A stretch of 64,000 nt of DNA, taken from NCBI RefSeq assembly GCF_000165425.1, contig NW_001799522.1, positions 248,001-312,000 on the forward strand, written 5' to 3'. Positions within the stretch are counted from its first letter, which is position 1. Each line of letters opens with the position of its first letter. Shown here one piece after another: positions 1 to 64,000 of the stretch. A program made the position numbers and the translations under genes. The notes below the pieces were generated by a model. It saw only the letters and a program-made list of their open reading frames with translations. It had not been told where the DNA came from and searched no databases. The DNA is from Paramecium tetraurelia (lineage: Eukaryota > Ciliophora > Oligohymenophorea > Peniculida > Parameciidae).

Positions 1-310
1 GGATGGAATAATAATTTATATATAATTAGTTAAAAATTTATCATTTCCTTTCCAGTCGAATTGAGATGAAAATATTATCTAAGAATTATATTAATATCCC
101 AAACCATTTATAAATATAAATTTTGTTTGAATTCATTTAATAATTAATGATAGATATGGAAATAATACACGCTTTTTAATGCTTGATCTCATTTCAGCAA
201 TAAGATCATCACTAACACAAAGCACATTTACAATATACTACCAATAAAATAAATCTAATTTTGAATACTCAGTGTTTTGAAATAGAAATATCCTATAAAT
301 TAAAATTAAA
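1..310. other. Gene-free left edge
   Basis: AT-rich sequence with no frame that can be defended as coding. It lies upstream of the kinase-like gene that follows, whose 5' end is not certain, so a first exon could extend into it. A frame continuous with that gene stays open through this stretch but carries no convincing start codon. Confidence 0.4.
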
Positions 311-1238
311 ATGGAAATGCTAAGAGAGCAAATTAACTTCAATTCATTTTCAATAATTCACAATTTAGGCTGAAAATGAAGATCTCCTTAAACTCAAGAA
401 GCATTTAGATTGTTCAACCACATATATCGGAATAAGAGAAATTTATGATAATGTTATATTAATTTAATAAGCAGACTTTGCTAAAGTAATTGGTAAATTA
501 CATATTTTAGATATGCTCGCTTAAAAACAAATTGGATGGGAAAAAGTATTTTTGTAAGTGTTATAAAAAAGCAGAAGTTGAGAAGTATAAAATATACGAG
601 CAATTGGTTATTCAGCGTAAATTAGGTGATTTCAAGAATGTTGCTCAAATAATAGATTTCTATGAATCATCTAATTCCTATTATTTTATTTACGAATAGA
701 TGAAGAGGATCCATTATCATAGTTTGAGTCATGAAGATATATAATCGATGATGTTTGTATATTCAATTTTATATTAGGATATATTATGTTGTGTTAAAAT
801 GTTGATAGTGAATCATGTCTTCCATGCCCAAATAAATTTAACTAATATTGTAATGGATAAGGATATGAATTGTAAATTGGTGGGTTTTGAACACGCAGAA
901 TTATTAAACGAAGAGAGTGCTCTATAAAACTCATTGATGTTGACAATGGTAGGACATTTGATGGTCAAATTGTATTAATTAATCACTTAATTAGATATCA
1001 ATACAATTCCATTAACAAAGAGTAGATATCCATTCCTGATTATGGTAATTCCCTTGTGTAAGGATTGTTGCAGACTGATTTGGATCAATAAATCAATATT
1101 GAACAAGCCTTGAGTCATGAATACTTTGAATATTTCGATTACAATTCTAGTCCCATGATGCAAAAGTAGATTGTACCAAAATTGAAGTCATTCATCACCT
1201 AATAGTCTCTTTCATCGCCCATAGAGACCAACATCTGA
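311..1238 (+). CDS. Protein kinase-like protein, catalytically altered (pseudokinase)
   Basis: The fold is that of a protein kinase: a VAIK-like region reads KKYFCKCYKK, and the C-lobe ends in LLQTDLDQQINIEQALSHEYF, the usual closing helix of ciliate kinases. The catalytic HRD is replaced by HAQ (HAQINLTNI) and DFG by GFE (KLVGFEHAE), so phosphotransfer is unlikely. Two short introns at 486-510 (25 nt) and 972-994 (23 nt) restore one frame ending at TGA 1236-1238. The 5' end is unresolved: ATG 311 reads into a TGA at 371 and no GT donor lies between them, so the true start may be upstream in another frame or the copy may be damaged. The kinase fold is well supported; a pseudokinase scaffold or regulator role is inference. 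Confidence 0.6.
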
Positions 1239-1276
1239 TTTTTATATTTTACTTTTATAATTTAATCTTACTCAAA

Positions 1277-1654
1277 ATGGAATTGAATAATAAGATTTAC
1301 CCAACTGTTTCTAACCCAGATCTTATGATGGTTCTTTAACACTTGATTACCTCCTTAACAAAGAAGAAGGAATGGAGAATATGTACCTACCATTCTTGTA
1401 TAACCAAACAGAAGTTCGAATTGAAAATAAGATAGGATACTGCTAGATCTAGAAATAAGAGTGGCGATAAATAACAATAAGATTTTAATCAATATCCAAA
1501 TAAATAGAATGACTAAAATTAATAGATTTATAGATAAAATGATTAAAATTAATATGGGTTCAAATTAAACGATTCAAATCAATATCAACAACCAAATATG
1601 TCAAAAATACCTCCTAATTAATAATTTGGAAATTATTCCTAACTCTTATATTGA
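1277..1654 (+). CDS. Small Q/N-rich protein
   Basis: An uninterrupted 125-codon frame from ATG 1277 to TGA 1652-1654. The N-terminal 50 residues are mixed and basic, with three lysines followed by EWRICTYHSC. The rest is rich in Gln, Asn and Tyr with repeated NDQNQ-like units. Almost all glutamines are TAA or TAG, so a standard-code reading sees nothing. Only 38 bp separate it from the kinase-like gene on the same strand. No family is recognised; low complexity suggests a disordered tail. Confidence 0.55.
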
Positions 1655-1839
1655 CCAATCTAATCCTGTGTACTCAAAACCTCAATTATATATAACTGTG
1701 GTTAAGGGATATTTAACTACCTTACTACAATTATTTATATGTTATATTTTAAATATTTATAAGTAAAATCATAATGCTCAAATAAATTAGTGTAGCAAAA
1801 AGAGTAAAGAGGATAGTTGTTATGAACTATATTTAAACA

Positions 1840-2373
1840 ATGTCTAATTTTATTTTTATTCTGAAGTCGAATAGATATGTTTCTTTGAATTTCTTATTCT
1901 AATTGAGTAATTTTTGTATGCATCTTCACAAGCTTAGTAATTTTACTCTATATCTTGAGATTTGAAATGGTAAGTTAAGTATGCATTGTCTCTTGATAAA
2001 ATATCTTACTCAAATCTTCAGTTTATTCAAGAAAAATGAATGTAGTAGGTGATGCTACCATATTCTCATATAATTTTAAATCATCATAGATAATTTAATT
2101 ACCTGTAACATCTTTCATCTAATTTTTGGTGGAATCAAATATAAAACAATTATCTTGCATATTGTCTTGGAAATATCAAATCCAAATTATGGTTAAGATA
2201 AAGTTTCAACTCCTCATTAAAAGATTATTTCTAAAAATCTTTATATTTCCAAGTTCTGTGGTATCATCTGCAAAGTGTTCATGATTCCAATTAAATATAG
2301 AAATCTTCGAAAAATATTCAAGTGAGTCTGTCCATATGTATATAATAGGTAGAATTAAAATTAAACGTTTCAT
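1840..2373 (-). CDS. Possible secreted coiled-coil protein, 3' end unclear or damaged
   Basis: Reading from ATG at 2373 gives a signal-peptide-like start (MKRLILILPIIYIWTDS). The frame meets a TGA after about 55 codons. A second segment, rich in short heptad-like helices (KITKLVKMHTKITQLEQEI), follows in another frame. Joining them needs an unusually long intron of about 45 nt starting with GTTGAA; shorter canonical introns do not work. No clear terminal TGA was found near 1840. It could be a real gene with an atypical intron or a decaying pseudogene. No family recognised. Confidence 0.3.
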
Positions 2374-2392
2374 AATTTCAACATTTTATAAT

Positions 2393-3166
2393 TCATTTCA
2401 TTTTCAATAAATTTCTTATTGTTTCTGAATTGATTGAATTATTTTATCCACTCTTATTTATACTATTATTAATTTTTGTCTAACTTCTGTTTTGTTGTAT
2501 ATTACATATTTCAGCTAAAGTTTATCGGCCTTTCATCATATATTAACTAATTTAGATGTTATTTGATCGTTGATTAATACAGGCCTACTATTGTTACAAC
2601 AGCTTATTGTATCTCTTAAAAAGTTCGTCACATGAGCTTCTGTGAGAAGTGTAACCTCCATGTTGAGAGAAGGAGGATAGCTTTTTTGGAGAACCCTATT
2701 TCTAAGAGGTAGACCCATCATTACTCTAATCCTTTTTCATTGATTCTGATTAACAACTATCATACTCTACTCAATACTTAGACTTCTTTAATTTATAGAG
2801 ACCCTCTGATAATCTCTTGATTTCTTGATTAGCCTCCTCTAACTTTGATTGTAATCCATCCTAATACAATTTCATCTATTATTCTAACTAAAATTAAAAA
2901 TGCCTCCATACACTTATGTGATTTCGAATGTCTGCTTCCTATTGTTGCAATACAGATTCCAATTTCTTGTATTCGAGATTGCTGTTCCTTAGTTATCGAG
3001 ACAACTTGGTAATTCGCTGTATCAGATCCAGACAATTCCAGTTCTCGATGCCATTGATCTTCTCATTACAAAATATCATCATCTGATTTAATATGTTTAA
3101 CTCTTATACTTCTTCTAAAAGATTGCGCAATCCTTATTCAACTTCCTATTTCTCGTGCCTGTTCAT
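2393..3166 (-). CDS. Coiled-coil protein, 250 aa
   Basis: ATG at 3166; one 21-nt intron at 2757-2777 joins two frames; stop TGA at 2393-2395. The first 130 residues are strongly heptad-like (VEQGLRNLLEEVQELN, then KLESVLQQQEADIRNH and QSKLEEANQEIKRLSEGL), predicting a long coiled coil. The C-terminal 120 residues are Ser/Gln/Asn-rich and basic. No catalytic motif is seen. Its start is only 39 bp from the start of the PP2A scaffold gene on the other strand. Function unknown; a structural or cytoskeletal role would be a guess. Confidence 0.6.
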
Positions 3167-3205
3167 TTAACGAAATTAATTAAACTAAATCTCAATTTTT
3201 TTAAA

Positions 3206-5013
3206 ATGGAAGAAGAAGACTGCACTATTTTTATTGAAGAACTCAAAAGTGATGATCCCACTCTCAAACTCAATGCCGTAGACAAAATTGTAACCATAGC
3301 ACAAATCCTTGGACCTGCAAGGACATGCCAAGAACTCATCCCTTACCTAATAGATATCATTGAAGAATAGGATAACGAAGATGAATTCCTCATTAAATTA
3401 GCTAAAGAATTAGTCAATCTCAAACCTTACACTGGTGCCAATATTCATTTGTTAAATGCGCCTTTAGAAATACTAAGTTCTATGGAAGAGCCTTTAGTCA
3501 GAGATAAAGCGGTAGAATCTTTAATCTTGCTTGCTGAAGGAATGCCAAACAGTAAACTCAATTGATTCTATTTTACTAGGTTTTTTTGAAAGTCACTTTT
3601 TTTAAATTGTCCAATAATTAGGTCAATGGGACAACTTTCCTTCCAGAATATCAGCAGCCAGTCTTCTACCTCTCACTTACAAACATGTTTCATTAGAAAA
3701 ATAGACTACTCTTTGGGATTTATTCAAATAACTATGTGGAGATGACACTCCAATGGTTAGAAGAGTTTGTGCAGGAGTTTTGCCTGATCTTGCCAAAATG
3801 AAATGCTAACCATAACAATTATTATCATTATGGGAAGCATTGCTCAAAGATCCCATCGATAGTGTTAAAATTAAAGCAATTGAAGGATCCCAATATATGC
3901 TCAAATTGATTGATGAAGAACATGAATTAGAAACATAGATTCAAGGATACTTTGCTCTTGCTGATCCCAAAGAAAAAAGTTGGCGTGTTAGATATACTGT
4001 TCCTGAGTGTTTTGAAAGCATAATTGACATAATAGTTAAACTAAGTAAGAAGTTATTTTTAAAATTTAAGATAAAAATAAAAGTATTTTAAAAAATCAAG
4101 CAGTTCCTGTGTTTTAATAATTACTTAAAGATACTGAACCTGAAGTAAGATCTATGGCACTAATAGCTATCTATCATTTATTAAAAGAGCTACCTGCTTC
4201 GAACAAAGATTCATTTTTACCATTATTCTTAGCTCTTTCTACAGATACTTCATAACATGTTAGGATGTCTTTGGCAGAACAAATTTGCAAGATATCCAAA
4301 TAATATCAGGTTTAAATCGTGTTGCAAAACTTCATACCCTTAATTACAACTTTGATTAAGGATGATGTTGTAGAAATCAAAATCATGCTCGCTCACAATT
4401 TGGATTAGTTATCATAAGCAATTGGACAGGAAAACTCAAAAAAACACTTAGTTCCATTGATATAGACATTTGCATCAGAGAAACAATGGAGATACAGATT
4501 AGAAATGATGTCTATCATACCCAAACTTCTCAAGGTGGCAGGCTATGACAGTTTCTTAGAGTTATAGGAAGTTTACCTCGAAAAGGGTGTTTTGAATCAC
4601 TATTAAGCAATTAGAGATTAGGCTATAGAAAATCTAGTCTAATTGAGCGAAGTCTTTGGTTATGATAAGATCAGGGATTTCATTTTAAAATGCATCAATA
4701 TACAATTCGAGCATTAGAATTACATCTATAGAGTGTCAGCTATGCATAGTATTGCAAAGTTAAAGAATACATTATCAAAGGATGATCTAGTAAATTAATT
4801 TAAAGTATAGAATATATACTATTAATTACAAAGGAAGTAACCCAGAAGTCTTTGAATGATAAGGTTCCTAACGTTAGATTGAATATTTTCAAGTTGTTCA
4901 CAGCAATCCAAAATAAATTAGACAACAAGACTCAAAATGAGTTCAAAAATAAAGCTAGAACTTTATAATAAGATCAGGATATAGATGTGAAATATTTTGC
5001 ATAAAAAATTTGA
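3206..5013 (+). CDS. PP2A scaffold subunit A (PR65), HEAT repeats
   Basis: About 574 residues, close to the family's usual 580-590, built of tandem HEAT repeats. Diagnostic stretches include RISAASLLPLTYKH, DDTPMVRRVCAGVLPDLAK, SWRVRYTVPECFESI, EPEVRSMALIAIYHLL and KVPNVRLNIFKLF. Introns at 3552-3579 (28 nt), 4045-4070 (26 nt) and 4805-4833 (29 nt) keep the frame. The protein is the cytoplasmic/nuclear scaffold that holds the PP2A catalytic and regulatory B subunits. ATG 3206 fits the start of the first HEAT repeat. It is divergently paired, 39 bp apart, with the coiled-coil gene. Family assignment is firm from repeat structure; which paralogue cannot be said. Confidence 0.9.
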
Positions 5014-5062
5014 TTGATTTCTATATATATATGTTTCAATAACATAAATTTTGATATATAGA

Positions 5063-6253
5063 TCATTTCTATTAAATTTCAGTTTTTGATTCGCTTTCAA
5101 ATGTGTATTAAAATGCAATAGGATTTGTAGCAGTAGATATTTTTTTCATGTACCCTAAAGTAGTATTTTAAAGAAAGTTATCTCCTTTTTGCCCAACAAA
5201 TGAAGTTGATTTTCTATAGTTTCTATCTGTGCTTTGACACACTCTCAAGACTTAGGAAGCTGATTTTTCAATTTTCTATCTTTTGGTTCTACTTGTTAAA
5301 TAAATTTTGACATTCTGAAAATACAGTTGTAATTCATCCTACTCTTTTTTTGTGGGAACATACCATCTACAATATGGGATGAGATTACTTAGGTTGGGAA
5401 ATGTTGCAATTTTTGAAATTGTTACTGATGGATCCAAATTGTCTCACAGAGGCTGTCAATTTGTTATATTCGTTAAATAGTTCATAGACTTGCAATGCTT
5501 ATTTCTGATCGAGTTAAGTATAGCACTCCATAAATTGTCGTATGAACCTACAATACTTAAAAAGAGAATTCATAAACCGTACCTTTCAAGCATCAAATAC
5601 ATGGCTATTAGATCGTTCCAGATTAGTAAGTAAATTTCCATGACCACTGTTCGGTTATGCAGTTTAGAGATACTGAGGAATAGCTGAAGATAGGAGATAT
5701 TCATACATCATATTAAGCTAGAATGAAGTTTAGACAATTGATAGCTTTGTAGAATTGAATGACTGATGTATCTATATCTTTGAAGAAGGCTTCAATGCTG
5801 ACTTTTAGTTTGCTTCTATTAGATATTTCTTAGATGCTGGAGAGTTTATGTATTATCATCGTTTGAATGCCGATGAACTTATTAAGGATGTCTTCTTTAT
5901 TGGTAGATGCCCAACCATTAAAGTAATTTAATTACTATACAAATAATCTACCATGTTTGACATCTCCCATAAGCACATGCATGGTGAGTAGAACTTTTAG
6001 CTTTTTATGATTGTCTAATGTTTGGGGGATGAGTCTTAGGAATTCACGACACACCTAAACGATAGTCATACTTTAAACTAGTTAATCAATTTCAGACAGA
6101 CAAGGAAATCCTATATACTAATCAAACAAATCTACCTTGCAACATTTACTTGACATCTTCCAGATCCACTGTCTCTTGATTATCGAATATGGAGGATTCG
6201 AATAGCTTTCTCTCAAATCTGCATTGTTTCTTAAAGAAGTTTTTTATAAACAT
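5063..6253 (-). CDS. ANTH-domain clathrin/membrane adaptor (AP180/CALM-like)
   Basis: ATG 6253 to TGA 5063-5065, about 360 aa after removing four introns: a 25-nt one near 6130, a 23-nt one near 5680, a 35-nt one at 5548-5582 and a 25-nt one near 5375. The pattern LKVLLTMHVLMGDVKHGRLF matches the helix-4 region of ANTH domains (KALIVIHRLLREG in AP180), followed by an all-helical region with FYKAINCLNFIL. The C-terminal third is Ser/Thr/Lys-rich and unstructured, where AP180 proteins carry clathrin and AP-2 motifs; I see no obvious DPF or clathrin-box motif. The role would be PIP2-dependent membrane binding in endocytosis. The ANTH call is moderate; another VHS/ENTH superhelix is possible. Confidence 0.55.
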
Positions 6254-6286
6254 TTTTAATATTTATTTATATAATTATTTATTGTA

Positions 6287-7730
6287 ATGAGCGAATAAAG
6301 AACTGTTACAGAAACCAGTTAAGATGAGGAAGAGTAGAATAAAAAGAAATTTATCTATTAAACAGAAAAACTCAAACTACTTTTGTAAGTCCCGATTGAG
6401 TAAAGAACTCAACCGATTTGCAAGGATATTGCTGAGATTGCCCAAGTAAACCTCCTAAAATTTATATCTACTTTAGTAAATTAAATTCCTCTCCCAATAC
6501 AAAAAAAAACCAGACTTCTTGGAATTATGTAAAAATCTCTATCTCAAAACATATGAAAAAAGATAATATATCTTTAAGTAAGGCGATTAAGGGGATGCAT
6601 TCTATGTAATCTTGAATGGAAGTGTCAAAGTGTACATAGATGAACCAACAGAATTTAAGAATTTCATGCAACTTGTAAGAATAGATTATTTTATTTAGAA
6701 AGAAATAGCTCAATTGGGTAAAGGTGATGCATTTGGAGAAATATCTCTGCTCTATAATTCCAAGAGAACCGCTACAGTCATAGCAAACGAGAGAAGCGAC
6801 TTAATAGTATTAGAAAAGGATGCCTTCTCAGAATACATGAAAACTATAGACAATACCAACGAGATGAAAACAGTTGCACTCAACAGATTACTTTAATTTT
6901 TAGAATCTCTTCCTGTGTTCCAAATGTTTAACAAAGACTTACTTGTACAACTTTGCACAAAATGTTAAATACAAATGTATCCTTCCTAATAAATACTATT
7001 GAAATAGGGAGTCGAACCAACACACATGTATATAATCAAAAGTGGAAGGGTAAAAGCAATCAAAAGGATTAAATGGAGTTTGGATGATTATCCATCTTCA
7101 TTAATTAGAGGCTAGACTACAAGCAGCACTGACTTATTTAATCAGGATGTCTACTTCGAAATTGATGAATTGGGAGATGGTGAGATCTTTGGTGATTTCG
7201 CTTTGCTAAATGAAGAAGAGTCATAATGTTCTTATATTACATCAATTCCTTCTGAGATTGTTTCAATTAGCTCCTTTAATTTAAAGATGATTGTGCCTTC
7301 GGATCGATTGGAGGCATATCAAAAATAAATTAAATAATATCCTGAAGATGATGATCTCAAATTATTGTATGAAGAGAAGAGAAATTGGAATTAATATAAG
7401 AGAAAACTAATCAAAAATATTTACGTTGATAAACAAAATAAAAAGGGATTTGACAATCGATTGAGACTCCCAGAATTAAAAGGCAAGTCTGCCTTGCCTC
7501 CTATCAATATCATTGACATAAAAACAAGTGACAATAGAACATACTTCAAGTATTTGGAATCCAAAATATCTCCTATGGCTGAATGTAAAAAAAAAGTTTA
7601 ATCCTTAACGCAGGTTGGATTGAGCATGCAAGGGTTGGTGAGACAATTAGAATAAAGCACAAGTCAATTAAGCATAGCGAATTCCTTTTAGAGAAAATTA
7701 AAAAAACTCAACATCAACAGATCTTAATGA
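6287..7730 (+). CDS. Protein with two cyclic-nucleotide-binding domains
   Basis: 462 aa after introns at 6446-6476 (31 nt) and 6675-6698 (24 nt). Two CNB domains follow a short acidic N-terminus. The first has a complete phosphate-binding cassette, FGEISLLYNSKRTATVI, keeping the Glu and the Arg that hold the cyclic phosphate. The second reads FGDFALLNEEESQC and lacks that Arg, so it probably does not bind nucleotide normally. There is no membrane segment and no kinase or pseudosubstrate motif, so it is neither a channel nor a clear PKA regulatory subunit. The C-terminus is basic and Gln-rich. Its start lies 33 bp from that of the ANTH gene on the other strand. The CNB call is secure; its effector is unknown. 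Confidence 0.85.
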
Positions 7731-7887
7731 AATTAATCAATGTTATAAATCATAAAATGAAAAAGAACTTCCTGGTTGTGTTGAATTTATTCTCCTATGG
7801 TTTTATTCTTTTGGCTAAGCTATTTTACGAACAAAATCCTTAGTTCTTTGAGAATAGATTTTGTTCTGCGATTGCACATTCTCTTAA

Positions 7888-10455
7888 TCAAGATGCGAGG
7901 ATTGCTATTACTAGGCCTTCTTCTTAGGCTATTGAGTACTATTAATAGTGATTAAAATCTTACCATCTTTATGAATGATATTGATACAAAGACTCATTCT
8001 CTATCAGAAAAGATTGGTTAGCAGTATGAGCAGTGATTGGAGATAATGATTATCCCTTGTGCCCATTTGGAGAGTGAATCTTCATTTGATGTACATCCCA
8101 CAAAACCGATTATTCTAATTCCTCTTGGCTTCTCCTAGTCTACTCTCTAGTATGAAAACTCCTCTTAGTATTCTTTAATACTGGACTAGTAGGTATGGTT
8201 TATGCAGGTTGAGTGTATGAAAATGCAATCTCTCTAAATGCCTTGTCCAATTATGATCTCTCAATCTTACAAATTGCCTATTCCAATAAATATAATCCTG
8301 TTTGCACTCTCTACTCAAGATGTCTTCCATTTGTGTTTCTGCTCCTCCACAATTTAAAGAATGTCTCCTTCAATGATAACTAGTTCTCTCTCTTAGATAA
8401 GGTGTTTTCCAACATGGCACTACTTAAACACTTAGATTTCAATGCATTTTATATTTGCATATTCTGCAATTCTAATTCATATTAATAAATTAATCTTTAT
8501 TATTGATCTTACTCCTATTAAGAACAAGCCAATTCATTTCTTAACTAATCAACAAATACACTTTGATTGATCCTCCACCTATTGAAAAATTTAGACTTCA
8601 TTTTCTATTAATGTTATTCTGCTCTCATCCTTATAAATTTAAAAAACTCCAAATATTTCTATCTTAAACTATTGATACCATTAGTTAAAATTAGTGCTAT
8701 CTTACTCAAATATTGAGTTTACATATTTGATGAGGTTATTAAGAATATTTCATCATTCACCTTCCAAATGTGTCGATTCTCGAATTCGATATTCAAATTA
8801 TTAGTTAATTCTGTATTTAAATTTAGTGTTAGTTAATAAAGAGTGTTGAATTAAGAGATGTCATCAATGTCCTCAAAATACTCTTGTATCAAGCCATATT
8901 CAGGTAAATAGGAAGTCAATGACAATATCTCAATATTGAGAATGGACACTGCTAACTTTTCACCCATCAATTAAGTTACCTATTGTAAATACATCTCAAT
9001 AGAATTCTCTGATTATAATGCCTGTAACATGATAATCAGATCGTCATTCCCAATCAATTACCTAATAGCATTACACTTCACTCTATTTTAGTACTTTTGC
9101 AATACCATAAACAATTATATTGCGTGATTCCTTTGATTCTTTTTTACTTGTCTGGCTGCCTAAAGAATCAACTTACACAGATTATTATTGACACTCTATG
9201 ATTTTTTCGTAGAATTGTAGTATTATTTCAACCTTCTAAATCCAACTTATTGAATCAGCCTTTTTAAATTCCTCAATTAATTCATAAACTATTTCATTCT
9301 CTAAAGAACCATCGACCTTTTCATCCTCTGCTATAATAATACAATCTTATTGAGCTTATTCATACCCAATTCTAATTTGCATTATTGATTACTGACACTT
9401 AATCCAATGTATTGTTAAATCTATCTACAATACGAAGATTGGTAATTCAAAGCGTAGATTACTTTCCTGTTAAAATGGGTTACCGGAACAAGAGTATATT
9501 AATCATCAAGACTATAAATCTACTGTTAAATCAAGGACTATTTAATTTATCTATAATCCACCTTCACATTCGATTATTAATTCTTTAGTGCACATGACTA
9601 CTATTTTGAGATGTTGAAGCTGTTTATCGACTCTCCTGTAACAATTTAATCATTCATACAATATTCATAATACCCACTCTCATTGTTCTTTATTTAGGAA
9701 TAAAATTAAAGGGGATTTTGATATTGCAATTCAAACACATTCTTATAATTTATTGATTGCTCAATGGATTTGGGTATTTACTAATGATATGGCAATTGCT
9801 TAATAAAATTAGAAGATTGTGTCTACAAGTAACTTCGCTTTGAATTTTATTGAGTTGGAGTTTATTATTCTAAAGTGGGAATTACAAATTCTTTGACTAA
9901 CTGTTCAACCAATTAATACATTTGTTCTGGTTCATTGCTCTGTTTAATGGACTCTTAATCAATTGAATCAAACAATGTAACCAATCTTTGCTTTTCTTAC
10001 TCTTTAGTGTTGGAATTTTCAATCAATGAATTTAATTATGCAAATATGGGTTTGAATGTTTAATAGTAATTGAATTAAGGTGTTTCCTCCTTTTATTTTC
10101 TTACATCTTCCTTTACTTTTTGTTAGGGAATTGATATCGAAAGTTTGAGATCCTATTGTCTCTATTATTTTTCAATCTCATCACGCTTTTTTTAAATGAG
10201 AGTCTTCAATTAGCCAAATTCATTTTGCATTCTTGAACTCACCTTTTCTGTTTCCTGCATTGATTTCTCAAAAGATCGATTATGTATGGATTTATCACAA
10301 TCATTTGAACTAGTATGAAATGAATGATTGCGTTTTGGACATATTTCTCTGGGTCTAAGCATTTCAATCTCTCTTTTCTTATTCATTAGATCCCAATCAT
10401 AATTAAATGAGGAATTAAAATTATGCTTTGGAGGTAATTGAGTATTATGTCTCAT
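7888..10455 (-). CDS. Large Q-rich protein with Sfi1-like repeats
   Basis: A single uninterrupted 855-codon frame, from ATG 10455 to TGA 7888-7890, is the longest intron-free ORF seen here. The N-terminal 150 residues are polar and basic; the middle is Gln/Asn-rich. From about residue 420, long basic helices carry short aromatic units such as KFFNRWR and FFKLWRSR, which resemble the centrin-binding F-x3-W units of Sfi1 proteins. Paramecium is known to have many Sfi1p-type proteins in its infraciliary lattice, so a centrin-binding cytoskeletal role is an attractive inference, but the units here are few and degenerate. Many glutamines use TAA or TAG. Its 3' end converges on the CNB gene with a 157-bp gap. 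Confidence 0.6.
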
Positions 10456-10891
10456 TTGAATTTAAATTATTATTAGTAACAAATAAATAATCATTCCTTG
10501 ATAGAACAAAATCAATTCTCGAAACTAAAATGGTTTATAAAAACAACACCTACTATGCACTATGAAATTAATGGATATTGAATTCTTTAGTAAATGTAGC
10601 AAATTTTTATTAAGTAAAAATAAATTTGGTTTATATATTATTAAGTTTACCTATCTTTAATATTCTTAAATTATATTGTAGTTGGATTATTGAGACAATA
10701 AATGAGTGATTAAATTTAAAGGTAAAATTCTATGGATAATAAAGAGTATATAAATTAACTTATTCAATCTATAAATTCATAAATATAGGAGATATATATC
10801 TATAAGATAACTCAACTATCTAAAATGAATTAATATGTAACTAAAGCTCTTATAATTTTGTTTTATAGATGTTTATATATATATAATATTG
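10456..10891. other. AT-rich intergenic
   Basis: This stretch lies between the 5' end of the Sfi1-like gene and the 3' end of the SAM-FHA-RING gene. Short TA runs occur near 10870-10890. No frame, RNA gene or repeat can be supported. Confidence 0.5.
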
Positions 10892-12358
10892 TCAGTTTTT
10901 ATAGATTCTAATGATATCCTATATTTTAGTTCTGCAGATAGGGCAATCCTTTAGGTTTTTACTGCATTTCAAACAGGCAGTGTTATGTTTACAAGGCATA
11001 TACAATGCATCACGATCATTTTCAATGCATATTATACAACTATTTTCGTGACTTCTATCAGCAACCAATTATGTAGTTCTTTTACATAAATAAGTAGATG
11101 TAGTTCCAATTTTAAAAACTGTTTAGTTTTATAATGGATATAACTATGAAGGTTAACCTTCTCTTGATAATCTTAGCCAAGATCTAAAATTTGAGATAGA
11201 AAATACCCATTCGTAGATCCCATATCTTCCAAGTAAACTCTGCCATCAATCAAACAAATTTTAGCATGAATATTAGAGAGATGATGATCCTCACTAAAAG
11301 TAAGATCAGCAGTCTGTTTTCTGCCAACAGTTGTCACACTCTTTTAAGGTGTTAGATTAATCACATGCTTCTCAGGAGTATTTGGTCCTTCGATAATTGT
11401 CATTACAACCTAATATATAATTGTATAGTTACATCTATATTGGCACCATTTACATTCACTTATTATATTTCGAATTAATTGCTGCCTAATTCAACAACCA
11501 TTCCTATTTGCAATAGTTATTTAGTTTCGACTTTAATAAATGTTCCTGTTGTGGATCCAATGTCTTTGATATAAAACTAAGTTAGATATACATAAATACT
11601 TCTTCATTTTGAAATATCACTTCTGCATGAAATCTACTAATGCTCTCCTCCAATATTAATATTTAATTGCTTGAGTGTCTCCCAATTTTGCCTCCTGATT
11701 CTTTAATACAATAGAAATTGGTTTAAGGTCCTTCTGTTGGTTGGATGATCAATTCGTTTTATACTTTTGAAACTAGTTTTTCAAGGTCTTATTCAATTAC
11801 AATGCCGGTTTATTGTTTTTTTTAAAACTGAGCCTTGTTTTCACTAAAAGTTAAGTATTATTATTACATCTCACATAATGGTTGTTGAAATTGTTGCGAA
11901 AACATTTCATTATTCTTAAGATAATTAGTCATCATATCATGGGAGATGTTAATCTACCCATATTGAGGTTATGCAGATTCAGTATTTTCAAGAGTAGCAT
12001 TTTCCTATTCCATCTTTTCGTAACGTCTGTCTTCGAAACTAGTTGATTTTATATGTGATGCATATTCTTTCAATCCTGTTTTAAGCCCTTTTTTATTACT
12101 AAAAATAGTATACAATGCATTAGCTTTTTTCTAACTATCTTGTTTGTGATTCCTAGATCTTCAATCAAGTCATTTTCCTCAATCAACTCTAAGCATGATC
12201 CATCGATTGAATTTTTAGCTACAATATAAGTTCACAAATGTACTGAAAGTTGTCTGTAGTTATTGTAACCCAACAAAATTGAGCCACGACGATACATCCT
12301 CCAAAGACCATTTCTTCGGTTCTTTTGGAAGAATTGTGAAGAGGGTTTCATAATCCAT
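10892..12358 (-). CDS. SAM-FHA-FHA-RING protein, probable E3 ubiquitin ligase
   Basis: 448 aa after five introns (12219-12243, 12088-12113, 11577-11599, 11410-11432, 11184-11206). An N-terminal SAM domain (WSLEDVSSWLNFVGLQQL ... LCLELIEENDLIEDLGI) is followed by a Gln-rich linker and FHA 1 with IGRHSSNQI and SRFHAEVIF and a split DIGSTTGTFIK. FHA 2 has VGRKQTADL, SNIHAKICL and DMGSTNGSWLRL. A C-terminal C3HC4 RING has CIIC, CKHNTACLKC and CPIC. The FHA Arg, Ser and Asn phosphothreonine-binding positions are kept in both copies. The domains suggest a ligase recruited to phosphorylated substrates and able to oligomerise by SAM; CHFR and RNF8 share FHA plus RING but not SAM. Substrates unknown. 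Confidence 0.85.
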
Positions 12359-12394
12359 ATTTTAAATTTAAAAGCACTAACTGAAAATAATTAT

Positions 12395-13835
12395 TCACAC
12401 ATATAATTATTTCATCTTACTATACGCCAAATAGACTAATTCTGGTATTACCATTGTATAATGGTTACCACCAATAATTATCTTCATATTTTCTAGTTCT
12501 TTCTCAAGCCTCTGCAGATTCTCGTAATATCCAGGTTAGAATTGAATGAAATTTTTCATCCAATGTTTCTTCATTATCATTTTTGGATCCTAAACTTTGA
12601 CTCCTAAATGAGAACTCAATTCTGCCAGTACCTCATCATCTTTCACATCCTTTATTGTCATCACAGTTAGACTGGTTGACTTTTTGGGATATTGCTTTGG
12701 AAATTGCAAAGAATCTGCCACCATTCCTAAAATATTTTGATTCTAATTTGGATTTACTAAATATCCCAACCCTCTAAACTTAAATAATAGCACTTTAACT
12801 TACATCTGGTGGTAATATCTTTTAATCCCAACATATATTTCTTGTTATTATAGAATTATTCTTTATCTTCTTTAAATCTTCCTTGATTCCATTTAAAGTT
12901 GAATTTTCCAACATAGACACTATTTCTGAGGAAGGTATATTTAAGAATAAGTAATCATATTCAATTCTCTTAATTTCTTAATTTTCATTTTCTGTAACCA
13001 ATTATCTTTATTCAACATCTATTTCCTTTCCTTTTGTATTCAATTGAATTTCTAAATTTTATTCTTTAGAATTATCTTTTAAATATCTTAATATTCGTTT
13101 TGGCAATGAATCCAATCCATAAGCAAATCTGTAACTATTTGCTTTATAATATCAAATTATATTTGGTACCTTTCATTAATTTCTTCATTCTTATTTATTC
13201 GAATTCATCATCATAAATTAAATCCATTGCTAAAATATCCTCATCGTAGGAACTCATATAAATTTTAGACAAACACATATTCTTTGATAACTTATAAACA
13301 GATTCTCCATATAACCCATAAAAAGCAGTTTCAGCATACTTTTATGTTAATTCTTTGCCCACAATTTCATCAAAATATTCTCCCAAATTATCAGATTTTT
13401 AATTAGGAAAAAGTATTTTTGGAACTGCTTTCATTAAATTCAGAAGTTCATCCTTTCTATTTTCCTTGATAAATCTAGAAATTGTTTGTAAATTCTTTTG
13501 TTATGGGATACTCTTTAATCCTCCTTCCCAATAAATATAACTATAAGGTTGTTGTACACTTGTTACAACTAAGCATATAACAACTATATACGTTCAGGAT
13601 AAAGCCCAATTTTATCGATCATGTAAAATAAAGGTCTATCATATTTTCCTCTTTTAATTGAACGTGGTCCCTCTTCACAAATAAATTAATTTTCTTTTGT
13701 TGTTGTTATCATTCCTCCCACTCTATTGGATGATTCAATCAAAGTGATTTTTGCTTTTGGAAACAATTACTTAATGAAAAAAGCATTGCTCAAACCTGAT
13801 ATACCTGCACCAACAACTACAAATCTATAAGACAT
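12395..13835 (-). CDS. Protoporphyrinogen oxidase (haem biosynthesis)
   Basis: 454 aa after introns at 13569-13591 (23 nt), 13142-13169 (28 nt) and 12779-12803 (25 nt). The N-terminus has the FAD dinucleotide-binding motif VVVGAGISGLSNAFF with ESSNRVGGMI, then EEGPRSIKR, the GPRS signature typical of this enzyme rather than monoamine oxidases. The C-terminus has FRGLGYLVNPNQNQNILG, a WMKNFIQFQPGY block like the W..aIPQY element, and GGNHYTMV. The enzyme oxidises protoporphyrinogen IX to protoporphyrin IX, the penultimate step of haem synthesis, usually on the inner mitochondrial membrane. No obvious mitochondrial presequence precedes the FAD motif, as in other PPOX proteins. The gene is 37 bp upstream of the SAM-FHA-RING gene on the same strand. 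Confidence 0.85.
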
Positions 13836-14484
13836 TTTATAAAAAATAAATTTTTATTTTTCAAACATTCATAAATTATCTTAAAATATTCAACAATAAG
13901 AAGACAGTTCTTATATTACAAAAACAATTAATTTATTCAGGATTTTACTATTTGTATACTGAAGTTAACATTTTTGCTAAAGTTAAAAATATTAATTGCA
14001 TCTAACCTACTAAGCCGACAGATGTCTTATTAAGAAATGATAATTCAACCTAAATTTGAATTAAATGCTACGCTACTAATTTTTAATGTTATCTGAATAA
14101 TAACTTAATTTAATAATATCTTTGTACCCTCAAGTTTAATTATTGTAATATTTTAAGGGGTAATTTTCATTTGATAGCTTGACAATTAGGGACAACGATT
14201 TATATCTCAAAATTTGATGATAGAAAAATGTATATTTATTATATTTTTATTTTTTTTGTTCTTTTTAGACATAAAACTTATTAACATAAATAATATTATA
14301 TAATCTTTGACTTTCGTACTATTCAAGATTGTATTAGCAATTGTAATAATTAAAAATCAAAGTACTAATAAGGAGTTCCTTTATTATATTAAAATACTCA
14401 GAGATCTAATACATGGAGATGATAAGAACATAATATTTATTATTATTTAGGATATATCGAGTTGTAAGAGCCTGACAAATAAAA
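13836..14484. other. AT-rich intergenic
   Basis: The stretch upstream of the protoporphyrinogen oxidase start and downstream of the MORN gene. It holds homopolymer T and A runs but no frame with plausible amino acid composition on either strand. Confidence 0.45.
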
Positions 14485-15066
14485 TCAAACATATTCTATC
14501 TTTTATAATATTCCTTGTTGATATTATCCTATCCTAATCTTGCATTCTTAATCAAATATTGTGGCTCTTCCTTCCAAATTACCGTCTTTAAATACACCGA
14601 AAACTTTGGCATTTTTATAATGCAGCACACCTTTACCATTAAACTTATATTATTAATCCATTTATCCTTAATAGTGTGTCCAATTCTTTTCCATTTATGT
14701 AATGTTTTATTTATCGAAATACTTATTATTAAAATCTTTATTATAACGAATAGCTTTTCGAGTATCAGAATATTCTATTCTCTAAAATTATTAAAGCAAA
14801 GCTGACTTTCTTTGTTGTAAAGCAGCAATCTTTTAATTAATAGATAAAATTTCATTTAAAGTGTCAGAAGAGATTTATTATGACAGTTACCTTGAGGTCT
14901 TTTATATAGGCTCCACGAGAGTTGAAGGAGTACGAATCTTTTTGAAATTTATGGGACTGATTTAAGGTTTTTTTATTGTTGAAACATCACTAGTTAATAA
15001 ACTGTATTTCTCTGAAGATTATCTCGTTGTATCTAAAAGTGAAGGAGATTTTTTGTGCTTAAACAT
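14485..15066 (-). CDS. MORN-repeat protein, 193 aa
   Basis: An uninterrupted 193-codon frame, ATG 15066 to TGA 14485-14487. The first half is basic and Ser-rich with a short coiled coil (SDTLNEILSINQKIAALQQR). The last 70 residues contain MORN-like units: KFNGKGVLHYKNAKVFGVF, then KDGNLEGRATIFDQ, then IRIGQYQQGIL. MORN repeats commonly bind membranes or organise cytoskeletal plates in protists. Only about three units are present, fewer than usual. A longer-looking open frame on the opposite strand (14515-14805) is its shadow. Confidence 0.65.
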
Positions 15067-15478
15067 TTAACGAACACAAATAATTAATATATAATTTTAT
15101 TATTATTGTTTTTCAACACATCTCATATTATATTTTTTAGAAAAATCATATAAATCAACAATTCAGTTTTTTGTTACAACTATTAAATTTTTTGCTTTGT
15201 CTATCTCAAATAAGTAGAATATATAAAATTAACTATAATCAAAACTTTAGGAATGTAAATGTTAATCAGAAGAACATAAAAGATTAATAATACATATACA
15301 CATATCTTTGAATCTTAATCCTTTAATTTAATGAGATATTCTAAAATTCATAACAGGAGCAAATACAAACTATGGTGAAAGTCTTTCTCTTTCATTTGAT
15401 AAAGGTTTTTAACAAAATTTTGAAGATATTCTGTTGAATATATTAAAATTCCGGAAGAAATAAAATATTGATGCTGAA
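15067..15478. other. Gene-free AT-rich stretch
   Basis: Very AT-rich with no supported frame. The open frame of the next gene extends back to about 15330 but has no ATG before 15479. Confidence 0.4.
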
Positions 15479-15808
15479 ATGGCAATTTTAATCCAAAAGA
15501 CCATATTATAAGATATCATAAAAGTATAAGGAGGATTTGAAATCCTTAGTATTTCACAAAGGATTTAGTATCAAACAAGTATAACATTATGTTCATATCT
15601 TCAGGCTGCTCATACTTTATCAATATGTTACACCAGTGCTAAGACAACTATCCTCTAATTTAGGAAGTCATAGAAAAGAAGGAATGTTAAATATTTATCA
15701 ATGAAGCCTTGTCTTGTTAAAGAGGCTTCAAAATTTAAATATAACCTTAAAATAGTTTCATAAACTGGTGGAGTGATAGTAAATGAGAAGGACTATTGCT
15801 TTAGTTGA
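15479..15808 (+). CDS. Small helix-turn-helix-like family protein, divergent copy 1
   Basis: A 109-codon frame, ATG 15479 to TGA 15806-15808. Two blocks match the next gene: YTSAKTTILQFRKSQKRR against YAAAKTFVLQFRKKLLRK, and LKIVSQTGGVIVNEKDY against FKIVSQIGGKEISSKTY. The preceding helix is less conserved than in the other two copies, and the frame stays open upstream without an ATG, so this copy may be decaying. The family pattern, about 35 residues ending in a basic helix, looks like a DNA-binding helix-turn-helix, but no named family is recognised. Confidence 0.45.
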
Positions 15809-16341
15809 TTGATTCAATATACACCTAATATAAAAACTAATCTAAATATATTAACTGATCATTCTTAATATGTATTGTAATGAAGAATGTTATTTACTAA
15901 TAGATGATTTCATGAAAAAATAAAGGTTTCATATAATTATTCCGGATTTAATTTGGAGTTTGGCTTCCATATGCAACTTTTTCACTTAAAATTATTAGGA
16001 ATTTCGATTGTAGAAGTTGTTCATCATTAAAGACAGCAGAAAATAAGGAAGTCCCTGATTAAGTCAAATTAATTTGTTGTTCATTCAAAATTATGATGCA
16101 CTTTAAATACAAATACATCATATATTATATTATAATTAAAATATATAATAATCTTTTAGTTTATAATAATTTATTAAATTTTTGTAATAAATAAATGAAT
16201 GATTACATAATTCTTATAATGAGTATTAATAATTTATTCCTTTATTAATATGCATCAAATAAAAGATTTATTTCCCTTTTTTTTATTCAAAATAAAGAGA
16301 TGAGTATAAATAAAAATAAATTTAAGCATTGCATCAAAACT
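15809..16341. other. Gene-free spacer between two family copies
   Basis: AT-rich sequence between the two related small genes. I see no coding frame of sound composition and no terminal repeats that would mark a mobile element. Confidence 0.4.
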
Positions 16342-16675
16342 ATGGCCAAGATGTCTGCTTCAAAAAGATAATATGTCAAAATTTCTAAAATTCAAAAGCA
16401 ATCCTTACTTCAATTAGTTTTCGACTATGGAATGAAGATTAGAGAGGTAGTGTGATATTATCAACAATTAGGCTTCACAGAAATTGAACTTAAAATATGC
16501 TGCCGCTAAAACCTTTGTGTTATAATTTAGAAAAAAATTACTAAGAAAAGAATTTAATTACGCTTCTGATAAGCCTTGTCAGACATGTCCTAAAAGAGAT
16601 GTGTATACTCCATTTAAAATCGTATCATAGATAGGAGGAAAAGAAATCAGTTCAAAAACTTACATATACAATTGA
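16342..16675 (+). CDS. Small helix-turn-helix-like family protein, copy 2
   Basis: 102 aa after a 25-nt intron at 16447-16471. The core ISKIQKQSLLQLVFDYGMKI, then REASQKLNLKYAAAKTFVLQ, then FRKKLLRK, reads as two helices and a recognition-like helix with a basic end. A short tail with a CQTC pair follows. It matches copies at 15479 and 62784. The layout resembles the N-terminal helix-turn-helix of transposases and of small regulators, and the family appears expanded here, but no catalytic domain is attached. Function unknown; DNA binding is inference from shape and charge. Confidence 0.6.
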
Positions 16676-17263
16676 ACAATATAACTAATTTTTGTATATA
16701 TTTTATGTATTCTATTGCTTTCTTCAACTTCCAGCTCAAACGATTAATTACAAACTAAAATTACTTTCAGCAATAAGGAAACAAATAAAATTGTAAAATC
16801 AGTTAAAAATGAACGAAAAATTGATTTGTTTAAGTTTGAAAATGTGCCTGTGCTTATCTCAATTTCATAACTTGAAAGAAAATTTAAACTTAGACGTTAT
16901 TTAAAACACCAAAACAAATGGAAAACTATAGAAGGATAAAAAGTATAGATGATAATTTAAATCTTTTGATAATTAGGTTAAGATAATTAATAATCAAGTC
17001 TTTAATTGTTCTAGAAATTTAGTTTTAATTAATTATGATTTGATGACATTATTGCTATTATTATTATACAGATTAAATTGGTTTATCTGTTATGAGTACA
17101 AGAATATTAATTTAATGACATAATCAAAAAATCAATTAATTTTAATTAATATTTAAAATTAATACAATTCTTTGACTTTGTAAAAGATGAAATGCAGAAA
17201 TGATGAGATATCAAAAATATATTTTAACATAAACTATAGTTCTTATCATAATAATTATATTTC
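16676..17263. other. Possible decayed coding remnant
   Basis: A frame from about 16690 to 16980 reads like a hydrophobic leader followed by FSNKETNKIVKSVKNERKID and FKFENVPVLISI. It has no ATG and cannot be joined to the preceding gene by a canonical short intron. It may be the ruin of a gene. The rest, 16985-17263, shows nothing. Confidence 0.25.
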
Positions 17264-17815
17264 ATGATCAAATTATTTAAAGGAAACAATACTCTTTTAG
17301 CTCAAAATGGAACTATTACTTTTGATGTCAAAAGATTAGATTACAATTGTCAAATGTATAAAAATATGTAATTTAGCCAATATTGGAAGTATAGTAATTT
17401 ATCTTTTCTATTTTGTTATTGGGTCAGGAACAATGATTTAATAAAAGATTTTTCTTTTAGCCAATATCTCTAAAAAAGTGGAATTGACGATTTTTATCGA
17501 AGATAATTATAATGGATGTATATTTTGAGTCTGAAAATCAAGAGAGAATAATTGTTGCCTTTAGAGAACAATTTCAATTAATGTGCAATAGAATTTTTAT
17601 CTCTTCTTTATAGTGGATATAATTATAAGAATCACCCAATTAAAAGAGATTTAACAATAGAAAAGCGATAGGAAACAAATCTAGATCATATTTATAGAAG
17701 AAGAATTGTACTAATTTTCTAATCAAAATTTCTATTAAAACTTTTAAAGTAATATTGTTCTAATTCGATTGATTAAGTTAGTGGAATACGATTTGGGTAT
17801 TTCTCCTTTATTTGA
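17264..17815 (+). CDS. Unknown protein, possible gene or relic
   Basis: A 183-codon frame, ATG 17264 to TGA 17813-17815, rich in Tyr, Phe and Asn (for example NLSFLFCYWVRNNDLIKDF and CAIEFLSLLYSGYNYKNH). A 31-nt intron-like segment from 17799 (GTATTTCTCC...) would skip the TGA and continue into GLGIAVLFSRLTRFLIDIGL and KSRCNNE. That continuation runs to about 17900, just before the PP2C gene. No family recognised. Composition is plausible for Paramecium, but the length is not far above chance in AT-rich DNA with a single stop codon. Confidence 0.35.
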
Positions 17816-17945
17816 AAGAAGGAATAGACTAGGCATAGCTGTTCTATTTTCAAGGTTGACAAGATTCTTAATAGATATTGGTTTAAAGAGCAGATGTAAT
17901 AATGAACATTATTAATAAATATCTATTTTAAATAATAAAGTCGAA

Positions 17946-18956
17946 ATGGGACCATATCTAAGCCAACCAAAAACAGAGAAGACTTCAGTTACAGGCTAAA
18001 ATTAAGTACTCCAATATGCTGCCACGCATATGCAAGGTATTAATGATTATTAAATCAGGATGGAGAAATACTATGGAGGATGCTCACATTTCTGATTTGA
18101 ACATTGAGCCAGATGTCCATTTATTCGCTGTTTTCGATGGCCACGGTGGAAGTGAAGTAGCAATATTTGCAGAAAGACATTTCAGAGAAGAATTGATGAA
18201 GAATAAAAACTATCAATAAAAAAATTATGAGAAGGCATTGACAGAAACATTTTTCAAAATTGATAAGATGTTATAAGAGCCTTCTGGTTTGGATGAGTTA
18301 AATAAAATTAGGGGAGTGACCGATGAAGGTAATTAATGTCCAGATTTTAGCATCTTTGGCTGGATGCACAGCTAATGTTGCTTTGATTGTTGGCAAAACT
18401 TTGTATGTTGCCAATGCAGGAGATTCAAGGTCATTTTTAAATAGAGATGGAAAACCATTTGACATGAGCAAAGATCATAAGCCAGATGACGAATAAGAGA
18501 AAAAGAGAATTGAGAGGGCTGGAGGTTTCGTTTCCGATGGTCGTGTTAATGGTTGAATATATTATGTTATTTAAGGAAATCTATCATTATCAAGAGCTTT
18601 GGGAGATTTAGAATACAAAAAAGATAACAGATTTAAGCCAGAAGAATAGATCATCACAGCATTACCTGATGTTAAAGTAACACAGTTGAGTGCTGCCGAT
18701 AAGTAATACGCATATATTCAATATTTGATCAGGTTCTTATTGATGGGATGTGATGGAGTGTTTGAAACATGGGACCATCAATAAATACTAAACTTTATCA
18801 ATTCAGAGTTGAAGAATACTCAAAATCTTTAGAAAGCTGCAGAGAAATTGCTTGATTAATTGTTGGCTAAGGATACATCATGTAAACATTAAATACTATA
18901 ATCTAGTGGGTACTGGATGCGATAATATGACTTGCATTTTGATTCAATTTAAATGA
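17946..18956 (+). CDS. PP2C-family (PPM) Ser/Thr protein phosphatase
   Basis: 295 aa after five introns (18037-18058, 18329-18350, 18552-18575, 18703-18732, 18882-18906). All core PPM motifs are present in order: [80 protein letters not shown] and GCDNMTCIL. The aspartates that ligate the two Mg/Mn ions are kept, so it should be active. An N-terminal [11 protein letters not shown] puts Gly at position 2, giving a possible N-myristoylation site as in several PP2Cs. It is compact and has no extra domain. Confidence 0.93.
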
Positions 18957-19224
18957 TGAATCAATTGAGTATCAAAAACATATAAAATAACATATAATTT
19001 AAAATTATTCTATGATTCAAACAATCAATTCTTCAGATAAGCAATTTGTACATTTGTACTATTGAAATAATCTCTAAGAGTTCATTTCAATAAAATCATT
19101 CCATTATTTTGGTTACTTAAATTAAGTGAGAATTCTCTGTAGGTCTGCTTAGACTGAAATTAAAAGATGATAGAATAAGTTGTGTAATAGTGATAACAAG
19201 AATTCAATCAAATATTTTGAATAG
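18957..19224. other. Intergenic with a short coding-like frame
   Basis: A frame near 19140-19220 reads LLRLKLKDDRISCVIVITRI, but it has no ATG and runs into the next gene in another frame. It could be an upstream exon of that gene or chance. Confidence 0.2.
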
Positions 19225-20610
19225 ATGCTTTTTCATTTAGAATCATCATTAGTTATTGAAAAATATAATGTATTGTCATGTAGAGACATTAAAATTATTG
19301 TAATATTAAAATGTACTATGAGTATGACAAATCAATCTCGAGCTCCAGCTATGTTAATTTTCGTAGATAACAGCAGAACGCTGATCCACAAACTCCATGA
19401 ACTATTAAAGCACATGAATGAGAGTGAAGCTCTATTCATTTATATTTGCAATGAAATAAATTTTCCTTAATTATCCGATTAAATAATTATGGTTTCATAC
19501 CTGAATGAGTTTTCTACATATTGTAGATCAGTTGGCCTCTTGGCACTCTAAGAATCATTCAAAGAGCAGAAGAGTACCTTAGAAGAAACATTACTCATGC
19601 ATTTGATTACACTAAAAAGGGAATAACTGATTGAATTATCCACTCGTATTGTAAGGATATGGAGCATCAATAATAGAGATCAAAAATAAGGATCTTCTCA
19701 AGAAAGCCAATAAAGGAAGATGTCTGTTAGTGAAATGCATACCAAATCTAGTTCCTAATTAAATCATCTCTATGACTAACATATATTCAATGAAGAGAAT
19801 CAAATAGTCAAACGAGATTAGTAAATTAATCTCCTTATGAAGGAGTGCACATTCAAACCTTAAATAACAAAGAAGAGCCAAAAATTAGAGTTGAATTCAC
19901 CAGCTCATATTAGACTGAACAATTATGCAATGGACTCTAAAATCAAATTACAAATAGTTTAAGAACTTAATTAGAAATAAGAATTAAAGGATTGCACTTT
20001 CAAACCCTCAATTAATTTCAAATCAATTGGTAATAATCAATCAGTTGAAAATCCGTTTGATAGACTCTATTAAAATGCCCTGACCTAAAGAAATAAAACA
20101 CCTAGAAACAATGAAGATTCATAATTTACGTATCGTCCTTAATTAATCAGCTCTCCAATTAAATTATAACAATAAGAGGGAATTTCAGTCGAGGAGAGAC
20201 TTTATAATCATCATTTCGAGAAAATGAATAATATGGCTTTGAAATAAGAGGAGCTTCAATAAAATGAATTAGATTAATGCACATTTACACCTGCTATTAA
20301 TTAGTAAGGTAATTGCAGACAAAATGAAAAAGTATTTGAAAGGCTCTATAACCACAGCAGTGTAAAATCTGTTTCAGAAGTAAAGGATCATTCAATATCA
20401 CATATTAATAAGAAATCGGAATCCTTAATAAAAAAGCCATAATCAGAGAATAATTCCTATGTGACTTAATTTTAAGTAGAATCCAATCCATTCGATCGAT
20501 TGTATTTAGAACATTAAAGATAAGAGAAAAAGAAGAAATCCAATTAAATATAATATTACTAATCTATACCATTTAAACCAATACTAAATAAAAAATAATC
20601 ATTATAATGA
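19225..20610 (+). CDS. Repeat protein with CTFKP motifs
   Basis: A 461-codon intron-free frame ending at TGA 20608-20610. The true start may be ATG 19225 or the ATG near 19318, just before TNQSRAPAMLIFVDNSRT. The C-terminal 330 residues repeat a pattern of about 70-80 residues: a Gln/Glu-rich helix ending in DCTFKPSINF, ECTFKPQIT or QCTFTPAIN, then a Ser/Asn spacer, then PFDRLYQNAL, VEERLYNHHF, VFERLYNHSS or PFDRLYLEHQ. Such C-T-F-x-P plus RLY units occur in uncharacterised ciliate and kinetoplastid proteins. No catalytic motif; a structural, possibly cytoskeleton-associated, role is a guess. Confidence 0.7.
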
Positions 20611-21279
20611 ATTATAAATATATTTAATACTAGAATTTCATTTTAAAATATAAATATAGAAACTAATAACTCATTATATAACTAAAAAAGTGATTCCAGG
20701 AATAAAATTATTATCTAAATAAATTTAATTTATATTCTATAAATTAATAATATCGAAAAATTCTAAGCCTCTCGATGAAATTATACATATTTGAAATAAA
20801 TAGGGTATCTGAGTGTAGTCCATACTTAAAATTGATTTTTTAATTATTATGATAAAATGTATTTATGGAATCAATTAAATTCATAAATTAAATCAAAATA
20901 CACAAGATTACATTTATTATTTAATATTTAGCTTACCTATATTATGAGTTTATGGAGACAATCAGATAGAATTAAATAATTCAATCACATTTTATCAAAT
21001 CATTTTAAATACTACATACGAATTCAATGGAAGTTGCTAAAATATCATCTTGATTTACATTAAATTGACTTTTTAAAAATACAATTAATCTCTTCTTAAT
21101 ATTTTAAAAATTATTAATTTACAAGTTAAAGAATTGAACTTCTTATAGATATTTGAAGATAGCAATACATATAATCAGTGTAGCTTGTATAAATGATAAT
21201 AAATTTCTGGAGATCGCAATTTAGAATGAGAAATGAAAATATTTTATTCAGTTGATTAAAAATAATTTTAATATTGTTT
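20611..21279. other. AT-rich intergenic
   Basis: No supported frame on either strand. The open frame 21126-21329 on the minus strand overlaps the likely first exon of the next gene and is a shadow. Confidence 0.45.
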
Positions 21280-23212
21280 ATGTCTTCTTTGTTTAAGGAA
21301 GTGCCACTCCAGAAAGTGATTGCAAACAAGGCATAAGTAACAGTAACTATATTAGATAGAAAATAGCCATTCTTGTAATGATGTTAAAAGATATACAAAA
21401 GGAAGAGGAGGAAATTTTGAAATAATTTAACAAAATGACTAAAGATGCTCGAACGATCAATGAATTGTATGAGATTATGGAAATGATTAACTATGAAATG
21501 AGTGTGAGAAATGATGACAAAATGATGATCTTAGATGAAATCACTCATCAAGAAGAGTTGTTGTAAGTGCTTGAATATATTAAAGATTGACAGAGTCGGC
21601 GAGTCTATAGAAACATATCAATAGCATATCCAAAGACCTGGAGACATCAGAGAAATTCTAATAAACAAGATCTTTACGTTAAACTGGGAGATTCCTATAA
21701 TTCAATCACAATAATCACAATTTGAATGTTGAGACCAAAATACTATAATCAAATATAATTACAAGTTACGATTTTGAAGAGTAATCAAAGTTGAATGACA
21801 AAATCCAAGATAACATATTCAATGACCCAATCAAATATAATACACAAGAGGGAATCGATGAAACATAAGTTTATGATTGGATACTTGACATAGATCTTAT
21901 AAACAACGTTCAATAAGGGTGGACAGTCTATATTAGCAAGTAGTTCTAGGCAAACAAAGAGTTGGTTGGATTATCTAATAGCGATAACAAGGCTCAAATA
22001 AAATGGGAAGGAGCCACAGTTGCAGTAGTAGGATTGTATGATAAGGGTAAAACGTTTGTCTTGAACAATCTAACTTAATCTAATTTGCCATCTGGAAAAA
22101 AGGTAACAACCAAAGGAATTTCATTTAAACATGTTGATGTCGATTCAGGTACTCAATTAATTTTGGTTGATACTGCTGGAAGCTACTCTCCTGTCAAAAT
22201 TCAGTCAGCCATGAGTATTGTGGAAAAAGAGGCTACTGAACATTTCATCATTGATTTAGTGTTTGAGTTGAGTGACTATTTCATATGCGTTGTAAATGAC
22301 TTTACTTCACTTGATCAGAGATATCTGGATAGATTATCAAGGTATATTTAGAATAGTTCGAAAACATTCAGAGAAATAATTGTTGTTCACAATTTGAAGG
22401 AAGTTGAAACTGCTGAGATATTACAGCATGTTTGGACAACCTAAGTGACTTAGATATATTCAACTGGTGGATCTATCCAAAGAACTAAGGTTGCAGCCAC
22501 TAATCCAAGAATAAATGAATTGTAAGAAAAACATGTTCTATGGTTTAAAACCCAATACACTAGACATGTTTGTTTAGTTAGTGATGACAGTCAATTAGGA
22601 TTGGATGTGAATCCTTGGGTCTTTTCATTGTTGAAGTACTGGCTAAAAGCAGTCTTTGTTCCAGTTAATCGACAATTCTCTGTTTGTGAAAATATCCTCC
22701 AATATGCAACTAGTAAACTTACACAGTATTTCAAAAGAGAAGTCAATGTTAAATTGATAGATACTGATAACTAATTTGTTAAGAAAATCGTGTAAATGGA
22801 GGCTGATCTATAGGATGGAGAACTTAAGATACCTTAGACAAACATTGATCAATCTGGACTCATTTTAGCCAGACCTGATTCGTTTGCTCCTGCTACTGAT
22901 ATCATAGCTAATGACAAATACATTATCTATATGGATGTACCTGGAATCAATGAAGAGGATATTGAAATGTATAGATAGAATGTAGTTACAATTGTTAAGG
23001 GTAATAGAAAAAAACCTTATTAAGAGGAACAAAGTGATCACATTAAGAAATAGGAGAGAAAATATGGAGAATTCACTCTAAGTTTTAGGATTCCTGAAAA
23101 TTTTGAAAGGAAATGGAAACATTTTGGAATTGAAAATGGAGTATTGAAAATTGTTTATGAAAAAGATAAAGATGATATCATTCCGAGCAAATTTGTTAAT
23201 TAAGCAGAATGA
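21280..23212 (+). CDS. GTPase fused to a C-terminal Hsp20/alpha-crystallin domain
   Basis: About 628 aa if the start is ATG 21280 with a 23-nt intron at 21337-21359; 603 aa if it starts at ATG 21378. A further intron lies at 21563-21585. Residues about 30-220 are helical and acidic. Near residue 235, VAVVGLYDKGKTFVLNNL is a P-loop; then KKVTTKGISFKHVDV (switch I with the conserved Thr), LILVDTAGSYSP (DTAG), FICVVNDFTSLDQRYLDRLS and IIVVHNLKEVE in the G4 position. This order resembles dynamin/GB1-RHD3-type large GTPases. Residues about 515-610 form a complete Hsp20 domain: YIIYMDVPGINEEDIEMYRQ, YGEFTLSFRIPENF, then GIENGVLKIVYEKD with the A-x-x-x-G-V-L-type motif. Both domains look intact. The inferred role is a nucleotide-driven chaperone or membrane remodeller. 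Confidence 0.85.
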
Positions 23213-23289
23213 AAGATTATTTTGTTTTAGACATTCTGGTTTATATTTAAATTAGTTTGAGTCTTTTCAAGGATTATTATTTAATTATC

Positions 23290-25088
23290 ATGCAATAATT
23301 CTAACAAATTTAAGAACCTGATTGTTTCATTTGTGCTTGCGGTTTCTCTTGTCAATACATAAAGGAGAAGGAAATGGAAATGCATATCGATTCTTGCCCT
23401 GTATATAGTGCTTACAGCGAATTTATGAAATATATTGAGAGGAAGGATATTTAAAATGCAAATGAAGATCAACTTAGAATAATGAAAGCAGAAGCAAAAG
23501 TGTACGTATCCAGATTAGAGATGATGCTAATGATTTGTACTAATCAATTTAATCTAAAATAGATTCTCAATAATAATAACCTATGTTACAGAAGGCTCCT
23601 TCATAAACAGTTCAATGCGAAAAATGCAAGAAGCAGTTCGAAGCCAATTCCGATTTTGATAAGGTTTGGTATTTAGAAAATTGTTCACATATCATATGCA
23701 AAGATTGCATGTTGAATATTTGTAAAGACGACTTTTTGCCCAAAAAAAGCAATGTAACTTGTGTATGTGGGGAGAGATTCAAGGACGAGGAGATTAAATA
23801 AATCTTGGGAAGAGACCTATATGAACAATTGACCGAGAAACTGAATTTGTCATTATAGAATATTATCGAATGTTGTCATTGCAAGGAACGATTCTGTTTC
23901 CAGAAAGGCAATATAGAGGAAAAGATATAGGATTAGAATGGAAAATTGGTGCAGGGATAACAATTGAAACATTACATTGAAAATAGGTTTAAATGCTCTA
24001 AGTGTCATACTGAGTAATGTAAGAATTGTATGAGCATACCATATCACACAAACATGACTTGTGAAGAATATAAAATTAATAAGGCAGCAGTAAAATGCAG
24101 ATTATGTGAGTAACCAACAGAAATATAAAAAAATCAACCTGAAGCATTATAAACAATATGTTCACAACAGGAGTGTCAAAATAGAGCTAAAAATTTATGC
24201 ACTCTTAAATTAGCATGTGGACATTTTTGTCAAGGAATAAAGAACACTCCTTGTTTGCCCTGTCTGAATGAGAAGTGTGCCAAGGATTAAAATGAAGAAG
24301 ACTATTGTAATATATGCTTTACAGAAGGATTAAAATCACAACCTTGTGTTTAGACTACGTGTGGACATGTATCTTTCAATACTATTATTAGATATTCCAT
24401 GAAGATTGTTTAAGATAAAAGTTAGAGGCTAAATGGAATGGTCCAAGAATTGTATTCAACTTTATGAAATGTCCTTTATGCAACAAATTTTTGGATATCC
24501 AAGTGCCTCATTTCAAGAAGTCTATTGAATAAGGGTAGATTTTATTGAAAGAAGTGCAAGAATTGTGTTTACAGAGATTGAAATTAGAGGAAAAAGAGAA
24601 GGATAAAGAATTATTGGATCCTACTCATTAGTTCTTCTAAAAACCATTGGATTATGCCATGCATATCTATTGTTATTATTTGTGTTTCAAATGCAAAAAA
24701 CCATATTTTGGAGGATTGAAAAATTGTTAATAAGCAGCAGATCAAGATCCAAAAGTAGAGTTCAAGTAGGAAGACTTAGTTTGCACAAAATGCTGTCCAT
24801 TGTTGACTCTTGAGGATAAGTGTAATAAACATGGAGTTGATTATATTGATTTCAAATGTAGACATTGTTGTTCAATTGCATTATGGTGGTGTCAGTATGA
24901 TATTAATGTTATTGTTTAGTGGTACAACTCATTATTGTGATCCTTGTCATAGAAACATCAAAACTAATATGACCAAACCATGTCCAGGAGTAGGAAAATG
25001 TCCTTTAGGAATTCCCCATAAGCCTAATGGTGAGGAAATGTCGTTAGGTTGTTCTTTATGTAGAGCAGAAAGGTTGAAAGCCAAATGA
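23290..25088 (+). CDS. E3 ubiquitin ligase with RING/IBR-like module and MYCBP2-type tandem-cysteine domain
   Basis: 574 aa after introns at 23537-23562 (26 nt), 24369-24391 (23 nt) and 24895-24919 (25 nt). An N-terminal zinc finger ([20 protein letters not shown] ... HIDSC) precedes a Cys-rich RING/IBR-like block ([28 protein letters not shown], then CCHCKERF and CSKCHTEQCKNC). A second RING starts [14 protein letters not shown] with [11 protein letters not shown] and CPLCNKF. The last 160 residues follow the tandem-cysteine domain of MYCBP2/Highwire: [56 protein letters not shown] and [18 protein letters not shown]. In MYCBP2 this domain relays ubiquitin between cysteines and esterifies Thr/Ser. 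Relay cysteines seem present, but exact residues need alignment. Its 3' end is 31 bp from the convergent MFS gene. Confidence 0.85.
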
Positions 25089-25119
25089 ATATCGCATATA
25101 ACACTAAAAAAATATAATA

Positions 25120-26701
25120 TCATTCTATTTCCTTGCCCAGAGTGTCATAAGGTAAAAAACAATTAGTGAGACTGGTCATAAATGAAATGACTATGATTAT
25201 TAAGTCAAAATACCTGTAAATAACAAAAATGGACTTAAAAGATCCATTGATGACAAATAAAGACAGATCCATGGCATTATAACTCCACCTAATCTGCCTA
25301 CTCCGTTTGCCATTCCGACTCCAGTTGTACGGATTTTAGTTGAATACACTTCAGCTGTGTATTAAAATGAAAAAATAAAAGTCATAGATAGAAAGAATTT
25401 ACAGAAATTTGTCCATAACATAAATCTACTTGGATCATCAAAATAGGCAGCAACACAACCCAATGCTTAAATAAAATAGAATAAAATTAGTGAATTCTTC
25501 CTTCCCAAATATTTTATATCTATGATTACTGATGCTGCTGCTGCTCCAAATATATCACTTATTGATGATATCACCAATTATAATAGTTTATGTACAGCCA
25601 AATAAGAATCTCCCAAGTTAAGGCCTTGTAAAAATGTAGGCAACATCATTACAATCCCATAGTAGATAAAGGAAAGGGTGAACCAGTTAAACCAGACCAA
25701 ACAAGTTACAAACCACTTCTCTTTATCAAACAATGATGATATTGATGCCTATTACAATTATTCATTAAATTACATTCTCTTATTATTTTGCAATCTTATT
25801 CATCATATTCGCCCAATTTATCAATTATGATTTGACATCATCTGTCAAAACAAACTGAGAATTGTTTAATGTAGTCATTTATTAAATAATCTCAAATGCT
25901 TCCTCCTTTCTTCCAGTCAATAATGCAAATCTGGCTGACTCCTATAATTTCAATACACATAACAACCAGGCCAACATTCCTGGAATTGCACAATAAAATG
26001 TCATGGCTCTCCAATTACCCTTTATTTCTATATTAAATTTATACATCATCGAAATTGATCAAGAAGAATGAAGCAACCCACAAGCCAAATAATTATCCCA
26101 ATGAAAAAGTCAGTGTAATAAGACTCATATATCTACCTCTTAATTCTATTTGAGTTATTTCAGAAAGCATTGTCACCCCACAAGGTGAAAAGAATCCAAT
26201 CAAAACTCCCATGATTCCTCTTACAAATAATAATTAGTATATATCCTAACATAAAATAGTTCCCAAAGTCACTAGACAAGTTAAGAATGAACTGTATAGA
26301 AAGGGACCTCGCCTACCAAAACGATCTGAAAATTAACCTGACATCATAGAACCAGTTAAAAACCCAACAAAAACAAAACTTGCTTGGAGTGAATTTAATG
26401 AGTCAGGAACATTCCATTAGTTCTTAAGAATAGGTATCATTAATGTAAACAAAGTGATTTAAGCACCTTCTGCTACACCCAACAGCCCCATTATTGAGTA
26501 AATCCATAATTAATAGGATCCAAATCCTACCTTGGATAGCAACTGGTCAAATGAGAAAAGAGGTTCTTAATTGTGATTACTATTATTCTCAGTATTGGAC
26601 ACCAATTTTCTCATTTGAATACTTTGTTAATCATCAACTTTTTTTGATTCAGACATTCTTAGTTTCTCTAATTGCACTTATTCGTATATTTCTTCCGTCA
26701 T
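25120..26701 (-). CDS. Major facilitator superfamily transporter
   Basis: 502 aa after introns at 26020-26044, 25749-25773 and 25191-25213. About twelve hydrophobic segments are visible. The loop 2-3 signature is SGQFSDRFGRRGPFLYS (D-R-x-G-R-R-x), followed by FVRGIMGVLIGFFSPCG and, in the second half, YTAEVYSTKIRTTGVGMANG with GRLGGVIMPW. These are typical of the SP/SV2/organic-cation branch of the MFS. The substrate cannot be deduced. The N-terminal 70 residues are hydrophilic and precede the first membrane span. It follows TRAPPC13 on the same strand after 59 bp. Confidence 0.88.
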
Positions 26702-26760
26702 TGATGTAAGTTGATGTTTTGTGCTAAATGAAAATAAATTATAAATTATATTCTTAATTA

Positions 26761-28281
26761 TCACATTAAATCCAACAAATTCTAATTCTCCACTTTTATC
26801 GGTTAATTCATTTCTAAATCCAATAAGTTTACATCTTAAGCATTTATTTATTATTAAACTCTTTGATTTTGCTGTTTATTTACCACAAAAGCTGAAAGAA
26901 AATTTTTATATGCAATATTTTTCATAGTTTTTGGATCATACAACTTTATCCCCTTTATTTGATGGACACCACAGTTATATGCTACTACATCTAACTTAAT
27001 TCTTCTTGTTCTCAAACCTGCGGGATAGTTTAATTTCTATATTCGTATAAATAGTCATATTACCATCTAACTCATTCCCACAATCTTAATCGCCTTCATC
27101 TCCAATTCCTCTAATTTAATAGCCAAATCAATTTAAGGGACATCAAATAAGATTCCCAATTCAATGTCAATTTCTATAGTAGTAATAACTTCTTTCTCAA
27201 TTTGAATTGATTTTGGAGGTCTTAGATTTATTGGGTAAATCCTGACCAAACAAGTTTTTTAGGTTCCATAATAATTACCACAAGTACCCCATTCTAAATG
27301 AATCTAACCCAACCTCAGATCATACTCAGTCAAATCCTCTATAAAATTGATAAGAATTAGAAATACTCTTTTGAGTCAATACAGTATAGATAGCCTTTAG
27401 ATCTGATGTTTCAATGATAATACGATATATGATTTTCACACATTCATCCTAAGCCAATACAATTGGTAATTAGTAGTCTTTCTATAGAATAGAATTATGC
27501 TATATATATACCAATTTCTGAATGGACATGATGTTTTCGACTTTAAATTCAATATTCTTCATCTCCAGAGGCTACGATGACACATTTAAGCATTAATACT
27601 CTAAAAATACTTCCGGAAACTAATAGATAAAGATAATAACTTACATTCTCACTAACCATTGAATAATGAGACTCAAAAGGTTGAAATGCTTTGAAAGTAT
27701 GTTGTTATTTTTTCTCCAAGCGTACCTATTCTTGACTAAGCATTTAATAGTAAAGATAAGTTACACTAGTTATGCTGAATTTTGAATCTTATAACTTAGT
27801 AGATAACTTAAGGAGTATTCATCCTATTCTTCTAATTTGCTTTCATTGAAGATAAGTAATTCCTATCCATCTTTTACTCTCTCAAAATAAGACGAAGATA
27901 ATTAGCGATATGTTTTATTCTTTTTTAAGGACTCTAGGTTTGTCTAAATAGGTATAACCATTATGCGTATACTTCAATTGTTATGGAATCCATTTCATAT
28001 AGACCTTTGTATTTAATTAGCGTCAAATATTGGACTGAATATCCAACGTAGGTTTTGCCTTGCTAAATTTCTTTTCGACCCACCAAATACAGATGACCAT
28101 CATTTATAAAATAAATAGGTTCATTGATGAGCTTGCTTAAAGAATGAGATTTGCCTGTCTGAGCAGATGAGACAGTATAGGTTTATTTATTGAATGTGCT
28201 TAGATTGTTTTTGAAAGGGGGAATTTACTAAATTTCCTATAATGAGTAATGTGTAATCTCAAAGAAATCTTTAGGGTTCAT
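26761..28281 (-). CDS. TRAPPC13-like TRAPP complex subunit
   Basis: 460 aa after five introns (27944-27972, 27736-27764, 27620-27644, 27339-27366, 27037-27063). The body is a row of immunoglobulin-like beta sandwiches. It matches TRAPPC13 (DUF974) along its length: GKTYVGYSVQYLTL where the human protein has GETFSCYISVHN, FPEVFLEYQCLNVSSQPL against EVFLEAQIQNMTTSP, LGQIHLEWGTCGNYYGTQKT against GKLDIVWKTN, and PAGLRTRRIKLDVVAYNCGV with HQIKGIKLYDPKT at the end. The protein belongs to the metazoan-type TRAPPIII complex in ER-Golgi traffic and autophagy. Its start is 95 bp from the stop of the PHD gene upstream on the same strand. Confidence 0.8.
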
Positions 28282-28376
28282 CTACAATAAATATATTATT
28301 AATGATTCATGATTAAATATATATAAAAGAGAGAGTAACAAAAAATTGCCCTTTGTTAATAGATATAAATTATTGA

Positions 28377-31300
28377 TCATTAATTTAACAAGCTGAGGAT
28401 GCCAGGGATTTCCATGAGCATTGAATGGACATCTTGTTTCTACTAAAATCCATTATTGTTCTCCTCATCCGAAATCGGCTCTAATTCTTTTTTCTTCGAC
28501 GGAATCAATTACCCTTATTATTTTTTCTATTGCACTTTATGATTCTCAATGACTCTCTTGAATTGAATGTGTTTCAACACATTAATGTATTGAACAGGTT
28601 GAGGCAGGATAGTGTTTGTACATTCCTTTAAATCCTTGACATAATACACGAAACATAAATGCGGTTTAAACTTCTCCAAATTATGGTATTTGGTTAGATT
28701 GTCCATTACTAATTGATTCCTAAAGAATATATTAAAATTACTTACTCTAACTCCTCCTTCATTATAATCCACTTAGTCGTAGGCTTAAGTTTATTCAAAT
28801 AATCATAGTAGATCAAGGTCAATCCTACATCTCCTAACTTGGTTCCAACACATTGTCTAGAGTGTTTCAACTTATCTGCCAATTTAAATAGGTCTCCAGC
28901 AACGTTGATATCCTTTGAATATAACCATCCAATCATCATTCTAAATTGACCTGGTTTCCTCTATGTAAAATACTCCATAACTTCTTTCACAGGGGAGAAT
29001 GATTCACAAGTGACAGTAATATTTTCAGTTTTTGGGAAGTGTTAAGCCATATGATGTTCATAAGTCAATAATTGTGGTTTAATGAGAAAAGATTCTCTGG
29101 AGTCATTCACTTTTTTCTTAATTTACAAATTAATTTCTCCAAGGTTCATCAATAAATTTTTTTACTTTTTACAAGGTGTATCTACTTGTCCATCTGGATT
29201 GTATAGAAGAACATCATTAGCTATTTGGATTGGTTGAGCAATAATAGTTGGTTGTTTAGGAGTTTCAGGTTTCACTTTCTTTTCTAATTCTGGTTCACTT
29301 TTAATTGAATGTTGAGAGATTAATTTTTAAGCACTTGCAATTTAGGGAACTTAAGGCTATTGTTATTTCTTTATAACTTTGATGCTCTCCAATTACAAGG
29401 TCTATTTACTATTGGTATGTTGACTATTTGATTTCTTTTGATGGAGATATTGTTTGTAGGCTTTCTTCATCTCTTCATAATTGAGTCTAAATAAGATAAT
29501 ATTAATAGTTACTCTATCTATTTATTTTGCTTAATGACTGCTTTAATCTTTTCAATTTCTTTCAAATACTTGTCCTTATCGAAACTCTGTTCCATGAACA
29601 CCTGAGCTTCCAAATTGCGTATTTGTTGTTCATTTACTTGTTTCCAATTTGAGCATTTTTTAAAGCAGATCTATAGATCAAGTCTTTGAGTTTATCTCAT
29701 ATCCTCAGTAATCCCTTCCAGAACTTATTAACTCTATGACTTTTTCTTCTTTATCTTTTGTTCCTTCTATTGTTTTTTTGTTTCAATTCCAAAAGTCTCG
29801 CCTATGTTCTAACTACTCTCTTCCATCCATCGGATCCATTCAAAATCATCCTACAGACTCTATAAAGATATAATAATAAATTCTTACACAATCAATGAAT
29901 TTGAAATCAGTATTGTTCGCATTCTCCTACTTCCCTTTATAAGTAAGACTCAACTTTTAAAACCACTCTTCACCTCCCAAGGCAACCAAGAGATTGATTT
30001 CTTCTAGTCTCTGTAAAATCTACTCTGTAGGATTCAATTATTTCAAGCATTTCAATGATTACTACTTTATCATGTTGTACATCAATTAGACACAGAAATT
30101 CTTTACTTTCAAAAAACAACAACAATAATAGGTCCTTATCTTTTACAATTGCTGAATGTACAAACTGTTGTCTGGTTGTTTTTAGACTAAGTCATTATAT
30201 TATTGCAACACTTAGCGTACTTCTTACAGATCTTCAGCTAGGTCCTTAACTTTGAATATTGGATACTCTTTGGCCTGCATATATATTTGATTGATCTACT
30301 CTGCATCTGGCTTGTTTTCCAAATACTTATAGTAAGATTTATACGATTGCAAATTGTTGATCTACTCCCTACTCTTGACCCACAGAAAATCGTTATTCTT
30401 GATATTCCTTTAGTTTTCTGCCCAAGTCATCCATGATGAAGATATGGGTCTTTCAGTTTCAATAATAGGACGTTGTTGGAATCTATGTTTGCCTATGTAG
30501 CACAGGAGATCAAGGTCTTGTAGGCTTAGGGATTGGCTTTTGGCTTCAAATGAACCTCTTCTGCCTTTTACATCCAAAGCATCTGAATGTAGTATTGCCA
30601 CAATTTAGTTTACAAATTGTTATCTTGATATTGATTCTTATTGATTAATTTGATCAGCTGATTGAAATGAGGAGCCACTTGACCAGCCAATTGATTCTCG
30701 AACTCCTACAAATTGATGATCCAACTCTCGTATTCCTTCTTGATCTTCTAGAGTTGTTAAGTGTAGAATGGATCTTAGATTGAGGGATCAGCATTTAACA
30801 AATGAATTATTTGGCTGATATTATATTTTTTATTACCCCCTTGGATTATCAGTTGATTTGATTGATCTAAGATTTGTTAGCATTCACATCTCCATTTCAT
30901 TTATCTGAAATTCAATACTACTGATTTCAATTCATCATACACTATTTCTGGAATTGTGACTTTGTAAAGCAATTCATTATTGAAATCTAAATCTGAGATA
31001 TCTTTTACTTTCTAAATCATCTTAGGCAATGTATCATATGAATTGTATACCAAATAATATAATTACTTCACAAAGTCTATTTGTAATTCAGTTTATCTAA
31101 TGTAAGTGTCCAATTCAAGAGACTTGAGTTTTTTGAATTCATCCAAGGAATCACCCAAACTAGGTTGGATATTTTGGATGATCTCTTGTGCTTAGACCAA
31201 TTGCTATCTCCTTTGTTCTACATCCATATCAAATCCAAGCTAAAAGCATTCATGTTCAATCTCCTCCAATTGTTCCAGTGTGATTGATTCATTCAACCTT

Positions 31301-33406
31301 TTGTAGAGTTCTCTGAATTTCAGGAATTTAGCCTTTTGAGTTTCCATATAGGTTGATGTTAATAAGCACTTTGACATCAAATCTAATATTTCATGACAAA
31401 ATTAAATAGTTACTTTTTTTTGAGTCTGACATTTCTAGTGAATCTCTTACAATTGATTATATACACTCCTTATTACAATCGAGTCTTTAGCAGCCTTTTG
31501 GATGTTATCATATGTATACACTCCTGTGTACTCCTTTTCAGTCAATCTACAGAAACTCTCAATCTTCAATTCCAATTCTACTTTGAATTCATCAATAAAT
31601 TCTTATTCAAAATAAGATTATAACTAATTTGCGAGAGTGTCACTATTGACTGGGAATTCTATAATCTTCTTATAAGAGTTCAGAACATTCTCTAATTCCA
31701 AAGAGTTGAGTTCCTCTAATAATTTATCAATAATCTTGAGACATCCCAAAGTAACATTATTATGATTGGCTATCCTCTTTAAATCTATCAATTTCAGTTT
31801 ATTAGGTTTATTTTTTTAATTCTTCATCAAAATCATTTATTTATATACTGTCAAATCAAGTTGATTATCAATAACTGGATATTCAATTTGCATTCTCTCT
31901 GCCTCAAATAAAGATCTAAGAGTGGTCTTGATTTGCTATGCCACTTTGTACCTATTAATAAGTTGGCCTAGATTATCATTAGGAGATTTGAATATTTTTT
32001 GATTGTCTGTGACATTTTCATTGAGAATCTTAAAAGTGTCTTCCATCAGATAGCCTTCAGAAATTTCCTTTCTATATCTGTGCTTTGATATCTTTTCTTG
32101 ACAACACAAATGATTTAATGAGTTTGTTCTCACCCAATTCAAAGTAGTAACCTTTAAATTTAAATGATTTAACTAATTCTTCTGCAAATTGTTCACTCTA
32201 TTCAAGTTAGGTGGGTATTATAGAGTGCATTTTCTACTTTAATTCTTCTTATAGTTTTTCCTTCAATAAAATCTTGTCCAATTGAATAACAGCAGAAGGT
32301 TTGATGGGTAATGATGCCAAGAAGAGTTTGTAAAATTTGATATTTCTATAATCATTCTCGTCCAGAGGAATGGATGGCAACCTCTTCATGATAGCTTCAA
32401 TGTATAATAGCAATGGGAGCAAGTCTATCAAGTGTAAAATGTAGACACTTTTAGGCACAACCAAATCTTCAAAATTAAGTAATTTAGGATCTTCTAAATC
32501 TATCTTAGTTCTCTTAGCACTCCATCCTTTACATGCTTCACAGATGTAGCTGTCATCTTTTACATTCTTACGTTTAATACATCCGAAATGATACCATTCA
32601 TAACAATGATCACATTATACCATTTGCTTATTATTCAAAGATTTACGACATATGCAAAACAAACGATGACTCTCCATATGCACTTAGCAGTAACTCTCTA
32701 TCTTATTCTATGATGACCATTGTTGACTGCATTATTGTAGTGTGTAGTTGTCAAAAATAGATTCCAAAGTGTTTTTTACATGTTCCTTGTATTATTGTGT
32801 CTGGTTTCCCCTTTTCTTGGATTTGTCTTAAAACTTGTCAAGGGCATTGCAAAAGGCATCCTGAATCTCCTTTAACTCACATTTAATCTCACCTGACTCC
32901 ACATCCAATTGATTTGGATCCTAATTATTAGCTTGAAACTTTAAATGGAAGATCCACTATTCTGTTTCTATGTCTTCTTGTGCTTTCTCGACTTGTTCTG
33001 CGAAAATGCAATGAGGATGAGCATAAGCCTAACAATCTAGACATTAGATGTTTGCACCACTTTTTCCACAATTTGAACATTTCTCCTTGGTTTTTTTGTC
33101 TATTTAACTCTTAGTAGCAAATGTCATTGTATGATAATTGATCACCTGAATATGGGGAGCGAAAATTGCACAAGAGACATGCACATAGACTCCACTCTGA
33201 TCGGAGAGTCGTTTAAGTAAGCCTTTCTATCCACAGATACAACACAATGGTTTCTTTGCTATGTCTTAGCATGGATCACATACTCCATCCAAATTATTGT
33301 ATCCATAACAGAATCGATGATATTTCAATTTGCATTGTTGACATTCCATTTACTGACATCCTTTATCTTTCCTCTCAAAATTTAATCCACAAACAGAGCA
33401 ATTCAT
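28377..33406 (-). CDS. Large PHD/extended-PHD chromatin reader with PLU-1-like helical body
   Basis: A roughly 1,600-residue protein from ATG 33406 to TGA 28377-28379. The N-terminus has a PHD-like finger (MNCSVCGLNF ... QCKLKYHRFCYG), then CCICGQKGLLKRL with VHVSCAIFAPH and KCSNCGKSGANIQCLDCQAY, an extended PHD (C2HC plus PHD) as in BRPF, JADE and AF10. A third, canonical PHD is FCICRKSLNNKQMVQCDHCY with EWYHFGC and CEAC. More than 1,000 residues of long amphipathic helices follow, with W-containing repeats like the PLU-1 region of KDM5 proteins. No JmjC, ARID or bromodomain was found. Identified introns include 28720-28745 and ones near 29490 and 29870; others in the body remain unplaced. 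The inferred role is histone-tail reading. Its start is 30 bp from that of the divergent gene. Confidence 0.75.
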
Positions 33407-33436
33407 TTATTATTAATATTACTAACGATTAAAAAT

Positions 33437-33601
33437 ATGGGCATTTGTACTAGCAAACCAAAACCAAGATAATAATAGAAACTCGAAGTCCGGATCCAAA
33501 CAGTCACAAACACTCAAGCAGACAGGTAACTATCTTAAGCATCCTTTTATCGTTCTATTGATAGAGGCTATTAAATTGCCCAAGAACATGATGCCTTTTG
33601 A
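33437..33601 (+). CDS. Small protein with MGIC N-terminus
   Basis: 54 codons, ATG 33437 to TGA 33599-33601, without introns. MGICTSKPKPR gives Gly2 plus Cys4, the classic pattern for dual N-myristoylation and palmitoylation, so membrane attachment is likely. The rest is polar with no fold evident. An intron downstream could extend it; the frame as read is complete. It shares a 30-bp divergent promoter with the PHD gene. Confidence 0.5.
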
Positions 33602-33898
33602 TACCACACTCAACTAGACTAATTAATGAACTTAATACTCTTTATATATATATATTTGTGCCATCAATCAACCCTTACTTATATGCATGAAATTCATCAA
33701 TCATTTTATTTTACCTTTACACCACTCTCCCAATATTATCATACTTATAAATCCAACCTCATTTAAAGAACTATGTCAAAAATCCTACCTCATTATTCAC
33801 CTTGTAAATCCTAATTAATTTGTCTACCTACAAACTGTATACGAGTCTATAGCATAAAGAGTACAATATCATTGTAATATATTTATTAATATACAAAA
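33602..33898. other. Convergent intergenic with TA repeat
   Basis: This segment lies between the 3' ends of the MGIC gene and the PUM3 gene. It contains a short TA tract near 33640-33652 and otherwise nothing supported. Confidence 0.4.
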
Positions 33899-35560
33899 TC
33901 ATATATATTTATACAATATTTGGAGAGATTATGTTTTCTCCAACTTATCTATCCATTTTTTATTTTTCTTGATCTCCACCAAAACTTATTCTTTTAAGTT
34001 AGTATTCTCTATCAGTGCCAATAACAAATAGATTGCTTTGCTAATTAGAGTCACTTTCAAATTTGATATCAAAACACTTTGTATTTTTTAACAATAATTG
34101 TTAATGATGTCGCTGAATTCACCTTACTAAATTATTAGCGTATAATTATTACAGCAATTGATTATTGTTGTATCAGACATTTAGCTATTCTCTATGCTTC
34201 TGGCTATGTCAATATCCAATAGTTTCCATTTTATTCAACATCTCTGCTGAATATAGTGTCCCCTTTGAAATAGAGTAATTATTTAATTTATGCTTTGATG
34301 AAATCCACTGCTTGAACTTAAGTGTACTTAATTATATAGGAAATAAAGTAGCAAATGAATTAATTTATATTGCTTTCCAATAAGATGCTGGTTTCACTCG
34401 ATAACAAAGAATTCAAGATCGATTCAAAACAGTAATCTTACAGTTCTTTAATTCTAATCTCATCATCCTTCAAACTAACTGTGTTTTATAAACCTATTGT
34501 ATCAAATTTTATGTCATCTCTAAGTTTAGGTTAATAAATAGATTAGATTATTTTAAAAACATGAATAGAGTTTAACCATTCAGGTAAGATGTCTTGCAAA
34601 ATTGACTTATTCACTTATTTAGTGTCATCGTATGTAAATATCACTTTCTGCAATGCTAGATAAAATTATGAGTTTCTGTGTAAGTGTTCCTATGATTATT
34701 ACATGTAAGTTTATATGTTTTTTAAAAAGTTCTTCCTTTCTTTCTTATCAGTGACATTCAATATTGCACAGAAAATCTAATATAGTTGTAATAAATACTG
34801 AAATGCCATCCTTATGTCTAAGATAATCTAGATTCTCTAATTATTAAAAGTATTCAATAACTTTCTATCTCTCTTCTGGAACTAGATTTGGTAATGCCAC
34901 TTTTAGAATTTATAAGCTCAACAGATGATTATGAATTCCCTTTTCTATGATTTTCATTGCTAAATTATCAATTTTTTCACTGTGATTCTAAAAAAGAGCT
35001 TTAACCTTATTGACTTATTAGGTAGTTGCTTCTCTTGTTAGGAATCTATCTAAAACAATGCTTGCATCTCCTTGGGCTACATAGTGATTTGCATTTTTGA
35101 ATAAAATCTCAAAAAATTAATTTCTGAATTCAGGAACCATATTTCTAACCATAGTAATTCCAATATAGTGACCATATTTAGATTATAATAATTCTCCAAA
35201 TTGTTTGTCATTCAATAATTTTGAGAATATCTATTATCTTACGTTTTGATCTGCACATTTAATTACTAATTAGATTGTTCTACCTCCGATTTTGGTTTAA
35301 GCAATTTAGTACAAGATGCCTTCAATTTTAGTAAAGACTTCTTCAGCTTTTTATTGCTTTTGTTCATTCTCTTGATTTCTGTGCTAAATTAAAAATCGAA
35401 TATCCTCTTTTAAGAATGAAATGAAATCAACATCTTTGCTTATTTTATTCTAATTTTTAGCAATTTTCTTTTATTTTTTATTGTCTGCTTTTGCTTTCAC
35501 TTCTTAGAGTTCTTCTGGCTCTTCATTTTAATTTTCTTCTACAATTCTCTTTTTCCCCAT
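33899..35560 (-). CDS. PUM3/Puf6-type pumilio protein
   Basis: 537 aa after introns at 34777-34798 (22 nt) and 34127-34152 (26 nt). A lysine-rich N-terminus (MGKKRIVEEN) precedes divergent Puf repeats, for example KIGGRTIQLVIKCADQNVRQ, FGELLQSKYGHYIGITMVRN and NHLLSLQILKVALPNLVPEE. A CPL-like segment follows with LRHKDGISIFCAI where other members have RTKDGARVA. PUM3/Puf6 is a nucleolar protein that binds rRNA or structured RNA without strong sequence specificity and acts in 60S ribosome assembly. Length is close to the 600-650 aa of homologues. Assignment rests on repeat pattern plus the CPL block. Confidence 0.75.
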
Positions 35561-35794
35561 ATATTAATTTTATAATTTTTATTTAAAACATCTATTTGAA
35601 GTATTTAAAAATTTAAATTTGACAACCATTTTCTTTTTAAATCAAGTTAAAAATGTTCGTTTCCACAGTTTTCATAAGTGTTTATTTCATATCTTAAATT
35701 AGAATTTTCCAGAGCAATGTTAAGTTATAGTTAATGATTAAATTGCATTTAAAGGCAAGTTTGATAAAAAAATTAGTTAAATATTTTTTATTTA

Positions 35795-36161
35795 ATGGCT
35801 AAATTGTGGCTCCTAGACTCTCCTTATGCAAAGGCATTTCACCTTATTCAAGAATATTAGAAGTACTAATATATTAGTCCAAGTGAAAAATCACTAATTA
35901 AGGGTAAAATTATATATATATATTTCAGACTTAATTATTCGAAAAGATGCTTCAGTCTCTAATTTATTGTGTTCAAGGAGCGATTTGGAGATGAGAGAAA
36001 ATCTATAAAAATTAATTAAAACAATTCGTTTATAAATAGAATTATAATAAAATGAAGACGACGATGTTTCGACAAGCACAAGTCTTAAATTCTTTTTGAG
36101 ACAGAAATTAAAGCTGAAAATTACTAATAGCAACTTCGATCTAGCTATAAATAAAAGATGA
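35795..36161 (+). CDS. Unknown protein, 113 aa
   Basis: ATG 35795, one 25-nt intron at 35904-35928, TGA 36159-36161. The sequence begins MAKLWLLDSPYAKAFHLI, continues SEKSLIKDLIIRKDASVSNL and ends in a basic, hydrophobic KFFLRQKLKLKITNSNF. An acidic spacer NEDDDVS lies in between. No family recognised. A coding-like fragment just upstream (about 35695-35770, reading NFPEQCQVIVNDQIAFKGKF) may be a further 5' exon that I could not join. It converges on the MYB gene with a 73-bp gap. Confidence 0.5.
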
Positions 36162-36234
36162 AATTGTTTATAATAATGAATGCATAATATGTTTATATGA
36201 TTACATATATATTGTTTACATTCTCTGGTTAACC

Positions 36235-37593
36235 TCATGGTTACAAATGTTTTTACAACATCTAGTTATTGTAAATTTTATAAAATTCTGCCCATTATGT
36301 AATTTGGTCAATCTATCCTGAATATTAGGATTAGATTGGAATTTGATAATTCAGCAATTATTATTGTTACATCATTTCAAAGAAAGGATTAACAAAGTTC
36401 AATCTTGTCATTTGATTTAATGAATATGACATTTGCATTCTGTCAATTTAAGTCTGTTTGAATTGTTATGTATTGATGATTGGTAAATTGTGCTAAGGGT
36501 AAATGAGAGGATTCTACTATGATGGCACGAATTGGCTGTTAAAGATAAGTGGAGAAACAGTGGAGGGGATCATGGCAACTTATGGAACAGCTTATTAAAT
36601 AATGGAAGGATTATTATTAAAGTGATCACATTTTAATTAATTTTCTTCCTTTATATTAATTTAATTTCCTAAATGAGTGTTGTAGCTTGGAGAACTCTGA
36701 ACATGTTACAACCCTAAGATAAATAATATTATATACCTGAATTGTTTTCATTGTTTTAATCTTCGTTAGGGCTGTCCTACTTTAAACTCTCATCGTTTGA
36801 TTTATGATTTTTTGATCTTGTCATTCTTTGGAAATTTTCGACAATCTCATCTTGTATCACAACCTTTTTGATTTTAGGTGGTTCCTTCTTTCCCTTTTAA
36901 AGTCTTCTCCTTCTTTGTAGATTACTTTTTTCTTCATCTGATGAGTTTTATGATTCTTCTTCGAAATCTTCATCATCTGAATCACCTAAATCACACTAGA
37001 ATCTTCTCTTTAGATTGGCATAGAATCGATTTTTGACCATATTTTCCTAAACATCTCAAATAGAAATATACAGGTCTTCCATCCAAAAAGCTTGAAATGT
37101 AGCTCCATTTAGTTCCAAACTTCTTATATAGTTTTAAGATCAATTTGTCTTCCTCTTCGGTCCACTTGTCTTAGTTTATTGTTCCTTAAAGCTAGTTCAA
37201 ATAACGCTCTCTAACTTATTTTCCTGTTCTCCAATTCATTACTGTACAGATCTTGCTCCATTTTTTTCCAAACTTTTACACTAATTCCTTCAACTATTAG
37301 TCCTCTTCAGGTGACCATAACTATCTTGAAGGTGCCTAGATAAAAAAATAGTAATTACTGAATCTGGATGGAGTTACTACCATTTAAACATACACTCTAA
37401 GGGTGTAGGTCCATTTAGTAACGAACTGATTGATTTCCAGTTTCCTTGTTGTAACACATGGAGCTCTTTCAGTTTTTCTACACACTTTGTTGTCCATGTG
37501 AACTTTGTCTATTTTATATTATTTATCAAATAATACTTCAATAGGATTCTCTTTGAATTCATTTTCATCTCTAGAATTAGATGCAACACTCAT
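36235..37593 (-). CDS. Three-repeat MYB-domain DNA-binding protein
   Basis: 419 aa after introns at 37509-37536, 37336-37358, 37047-37071 and 36714-36736. Three consecutive MYB repeats occupy about residues 20-170: TWTTKCVEKLKELHVLQQGN with WKSISSLLNG; WSPEEDQQLKELVQKFGKKW with SKICTVMNWRTGKQVRERYL; WTEEEDKLILKLYKKFGTKW with SYISSFLDGR. Repeats 2 and 3 keep all three tryptophans in the usual spacing. An acidic segment (DLGDSDDEDFEEE) and a basic stretch follow, then a long Gln/Asn/Pro-rich tail suited to transcriptional activation. This order matches 3R-MYB regulators of the cell cycle or CDC5/SNAPc-like factors; which one is not resolved. An opposite-strand open frame at 36237 is its shadow. 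Confidence 0.85.
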
Positions 37594-38150
37594 TCTATTG
37601 ACAGAAAATATTTTTTTTAAATATAATGAAAAAAATCATACATTTTTGCTTCCTTTTATATACAAAAAGTGACGAATTATTAATCCTATAATTTTAACAT
37701 GTTTTTGTTTTGGAAATTACACTCAACTTACCCCTTATTTAATTAATCCCCCCATTGTATGAAAAAAAACATAAACTTTAACGTCATCATTTTATTTTTA
37801 TCAAATTTTGTATACACGTGAAATATCATCATTAAATACCTCATTTAGAACGCTAAATTTCTTGGTATTTTTAATATTTTATAAATCTCTTGTTTTTGGA
37901 TTAAATTTGGTTATATTATATTAGCGTTACTTATTATATAATCAATTATTTGTAAATAGGCATTTTGAAAGAATATCTTATTGTGTAACACCGCAAACTT
38001 TTACTTAGAAGGAATTCTAAAACATAAATATATGCAAAATATATTAATGAAACTAATGGGATATCATTAGAATAAGAAAATGTTAAAATGAAGATCAATA
38101 AAAAGTACTCCATATATTAATATTGTATTTAATAATTATATAATCTCATC
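37594..38150. other. AT-rich divergent promoter region
   Basis: The stretch lies between the start codons of the MYB gene and the potassium-channel gene. At more than 550 bp it is long for this window. No frame or repeat is supported; regulatory elements cannot be recognised from sequence alone. Confidence 0.4.
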
Positions 38151-40538
38151 ATGTGGGATAGCAGATAAAAGAACAATCAAGATCTATTGGTTGTTAATGA
38201 GTTGTCAGAGTATTCTTCTGTTTCCCTAAAGAAAACTTTGTTATCAGGTTCTTAGAATCAAATCGAAATGATGCCATTAAAGCCAAAGCCTGTTCAGATT
38301 GTTCCTTTGAGTGAAGAATACGCTTATACAATGACTTAGCATATCCAATTGATAGGAGATTTAGCAGCAACTGATAAAACTGCGGTTTGCACTCAAAATT
38401 GGAAAGACGTAATTAATCTTAATAGTTGATAGACTGTTCGCAAACAATTCAATACTTAAACAATAACTCAATTTAAAACATCCTACTAAATTAATAGAGA
38501 AATATAATTGCTAACTTAAATAAAAAGGACTTATGTTAATTTGATGCCAATAATTGATCCACAAAGTTCCTTCCTCTCATATTGGAAAATCCCTGTATTG
38601 ATAATCACATTTGTAGTATTCATAGAAGTCCCACTAATAATATTTTTCGGAGATGACTTCTATTATACATTCCATAGTCCAACATATATATTCTTTAGAA
38701 GTGTAGTGATTGTACTAATATTAACATAAACATCATATAGCTGATTTTCATGATGGATATCTTCATAGAATTTCATGTGGCATTTTATAAATACGGAGCC
38801 TTGGTAAAAAATAGACGTAGAGTGGCTTTACATTATTTAATGGGTTCATTTACATTTGATTTTGTACCATTAATTGAAATTTTGATTACTACATTTTCCT
38901 ACACAATGGCGAATGTCTACACATTTCATTTACTATTCCTATTGAAAATGTACCCAGTTTATGAAATCGATCAACGATATCAAGATAAATTGTAGGTGTA
39001 TCCAAAATGGAAAAGTATATATATGATAGTGAGAATGATAATTGAGATTGTTTACTTGACCCATTTCTTCGGTTGCATCTTTTTTGGTACTGGCATGTAC
39101 ATGTTAAATCATTACGATAACCCAGATGAAGGCAAATACACTAATTCTTGGTTGACCTTTTCAAGTGGCAATTTTGGAACAATCCTCTATTACGATTGGA
39201 CAAAAAGATACATATTGTCAACATATTGGGCATTTGCAACTTTGACAACTGTTGCTTATGGTGACATCACACCAATGAATGAATTTGAAATCATAGTTGC
39301 TGAAGTGGCTATGATTGCTGCTGTCTTCTTGGTTGCTTTTAATGTAAATAACATTTAATAAACATTTGTTGATTACTTTGACGAAAAACGAAAATACAAT
39401 AAGGAAATAGTTGCAATTACTAAATTTATGCGATCCAAAAATGTTTCAGAAAAAACAGAGAAGGAAATTAGAAATTTCTTAGAGCACTATTTTAAAGAAA
39501 AGAGAAACAGGGATCAGTATTTAGAAGATCAGGTTTTCCAAAAATTGGCTCCTTAATTAAAGAACCGTCTAATGTATGAAGCCTATCAACCCTATTTATA
39601 TCAAGTCCCTTGGATTACCAACAATTTCTCAGATGATCTAATGCGAGAATTAAGTTAGGTTATGGAGGAAATTGATTATTCCAAAAAAGAAAATATCTTC
39701 TTAGATGGTGATGCAAATAGGGATGACAATGCCCTTTATTTTGTATAAATTGGACATATTGAAATCTTTGTTAATGTTCCTGAAACAGAAAAGCAAGAAG
39801 TCATTATGGCTCATTTAAAGTCAGGGGCAAGATTTGGCGATTATGCCTTTGTAACAGGATTACAACGAAAAGCGTCAGCCAGATCTAAGAAATATTCATA
39901 AGTAGTAAGATTGTCAAGAACAGACTTCATGGATAAGTTGAAGCTATTTCCATTGGATCACTAGCGTTACTGTTTCTTAAGAGATGAAATCATTTTCAAT
40001 AATGCATATTATGAACTAGGTATTGAATGTTTCACTTGTGGGTCTACTGATCATATGAGTATAGATTGCTCATTAACTCATTTGAGTATCGGTAAGGAAA
40101 TTATCAAAAGGGTTAGGAAAAGCATAGTTGAAAAGAAACTTAGGAAATTATCATTAAGTATTTGAATATATAATTCCCTAGATATATAATAAAACAGAAG
40201 CTACTAATTTTAAAGAAGTAAAAAACAGAAGGTCAGAATTATCAAAACTAAATAGCCAGAACAAGCAGAATTAGATGAATACAGCTCAATAATTAATAAG
40301 AAAATCTAATTTGAAGCCTTTTATAGTGAGAATTAGATCATTATTGAATGTAAGATCATCACAATATCATTTAGCCTTTACAATTGATAAGATTGATAAT
40401 TTTGTTAATTATTACCCTAATTTCAATATTGACTTTCTTATTAGTAAGAATAGGAAGAAGGAGAAACTCGTTTTTGCCAGAGAAGTTAGATAGAGAAGTG
40501 TAAGTTAAATCATCAGAAAGAGTGAAGCCATAATTTGA
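38151..40538 (+). CDS. Cyclic-nucleotide-domain potassium channel with C-terminal zinc knuckle
   Basis: About 765 aa; introns at 38409-38432 (24 nt) and 38712-38740 (29 nt), and at least one more near 40165 whose limits are unclear. A Gln-rich N-terminus is followed by six hydrophobic segments: SYWKIPVLIITFVVFIEVPL is S1, and MIIEIVYLTHFFGCIFFGTG is S5. The pore loop is STYWAFATLTTVAYGDITPM. The filter reads TVAYGD instead of TVGYGD. A C-linker and CNB domain follow (IGHIEIFVNV, GARFGDYAFVTG); the phosphate-binding cassette lacks a clear RTA/RTT. Then comes a CCHC knuckle, CFTCGSTDHMSIDC, and a basic tail. It belongs to the large EAG/CNG-like family of ciliate K+ channels that shape ciliary and somatic currents. 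Conductance through the altered filter cannot be assumed. Confidence 0.85.
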
Positions 40539-40701
40539 TTTTTATGTTAACTAGTTTAATTCTAAATATTTAATTATTTTATTCTACAATCGCCATAGGC
40601 AATAATAATTTAGATTATTAAAACTATGGTTGATTATCTAATATTATTACTGCAAATAAATTTCATAATGAAATTGATTTATTTATTTAATTATATCATA
40701 A

Positions 40702-41170
40702 ATGGGGTGTGGAGCATAAAAGAATTCATAAGGTCTCAATGATAAGCTTAGAGCTAAAGCATTGGAAATATTTCGAAGAATTGACATCAATAATTCAGGT
40801 TCTATAGATAAAGATGAAACTTAAAAATTTTGGAAAACTAACTTTGCCAAAGTTAATACTTAAGCTTTATTCAATGCAGTTGATTTCGACAAGAGCGGAC
40901 AGATATCAGAGGATGAATGGATGGCATTTTGGGAAATTGTTAAAAAAAGTGGTTATACAGATAAAGAAATCTTTGAAGAAGTATTGAATGTTAAAATAAA
41001 AATAGCTAGATAATTTAATGGAAGGAAAGGCATGGGTGTAGTTCAGAAAAGTAGATGAGTTTGTTAAAAGAGATTTATAAAGAAAGAACAGTTAAGTTTA
41101 GGAAATAGTAAAATAGAATTCAAAGAGAAAGTCACTTGTTCAATAATAATAAAGCTTTCATCAGCAATGA
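40702..41170 (+). CDS. EF-hand calcium-binding protein, likely N-acylated
   Basis: 147 aa after a 25-nt intron at 40981-41005. MGCGAQKNS offers Gly2 and Cys3 for myristoylation and palmitoylation. Two EF-hands are visible: DINNSGSIDKDE (residues about 33-44) and DFDKSGQISEDE (about 66-77), both with canonical ligands at positions 1, 3, 5 and 12. The C-terminal 60 residues are basic and Gln-rich with no second EF pair, so it is half the size of calmodulin. A membrane-tethered Ca2+ sensor is the inference. Close to the channel gene (163 bp) on the same strand. Confidence 0.8.
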
Positions 41171-41342
41171 ATTTATTATATATCTTCATAATTTTAAGTT
41201 ACTTATAATATAAATGCTGTAATTTTATTTTCCAAAATTATGAATATAAAATAGGGGGTATGAATTTAATTATATATAATTTTAGTTAATATAAAAGACG
41301 ACTAAATTGTTTAGTTGTCTCTTATATCTAAAGAGTCTTAGA

Positions 41343-42695
41343 TCAATCTTCCAAAAATTTCTCCTAGATTTAGATCATCTAATTTTAGATTGAAGTAACC
41401 TGTTGTTGATTGATTTCCATTTTCTAAATCAAATTATTACAATATACTTTGTAGATGTCCAATGATTTTGAATAATCATTGTACGCTTATTTGAAACGAC
41501 CTAATTCCTTATGGCAATCAGCACAGTTTCTTAAAGTAATGGCTAAATTGCCGTGCATTTCTCCACAAATTTAGGTATAAATTTTGATAGATTCTTAAAA
41601 ACAATTAACAGCCTCTTCATACTATTTTCTCTCATAATATGAACTTCCCAAATTATTTAATATTATTGCAATGCTTGCATGACTCTAACCATACAAATCT
41701 TATAAAATTTGCTATGATTTAATAAAATACCCTTCAAATTCATTGGAACTCTTGTTAATGGCCTTAATCTTTCCTAAAGAATGATAACAATCCGCAATAT
41801 CTTATGAGGAATTGCCCATAATTTTAATGTCTATTTCCAAACTTTGCATAATTAATTTTTCTGCTTTTTCTAAGTCTACATATTCATAAATAACAATTAC
41901 TTTCTGGAGTACTTTTCATTCTAAGGTACAAATTTCCTTTCAGATAAATAGATTTGGCTGTTTTAATATTCTCATAACCTAACTCATTAATCCATATAGT
42001 GATGGCTTAATCAATGAAGGTCATGGCATTTTCAATTTACCCCTCGTCTGAGAACAACTAAGCTAGTAAATGTAATGAATCAGCCACTTCCTAAAATGTT
42101 AATGAATTTTACTATTGAATTACTTGAATATAGGTCTTCTCTTATTTTGATGCTTTCAAGTAACATTTATTCAGCCAGATCATCTTGGAACATGAATCTA
42201 TAATAATTTCCCAACTATGTTAGAGTCAAGGCATAAACTTCGGTGTTGGTGAGATTATGTGAGATGAGCAATTGTCGAGCATAATCCAAAAATTTGAAAG
42301 TCTGTTCATAGTAGCAGCAATAGAAACAACATTTTCCTTCATTTAATTAGAATTCTTTAAATACCCATTTTGGCATAGGAATTACAGAGTCTCAGAATGT
42401 GATTTTTATTATTGGATGCCTTACATATGTCTTTGTCAATTTTAATCATTTTTATCAAATATTACATTGCTTAGTAAACTTAATTAATATCAATGAAAAT
42501 AGTAGCGAATCTCTCAAATATCTTGCTTTATAAAATCTAATCTTAATTATGCTTTACTAAGTCATCCTCTAGAATTTCTTCTGGGTTAATATTTTTGTCA
42601 TTGAGTTAGGTTTAGAGTTGTGTAAGTTTTTCGATGCCCTTTTAAAAGTTTTGTTTTTTGATGAGGATGTCTATTTCTTTTAGTTAATCTTCCAT
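41343..42695 (-). CDS. TPR-repeat protein
   Basis: About 420-440 aa; ATG 42695, TGA 41343-41345. One intron is at 41424-41447 (24 nt) and others are present but not all placed. The protein is a chain of helix pairs; the clearest TPR units are GNLAITLRNCADCHKELGRF with KQAYNDYSKSLDIYK near the C-terminus. The N-terminus (MEDQLKEIDILIKKQNFQKG) is also helical. The spacing with aromatic Y-x2-S-L resembles kinesin-light-chain or LGN/Rapsyn-type TPRs. Partner unknown. Confidence 0.6.
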
Positions 42696-42811
42696 TTCTG
42701 TGATGAAATAAATTTTATTAAAACCAAAGTAACAAAATGTAATTAAACTCTATTAATACATAAATAATATTTAATCAATAATTTTTGTAATTTGATAGTT
42801 CGAAATTAAGG

Positions 42812-43863
42812 TCATCGATTTCTGTTAATAAGTTTTCTGAAAAGCTAGATTTATCTTAGACTTTATTTTATGAAAGTAATTTCATAAGGAAGGTAGAAAT
42901 CTTTTGGTTATGAATTTCTGTAATTAGACTCATTAAAATATGATTATTATCCGAATAGTGGATGTCTTTATGACTCAAAACTTTTTGGGTAATCCTAAAT
43001 TAAATTATATATGTACAATTAAAGAAATACTAAGCCACAGTCAAAGTAGTCTTTATCTTGATTAGCATTTCGATAAGTTTAAGTATTTAATTCTGAATAA
43101 TCCTTTGTGGTTTTTGAAAAATAAGAATCGCCAGCAATAACTGATTAATTTTTCAACTAAGATTTGCCAAAGTCGACTAGGGTTATTTGATTCATCAATG
43201 AATAATAATATATGTTTTCTAATTTGATATTCTAATGGGAGTATCCTTCCATTTTGATAAATTTAACCACTCTTAATAATTCCTATTCATTACATCATTT
43301 ATTTACCTTCATAATATTATACATCTATTGATTGTCTAGAACGTTGTTCTTAATGCAAATATCGAGTGGGTGGCCTTCGAATAGATCATAAATTATATAA
43401 TTATGATTGGCTTCTATATAATATTCTCTAATTTTGGGTAAATTCTTGTGTTTTAAAAATTAGAGAGCTAAGACTTCATTTGTGAATTCCTATTGATAGA
43501 TAAAATGAATACTTATTCTAATTCTGGTCTGCCTTGCTTAAAAATTTTGCATGTGACCAATTCTTCATTTTGGAGATTTCTCATGCGTACAATCTACAAT
43601 ATAGAACTACAGTTTACAGATCCAAAATTTCCGTTTGAGATGATTTTTGCTATCTTGAAATGATTATTGATTCCTTAGAAGCAAACTTTTCCACTTAAAA
43701 ATTCCTTCAACATCATTCCCTAAGAGGGATCTATCTTGTAGATTCTGCTCTTCCGATTGTCAAATAACTCGAATTGTCCTATATCAGAAATGTCGCATTT
43801 TGACCACTTAAATCTAGGCTGAAAGGAGTTAAGTTTTATTATTTCAATTTCATTTTCCTACAT
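42812..43863 (-). CDS. Protein kinase-like protein lacking the HRD aspartate
   Basis: 326 aa after introns at 43594-43617 (24 nt), 43490-43512 (23 nt) and 43283-43306 (24 nt). It starts MQENEIEIIKLNSFQPRFKW, a lead-in of about 75 residues. The kinase domain then begins IAKIISNGNFGSIVRMRN with a shortened glycine loop, TCKIFKQ as the VAIK-like lysine, and YIIYDLFEGHPLDI at the hinge. The catalytic loop is SHQNIKLENI, so the HRD Asp is Asn, while DFG survives in ITLVDFGKSQL. Loss of the catalytic base predicts weak or no activity. The domain ends in RHPLFGQQSYF where active kinases have the closing helix. Only 116 bp from the TPR gene upstream on the map. Confidence 0.7.
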
Positions 43864-44354
43864 AATATAGAGATATACATTCTATAAATGAACCTCGTCT
43901 TTTAACATAAAAATACTGTATTTCTAGGATGAAAAGAACCTATATTTATAGCAGATCATCCAAATATTTTATTTTAAGATATTATATAAATAAATTTCCA
44001 TTAATAACTAAATAAGATCATATATTATCAGTTTTTATTTGTTTTTATTATTGATAGAGATGATTTTACTTTTCAAACATATTACGGAGTAGCAGTAATT
44101 ATCATTAAATCATAATTATTTCTGTTTTAATTTTTATAATGTAATCAAATTCCATCTTAAGTGGATAATATTAATATATTTTAATTATAGACAATTGTAA
44201 AATGAGAGAAAAATCTAGAACAATCTCTCCATTTTCTTAATAATTATGTGATGGTTCTGTAAATTAAATTGTATTATTCAGATTATCTGCATGAATTGAG
44301 AATGAAAAATAACTATCAGAACTCTACAATATTTATAATTATTATATTAAATAA
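43864..44354. other. AT-rich intergenic
   Basis: The region between divergent starts of the kinase-like gene and the PIP-kinase gene. A 30-codon frame at about 44200-44300 (MREKSRTISPFSQQLCDG) is the only coding-like element and is too short to trust. Confidence 0.35.
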
Positions 44355-46871
44355 ATGTGTTGTTCAAGGAAATAAAAAACTAACAATTAAAGAGAAGAAA
44401 TCAATAAATTGGGAAAACTTACTAGACTTACAGAAATTGAACTGATAGAATTAAAAACTAGATTTGCTAGAATGTCCCAAGGTTCTAATTTTGTAACTAA
44501 GTTTTAATTTCGAGATAATCTTGGCTTACTTGGCATGGGAACTATGCTACATTTATCAGATAGAATCTTCCACATAATGGATGACGATAAGGATGGTAAG
44601 GTATGAATTTAAATGGAAATCTCTCTAGATTCGATTCGAAGATTTTGCCCTTTATTTTGATAAAGTGAGTCATGGAGATGCCAGGGAAAAAGCAGAAATA
44701 AGTTTTAAGTTGATTGATAAGAATAAGATTGGAAGTTTTACATCGACTGAATTTAATGATACTATGTAAGGAGTGATTAATAGTTGGATAGCCATGACTG
44801 GATAAAATCTAACGAGCGAAACCAAGAAACAAATTGATCAAAGAATCAAATTAATATTCTCAACCATGGATGTGGACAAGGCTGATAGAGTTACACTATA
44901 ACAATATCAAGATTCCGTAGTGGCAGATCCAGCACTCTTAGAAATATTTGACTTTGCTAGAAGGGGTGTCACTCTTGAATCCATAGATTATAGTATATAT
45001 CAACAATAGAAGTATGTTTAGAATATAGAAAAAAAGTTGGATCAATTACTAGAATTTATGAAATAAGACAATAAAAAATAGGAAAAAGAGCTCCCTCATT
45101 TTGTGTAAGGAACTGTTGAATAAGAATAAAAATTAAGAAATAGTCAGGTTGACAATCTCCATTCCCCTATCATTAGTCTCTTTAAATATGATAGTGAAGA
45201 AAACAATCATAATAACAATAATGATCATCAAGGCATTAATAAATTCTTTGCTTCAGATCAAATTCCATCAGTCAATTATAATCAATTTAATGAATTATCA
45301 ATTGAACATCTAAAAAATGATTAAAATCAAGATTTCTCATTTTATGCATAATCAAAACCTAAAAGGAAATTTAAAGCATTATTTCAACAAATCCCATAGA
45401 AACAAATTGAGGGAGACAATCAAGATCCTCTCGAAGAAGATCAGTTTTATAACACTGAAAAGAGTTTTGAAAGTGATCATGATTAAGATGAATCTAATTA
45501 ATTTGTAGAACAAATGACCACTGATTAACTCAAAGAAAAGTACAAATCGATGATTACATATGTAACAGATATCAGCAAGGAAGTGTAAAGATTGAGAGAA
45601 TTGATAGATCAAAATCAAATCAAATAGTAGAAAATGGATATCATCGATTAGATTAATGAATAAAGATTGCATACAATTATCAATGTACCAAGAAAGACAT
45701 AATCAATCAAAAATTAAAAACAAACTAAAAAACCAAAAATCAGTGTATCATTCGGACATGAAAACTTTAATTTGGTTTTGAATATGATGATAGGCATTCA
45801 GATGGCAGTGAGCAGTATCAATGTAGCTGACGATTATGAAGTAGGTCCAAAGGATTTTAAATTAAAATATTATTTCGAACTCCTACCAAGAAGAGCTTAA
45901 GGCGATAAAAGCTCATTTAAAGTATGCTAATTCTTTGATTATGCTCCACGAGTATTCAATAGTATTAGAACTATATACGGGATAGACAACCATTAGTATC
46001 TTAAAAGTATAGGACCAGAATCTATATTACAATCTTTAATCAAGGGAGATTTATCTTGTTTATAAGAATTGACATCAACAGGAAAGAGTGGAAGTTTCTT
46101 CTATTATACTGCAGATGGGCAATTCACTTTGAAAACTATTCATCATCAAGAGTTCAGATTCTTAAAGTAAATCATGAGAAATTACTATTATCATCTCAAA
46201 AACTACCCAGAAACACTCATCATAAAGTAATATAAACATTTAAATAAGATTATTTGGAATGCATAAGATTGGAATAAAATATTAGACTATGTTGAGGGAA
46301 AAGGTTATTTATTTTGTGATAATGAGCAATGTCTTCTCGACTAATCAAGAGATTAATGTGAGGTATGACTTAAAAGGTTCGACTTATGGAAGATATACTA
46401 TTGATAAGTAATAACTATTTATTTATTGTAAGTGATCCAACTGTTGCCAGAAAAGATCTAAATTTCTTAGAAGACAAAGAAAAAAATATGAGATTGAATA
46501 TCAATAAGAATAAATCAATGCTATTCTTTAATTAATTAGAAAAGGATTGTAAATTCTTTGAAGATAATGATATTATTGATTATAGTCTTTTGTTAGGTTT
46601 ACATGCCAAAGGGAACAAACAACTTGATAATGAGTCTTCTGTATATTCAGAAAATCCCTAACTTGATAATTTTAGTAAGATGGTAACTGTTGATAATCAA
46701 TACACATTGCATATAGGGATAATTGATATTTTAACAAATTTCAGCACAAAGAAGAAGCTTGAATTTTTATCAAAGAGAGTAATATATGGACCAACTATAT
46801 CAGCCATACCTCCAAGAGATTATGCTGAACGATTTCTAAAGTTTTTAAAGGATCATTTATTTGCAAATTGA
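44355..46871 (+). CDS. Phosphatidylinositol phosphate kinase fused to N-terminal EF-hands
   Basis: 813 aa after introns at 44601-44628, 46227-46248 and 46408-46432. The N-terminal 200 residues carry EF-hand loops DDDKDGKIRFED, DKNKIGSFTSTE (imperfect) and DVDKADRVTLQQ (imperfect). A Gln/Asn/Asp-rich coiled-coil linker of about 200 residues follows. The PIPK domain covers about residues 440-813: KDFKLKYYFELLPRRAQGDK, SGSFFYYTADGQFTLKTIHH (nucleotide-binding Lys), HLKNYPETLIIKLFGMHKI, YDLKGSTYGRYT, DIIDYSLLLGLH and HIGIIDILTNFSTKKKLEFL. It ends in SAIPPRDYAERFLKFL. The DLKGS and IIDYSLLLG catalytic elements are kept. The product is PtdIns(4,5)P2 or a relative; EF-hands suggest Ca2+ control. MCCSRK at the start may be palmitoylated. 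Confidence 0.88.
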
Positions 46872-47046
46872 AAAAATTATTACTCATTCATTTAAACTAC
46901 TTATAACTCTACCCAAGACCATCGATGTTTATCTAACCTATCGTGATATCAACGATAAAGGTCCCAATTTTTATTCTATAGTATCAATTTCATCGTGAAT
47001 TTTAAATCTTTGCATAGACATTGTCTATACAGACAACTTTTGTTCT

Positions 47047-47972
47047 TCATTAGGCATATTCATCGAATGTTAGATTTTAAGAATTTATTCGGTTTCCTTT
47101 TGGATCTATCAAAATAATAGGATTAATTACATTATCACTGATCCGGTTGATGGAATGAATCTCATTTGACAATAAAAGATTTTCAATTGTGTCAGTTAAA
47201 TATACAAGATCATCATAAAGGGTCAGGTCAAATTTGTCAACAATTTTCTATTCTCCATTTATGTACTAGATCTCTCTCACACAACATAATTTGCTGATTT
47301 CAGAGAATTCCACTAATTCCTCTCCATTTTGCTTAAGGATTATTTTCCTGAGACTTTTTTTTAAGCCTATAAGTTACTTAATTACTTAAAACAATTTCCT
47401 CTCGTTATTTATGTATTTCTTTAATAAATATCAAGTCATACTTTAAGATTATCTAAACTATAGACGAGTGCAAAGATTTGCTAACTAAATTTGATGTAGG
47501 ATTGAGATTGAGGATTCCTGATACTGGATACTAATGCAAGAGATTTTTTGGAAGAGCCTTCTTTTACTTTTTTAAACTTAACATCGCCGTATTATACTAT
47601 TTCAGTTTCAGTTCTGACCTTCTTATATTTATTTTGTTTTTAGGTATTTTTCTAAGATCTTAATGTATTCAAATGGTCTAAGTAATCTTTGATAGTTTTC
47701 TCATCACTGTATACTGTTCTAATTGTTAGGTTCTGTTTATAAGTTGTTTCCTTAGGAGACGTCTTATTTATAACAGGAAAAGTGATATCAGTTTTATTAG
47801 CTTACATTTCTACAGTTGGTTAATGTTTGTCCACACTCAATTTTTGATCTTTTTATGTTTTTTGTTAGGTTCTCAAAGTTGTGATTGAGTTGGATTTTTA
47901 ATTTTTGAAAGGGATAGTTTCATTTAGTTTGAAATTAGGTAGTATTAGATGATGCTTTAATATTAAGCTCAT
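47047..47972 (-). CDS. Basic protein with a possible doublecortin-like domain
   Basis: 300 aa after a 23-nt intron near 47450; ATG 47972, TGA 47047-47049. The first 170 residues are basic, Thr/Lys/Gln-rich and probably disordered. From about 185, NNERKLFQVIKQLIGLKKSL, RKIILKQNGEELVEFSEISK and YINGEQKIV have the beta-grasp rhythm of a DCX domain (helix, then V-R-K-I-x-x-x-x-G-x-x-V, then an x-x-Y-V-A-x-G-like end). Doublecortin proteins bind microtubules, and ciliates use them in cilia-related structures. The assignment is tentative; without DCX it is simply an unknown basic protein. Confidence 0.5.
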
Positions 47973-47985
47973 TAATTATATTAAA

Positions 47986-48523
47986 ATGATTTTGGATTTC
48001 CCTGATAATCTAAATTCTAGTCAATCCATCATGCCTGAGAAATAAACAAAAGACTGGCATTCAGAATTGAAATTCTTGCATTACTTCCCAAAAAATAAGT
48101 GCTTTGGAAAAGAGGAGCAAGAAATCACCAGAAATATTAAGACTATTGAAACACATTACAAAGTATTCATCACTGTATAAATAGTAAAAAGTATAAGAAA
48201 TGGTATCGTAATTACTCACAGACGAACAAGGCACCTTGAATATCATACCTAAAAAAGCAAACATAGATTTGAAGAGAGCAATCCAACCTAAATTAGATAA
48301 ATTGAAGAAAAAAACAGAAAGAGCCATTGTGGATGTATTAAGTATCTATTTGATATAAAATAAAGATGAGAGATTTTTAAAGAAAGAAGTTGAAAAAAAA
48401 GAGGAAATCATTGAACCATAAACTACAACCATTGCTCAACCAATTAAGGAAATAATTAATGTCTATGATAAAGAAATTGAATTTGATGATGAGGACTATG
48501 ATGATGATTACGAAACATTATGA
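47986..48523 (+). CDS. Unknown protein with acidic tail, 171 aa
   Basis: One 22-nt intron at 48163-48184; TGA 48521-48523. The start could be ATG 47986 or the in-frame ATG 48031; the second leaves a more usual gap to the divergent doublecortin-like gene. The middle is helical and basic (DLKRAIQPKLDKLKKKTERA). The last 17 residues are acidic, ending EFDDEDYDDDYETL, a pattern like the tubulin or chaperone C-terminal tails. No family recognised. Confidence 0.55.
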
Positions 48524-48751
48524 TTAATTTTATTAATTACAATAATCCTAAAACTCAAGTATTTTTAAATATTTCATTCATCAAAATTAAATATATCAAC
48601 CACTTCTCTTAGAGTAAATTTTAAATTAAATTACTTCGAATTCAAAAATTACAATACTTATAGGATAAGCAATAAAACCTCTCGAATTGTATATGGGTCT
48701 TAGTTTGTCATTAATTTCTCATATTCATTTATACTCTTATTAATTTTATAA

Positions 48752-49423
48752 ATGAGTTCTTAATTAGAAAAAAAATTGTATTACAAGATTGCCTACGAAT
48801 AAAATAATGTAGTTGAATTGTAACGATAAATTCGGCCTCAAATACCATAAATTGTAAATCATGAGGAAGATTTCTCTGGATTTGATGAGAATAATGTAAA
48901 GGCAATAATATTTCTAGATTCACAAAAAACTGTGGGATGAATAAAAGTTCGAATAGATACATATTCCCGAGGATGATAAAGTCACAAATGCAGATATATG
49001 TGAATTAATGTATTAACTATTACCTAAAACGCTTGGTGTATTAGAATTTTTTAAGTAAAGAGAAGAAGATATCATAAATACAAAATTTTGGAATCTCGTG
49101 AGCAATTTCGAATCCATATTGAATGAATCTTAAGAATAACTATAATTAGATGTAGCAAATCTGTAATAGGGAACAATTATATAAGTATAACCATAATAGA
49201 AAGAATTAACATTGTAAACACCTTAAGAAAATACATAAAAATAGTAATAATAACAATAAGAAAATAAATAATCAGAATAAGATAAATAAAAATAGTTAGA
49301 ACAAATTTATTATGAACAATTATAATAAAATAAATAAAAATAAGGGAAATTAACATCTGCAGAATAGTAATAAAAGGATGAATTAACATCGGGATAATAA
49401 TAATAATAAGAACTCACATCTGG

Positions 49424-49490
<67 letters not shown>

Positions 49491-49649
49491 GAGCTCACAT
49501 CTGGAGTTGAATCATTAAATAAAAATGAAAAAAATTAGAACGAAGAAATATATTTTTATAAATAGGGAACATAATAGAATAATAATTGTCAAATGAGTTC
49601 AAAAAATGTTCCAACTTAAGATGAATTTGGAAATCCTTCTACATAATGA
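48752..49649 (+). CDS. Polyglutamine protein with ELTSG repeats
   Basis: 291 aa after a 22-nt intron at 48896-48917; TGA 49647-49649. The N-terminal 130 residues are ordinary: LYYKIAYEQNNVVELQRQIR, then a helical block NADICELMYQLLPKTLGVLE and NFESILNESQEQLQ. From there the protein is Gln-rich, and the motif KLTSAEQ, ELTSGQ, ELTSGQ, ELTSGV recurs between glutamine runs. The longest run, at 49425-49490, is 22 glutamines encoded only by TAA. The function is unknown. The reverse-strand reading of the same repeat as polytyrosine is an artefact. Confidence 0.7.
49425..49490 (+). repeat. (TAA)22 trinucleotide microsatellite in coding sequence
   Basis: Sixty-six bases of perfect TAA repeat, in frame, encode 22 consecutive glutamines with the reassigned codon. 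Shorter TAA runs flank it at about 49395-49409. The perfect repeat suggests a length-variable allele. Confidence 0.95.
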
Positions 49650-50661
49650 GATAAAAATGATACAGTTTAATCCACATTTAAGTAAATATTCTATCTTACC
49701 TTTAAATTAAATCTTTATTAGATATCTATATTATTGTCGATTATACTATTTTGAAGGACAACTTAATTAAATTTTAATTAAATTCTATTGAAAATTTAAT
49801 TTATATCATTAAAAGATACTAATTTGATCCTCTTCTATTTCTTTTGAGTAATTATTAATCTCACTTATAAATATATTTACAACTGATATCTTAATAATGT
49901 CTAGACATTTGGTAAAGATAAATTTGATAATTTTTATAATACACCTATTTTTAATGCTTACTCCTCCCATTTTAGAATGGCTCATTTTTATAGTTTTCTT
50001 AAAGCAGGTTAAACATTTAAAATATTTAATTTAATTTTCTTCTTAAATTTACAATATTCCTCAATAGAATAATTACTTTTAAGAAGGTCAAATTAAAAAT
50101 TATTTATATGAATTTCTAAAGAATATTACAAAAGTAGTATTCAAATTTCCTACACTTTTTTGAAATACATCAGTTTACACCTTCTTCCTATGTACCTATT
50201 TTTAACTTGCAGAAATATTTACAATAAATCTTAGATAAAATTTATTTCTCATTCCAACCTGTAAATTTTTGAATATGATAGAACCAATATAAATCTAGAG
50301 CTCAAATGGATTCTTAAAATAATTGATAATTTTTATGTTTGGGCAAATTAAAATGATCACTTAGGAATTAGAGAATATCAAATAATCCAATTTTCTTTAT
50401 ATTTTTTCAAATTAAGCGCTTTTTAATTAGATTTGCAATAAAATTCTTTTAATAGATCATAGCAAAGCGAACTTATGCGACAATTACATATCATTAATTA
50501 GAATTAGTAAATACATATGAAGAAAAACTTAGGTATTTCTAATAGTAAGTATTAATTTGATTTTTCAATTATATTTGATTAGATTAATTATATTTTATTC
50601 TTAAAATATGTGTTTTCGTAGAAGTATTATTTATTAAAATAATTGAATATTTTAAATTGAA
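49650..50661. other. AT-rich kilobase, possible small membrane ORF
   Basis: Mostly unsupported AT-rich DNA. The only candidate is an 88-codon frame, ATG 49897 to TGA 50161-50163, beginning MSRHLVKINLIIFIIHLFLM with two hydrophobic stretches. Its composition is plausible for a small membrane protein, but it has no homologue I recognise and may be chance. Confidence 0.25.
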
Positions 50662-53600
50662 ATGAATTTAGTACATTTTGATTCCTTGTGCAATGATTGC
50701 TGTTTCTCAACAACATTAGAAGTAAGTATTGTTTTTAAGTTTATAGAGTAAGCAATTGGCTGAATAGTCAATTTATCAGTTCATAGAAGATATAAGAAAC
50801 ATTGATATTATATGTCAGATTATACAATAAACTCAGTCAGGCTCGACTTTGTTTGTGATATCAGAATATATAGCTAAGATTGTGGTTTCTGAAAGGTCTT
50901 TCAAGGGATTCTCATCTTCTGATCGTAGTTTATCAGAAGGGTAATTAATTGTGGGATAATTCTAATATAGGGAAGAAAACGATGTGTTATCTAAAAAATG
51001 CAGAGTCTATGAAACTTTGGTTTAACTATTTTGTGCTAGTCTTTAAAAGCAATAAGAAAATCACGTATAAAATTCAATCTGTAATTTGGTGGGTTTGTTG
51101 ATTCAGCAAATAATGATGTTTAGTAGCAACCAATTCTCAAAGTTCAAGTTAGTTTTTAACTCTTTTTTTCAAGGGAATCAACCTTACCTCCTTTCTATAG
51201 GTTTGAAATTAGTGTAGCATGTTTTATAGAATTTACAACTTTATTCATCCTATGACTCTTATGTTTCATATAGGAAAATAATGTTTTAGTTTTAAAATAG
51301 CGATATTCTAGATTTTATGTCTACTGTTTGTACAGTGCTGAAATAATGCACTTAAAATCTCTATAAGCCAGCCTTAGCCTCACTTAAAGATATTTTGATG
51401 TTCAATTTTAATGTGAGTTACTTCGAATTAGAATCAGATTTTGATCCGAATGATCAAAACAATGTTAGCGTAATTTAAAATATTATATTCCTAGTTTCCT
51501 GAGAAATTTGCTGAGTTTTTTAATGATAGGTAATTGGTGGAACTTTTATTTAAGATTGTAGCATTATACAGTTAAAGCGACTCCTCTTTAGCCCTGTTAG
51601 CATTGAAATCTCTGAAGAGAATGGCTTCTTCAAAGAAGAGAATTTTTACAGAGAAAATTAAAAAAAGATTATTTGCTAAGGAAATGTATTAAGGTTGTAT
51701 TTTCCTTTTTGAAAAGGTATAATAAGCTAATGAGGAAATTATAAGTGATATATTGGAGTTAAATACAAAATTAAACAATTGCTTCGGTTTGAGATAGATT
51801 AGATTTGATTTTACATTTAGTTAACAATGGTTATATTCTTTATAAACATTTTGTGTTTAAATCTTACAAAAATAAATGAAAATTAAGGATCCTCACATGT
51901 ATTAGATGATAGAATTGATGAAGAAATTAGTCAAATTTATTACTGACTTCAAATTGGATATTACATTTAAATAATCAATCTCTAAGGCAATATCGGAAAT
52001 AAGCAAGTCTATAATTCATTTATTATTGAATTCTCAAAACTCCTTTTTTTAAGGTTACACACCTTAGAATCATAAAAAATTAAAGCATACTTTAAAAGAA
52101 TTTTTTGAAAATCTTTTTCCAATTTTATCTATAGATTTAACTAGTCACATTAAGATGATTTATCATTCTTTTAAGAATGCAGCTTAAGATTAAGAAAAGT
52201 TCATTATTGAATTAAGTTTAATTAATTACATTGTAATAAATCCATAAATTTTAGAAAAAAACAGTGAAGAAATAGTTTAAATGATATAAACTGTAATTAA
52301 AGATTCATTAACCTTCCTATAAGTTTCTACTCATAATTTACCTCCCTTAGTTATTATGTCTGCTATGTCTTTGGCAGATAACTTATTTTAATTTGCTCTT
52401 AGTGAATCAGATGAATCAATTGGTAGATAAAGATCAAACAAAGCCTTTTTTGATAATTTCATCAAGCCAATTCAGATATAACCCTAATAAGCTACTAATC
52501 AATTATTGTAATTCATAATTTTACAATTGCAAATTGAGAACAAAGAAATTATAGAATATGCCTTAGTAATTATGAAGGAAACAATTGTTCGACTCAAACA
52601 TCATTTATATAACGAAGCCTTTTAAAGTTCAAATGTTGTAACCTAAATTAAAGGCGTCCTATTAAATCTTAAGAATACTGCTTTATAGAAGGATACATTT
52701 TTAAGTTGTCGAACTTTAGCCTCTGAAATCCTGTCAATTTTATTGTTTGACACTGCCTATGAGAACTACATTGAATCAATAATCTAATTAAATTAGTTTT
52801 TGACAATACAACCAACTCAATAATCAATTTTAATATATCTATATGAAATGTTAGGTTACTTCAGACATGTTGATACTAGCAAAATATTTAGATTACTCAT
52901 TAAATAACATCTATTAAAAATAGCTGAATTGACCAGATTTATTTTAATAGACAATCCTTAACAATTCCAAATGTGTAAATTATGTCTAAAACTAATGGTT
53001 GCCATAACAGAGAACAAGAGTCTGAGATATTAATATCATAGTTCCTCTGTAGTTTAAATTGAATTAGTCAGAACATTTTAAGGTATATTGACAAGTTACT
53101 TGTAACATTTAATAAATGCCATATAAGATGAAAAAGTCAAATAGGAATTCTCAGCAGAGATTTGCAGATTGGTGGGATTAATATTTAAAATTATGAATAA
53201 CATCCTTAAAGGTAAATATATTTCTTAAACATGTTAATTGCTCTTTGCTGACAGAAAATATTTAGACCTACTCATAACTTCATTAGAAATAACATCAAAG
53301 ATCTCAAATTATATCATTGTAAATGTATATATATATTTTTAGATGTACAATAAAACATGTTTACAAGTAGTCTAAGTGTTGTAAGTAGTGAGTTCGTCAC
53401 AACTGCAGTTATTTGAATTGAATCCACAATCACTGTCTACTTTAATGGTTATAATTGAAAATTTACAAAAACACTTGTTGCGCCAACTCTCACAAGAATA
53501 TAAGACTTCAACTATATCCACATATCACCAGCCTTTGGATAAAGTTACTTTGGATCATACAACAGACATTGTTTTATCAATACTAGAATTTGTATCAGAG

Positions 53601-53939
53601 GAACAATAATTGACTTAGATGGGCATTTTATAATCGTTTGTTTAGCCTTTAGATCCTATTATTGAACTTATTTTGTAAGAATTACTACTGTGCTTAATTA
53701 AGGGTTAATGTTCACAACAAACCAACCTCAAAATCACAAGATAGGTTTTCGCTATTATGTGCACTTTTCAATAAGTTTTTGTTGCAATTTTAAGCAAAGT
53801 CTTACTGAGATCTGATTAATAATTAGATGCTTCTTAACTACAAATTTTAACATAAGATCTAGACCTAAGGATCAAACAATAAAATGAAGAATAATTTAAA
53901 AAAAACTTCAATCTATTTATGAAATAATTTGGAATTTGA
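50662..53939 (+). CDS. HEAT-repeat karyopherin-like protein (exportin/importin type)
   Basis: About 1,050 residues in several exons; the first intron is 50722-50746 (25 nt), another of 26 nt lies near 51150, and others follow. The TGA is 53937-53939. The start MNLVHFDSLCNDCCFSTTLE, then ESKQLAEQSIYQFIEDIRN, then SGSTLFVISEYIAKIVVS matches the N-terminal importin-beta fold (L-x-x-L-C, A-E-x-x-L-x-x-F, helix A of repeat 2), closest in feel to exportin-7/exportin-4. The remainder is wholly helical, Leu/Gln-rich HEAT repeats such as LLQFIILQLQIENKEIIEYA. A nuclear transport receptor is the likely role; cargo and class are not determined. Confidence 0.55.
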
Positions 53940-53981
53940 GAGTAATGATGTTTTTATTTTGTTATTAAATATAATCATAAA

Positions 53982-54686
53982 ATGAGCAGAAAGTTTATAA
54001 CCCAGTACCCATTGGCACCACCAATGAATGATATTTCCAATTTATACAAAAAAATCAGAATATAAGAACAATTATAATTCTTCGATGAAATAATCAAAAA
54101 GGGTAAATTCAAAAGACCAGTGCAAAAACCCAAAAACATTAAACTCCCCATCACTATATCTTCAAAAACAATTCAATTATAAAGTGAGCGATCTCTTTCT
54201 ATTCGTTCACCAAGAATTATTGAATAACCTAAGAAATAAATACTGCCGCCCATTTCAAAGCAAAAAGCATCAATTTCAGGTTGGGAAGTTAATACATCCT
54301 ATGATTCGTATTTATATTTTTAATGAAAAACATTGATATTAAGTAATTCATCTAAATCCCTTTCTTATTTCAAAGATATAAAATAAATCCTGATACCAAT
54401 CACAACTTCTATCACGGCAATAATCATACATTAATCCTACAATTAAAGAATTAAAGAAAACTTAATCTATTCTAAGTCAATCATAAACTAATTTTAAGTT
54501 ATAAGTAAATCACCAAAAATAAATAATCATTATGTCAAGGCTACTAATCTGAAGATTGCTCTATTTGATTAGATGCATCAAAATTTTTAAATAGAAACAA
54601 TGTCATTTAATTATCAAATACAAAAAATAAGACAACTTTTGTTAGTCTATACTTGTCGAACCTTAGGTACTAAAATATTTGATTGA
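53982..54686 (+). CDS. Unknown basic protein, about 222 aa
   Basis: ATG 53982, TGA 54684-54686. A TGA at about 54324 is skipped by a 36-nt intron (donor near 54307), which keeps the frame. The protein begins MSRKFITQYPLAPPMNDISN and is rich in Lys, Ile, Ser and Pro, with proline-basic patches (KKGKFKRPVQKPKNI). It looks disordered and microtubule- or nucleic-acid-binding by charge only. It lies 42 bp downstream of the karyopherin-like gene. Confidence 0.5.
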
Positions 54687-55009
54687 TTATAATTATTTAA
54701 TTAAAAAAATTATTTTTAATATAACCTTTTATAATTTAACAACCTATTCACCTATTTTCAATCATTTTTTCTTCATACTTTTAACCTATAATTATCAGCT
54801 TGATGAATAGCTAAATTTTCTCTATTGGAAATTATTCATTACTCTTGCATTACACATTTAAATTTAAGTTTCTCATTATTGACACCTATCTTCACTTATA
54901 GTTATATTGACTTTACTTTTAGAAATATACACCTAATATTCATTTGATCATTGATAAGATCATAAAAAATAATTATATTACAAAATTATGAATATATATT
55001 ATGTTATTA
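54687..55009. other. Convergent AT-rich intergenic
   Basis: Lies between two 3' ends. Nothing supported. Confidence 0.4.
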
Positions 55010-55333
55010 TCAATTGTATTATCCCACTAGTCTTAATACTCTTGCAGTTTCCTTAGTAAGGATTGATATTCGAAAACTAGGTTAAGAACGTGTAGTTTCA
55101 CTAATTTTGATTTTAAAATTAGGAAGTAACTTCTTGTTTAATTCACTTAATTCAAATAATGGATTTTTAAATGATAATTTTTTACATGAATGATTAAGTC
55201 TGATATTATTCTTTTAAATGAGTTTCTGTTTTCTATACTAACTATTCGCATAAACTTTGTTTTAAAATTCTGGGTTTATTAAGGTCTTTTTATTTGTTAT
55301 ATACTATTATTATTATTATTAAATTTTCAACAT
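55010..55333 (-). CDS. Unknown small basic protein, 107 aa
   Basis: An uninterrupted 107-codon frame, ATG 55333 to TGA 55010-55012. It begins MLKIQQQQQQYITNKK, followed by basic helices and then KNPLFELSELNKKLLPNFKI and SETTRSQPSFRISILTKETA. Amino acid composition and codon pattern look like real protein rather than AT-rich noise, and the alternative frames over the same DNA look worse. The short Gln run is again TAA repeats. No family recognised. Confidence 0.5.
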
Positions 55334-55583
55334 AAATTTATAATATTCTTGTTCATTATCTAGAATTATGTATTTCAGGCATCAATTGAATGTATATTAA
55401 AAATTAAGTTAGAATTTAAAACATATATAAATAAATTTATTGTCTTCTGAAACTTTGCTTCCCTCTATAAGTTTATTTCAAAATAAATATAAAACAACAT
55501 TTAGAGAATATAAATCTTTCATAATTTTGTATTAATTAATTTATAAAAAGAGAGAAATACTAAATTTTGAATATCTCATTGTT

Positions 55584-56599
55584 TCATTAGTTGATTTTTA
55601 TCAAACTGTTATTCTATTACTTGATTATTTTATATGATTAGAAGAGTTCTTAGATGGCTACTTAATCATTAATTGCTTCTTAAGATTTTGAATTGTTTAT
55701 ATAATTTGGTTGAATAAGTTTACCATTGACATTTTCAAAATTGTATTACAGTTTTATTTCCAAATAATCTTTAAGTAATTAATATGCTTTTTAGCATTCC
55801 ATATTGGATCCATATTTGATATAGATATAAATTTAGCTTTATTTCAAATACTTCTAAATATTAAATTAAAATTTACAATTTCTCCAAAGAGACAAAATAT
55901 TTTGATAACAAAATTCAAGTCATTTAATATATCATAAGTGATTAACACTTAAATGCACATTGTATTTTGTTGCAACTTGTCCAAAGCTGTAACGATCTTA
56001 GTTTCAATAGTTTTATTAATTTCATCATCTATTTAATTGAGTCGACTGAGGATATCTACCATTTTCTCTTCTGAAAACTACGGCTCCTCCTCATCAGAAA
56101 CCTCATCTGTAGAATTACTTCCAAATTAGAAATCTTCCCATTCATTGATTCGTGCTATTTCTTATTATTCTTCATTTTGCTCAATCTGATCAGTAGTATT
56201 AGAAGGAGGATTAGTAAAATCAAGACCTTTAGTATATGGAACAGTATCAAGCTTTAGCTATTTCAACCTCGAATGATAAACATTGCATGAAATTTAATTT
56301 AAGATTTTTGTATTATTAAGTGATCTAGGATAAAAATTGAATCTATACTTTATTGCATCAATTGCTGAATCAACTTCGTCATATTCAATAAATACTTTTG
56401 TTTAAAGCTGACCTCTCTCAAATATTAAAATCTATAATATTATATCATAATTTTGGAATACTTTTGAAATAGAGCCATGTTTGGAGAAAACTTTCAATAA
56501 AGATTGATTATTGATTTAGATATTATTCTATGTTGTTTTCAGACAAACTAAAGCAACTCTAGTGGGTGTTGGTTCTCTTTTTTTTTTCCTTTGGGACAT
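55584..56599 (-). CDS. RNA-binding protein with two RRM-like domains
   Basis: 320 aa after introns at 56432-56461 (30 nt) and 55854-55876 (23 nt). RRM 1 spans about residues 10-90: PTRVALVCLKTTQNNIQINN, then LLKVFSKHGSISKILIFER and TKVFIEYDEVDSAIDAIKY. The RNP-1 position reads TKVFIEYD, as in PTB/hnRNP L-type RRMs. A Gln/Asp/Glu-rich linker follows. RRM 2, about residues 220-300, is weaker: CIQVLITYDILNDLNFVIKI, then FGEIKYLKQSQIYIYIKYGS and KAYQLLKDYL. A splicing or mRNA-binding role is plausible. The N-terminus MSQRKKKREPT is a nuclear-localisation-like basic patch. Confidence 0.7.
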
Positions 56600-56796
56600 T
56601 ATTAATTACTAATATAATTAATGTTATCCTAAAACTCATTTATATCTGTTTGAGATATATTGGTTACATTTTGAATAACATTCATCTATATGTTAATAAT
56701 GGTTATTAATGTAGTTACTTGTAGGGAACATATAACCTAAAAGACAATCAACATAATATTTTATGATAAAAATGCTAACATTATACAAATTAAGTA

Positions 56797-57601
56797 TCAA
56801 AAATAATAGGTTGTCAAAAATTTATTCTTCTTTTTTTAATTGATTTTGGATGATTGAATTTGAGTATTAAGAAATTTGATTAGATAAAGATAAATTGTTT
56901 TTTTTTATTTGAGTCTAGAAAAATAGTTTTTTTGTAAAATGAAGAAGGAACTATAATTACATCCTTATTATTGAGCTTATTTTTTCCAACGTTCTATATG
57001 GAACATAATTAATTAGAAGAATTTTGATTCTGAGCAAAATAATTAGTAATATAATATAAGAGAATAGACTATCTTAACCCAGTCAAGCACTATTTATGAT
57101 ACAATAATATTAAATTTATTATCTATGAGTAATATCAATTTTATAGTTTTCTTTGAAACATTTACACTTAAACCTAAACAATCAGTATTGTAATCTTAAG
57201 TCTCAAATAAATAGTTAATTTCATTCATAATATTAGATCTACAATGTTCTAAATTTAAAATAGTTTCGCAAAATTATGAGACTGCTATCATTCAATAATT
57301 CTAATCCTAGCTTATAATTAAGAATTTTTGTCAACATTTCAAAAAATGTAGCTATTTCTTTATTATTCTAAATTAGTTTGGCAGTTCCTAATTGTTCGTA
57401 ATACTCATTAGAAATCATTAGAAACTATTTATTAAAAGTTATAAGGTAATAACAATCTTAATTTATAGTTTTAAGAAGGAATTATTATTGTTATTGAATT
57501 TCAAAAAAATAGAATATATAGAAATTACTTGATTGTAATTTGAATGATTGATTTGGGTCTAGACTTATTTAAGATTTGTTATTAAGTTAATCTTTTAGCA
57601 T
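56797..57601 (-). CDS. Possible unknown protein in AT-rich DNA
   Basis: ATG 57601 opens a frame of about 108 codons, including MISNEYYEQLGTAKLIQNNK and EIATFFEMLTKILNYKLGLE. A 34-nt GTCTC...TTTAG segment would join it to a second open frame that reads NIMNEINYLFETQDYN and runs to TGA 56797-56799. The second half is hydrophobic and lysine-rich. Open frames of this length are only moderately unusual in DNA this AT-rich with one stop codon, and the donor is not canonical, so the gene is uncertain. Confidence 0.35.
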
Positions 57602-57733
57602 CTGTGATTTGTAATACCGGTTTATTATGATAGAATAGCTTAGGGGATAATTTTGCTAATAAACAGAAAATATATATGAATGAGAATTGCTTTGATATAT
57701 ATATTAATTAATCTACGTGTTATTATTTAAGAA

Positions 57734-60198
57734 ATGATAATAATTCTAGGTCTGTTGATTTTATGTGTGTCAGGATAGAAAGAAGTGAAGGTTTCATTTA
57801 ATGAACTTGAATCTCCAGTGTCTAACATTTATTGGTGTGGATCATCTGTTGTATTTACAAAAGACGATGAAACAATTGAATAAACACATTAGGAGAGCAG
57901 AAAAGTGTTGTTCATTCTTACAGACAAAGGGAGAATATGGAGATCAGCAGATTACGGTACAACTTGGTTGGATGAAACAAAGAGTTGGGAAAAGATGGAA
58001 CCAGAAAATAAATAATTACAATTCGAAAGTATTCATATTTCACCAGCTGATTCAAGGGTTATATTCTTTTTTGGTTCAAATGGTATTAGTTATAAATCTA
58101 AGAATTGTGGTCGAACTTATACAAGGTTCACACATTCAGAAGATCTTTATGATTTTAAATTGAATAAGATGGATGCTTAATGGATTATGGCTTTTAAAGA
58201 CAAACCCTGTGGCAAAAATGATGTTAATTGTAAAGACTTTTATAAGAAATCAATTTATGTGACTGAAGATGGAGGTGAAACTTGGAAATCAGCCTTAAAC
58301 TATGTTAGGGATGCTGCATGGGATAAACTCTTATAATATCAATTAATCCCTGATCAAAGGATAATAGTGTGTCACATGAAAGAAGGCAAATCTGTTATTT
58401 CCTACTCAGATGACTATTTTGCAACTGTATAAACAATGTAAGAAAATGCTTTGGGATTCTTCTAAACATCCCATTACATATTCGTACTTATTACAGGCGA
58501 AGATGGAGAAACTGGATATGAATTGTTGATTGCTCCTGCTTATTTAGATAAATTCTCGCCATAACCAGTATAATTGCCAATCCCTTTGAATTAGCATACA
58601 TTTACTATCCTAGACACTTCAGAAGGACAGATATTTTTGTCTGTTTCTCATAAAGAAGAAAATCAAAGATTAACTAATGTATACGTAAGTGATTTTAGAG
58701 GATTTAAATTCACTCTATCTTTGTTACATAATGTGAGATCTCTTGATACTGGAAATTGTGATTTTGAGAGAATGTTAGGTATGGAAGGAGTTTATGTTTC
58801 TAACGTATTTGATCATCAAGAAGTAGAGAAATCAAAATCTAGAAGTTCCATCACTCCTGCCACCTTAGAATTATATAAAAAAACTGTACAAAATAAATTC
58901 ATTCATATTTTTAGTTCATCTCCTATGATAGAGGCGGTTAATGGCATCCATTAAAAGCTCCAGAAGTTGATTCAAAAGGAGATGAAATCTAGTGTTCTGG
59001 AGATTGCTCTTTACATCTAAAAGGAAGGACAGAAGCCAATCAAAATCCACTCTATTCTAGTTAAAATGCCCCTGGACTTAGTATTGGTGTTGGAAATACA
59101 GGTCTATATTTGACTTAGAAAGATCACGAAGTCAACACCTATCTGACCAGAGATGGAGGCCATGAATGGTTTGAAATCAGAAAAGGTTCTCATATGTATG
59201 AGATTGGAGATAGAGGTGGTCTCATTGTTATGGGACAAGACGATAAACCCATTAATCAAATCATTTATTCATGGGATTAAGGATTTTCATGGGAAGAAGT
59301 CAAAATTGGTCAAAAGGAATTTGAGATTCAGAATATAGTCACCGAACCTTCCAATATGGAATAGAAGTTCATTGTATATGGATAAAGCAGATCATAAGAA
59401 AATCAATTAAAAGGATATGTTGTAGCATTGAATTTCTAAACACTTCATTAACGAGTTTGCTCTGGTGCTTGGGATCCAACAATGCCTGAATCAGATTACG
59501 AATTTTGGATTCCTAAAAACTTTGAATCTGGTAAATGCTTATTTGGTAGAAAAATCAAGTACATCAGAAGAAAAAGAGAGGCTAAGTGTTTCAATCAAGA
59601 GGAAATTGATAAAAAGTTCTTCATCGAAACTTGTCCTTGCATAGAGGATGATTGGGAATGCGATTTTGGATTCTATAGGAAAATAGAAGGAGGACCCTGT
59701 GTGCCAATTGCAGATAAATTTGAAGAAGATGATACTCCAGATTTATTAAAACCTCCTGCTAATTGCAAACAGACTTACATGAAAACATAAGGCTACAGAA
59801 AGGTTTCTGGAGATTATTGTTAAGGTGGTATTGATCTATCCCCTGTTGAAACACCTTGTCCAAACATCTAAGCAAACAGTACTTCATTGAATAATACTGA
59901 AATTCCAATTAATGATATCAAATAACCTACAATTAGCAAACCATAAATCCATAACTCCTCAACCTAACTTAATTCTTCAAAATAAAATTCATATTTATGG
60001 TATGTTGTAGCCTTTTTAGGTGCTGTCATATTAATTTTGTTCTTTAAGGATAAAGTCATTAAGTAATTTTTTATTATAAATTTTAGTCTATTTAGCCCTA
60101 AAGCACCAAAGAAACCCTAATCCTATATGGGAAAGGGTAATTACGAACAACTGAAATTATTTAGTGGAAATGATGATGATGACGAAGCTGGCCTTTGA
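57734..60198 (+). CDS. Sortilin/VPS10-domain receptor
   Basis: 803 aa after a 29-nt intron ending just before the FISYDRGG block (near 58892-58920) and a 24-nt intron near 60063. The start MIIILGLLILCVSGQKEVKV is a signal peptide. The lumenal domain repeats the Asp-box pattern of a ten-bladed VPS10 propeller: SADYGTTWLDE, SKNCGRTY, TEDGGETWKS, SYDRGGQWHPL, TRDGGHEWFEI, GDRGGLIVM and SWDQGFSWEEV. A Cys-rich 10CC module follows (CSGAWDPTMP, CLFGRKIKYIRRKREAKC, CPCIEDDWECDFGFYR). One transmembrane span (YVVAFLGAVILILFF) and a short acidic tail ending GNDDDDEAGL close the protein. Such receptors sort cargo to lysosome-related organelles; in Tetrahymena, sortilins are needed for mucocysts, so a trichocyst role is a fair inference. 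Confidence 0.9.
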
Positions 60199-60244
60199 TT
60201 TTGTATTTTATATTCATTTGATTTGAAAATTTTAATAAAAAAAT

Positions 60245-61780
60245 ATGATGCTTTCATTCGTTTACAAGGTAGAAGATCTTAATTAGTGTCAGTTGAAACA
60301 AGTATTTTAAATAATTTGATTTATAAAAAGGTTGAGACTTTGATTGAGAATCTTGAAACTATTAAAAGCGAGAACTATATTTTCTTTCCATAAAGCTTAA
60401 TAATTCAAAAACAGCAGAATCAATATGAATTTACATTTACCGAAGAAAATTTATCCGCTCTTACTTAAGTTGGAAAGGATACACTCTAAATATAGGATTA
60501 GCCAATTTATCTTTCAAAGCACCTTTTAAAGTTATTTAATAGACTTTCACAATTAAAGTAAAAAAAAAATATTATTAAGAATTTATATACCAACTTTAAG
60601 CTAAGAGAGTTTTATGCCGCTTTATGAGGCTTTGGAAACGAGTCTAAAAGCTAACCAAAACAGATATATATATATATAGAGATGTCTGCTGTATAATTTT
60701 GGTTTAGACAAATTGGATTAAAATTCATCAGGAATTGCAAATAATCATTGCCTACCCCCAGAATTGATCTATTAAATCAAAAAAGAAAGCAAAACTATAA
60801 AATTTGATGAAAAAATGGCCATCTTTAATCTAGGATGCATACTATTTGAGATGTTCACAAAATAAAAAATGTATGAAAGAACAAATAGTTTTGAAGAATA
60901 AGGTAAATATAACTTAACAAAATACATCTTTAAACCAGGATATAAATATTTAAACTTTTTATTTGGATAACTGGTCTAAAAATGCACTCTGGAAGAAGAA
61001 ACTGAATCGAATAAGAGGTTCACTATTAAAGAAGCTTTGTCCTAAATTCTGTATATTCAATAATGCGAATAATATATTAAAAGTGCTGAGAAGGAGTAGC
61101 AAATCATAAAAATTGATGACTTTTTTTCTCAAACATCTAGTTTACATAATAGATTAGTTGAAGGATTACAAATTAAAGGAAATCATCAACTCACCGGCAG
61201 AATATATATTTTATAAAATTTGATGAGAATGAAGTTTGTTTTCTTACTCTTCTAGAAGGAAGAGCTTGAATGTTTTAGAGATTTTCTTATAATGAAACTC
61301 ATAGTATAAGAACTCTAAGGAATCAAAGAACTTGAAAAACATTCAGAAAATCAATCTCACATCCTAAATTTCAAGGATTCTGTAGATGAAATTACAGAAT
61401 TTTACACTCTTTATTCCTCTAAATATGAGAAACTTCTATTTTAGTTAATATTAGGAATTGAAAAAAAAGTGTACCTTGAAAAGTAAAGAAAGCATTTTAA
61501 ATAATAATTTCGGTCGAGTAAGGTATAAGATTTTTAGAAAAATTTTCATGCTGATTTATTTTAAGAAAAGACTCCAAGTTAATAATTACTTAAATTATGC
61601 TTATAAAATCTCAATACTATATTCCTGAAGGATCAATTGCTATTGAATTTCAGACCAATATCTAAGTAATTGATGGATGGTAATCCTTATGAAATTTACG
61701 ATACGTTACTAAAAATATTATTCGGAAATGAAATCTAATAAAACAAAATTTAAGAGCTTATTTAGACAATAAATTTTTGA
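60245..61780 (+). CDS. Kinase-like protein without HRD, pseudokinase
   Basis: 494 aa after introns at 60302-60330 (29 nt) and 60558-60579 (22 nt); TGA 61778-61780. The C-lobe is recognisable: PLYEALETSLKANQNRYIYI stands where the catalytic loop should be with no HRD, then YNFGLDKLDQ in place of DFG, CLPPELIYQI as the APE motif and AIFNLGCILFEMFTKQKMYE as helix F. N-lobe elements are poorly conserved. About 200 helical residues follow (ELECFRDFLIMKLIVQELQG). The DFG aspartate is Asn and the catalytic Asp is missing, so it should be inactive. After the TGA the same frame continues open; see findings. Confidence 0.6.
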
Positions 61781-62783
61781 ATATTTTATGTTTAAATATA
61801 GTATAAATATTATTGCATAAATAATAATGATATCTTATTAATAAAAAGTTCTCATAAGCAGCTATTGCAATTACCAATAAACAGTTTCAGACGGAAGACT
61901 GCTTAGAATAGAACATTTGATATTGACTAGAATTTTAGCCATAAATTATCATTTTCTTAATTTTATACTTCCTTAAAGCTATTTTAAAGTGGGTTAACTC
62001 TTATGTGAAAATTATAAAAAATTCTTTAAAAATTGTTATAATAAAGTCTGAGGATGAGCATTAGAATTGTAGCTTGTTTGAATTAAAATTTCTAATTTAG
62101 AAAACAATATGAAATTAATAATTAAAGAAAGTAATAGTTATAAAACATCCTTATGTTACTGCACCAAAAATTTGATAATCTTAAACTTTCTCAATCTTCA
62201 GAATTTGATTGAATACAGACTTAGAATTTAGCAGAAGTTAATTATTGATTTAGATATCTAAAAAAAAAGTTTAAATAGATTTGTATAAATTTAATAAGAA
62301 TGGATAAATTTAAGAATGAATGTTCATGATTTCAAAGTAGATAAAAGTCAACGATTAAATTATTAATGGAAAGGAGAAATAATATTATTAATCATAATAG
62401 TCATGATATTTATTTAGTGAAAATGTTTAATATTTGATAAATTTATAGTTTTATGATCTTATTTAGTAAATTTGGCTGAAATTTATTGTAATTGGTATAA
62501 AATAAGTGTTGTCCTGAAGATTAGTGAAGTATTTAAATGAAATAATATATAAAGATTTCTTTTATAAAATATAGATCATAGAATGTTTGAATTTTGATAA
62601 TACGCAACATTGTTCAATAATCATAAAATACTGATTAGATTGATGGTATTTATATGACGTAGTTAATGATTCTTATAGGAAATGTACTTTACATCATAAA
62701 ATTAACCGATCGCACTATGATTTATCGTTTTCTGGATAATATAAGAAAGCATCTTAGGGAGTTTGAATTGTAAAAATTACAAA
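61781..62783. other. Gene-poor stretch with coding-like remnants
   Basis: The first 200 bp continue in frame from the previous gene and read SSHKQLLQLPINSFRRKTAQ, then a TGA near 62006. Another frame, about 61990-62110, reads NSLKIVIIKSEDEHQNCSLF. A canonical-looking 25-nt intron (GTTTGAATTA...TTTAG) sits near 62076-62100. These look like an eroded C-terminal extension or a second damaged gene. From 62120 onward nothing is supported. Confidence 0.3.
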
Positions 62784-63182
62784 ATGAAAATTTTAGACGA
62801 AATCAAGAAACAAGTAGAGATGGAAATGTAAAAAATAAAGAAAGTATAGCCTACTCGCATTCATCAACCTCTTAATTCTTAATAAAAAAAAGACCTCCTC
62901 ATTCTAATTAATAAAGGTGTTTAATTAAAAGATGCCGCCAGAGAAATGAAGGTCACGTATCATGAGGCCAAAATCGCTTATAATGAGTATCGTCGTAAGG
63001 CTCTCAGTAGCCAAAGCGAGACTGAATCTGCCATTCCTGACATCCGAACTGCTGGCGTGAGTTTGTTGAGGGTACCACCTCATCATTTCATTGTCTAGAG
63101 TGTAGTTGAGAATACTATTACATCTGTTCGTAAATTGTACAATGTAATAGTTTAAAATCCAATACTCAACTCAAATATATGA
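62784..63182 (+). CDS. Small helix-turn-helix-like family protein, copy 3
   Basis: An uninterrupted 132-codon frame, ATG 62784 to TGA 63180-63182. The core KKDLLILINKGVQLKDAARE, then MKVTYHEAKIAYNEYRRKAL aligns with QKQSLLQLVFDYGMKIREAS, then QKLNLKYAAAKTFVLQFRKK of the gene at 16342: same helix lengths, same Ala-Lys and basic end. N- and C-terminal tails differ. Unlike the divergent first copy it looks fully intact. DNA binding is inferred only from the helix pattern. It converges on the Sec61 gene with a 79-bp gap. Confidence 0.6.
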
Positions 63183-63261
63183 TGATATTTAATTTGTTAT
63201 TTCTTCTTTTAGCACATTCTGCGTCATAAATGTTATGTACTTAAAAAAATATTTAATAATA

Positions 63262-64000
63262 TCAAAACAACTCTAATGTACCCTATTCTTTTTCCTTCTT
63301 TAAGGTTTCAAAATAGCCATAAATGATTGTAACAGACAACAAAATACCAGTTCCTTTGGAAGTTAACTTAAATTCATACCTGAACCGATGGCACCCAAGA
63401 AATCAGCAAGAATGGTCAAAGCACCAATGCACATACCTCCAAAGGAAGCAGCAATTGGGATGTATCTCTTTAACACGTCTTTCATTGATGAATCTCTGTA
63501 TCCAACGATTTACATGTCTTGTTCCTTCAATTATTTGGCAACCTATGAATATATTTAAAAAGCAATACATCTTTTGGTGATGATCCTGAAACATCAATCC
63601 AAGTTTTTGAGAACACAGCACAAGTTCCAAGAATGAATGCAGTATAGAGGATGGTGTGGATTGGATCGAAGATAGCTTCTGAAATTGATCTTGGAGGTGA
63701 CACATAATACACTAATCCTCCAATTGGAACAGTCTATCCATTCTCTAATTCTTGATAATATCCCAATAATCTGATTAAGAAGTTACCCTTGAAGTTTCTG
63801 TAAAGAATTTATGAAAGGAAATAGAGGTTTGATACTAATGCAGTTTATAGGATGATTGGGATGTTGGAGGTATAAAATAATTTGATAGGATATGATGTTA
63901 ATCCTCCTCTGACTTTATTGTTTTTGATTGGGATGTCGACTTTGAATCCTTAGAAGTAGATGACAATCAAAAAGACCAATACTGTTGCTAACAAATTAGT
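63262..64000 (-). CDS. Sec61 alpha translocon subunit, 3' part (truncated by window edge)
   Basis: The C-terminal two fifths or so of Sec61 alpha; the 5' part lies beyond position 64000. Introns are at 63543-63568 and 63354-63379, both 26 nt. The sequence is nearly invariant: [95 protein letters not shown] and [20 protein letters not shown], ending near EKEQGTLELF. It forms the protein-conducting channel of the endoplasmic reticulum. This is one of the safest calls in the window and a good anchor for the genetic code, since several conserved Gln positions are TAA or TAG. Confidence 0.97.

Follow-up and report, generated by a model that had tools for sequence, protein, structure and literature searches.

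The gene at positions 21280 to 23212 belongs to a family of nine copies in which an N-terminal region, a TRAFAC-type GTPase domain, a conserved linker and an alpha-crystallin domain form one predicted protein. The likeliest reading, to which we assign a probability of roughly 0.4 on the basis of architecture and conservation, is that the protein forms a GTP-switched assembly in which the alpha-crystallin domain dimerises or binds clients. The window is the whole stretch of 64,000 nucleotides that was analysed, positions 248001 to 312000 of contig C191, from a genome of 69.07 Mb in 231 contigs.

The ciliate gene has three exons on the + strand and encodes 628 residues. The coordinates are its exact ends, from the ATG at 21280 to the TGA at 23210-23212. 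It is read in the ciliate code (code 6), where TAA and TAG encode Gln and TGA is the stop, and 25 TAA or TAG codons lie inside the frame of exon 3. Both 23-nt GT..AG introns are predictions that use the reading frame and conservation in two near copies; the start codon and both introns have counterparts in these nearest copies, C153 and C175. Together with the ciliate code and the pairs of near-duplicate genes, introns this short suggest that the organism is a Paramecium; the available portion of PMC5014332 gives a length of about 25 bp for Paramecium introns. The initial annotation spoke of one exon, which holds for both domains, located entirely in exon 3, and fails for the gene, which has three. 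Its description of a fusion in an unbroken frame was borne out, both domains lying in the single exon-3 ORF in an order conserved among the copies. The features are as follows.

21280..23212, + strand: whole gene, 628 aa; TAA/TAG = Gln, stop TGA
21280..21336, + strand: exon 1; ATG start conserved in both nearest copies, C153 and C175
21337..21359, + strand: intron 1, 23 nt, GTA..TAG, predicted
21360..21562, + strand: exon 2, N-terminal region without a Pfam match
21563..21585, + strand: intron 2, 23 nt, GTA..AAG, predicted; C153 and C175 have a CAG end here
21586..23212, + strand: exon 3, with GTPase domain, linker, alpha-crystallin domain and stop
22016..22342, + strand: GTPase domain (extent of the Pfam MMR_HSR1 match; the G4-like position lies beyond)
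22031..22054, + strand: P-loop (G1) GLYDKGKT, residues 236-243; identical in nine of nine copies
22169..22180, + strand: G3 DTAG, residues 282-285; identical in nine of nine copies
22382..22402, + strand: degenerate G4-like VVHNLKE; V[VI]HNLK[ED] in nine of nine copies
22610..22663, + strand: linker motif NPWVFSLLKYWLKAVFVP; NPWxxSLLxYWLKxVxxP in nine of nine copies
22910..23176, + strand: alpha-crystallin (HSP20) domain, from Pfam

A coiled coil was considered for the N-terminal region and rejected as unsupported, its heptad score being reached by 190 of 500 shuffles for residues 1-178 and by 132 of 500 for residues 20-110.

Profile searches had been set beforehand as the test for both domains, and HSP20 and MMR_HSR1 both scored above their cut-offs, with all nine copies matched. 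On the exon-3 ORF, the Pfam results were HSP20 at 1.1e-13 (51.6 bits, cut-off 20.8), MMR_HSR1 at 3e-9 (37.4, cut-off 21.9), which is the best-scoring Pfam GTPase family, and GBP at 1.7e-5 (24.5, cut-off 21.1) over a stretch of 63 residues; Dynamin_N (22.8) and FeoB_N (17.2) stayed below their cut-offs of 27. The P-loop, switch-I Thr, DTAG and G4-like position noted earlier were all located, with switch-I TTKG at residues 261-264 and HNLKE at residues 355-359. A full alpha-crystallin domain had been placed 300 residues after these GTPase motifs, in agreement with the HSP20 match, which lies approximately 290 residues on from the GTPase and is preceded by approximately 520 residues in all. Two single-sequence AlphaFold2 predictions had mean pLDDT values of 32.9 and 34.5, and the structures are not usable.

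A search of the organism's own genome gave 15 matches, which resolve into nine genes, each on a contig of its own, with a shared domain order and near-constant spacing. From GTPase to alpha-crystallin domain, the other eight copies are 98, 93, 63, 63, 70, 70, 44 and 45% identical to the window copy. HSP20, MMR_HSR1, GBP and Dynamin_N were each matched at E ≤ 0.01 in every copy, and G1, the switch-I Thr-Lys/Arg-Gly (TT[KR]G) and G3 are preserved throughout. The linker motif between the two domains is likewise strongly conserved. In four of the nine copies, predicted introns of 23–28 nt, with lengths that are not multiples of three, lie within the alpha-crystallin domain: C199 and C101 have one each there, and C224 and C225 each have one in the domain and one in the linker. 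Because these introns shift the frame, the product of these four copies needs a spliced single message. For the six copies further removed from the window copy, the N-terminal portions are unreliable, as are some introns (19, 31 and 35 nt) predicted there.

Purifying selection is very strong between near copies. With our own counting script, dN/dS between the window copy and C153 is 0.071 for the N-terminal region and 0.011 for the GTPase domain, and there are zero amino-acid changes in the linker at a dS of 0.63 or in the alpha-crystallin domain at a dS of 0.81. The other near pairs give 0.018 (C199/C101), 0.008 (C225/C224) and 0.033 (C39/C4). Between distant copies the constraint is weaker, for example 0.287 for the linker against C225; many dS values between the window copy and distant copies are saturated, and the computable ratios range from 0.164 to 0.386.

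These observations bear on whether the fusion is an artefact of the gene model, arising from two genes read through as one or from an assembly join. The recurrence of the fusion on nine contigs with order and spacing maintained, the unchanged amino acids of the linker relative to C153, and the match between the flanks of C153 and those of the window copy make an artefact extremely improbable. Downstream, the two flanks agree at 81% across 981 columns and, upstream, at 87% across 492, as expected for a whole-genome-duplication pair. The Cys-rich downstream neighbour (23466-24467, + strand) matches a RING profile weakly (zf-RING_5 at 1.6e-4, under its cut-off).

The GTPase domain is a TRAFAC-type P-loop domain that to some extent resembles guanylate-binding proteins (GBPs). 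It shares with GBPs and the dynamin superfamily the pattern GLYxxGK[ST], TKG and DTxG, in an alignment that reaches the next helix. It also resembles Era- and IF2-like TRAFAC GTPases, since MMR_HSR1 has the best Pfam score and the PDB match to Era is of similar strength to that of GBP, but the KH, translation-factor and ribosome-binding domains of those proteins do not appear in the Pfam listing. In a profile comparison with sets from the same genome, where the set names other than GBP were assigned by inspecting sequences and the pairwise E-values are uncalibrated, the GBP set scored 54.3 over 99 columns, the longest alignment, followed by an IF2-type set (48.2 over 56) and an Era-like set (42.0 over 63), with the remaining sets lower. 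The nine-copy profile matched GBP5 (0.0064) and mitochondrial Era (0.0072) in the PDB, both weakly. The identity as a large, GBP-like GTPase proposed in the initial annotation is therefore upheld in part: GBP is above cut-off and gives the longest profile alignment, while an IF2-type GTPase comes near it in score.

GBPs carry an arginine finger in the P-loop. That position is Asp in all nine fused copies; in the same genome, 11 GBP exons were examined and all nine that cover the P-loop have Arg; in four weaker GBP-like matches the residue is Ser. The G4 consensus [NT]KxD is replaced by HNLK[ED] in all nine copies, with the Asn kept, Lys changed to Leu, and Asp or Glu at the final place, and this degeneracy leaves the guanine specificity uncertain. 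The fused protein differs from GBPs also in its alpha-crystallin C-terminus and in the GBP helical domain, which was not among the Pfam matches up to E 10 (the HMMER filters drop most weak matches). We regard the GTPase as probably GBP-leaning and not a GBP. The genome is rich in true GBP-domain genes, with 41 GBP exon matches, a few of which are the fused genes; its long GBP-like proteins have P-loops of the form GRQSSGKS, GKQSSGKS or GPQSSGKS.

We judge it unlikely that the protein is a fusion GTPase or membrane remodeller of the GBP/atlastin kind that carries an alpha-crystallin domain as its tail. The GBP matches in the window protein and in all nine copies, the switch-I sequence TKG[IV] and the 99-column alignment speak for such a protein; against this stand the P-loop Asp, the helical domain that was not found, the higher score of MMR_HSR1 and the nearly equal score of the IF2-type set. 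A transmembrane anchor was looked for and was not supported, the highest 19-residue hydropathy in the nine copies being 1.17 to 1.36, with no transmembrane-like stretch, which also speaks against remodelling.

The C-terminal domain is an alpha-crystallin domain of the bacterial and plant type. The best PDB matches of the nine-copy profile are bacterial and plant small heat-shock proteins, the top one being 5j7n_A at 5e-11, and the PG, ERKYGxF and GVL stretches align with 5j7n and with wheat Hsp16.9 (1gme). Small heat-shock proteins have a small subunit with little beyond the alpha-crystallin domain and short arms, and a C-terminal I-x-I/V motif. The fused protein, in contrast, has 628 residues including a GTPase, most of them ahead of the domain, and lacks the motif: no [IV]x[IV] occurs beyond the GVxxI strand in any of the nine tails, of which those of C199 and C101 are modelled with only eight residues. 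We therefore find that the protein, as predicted, fits neither parent family cleanly, given the missing I-x-I motif, the P-loop Asp, the undetected GBP helical domain and the degenerate G4.

No clear heat-shock element was found upstream of the window gene, C153 or C175, where shuffled sequences equalled the score in 344, 497 and 32 of 500 cases, respectively. Together with the lack of a transmembrane-like stretch, this argues against the stress and membrane parts of the function proposed earlier, which was a holdase under nucleotide control or a membrane remodeller that responds to stress.

The alpha-crystallin domain may also be a mere adaptor. It is quite possible, and deserves serious weight, that the protein is a housekeeping GTPase whose alpha-crystallin domain serves as a rigid module for protein binding or dimerisation, as in SGT1, DYX1C1 and ATOM69, without general holdase activity. 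The lack of a clear heat-shock element and the missing I-x-I assembly motif are consistent with this, and the near-absolute conservation of GTPase, linker and alpha-crystallin domain suggests specific partners. There is also precedent, in that the available part of PMC6197667 describes alpha-crystallin-like domains joined to other domains in SGT1, NudC, DYX1C1 and ATOM69; the word 'GTPase' is absent from its main text. Unlike the domains of these co-chaperones, however, the domain here is HSP20 proper and not CS: its score is that of a true HSP20 domain, its best PDB matches are small heat-shock proteins, and the CS-domain family is not among the Pfam matches.

We return to the GTP-switched assembly. 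G domains of the GBP/dynamin type and alpha-crystallin domains dimerise in their parent families, and because two such modules occur in one chain, joined by a partly invariant linker, nucleotide-controlled assembly, with clients or partners bound by the alpha-crystallin domain, would be the most economical reading. The GTPase would either be a switch or dimerise through its G domain, and the alpha-crystallin domain would provide a second dimerisation module that also binds clients, with the nucleotide state controlling both the assembly of the molecule and the holding of clients. In ordinary small heat-shock proteins the I-x-I tail motif controls assembly; with no such motif here, that role may fall to the GTPase. 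That the protein binds nucleotide, assembles and works as a holdase is predicted from its sequence.

A search of the genome with PF00011 at E ≤ 10 gave nine matches, all above cut-off and one per fused gene, and NF042420 found the same nine. Neither search found a separate Hsp20 gene; they were six-frame, unspliced and limited to the best candidates, so that an intron-cut or very divergent separate gene could escape, and the intron-split halves of the fused domains were still detected at 21.7 to 23.4 bits. Genome searches with NF041800 and NF008013 gave zero matches, which says little because the fused copies were missed too. The CS domain, a relative of the alpha-crystallin domain, has seven matches in the genome. 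It is rather doubtful, but conceivable, that GTPase fusions make up the whole Hsp20-type holdase repertoire of this ciliate lineage, with GTP binding and hydrolysis replacing the I-x-I and phosphorylation controls to give a nucleotide-gated small heat-shock chaperone.

The fusion was not found in the literature searched or in the prokaryote, viral, plasmid and phage collections. Narrow pattern scans confirmed no relative among 42 pattern stretches in GTDB genomes, or among 1 and 39 in viral contigs. Of 1315 matching plasmid records, none matched over 80% of the query, and the 20 matches listed cover the alpha-crystallin end or this domain plus linker; all three matching phage records cover the alpha-crystallin domain only. 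Our literature search found no paper pairing an Hsp20 domain with a GTPase domain, and the available portions of PMC12220480, PMC9416717 and PMC6197667 do not show the fusion. The domain pair may well be visible already in automatic ciliate genome annotations.

To our knowledge, small heat-shock proteins are taken to work independently of nucleotides. With a conserved GTPase and an alpha-crystallin domain joined in one protein, nucleotide control of a holdase can be tested directly. If stand-alone Hsp20 proteins are truly missing from this genome, the family would also bear on how a eukaryote copes without ordinary small heat-shock proteins.
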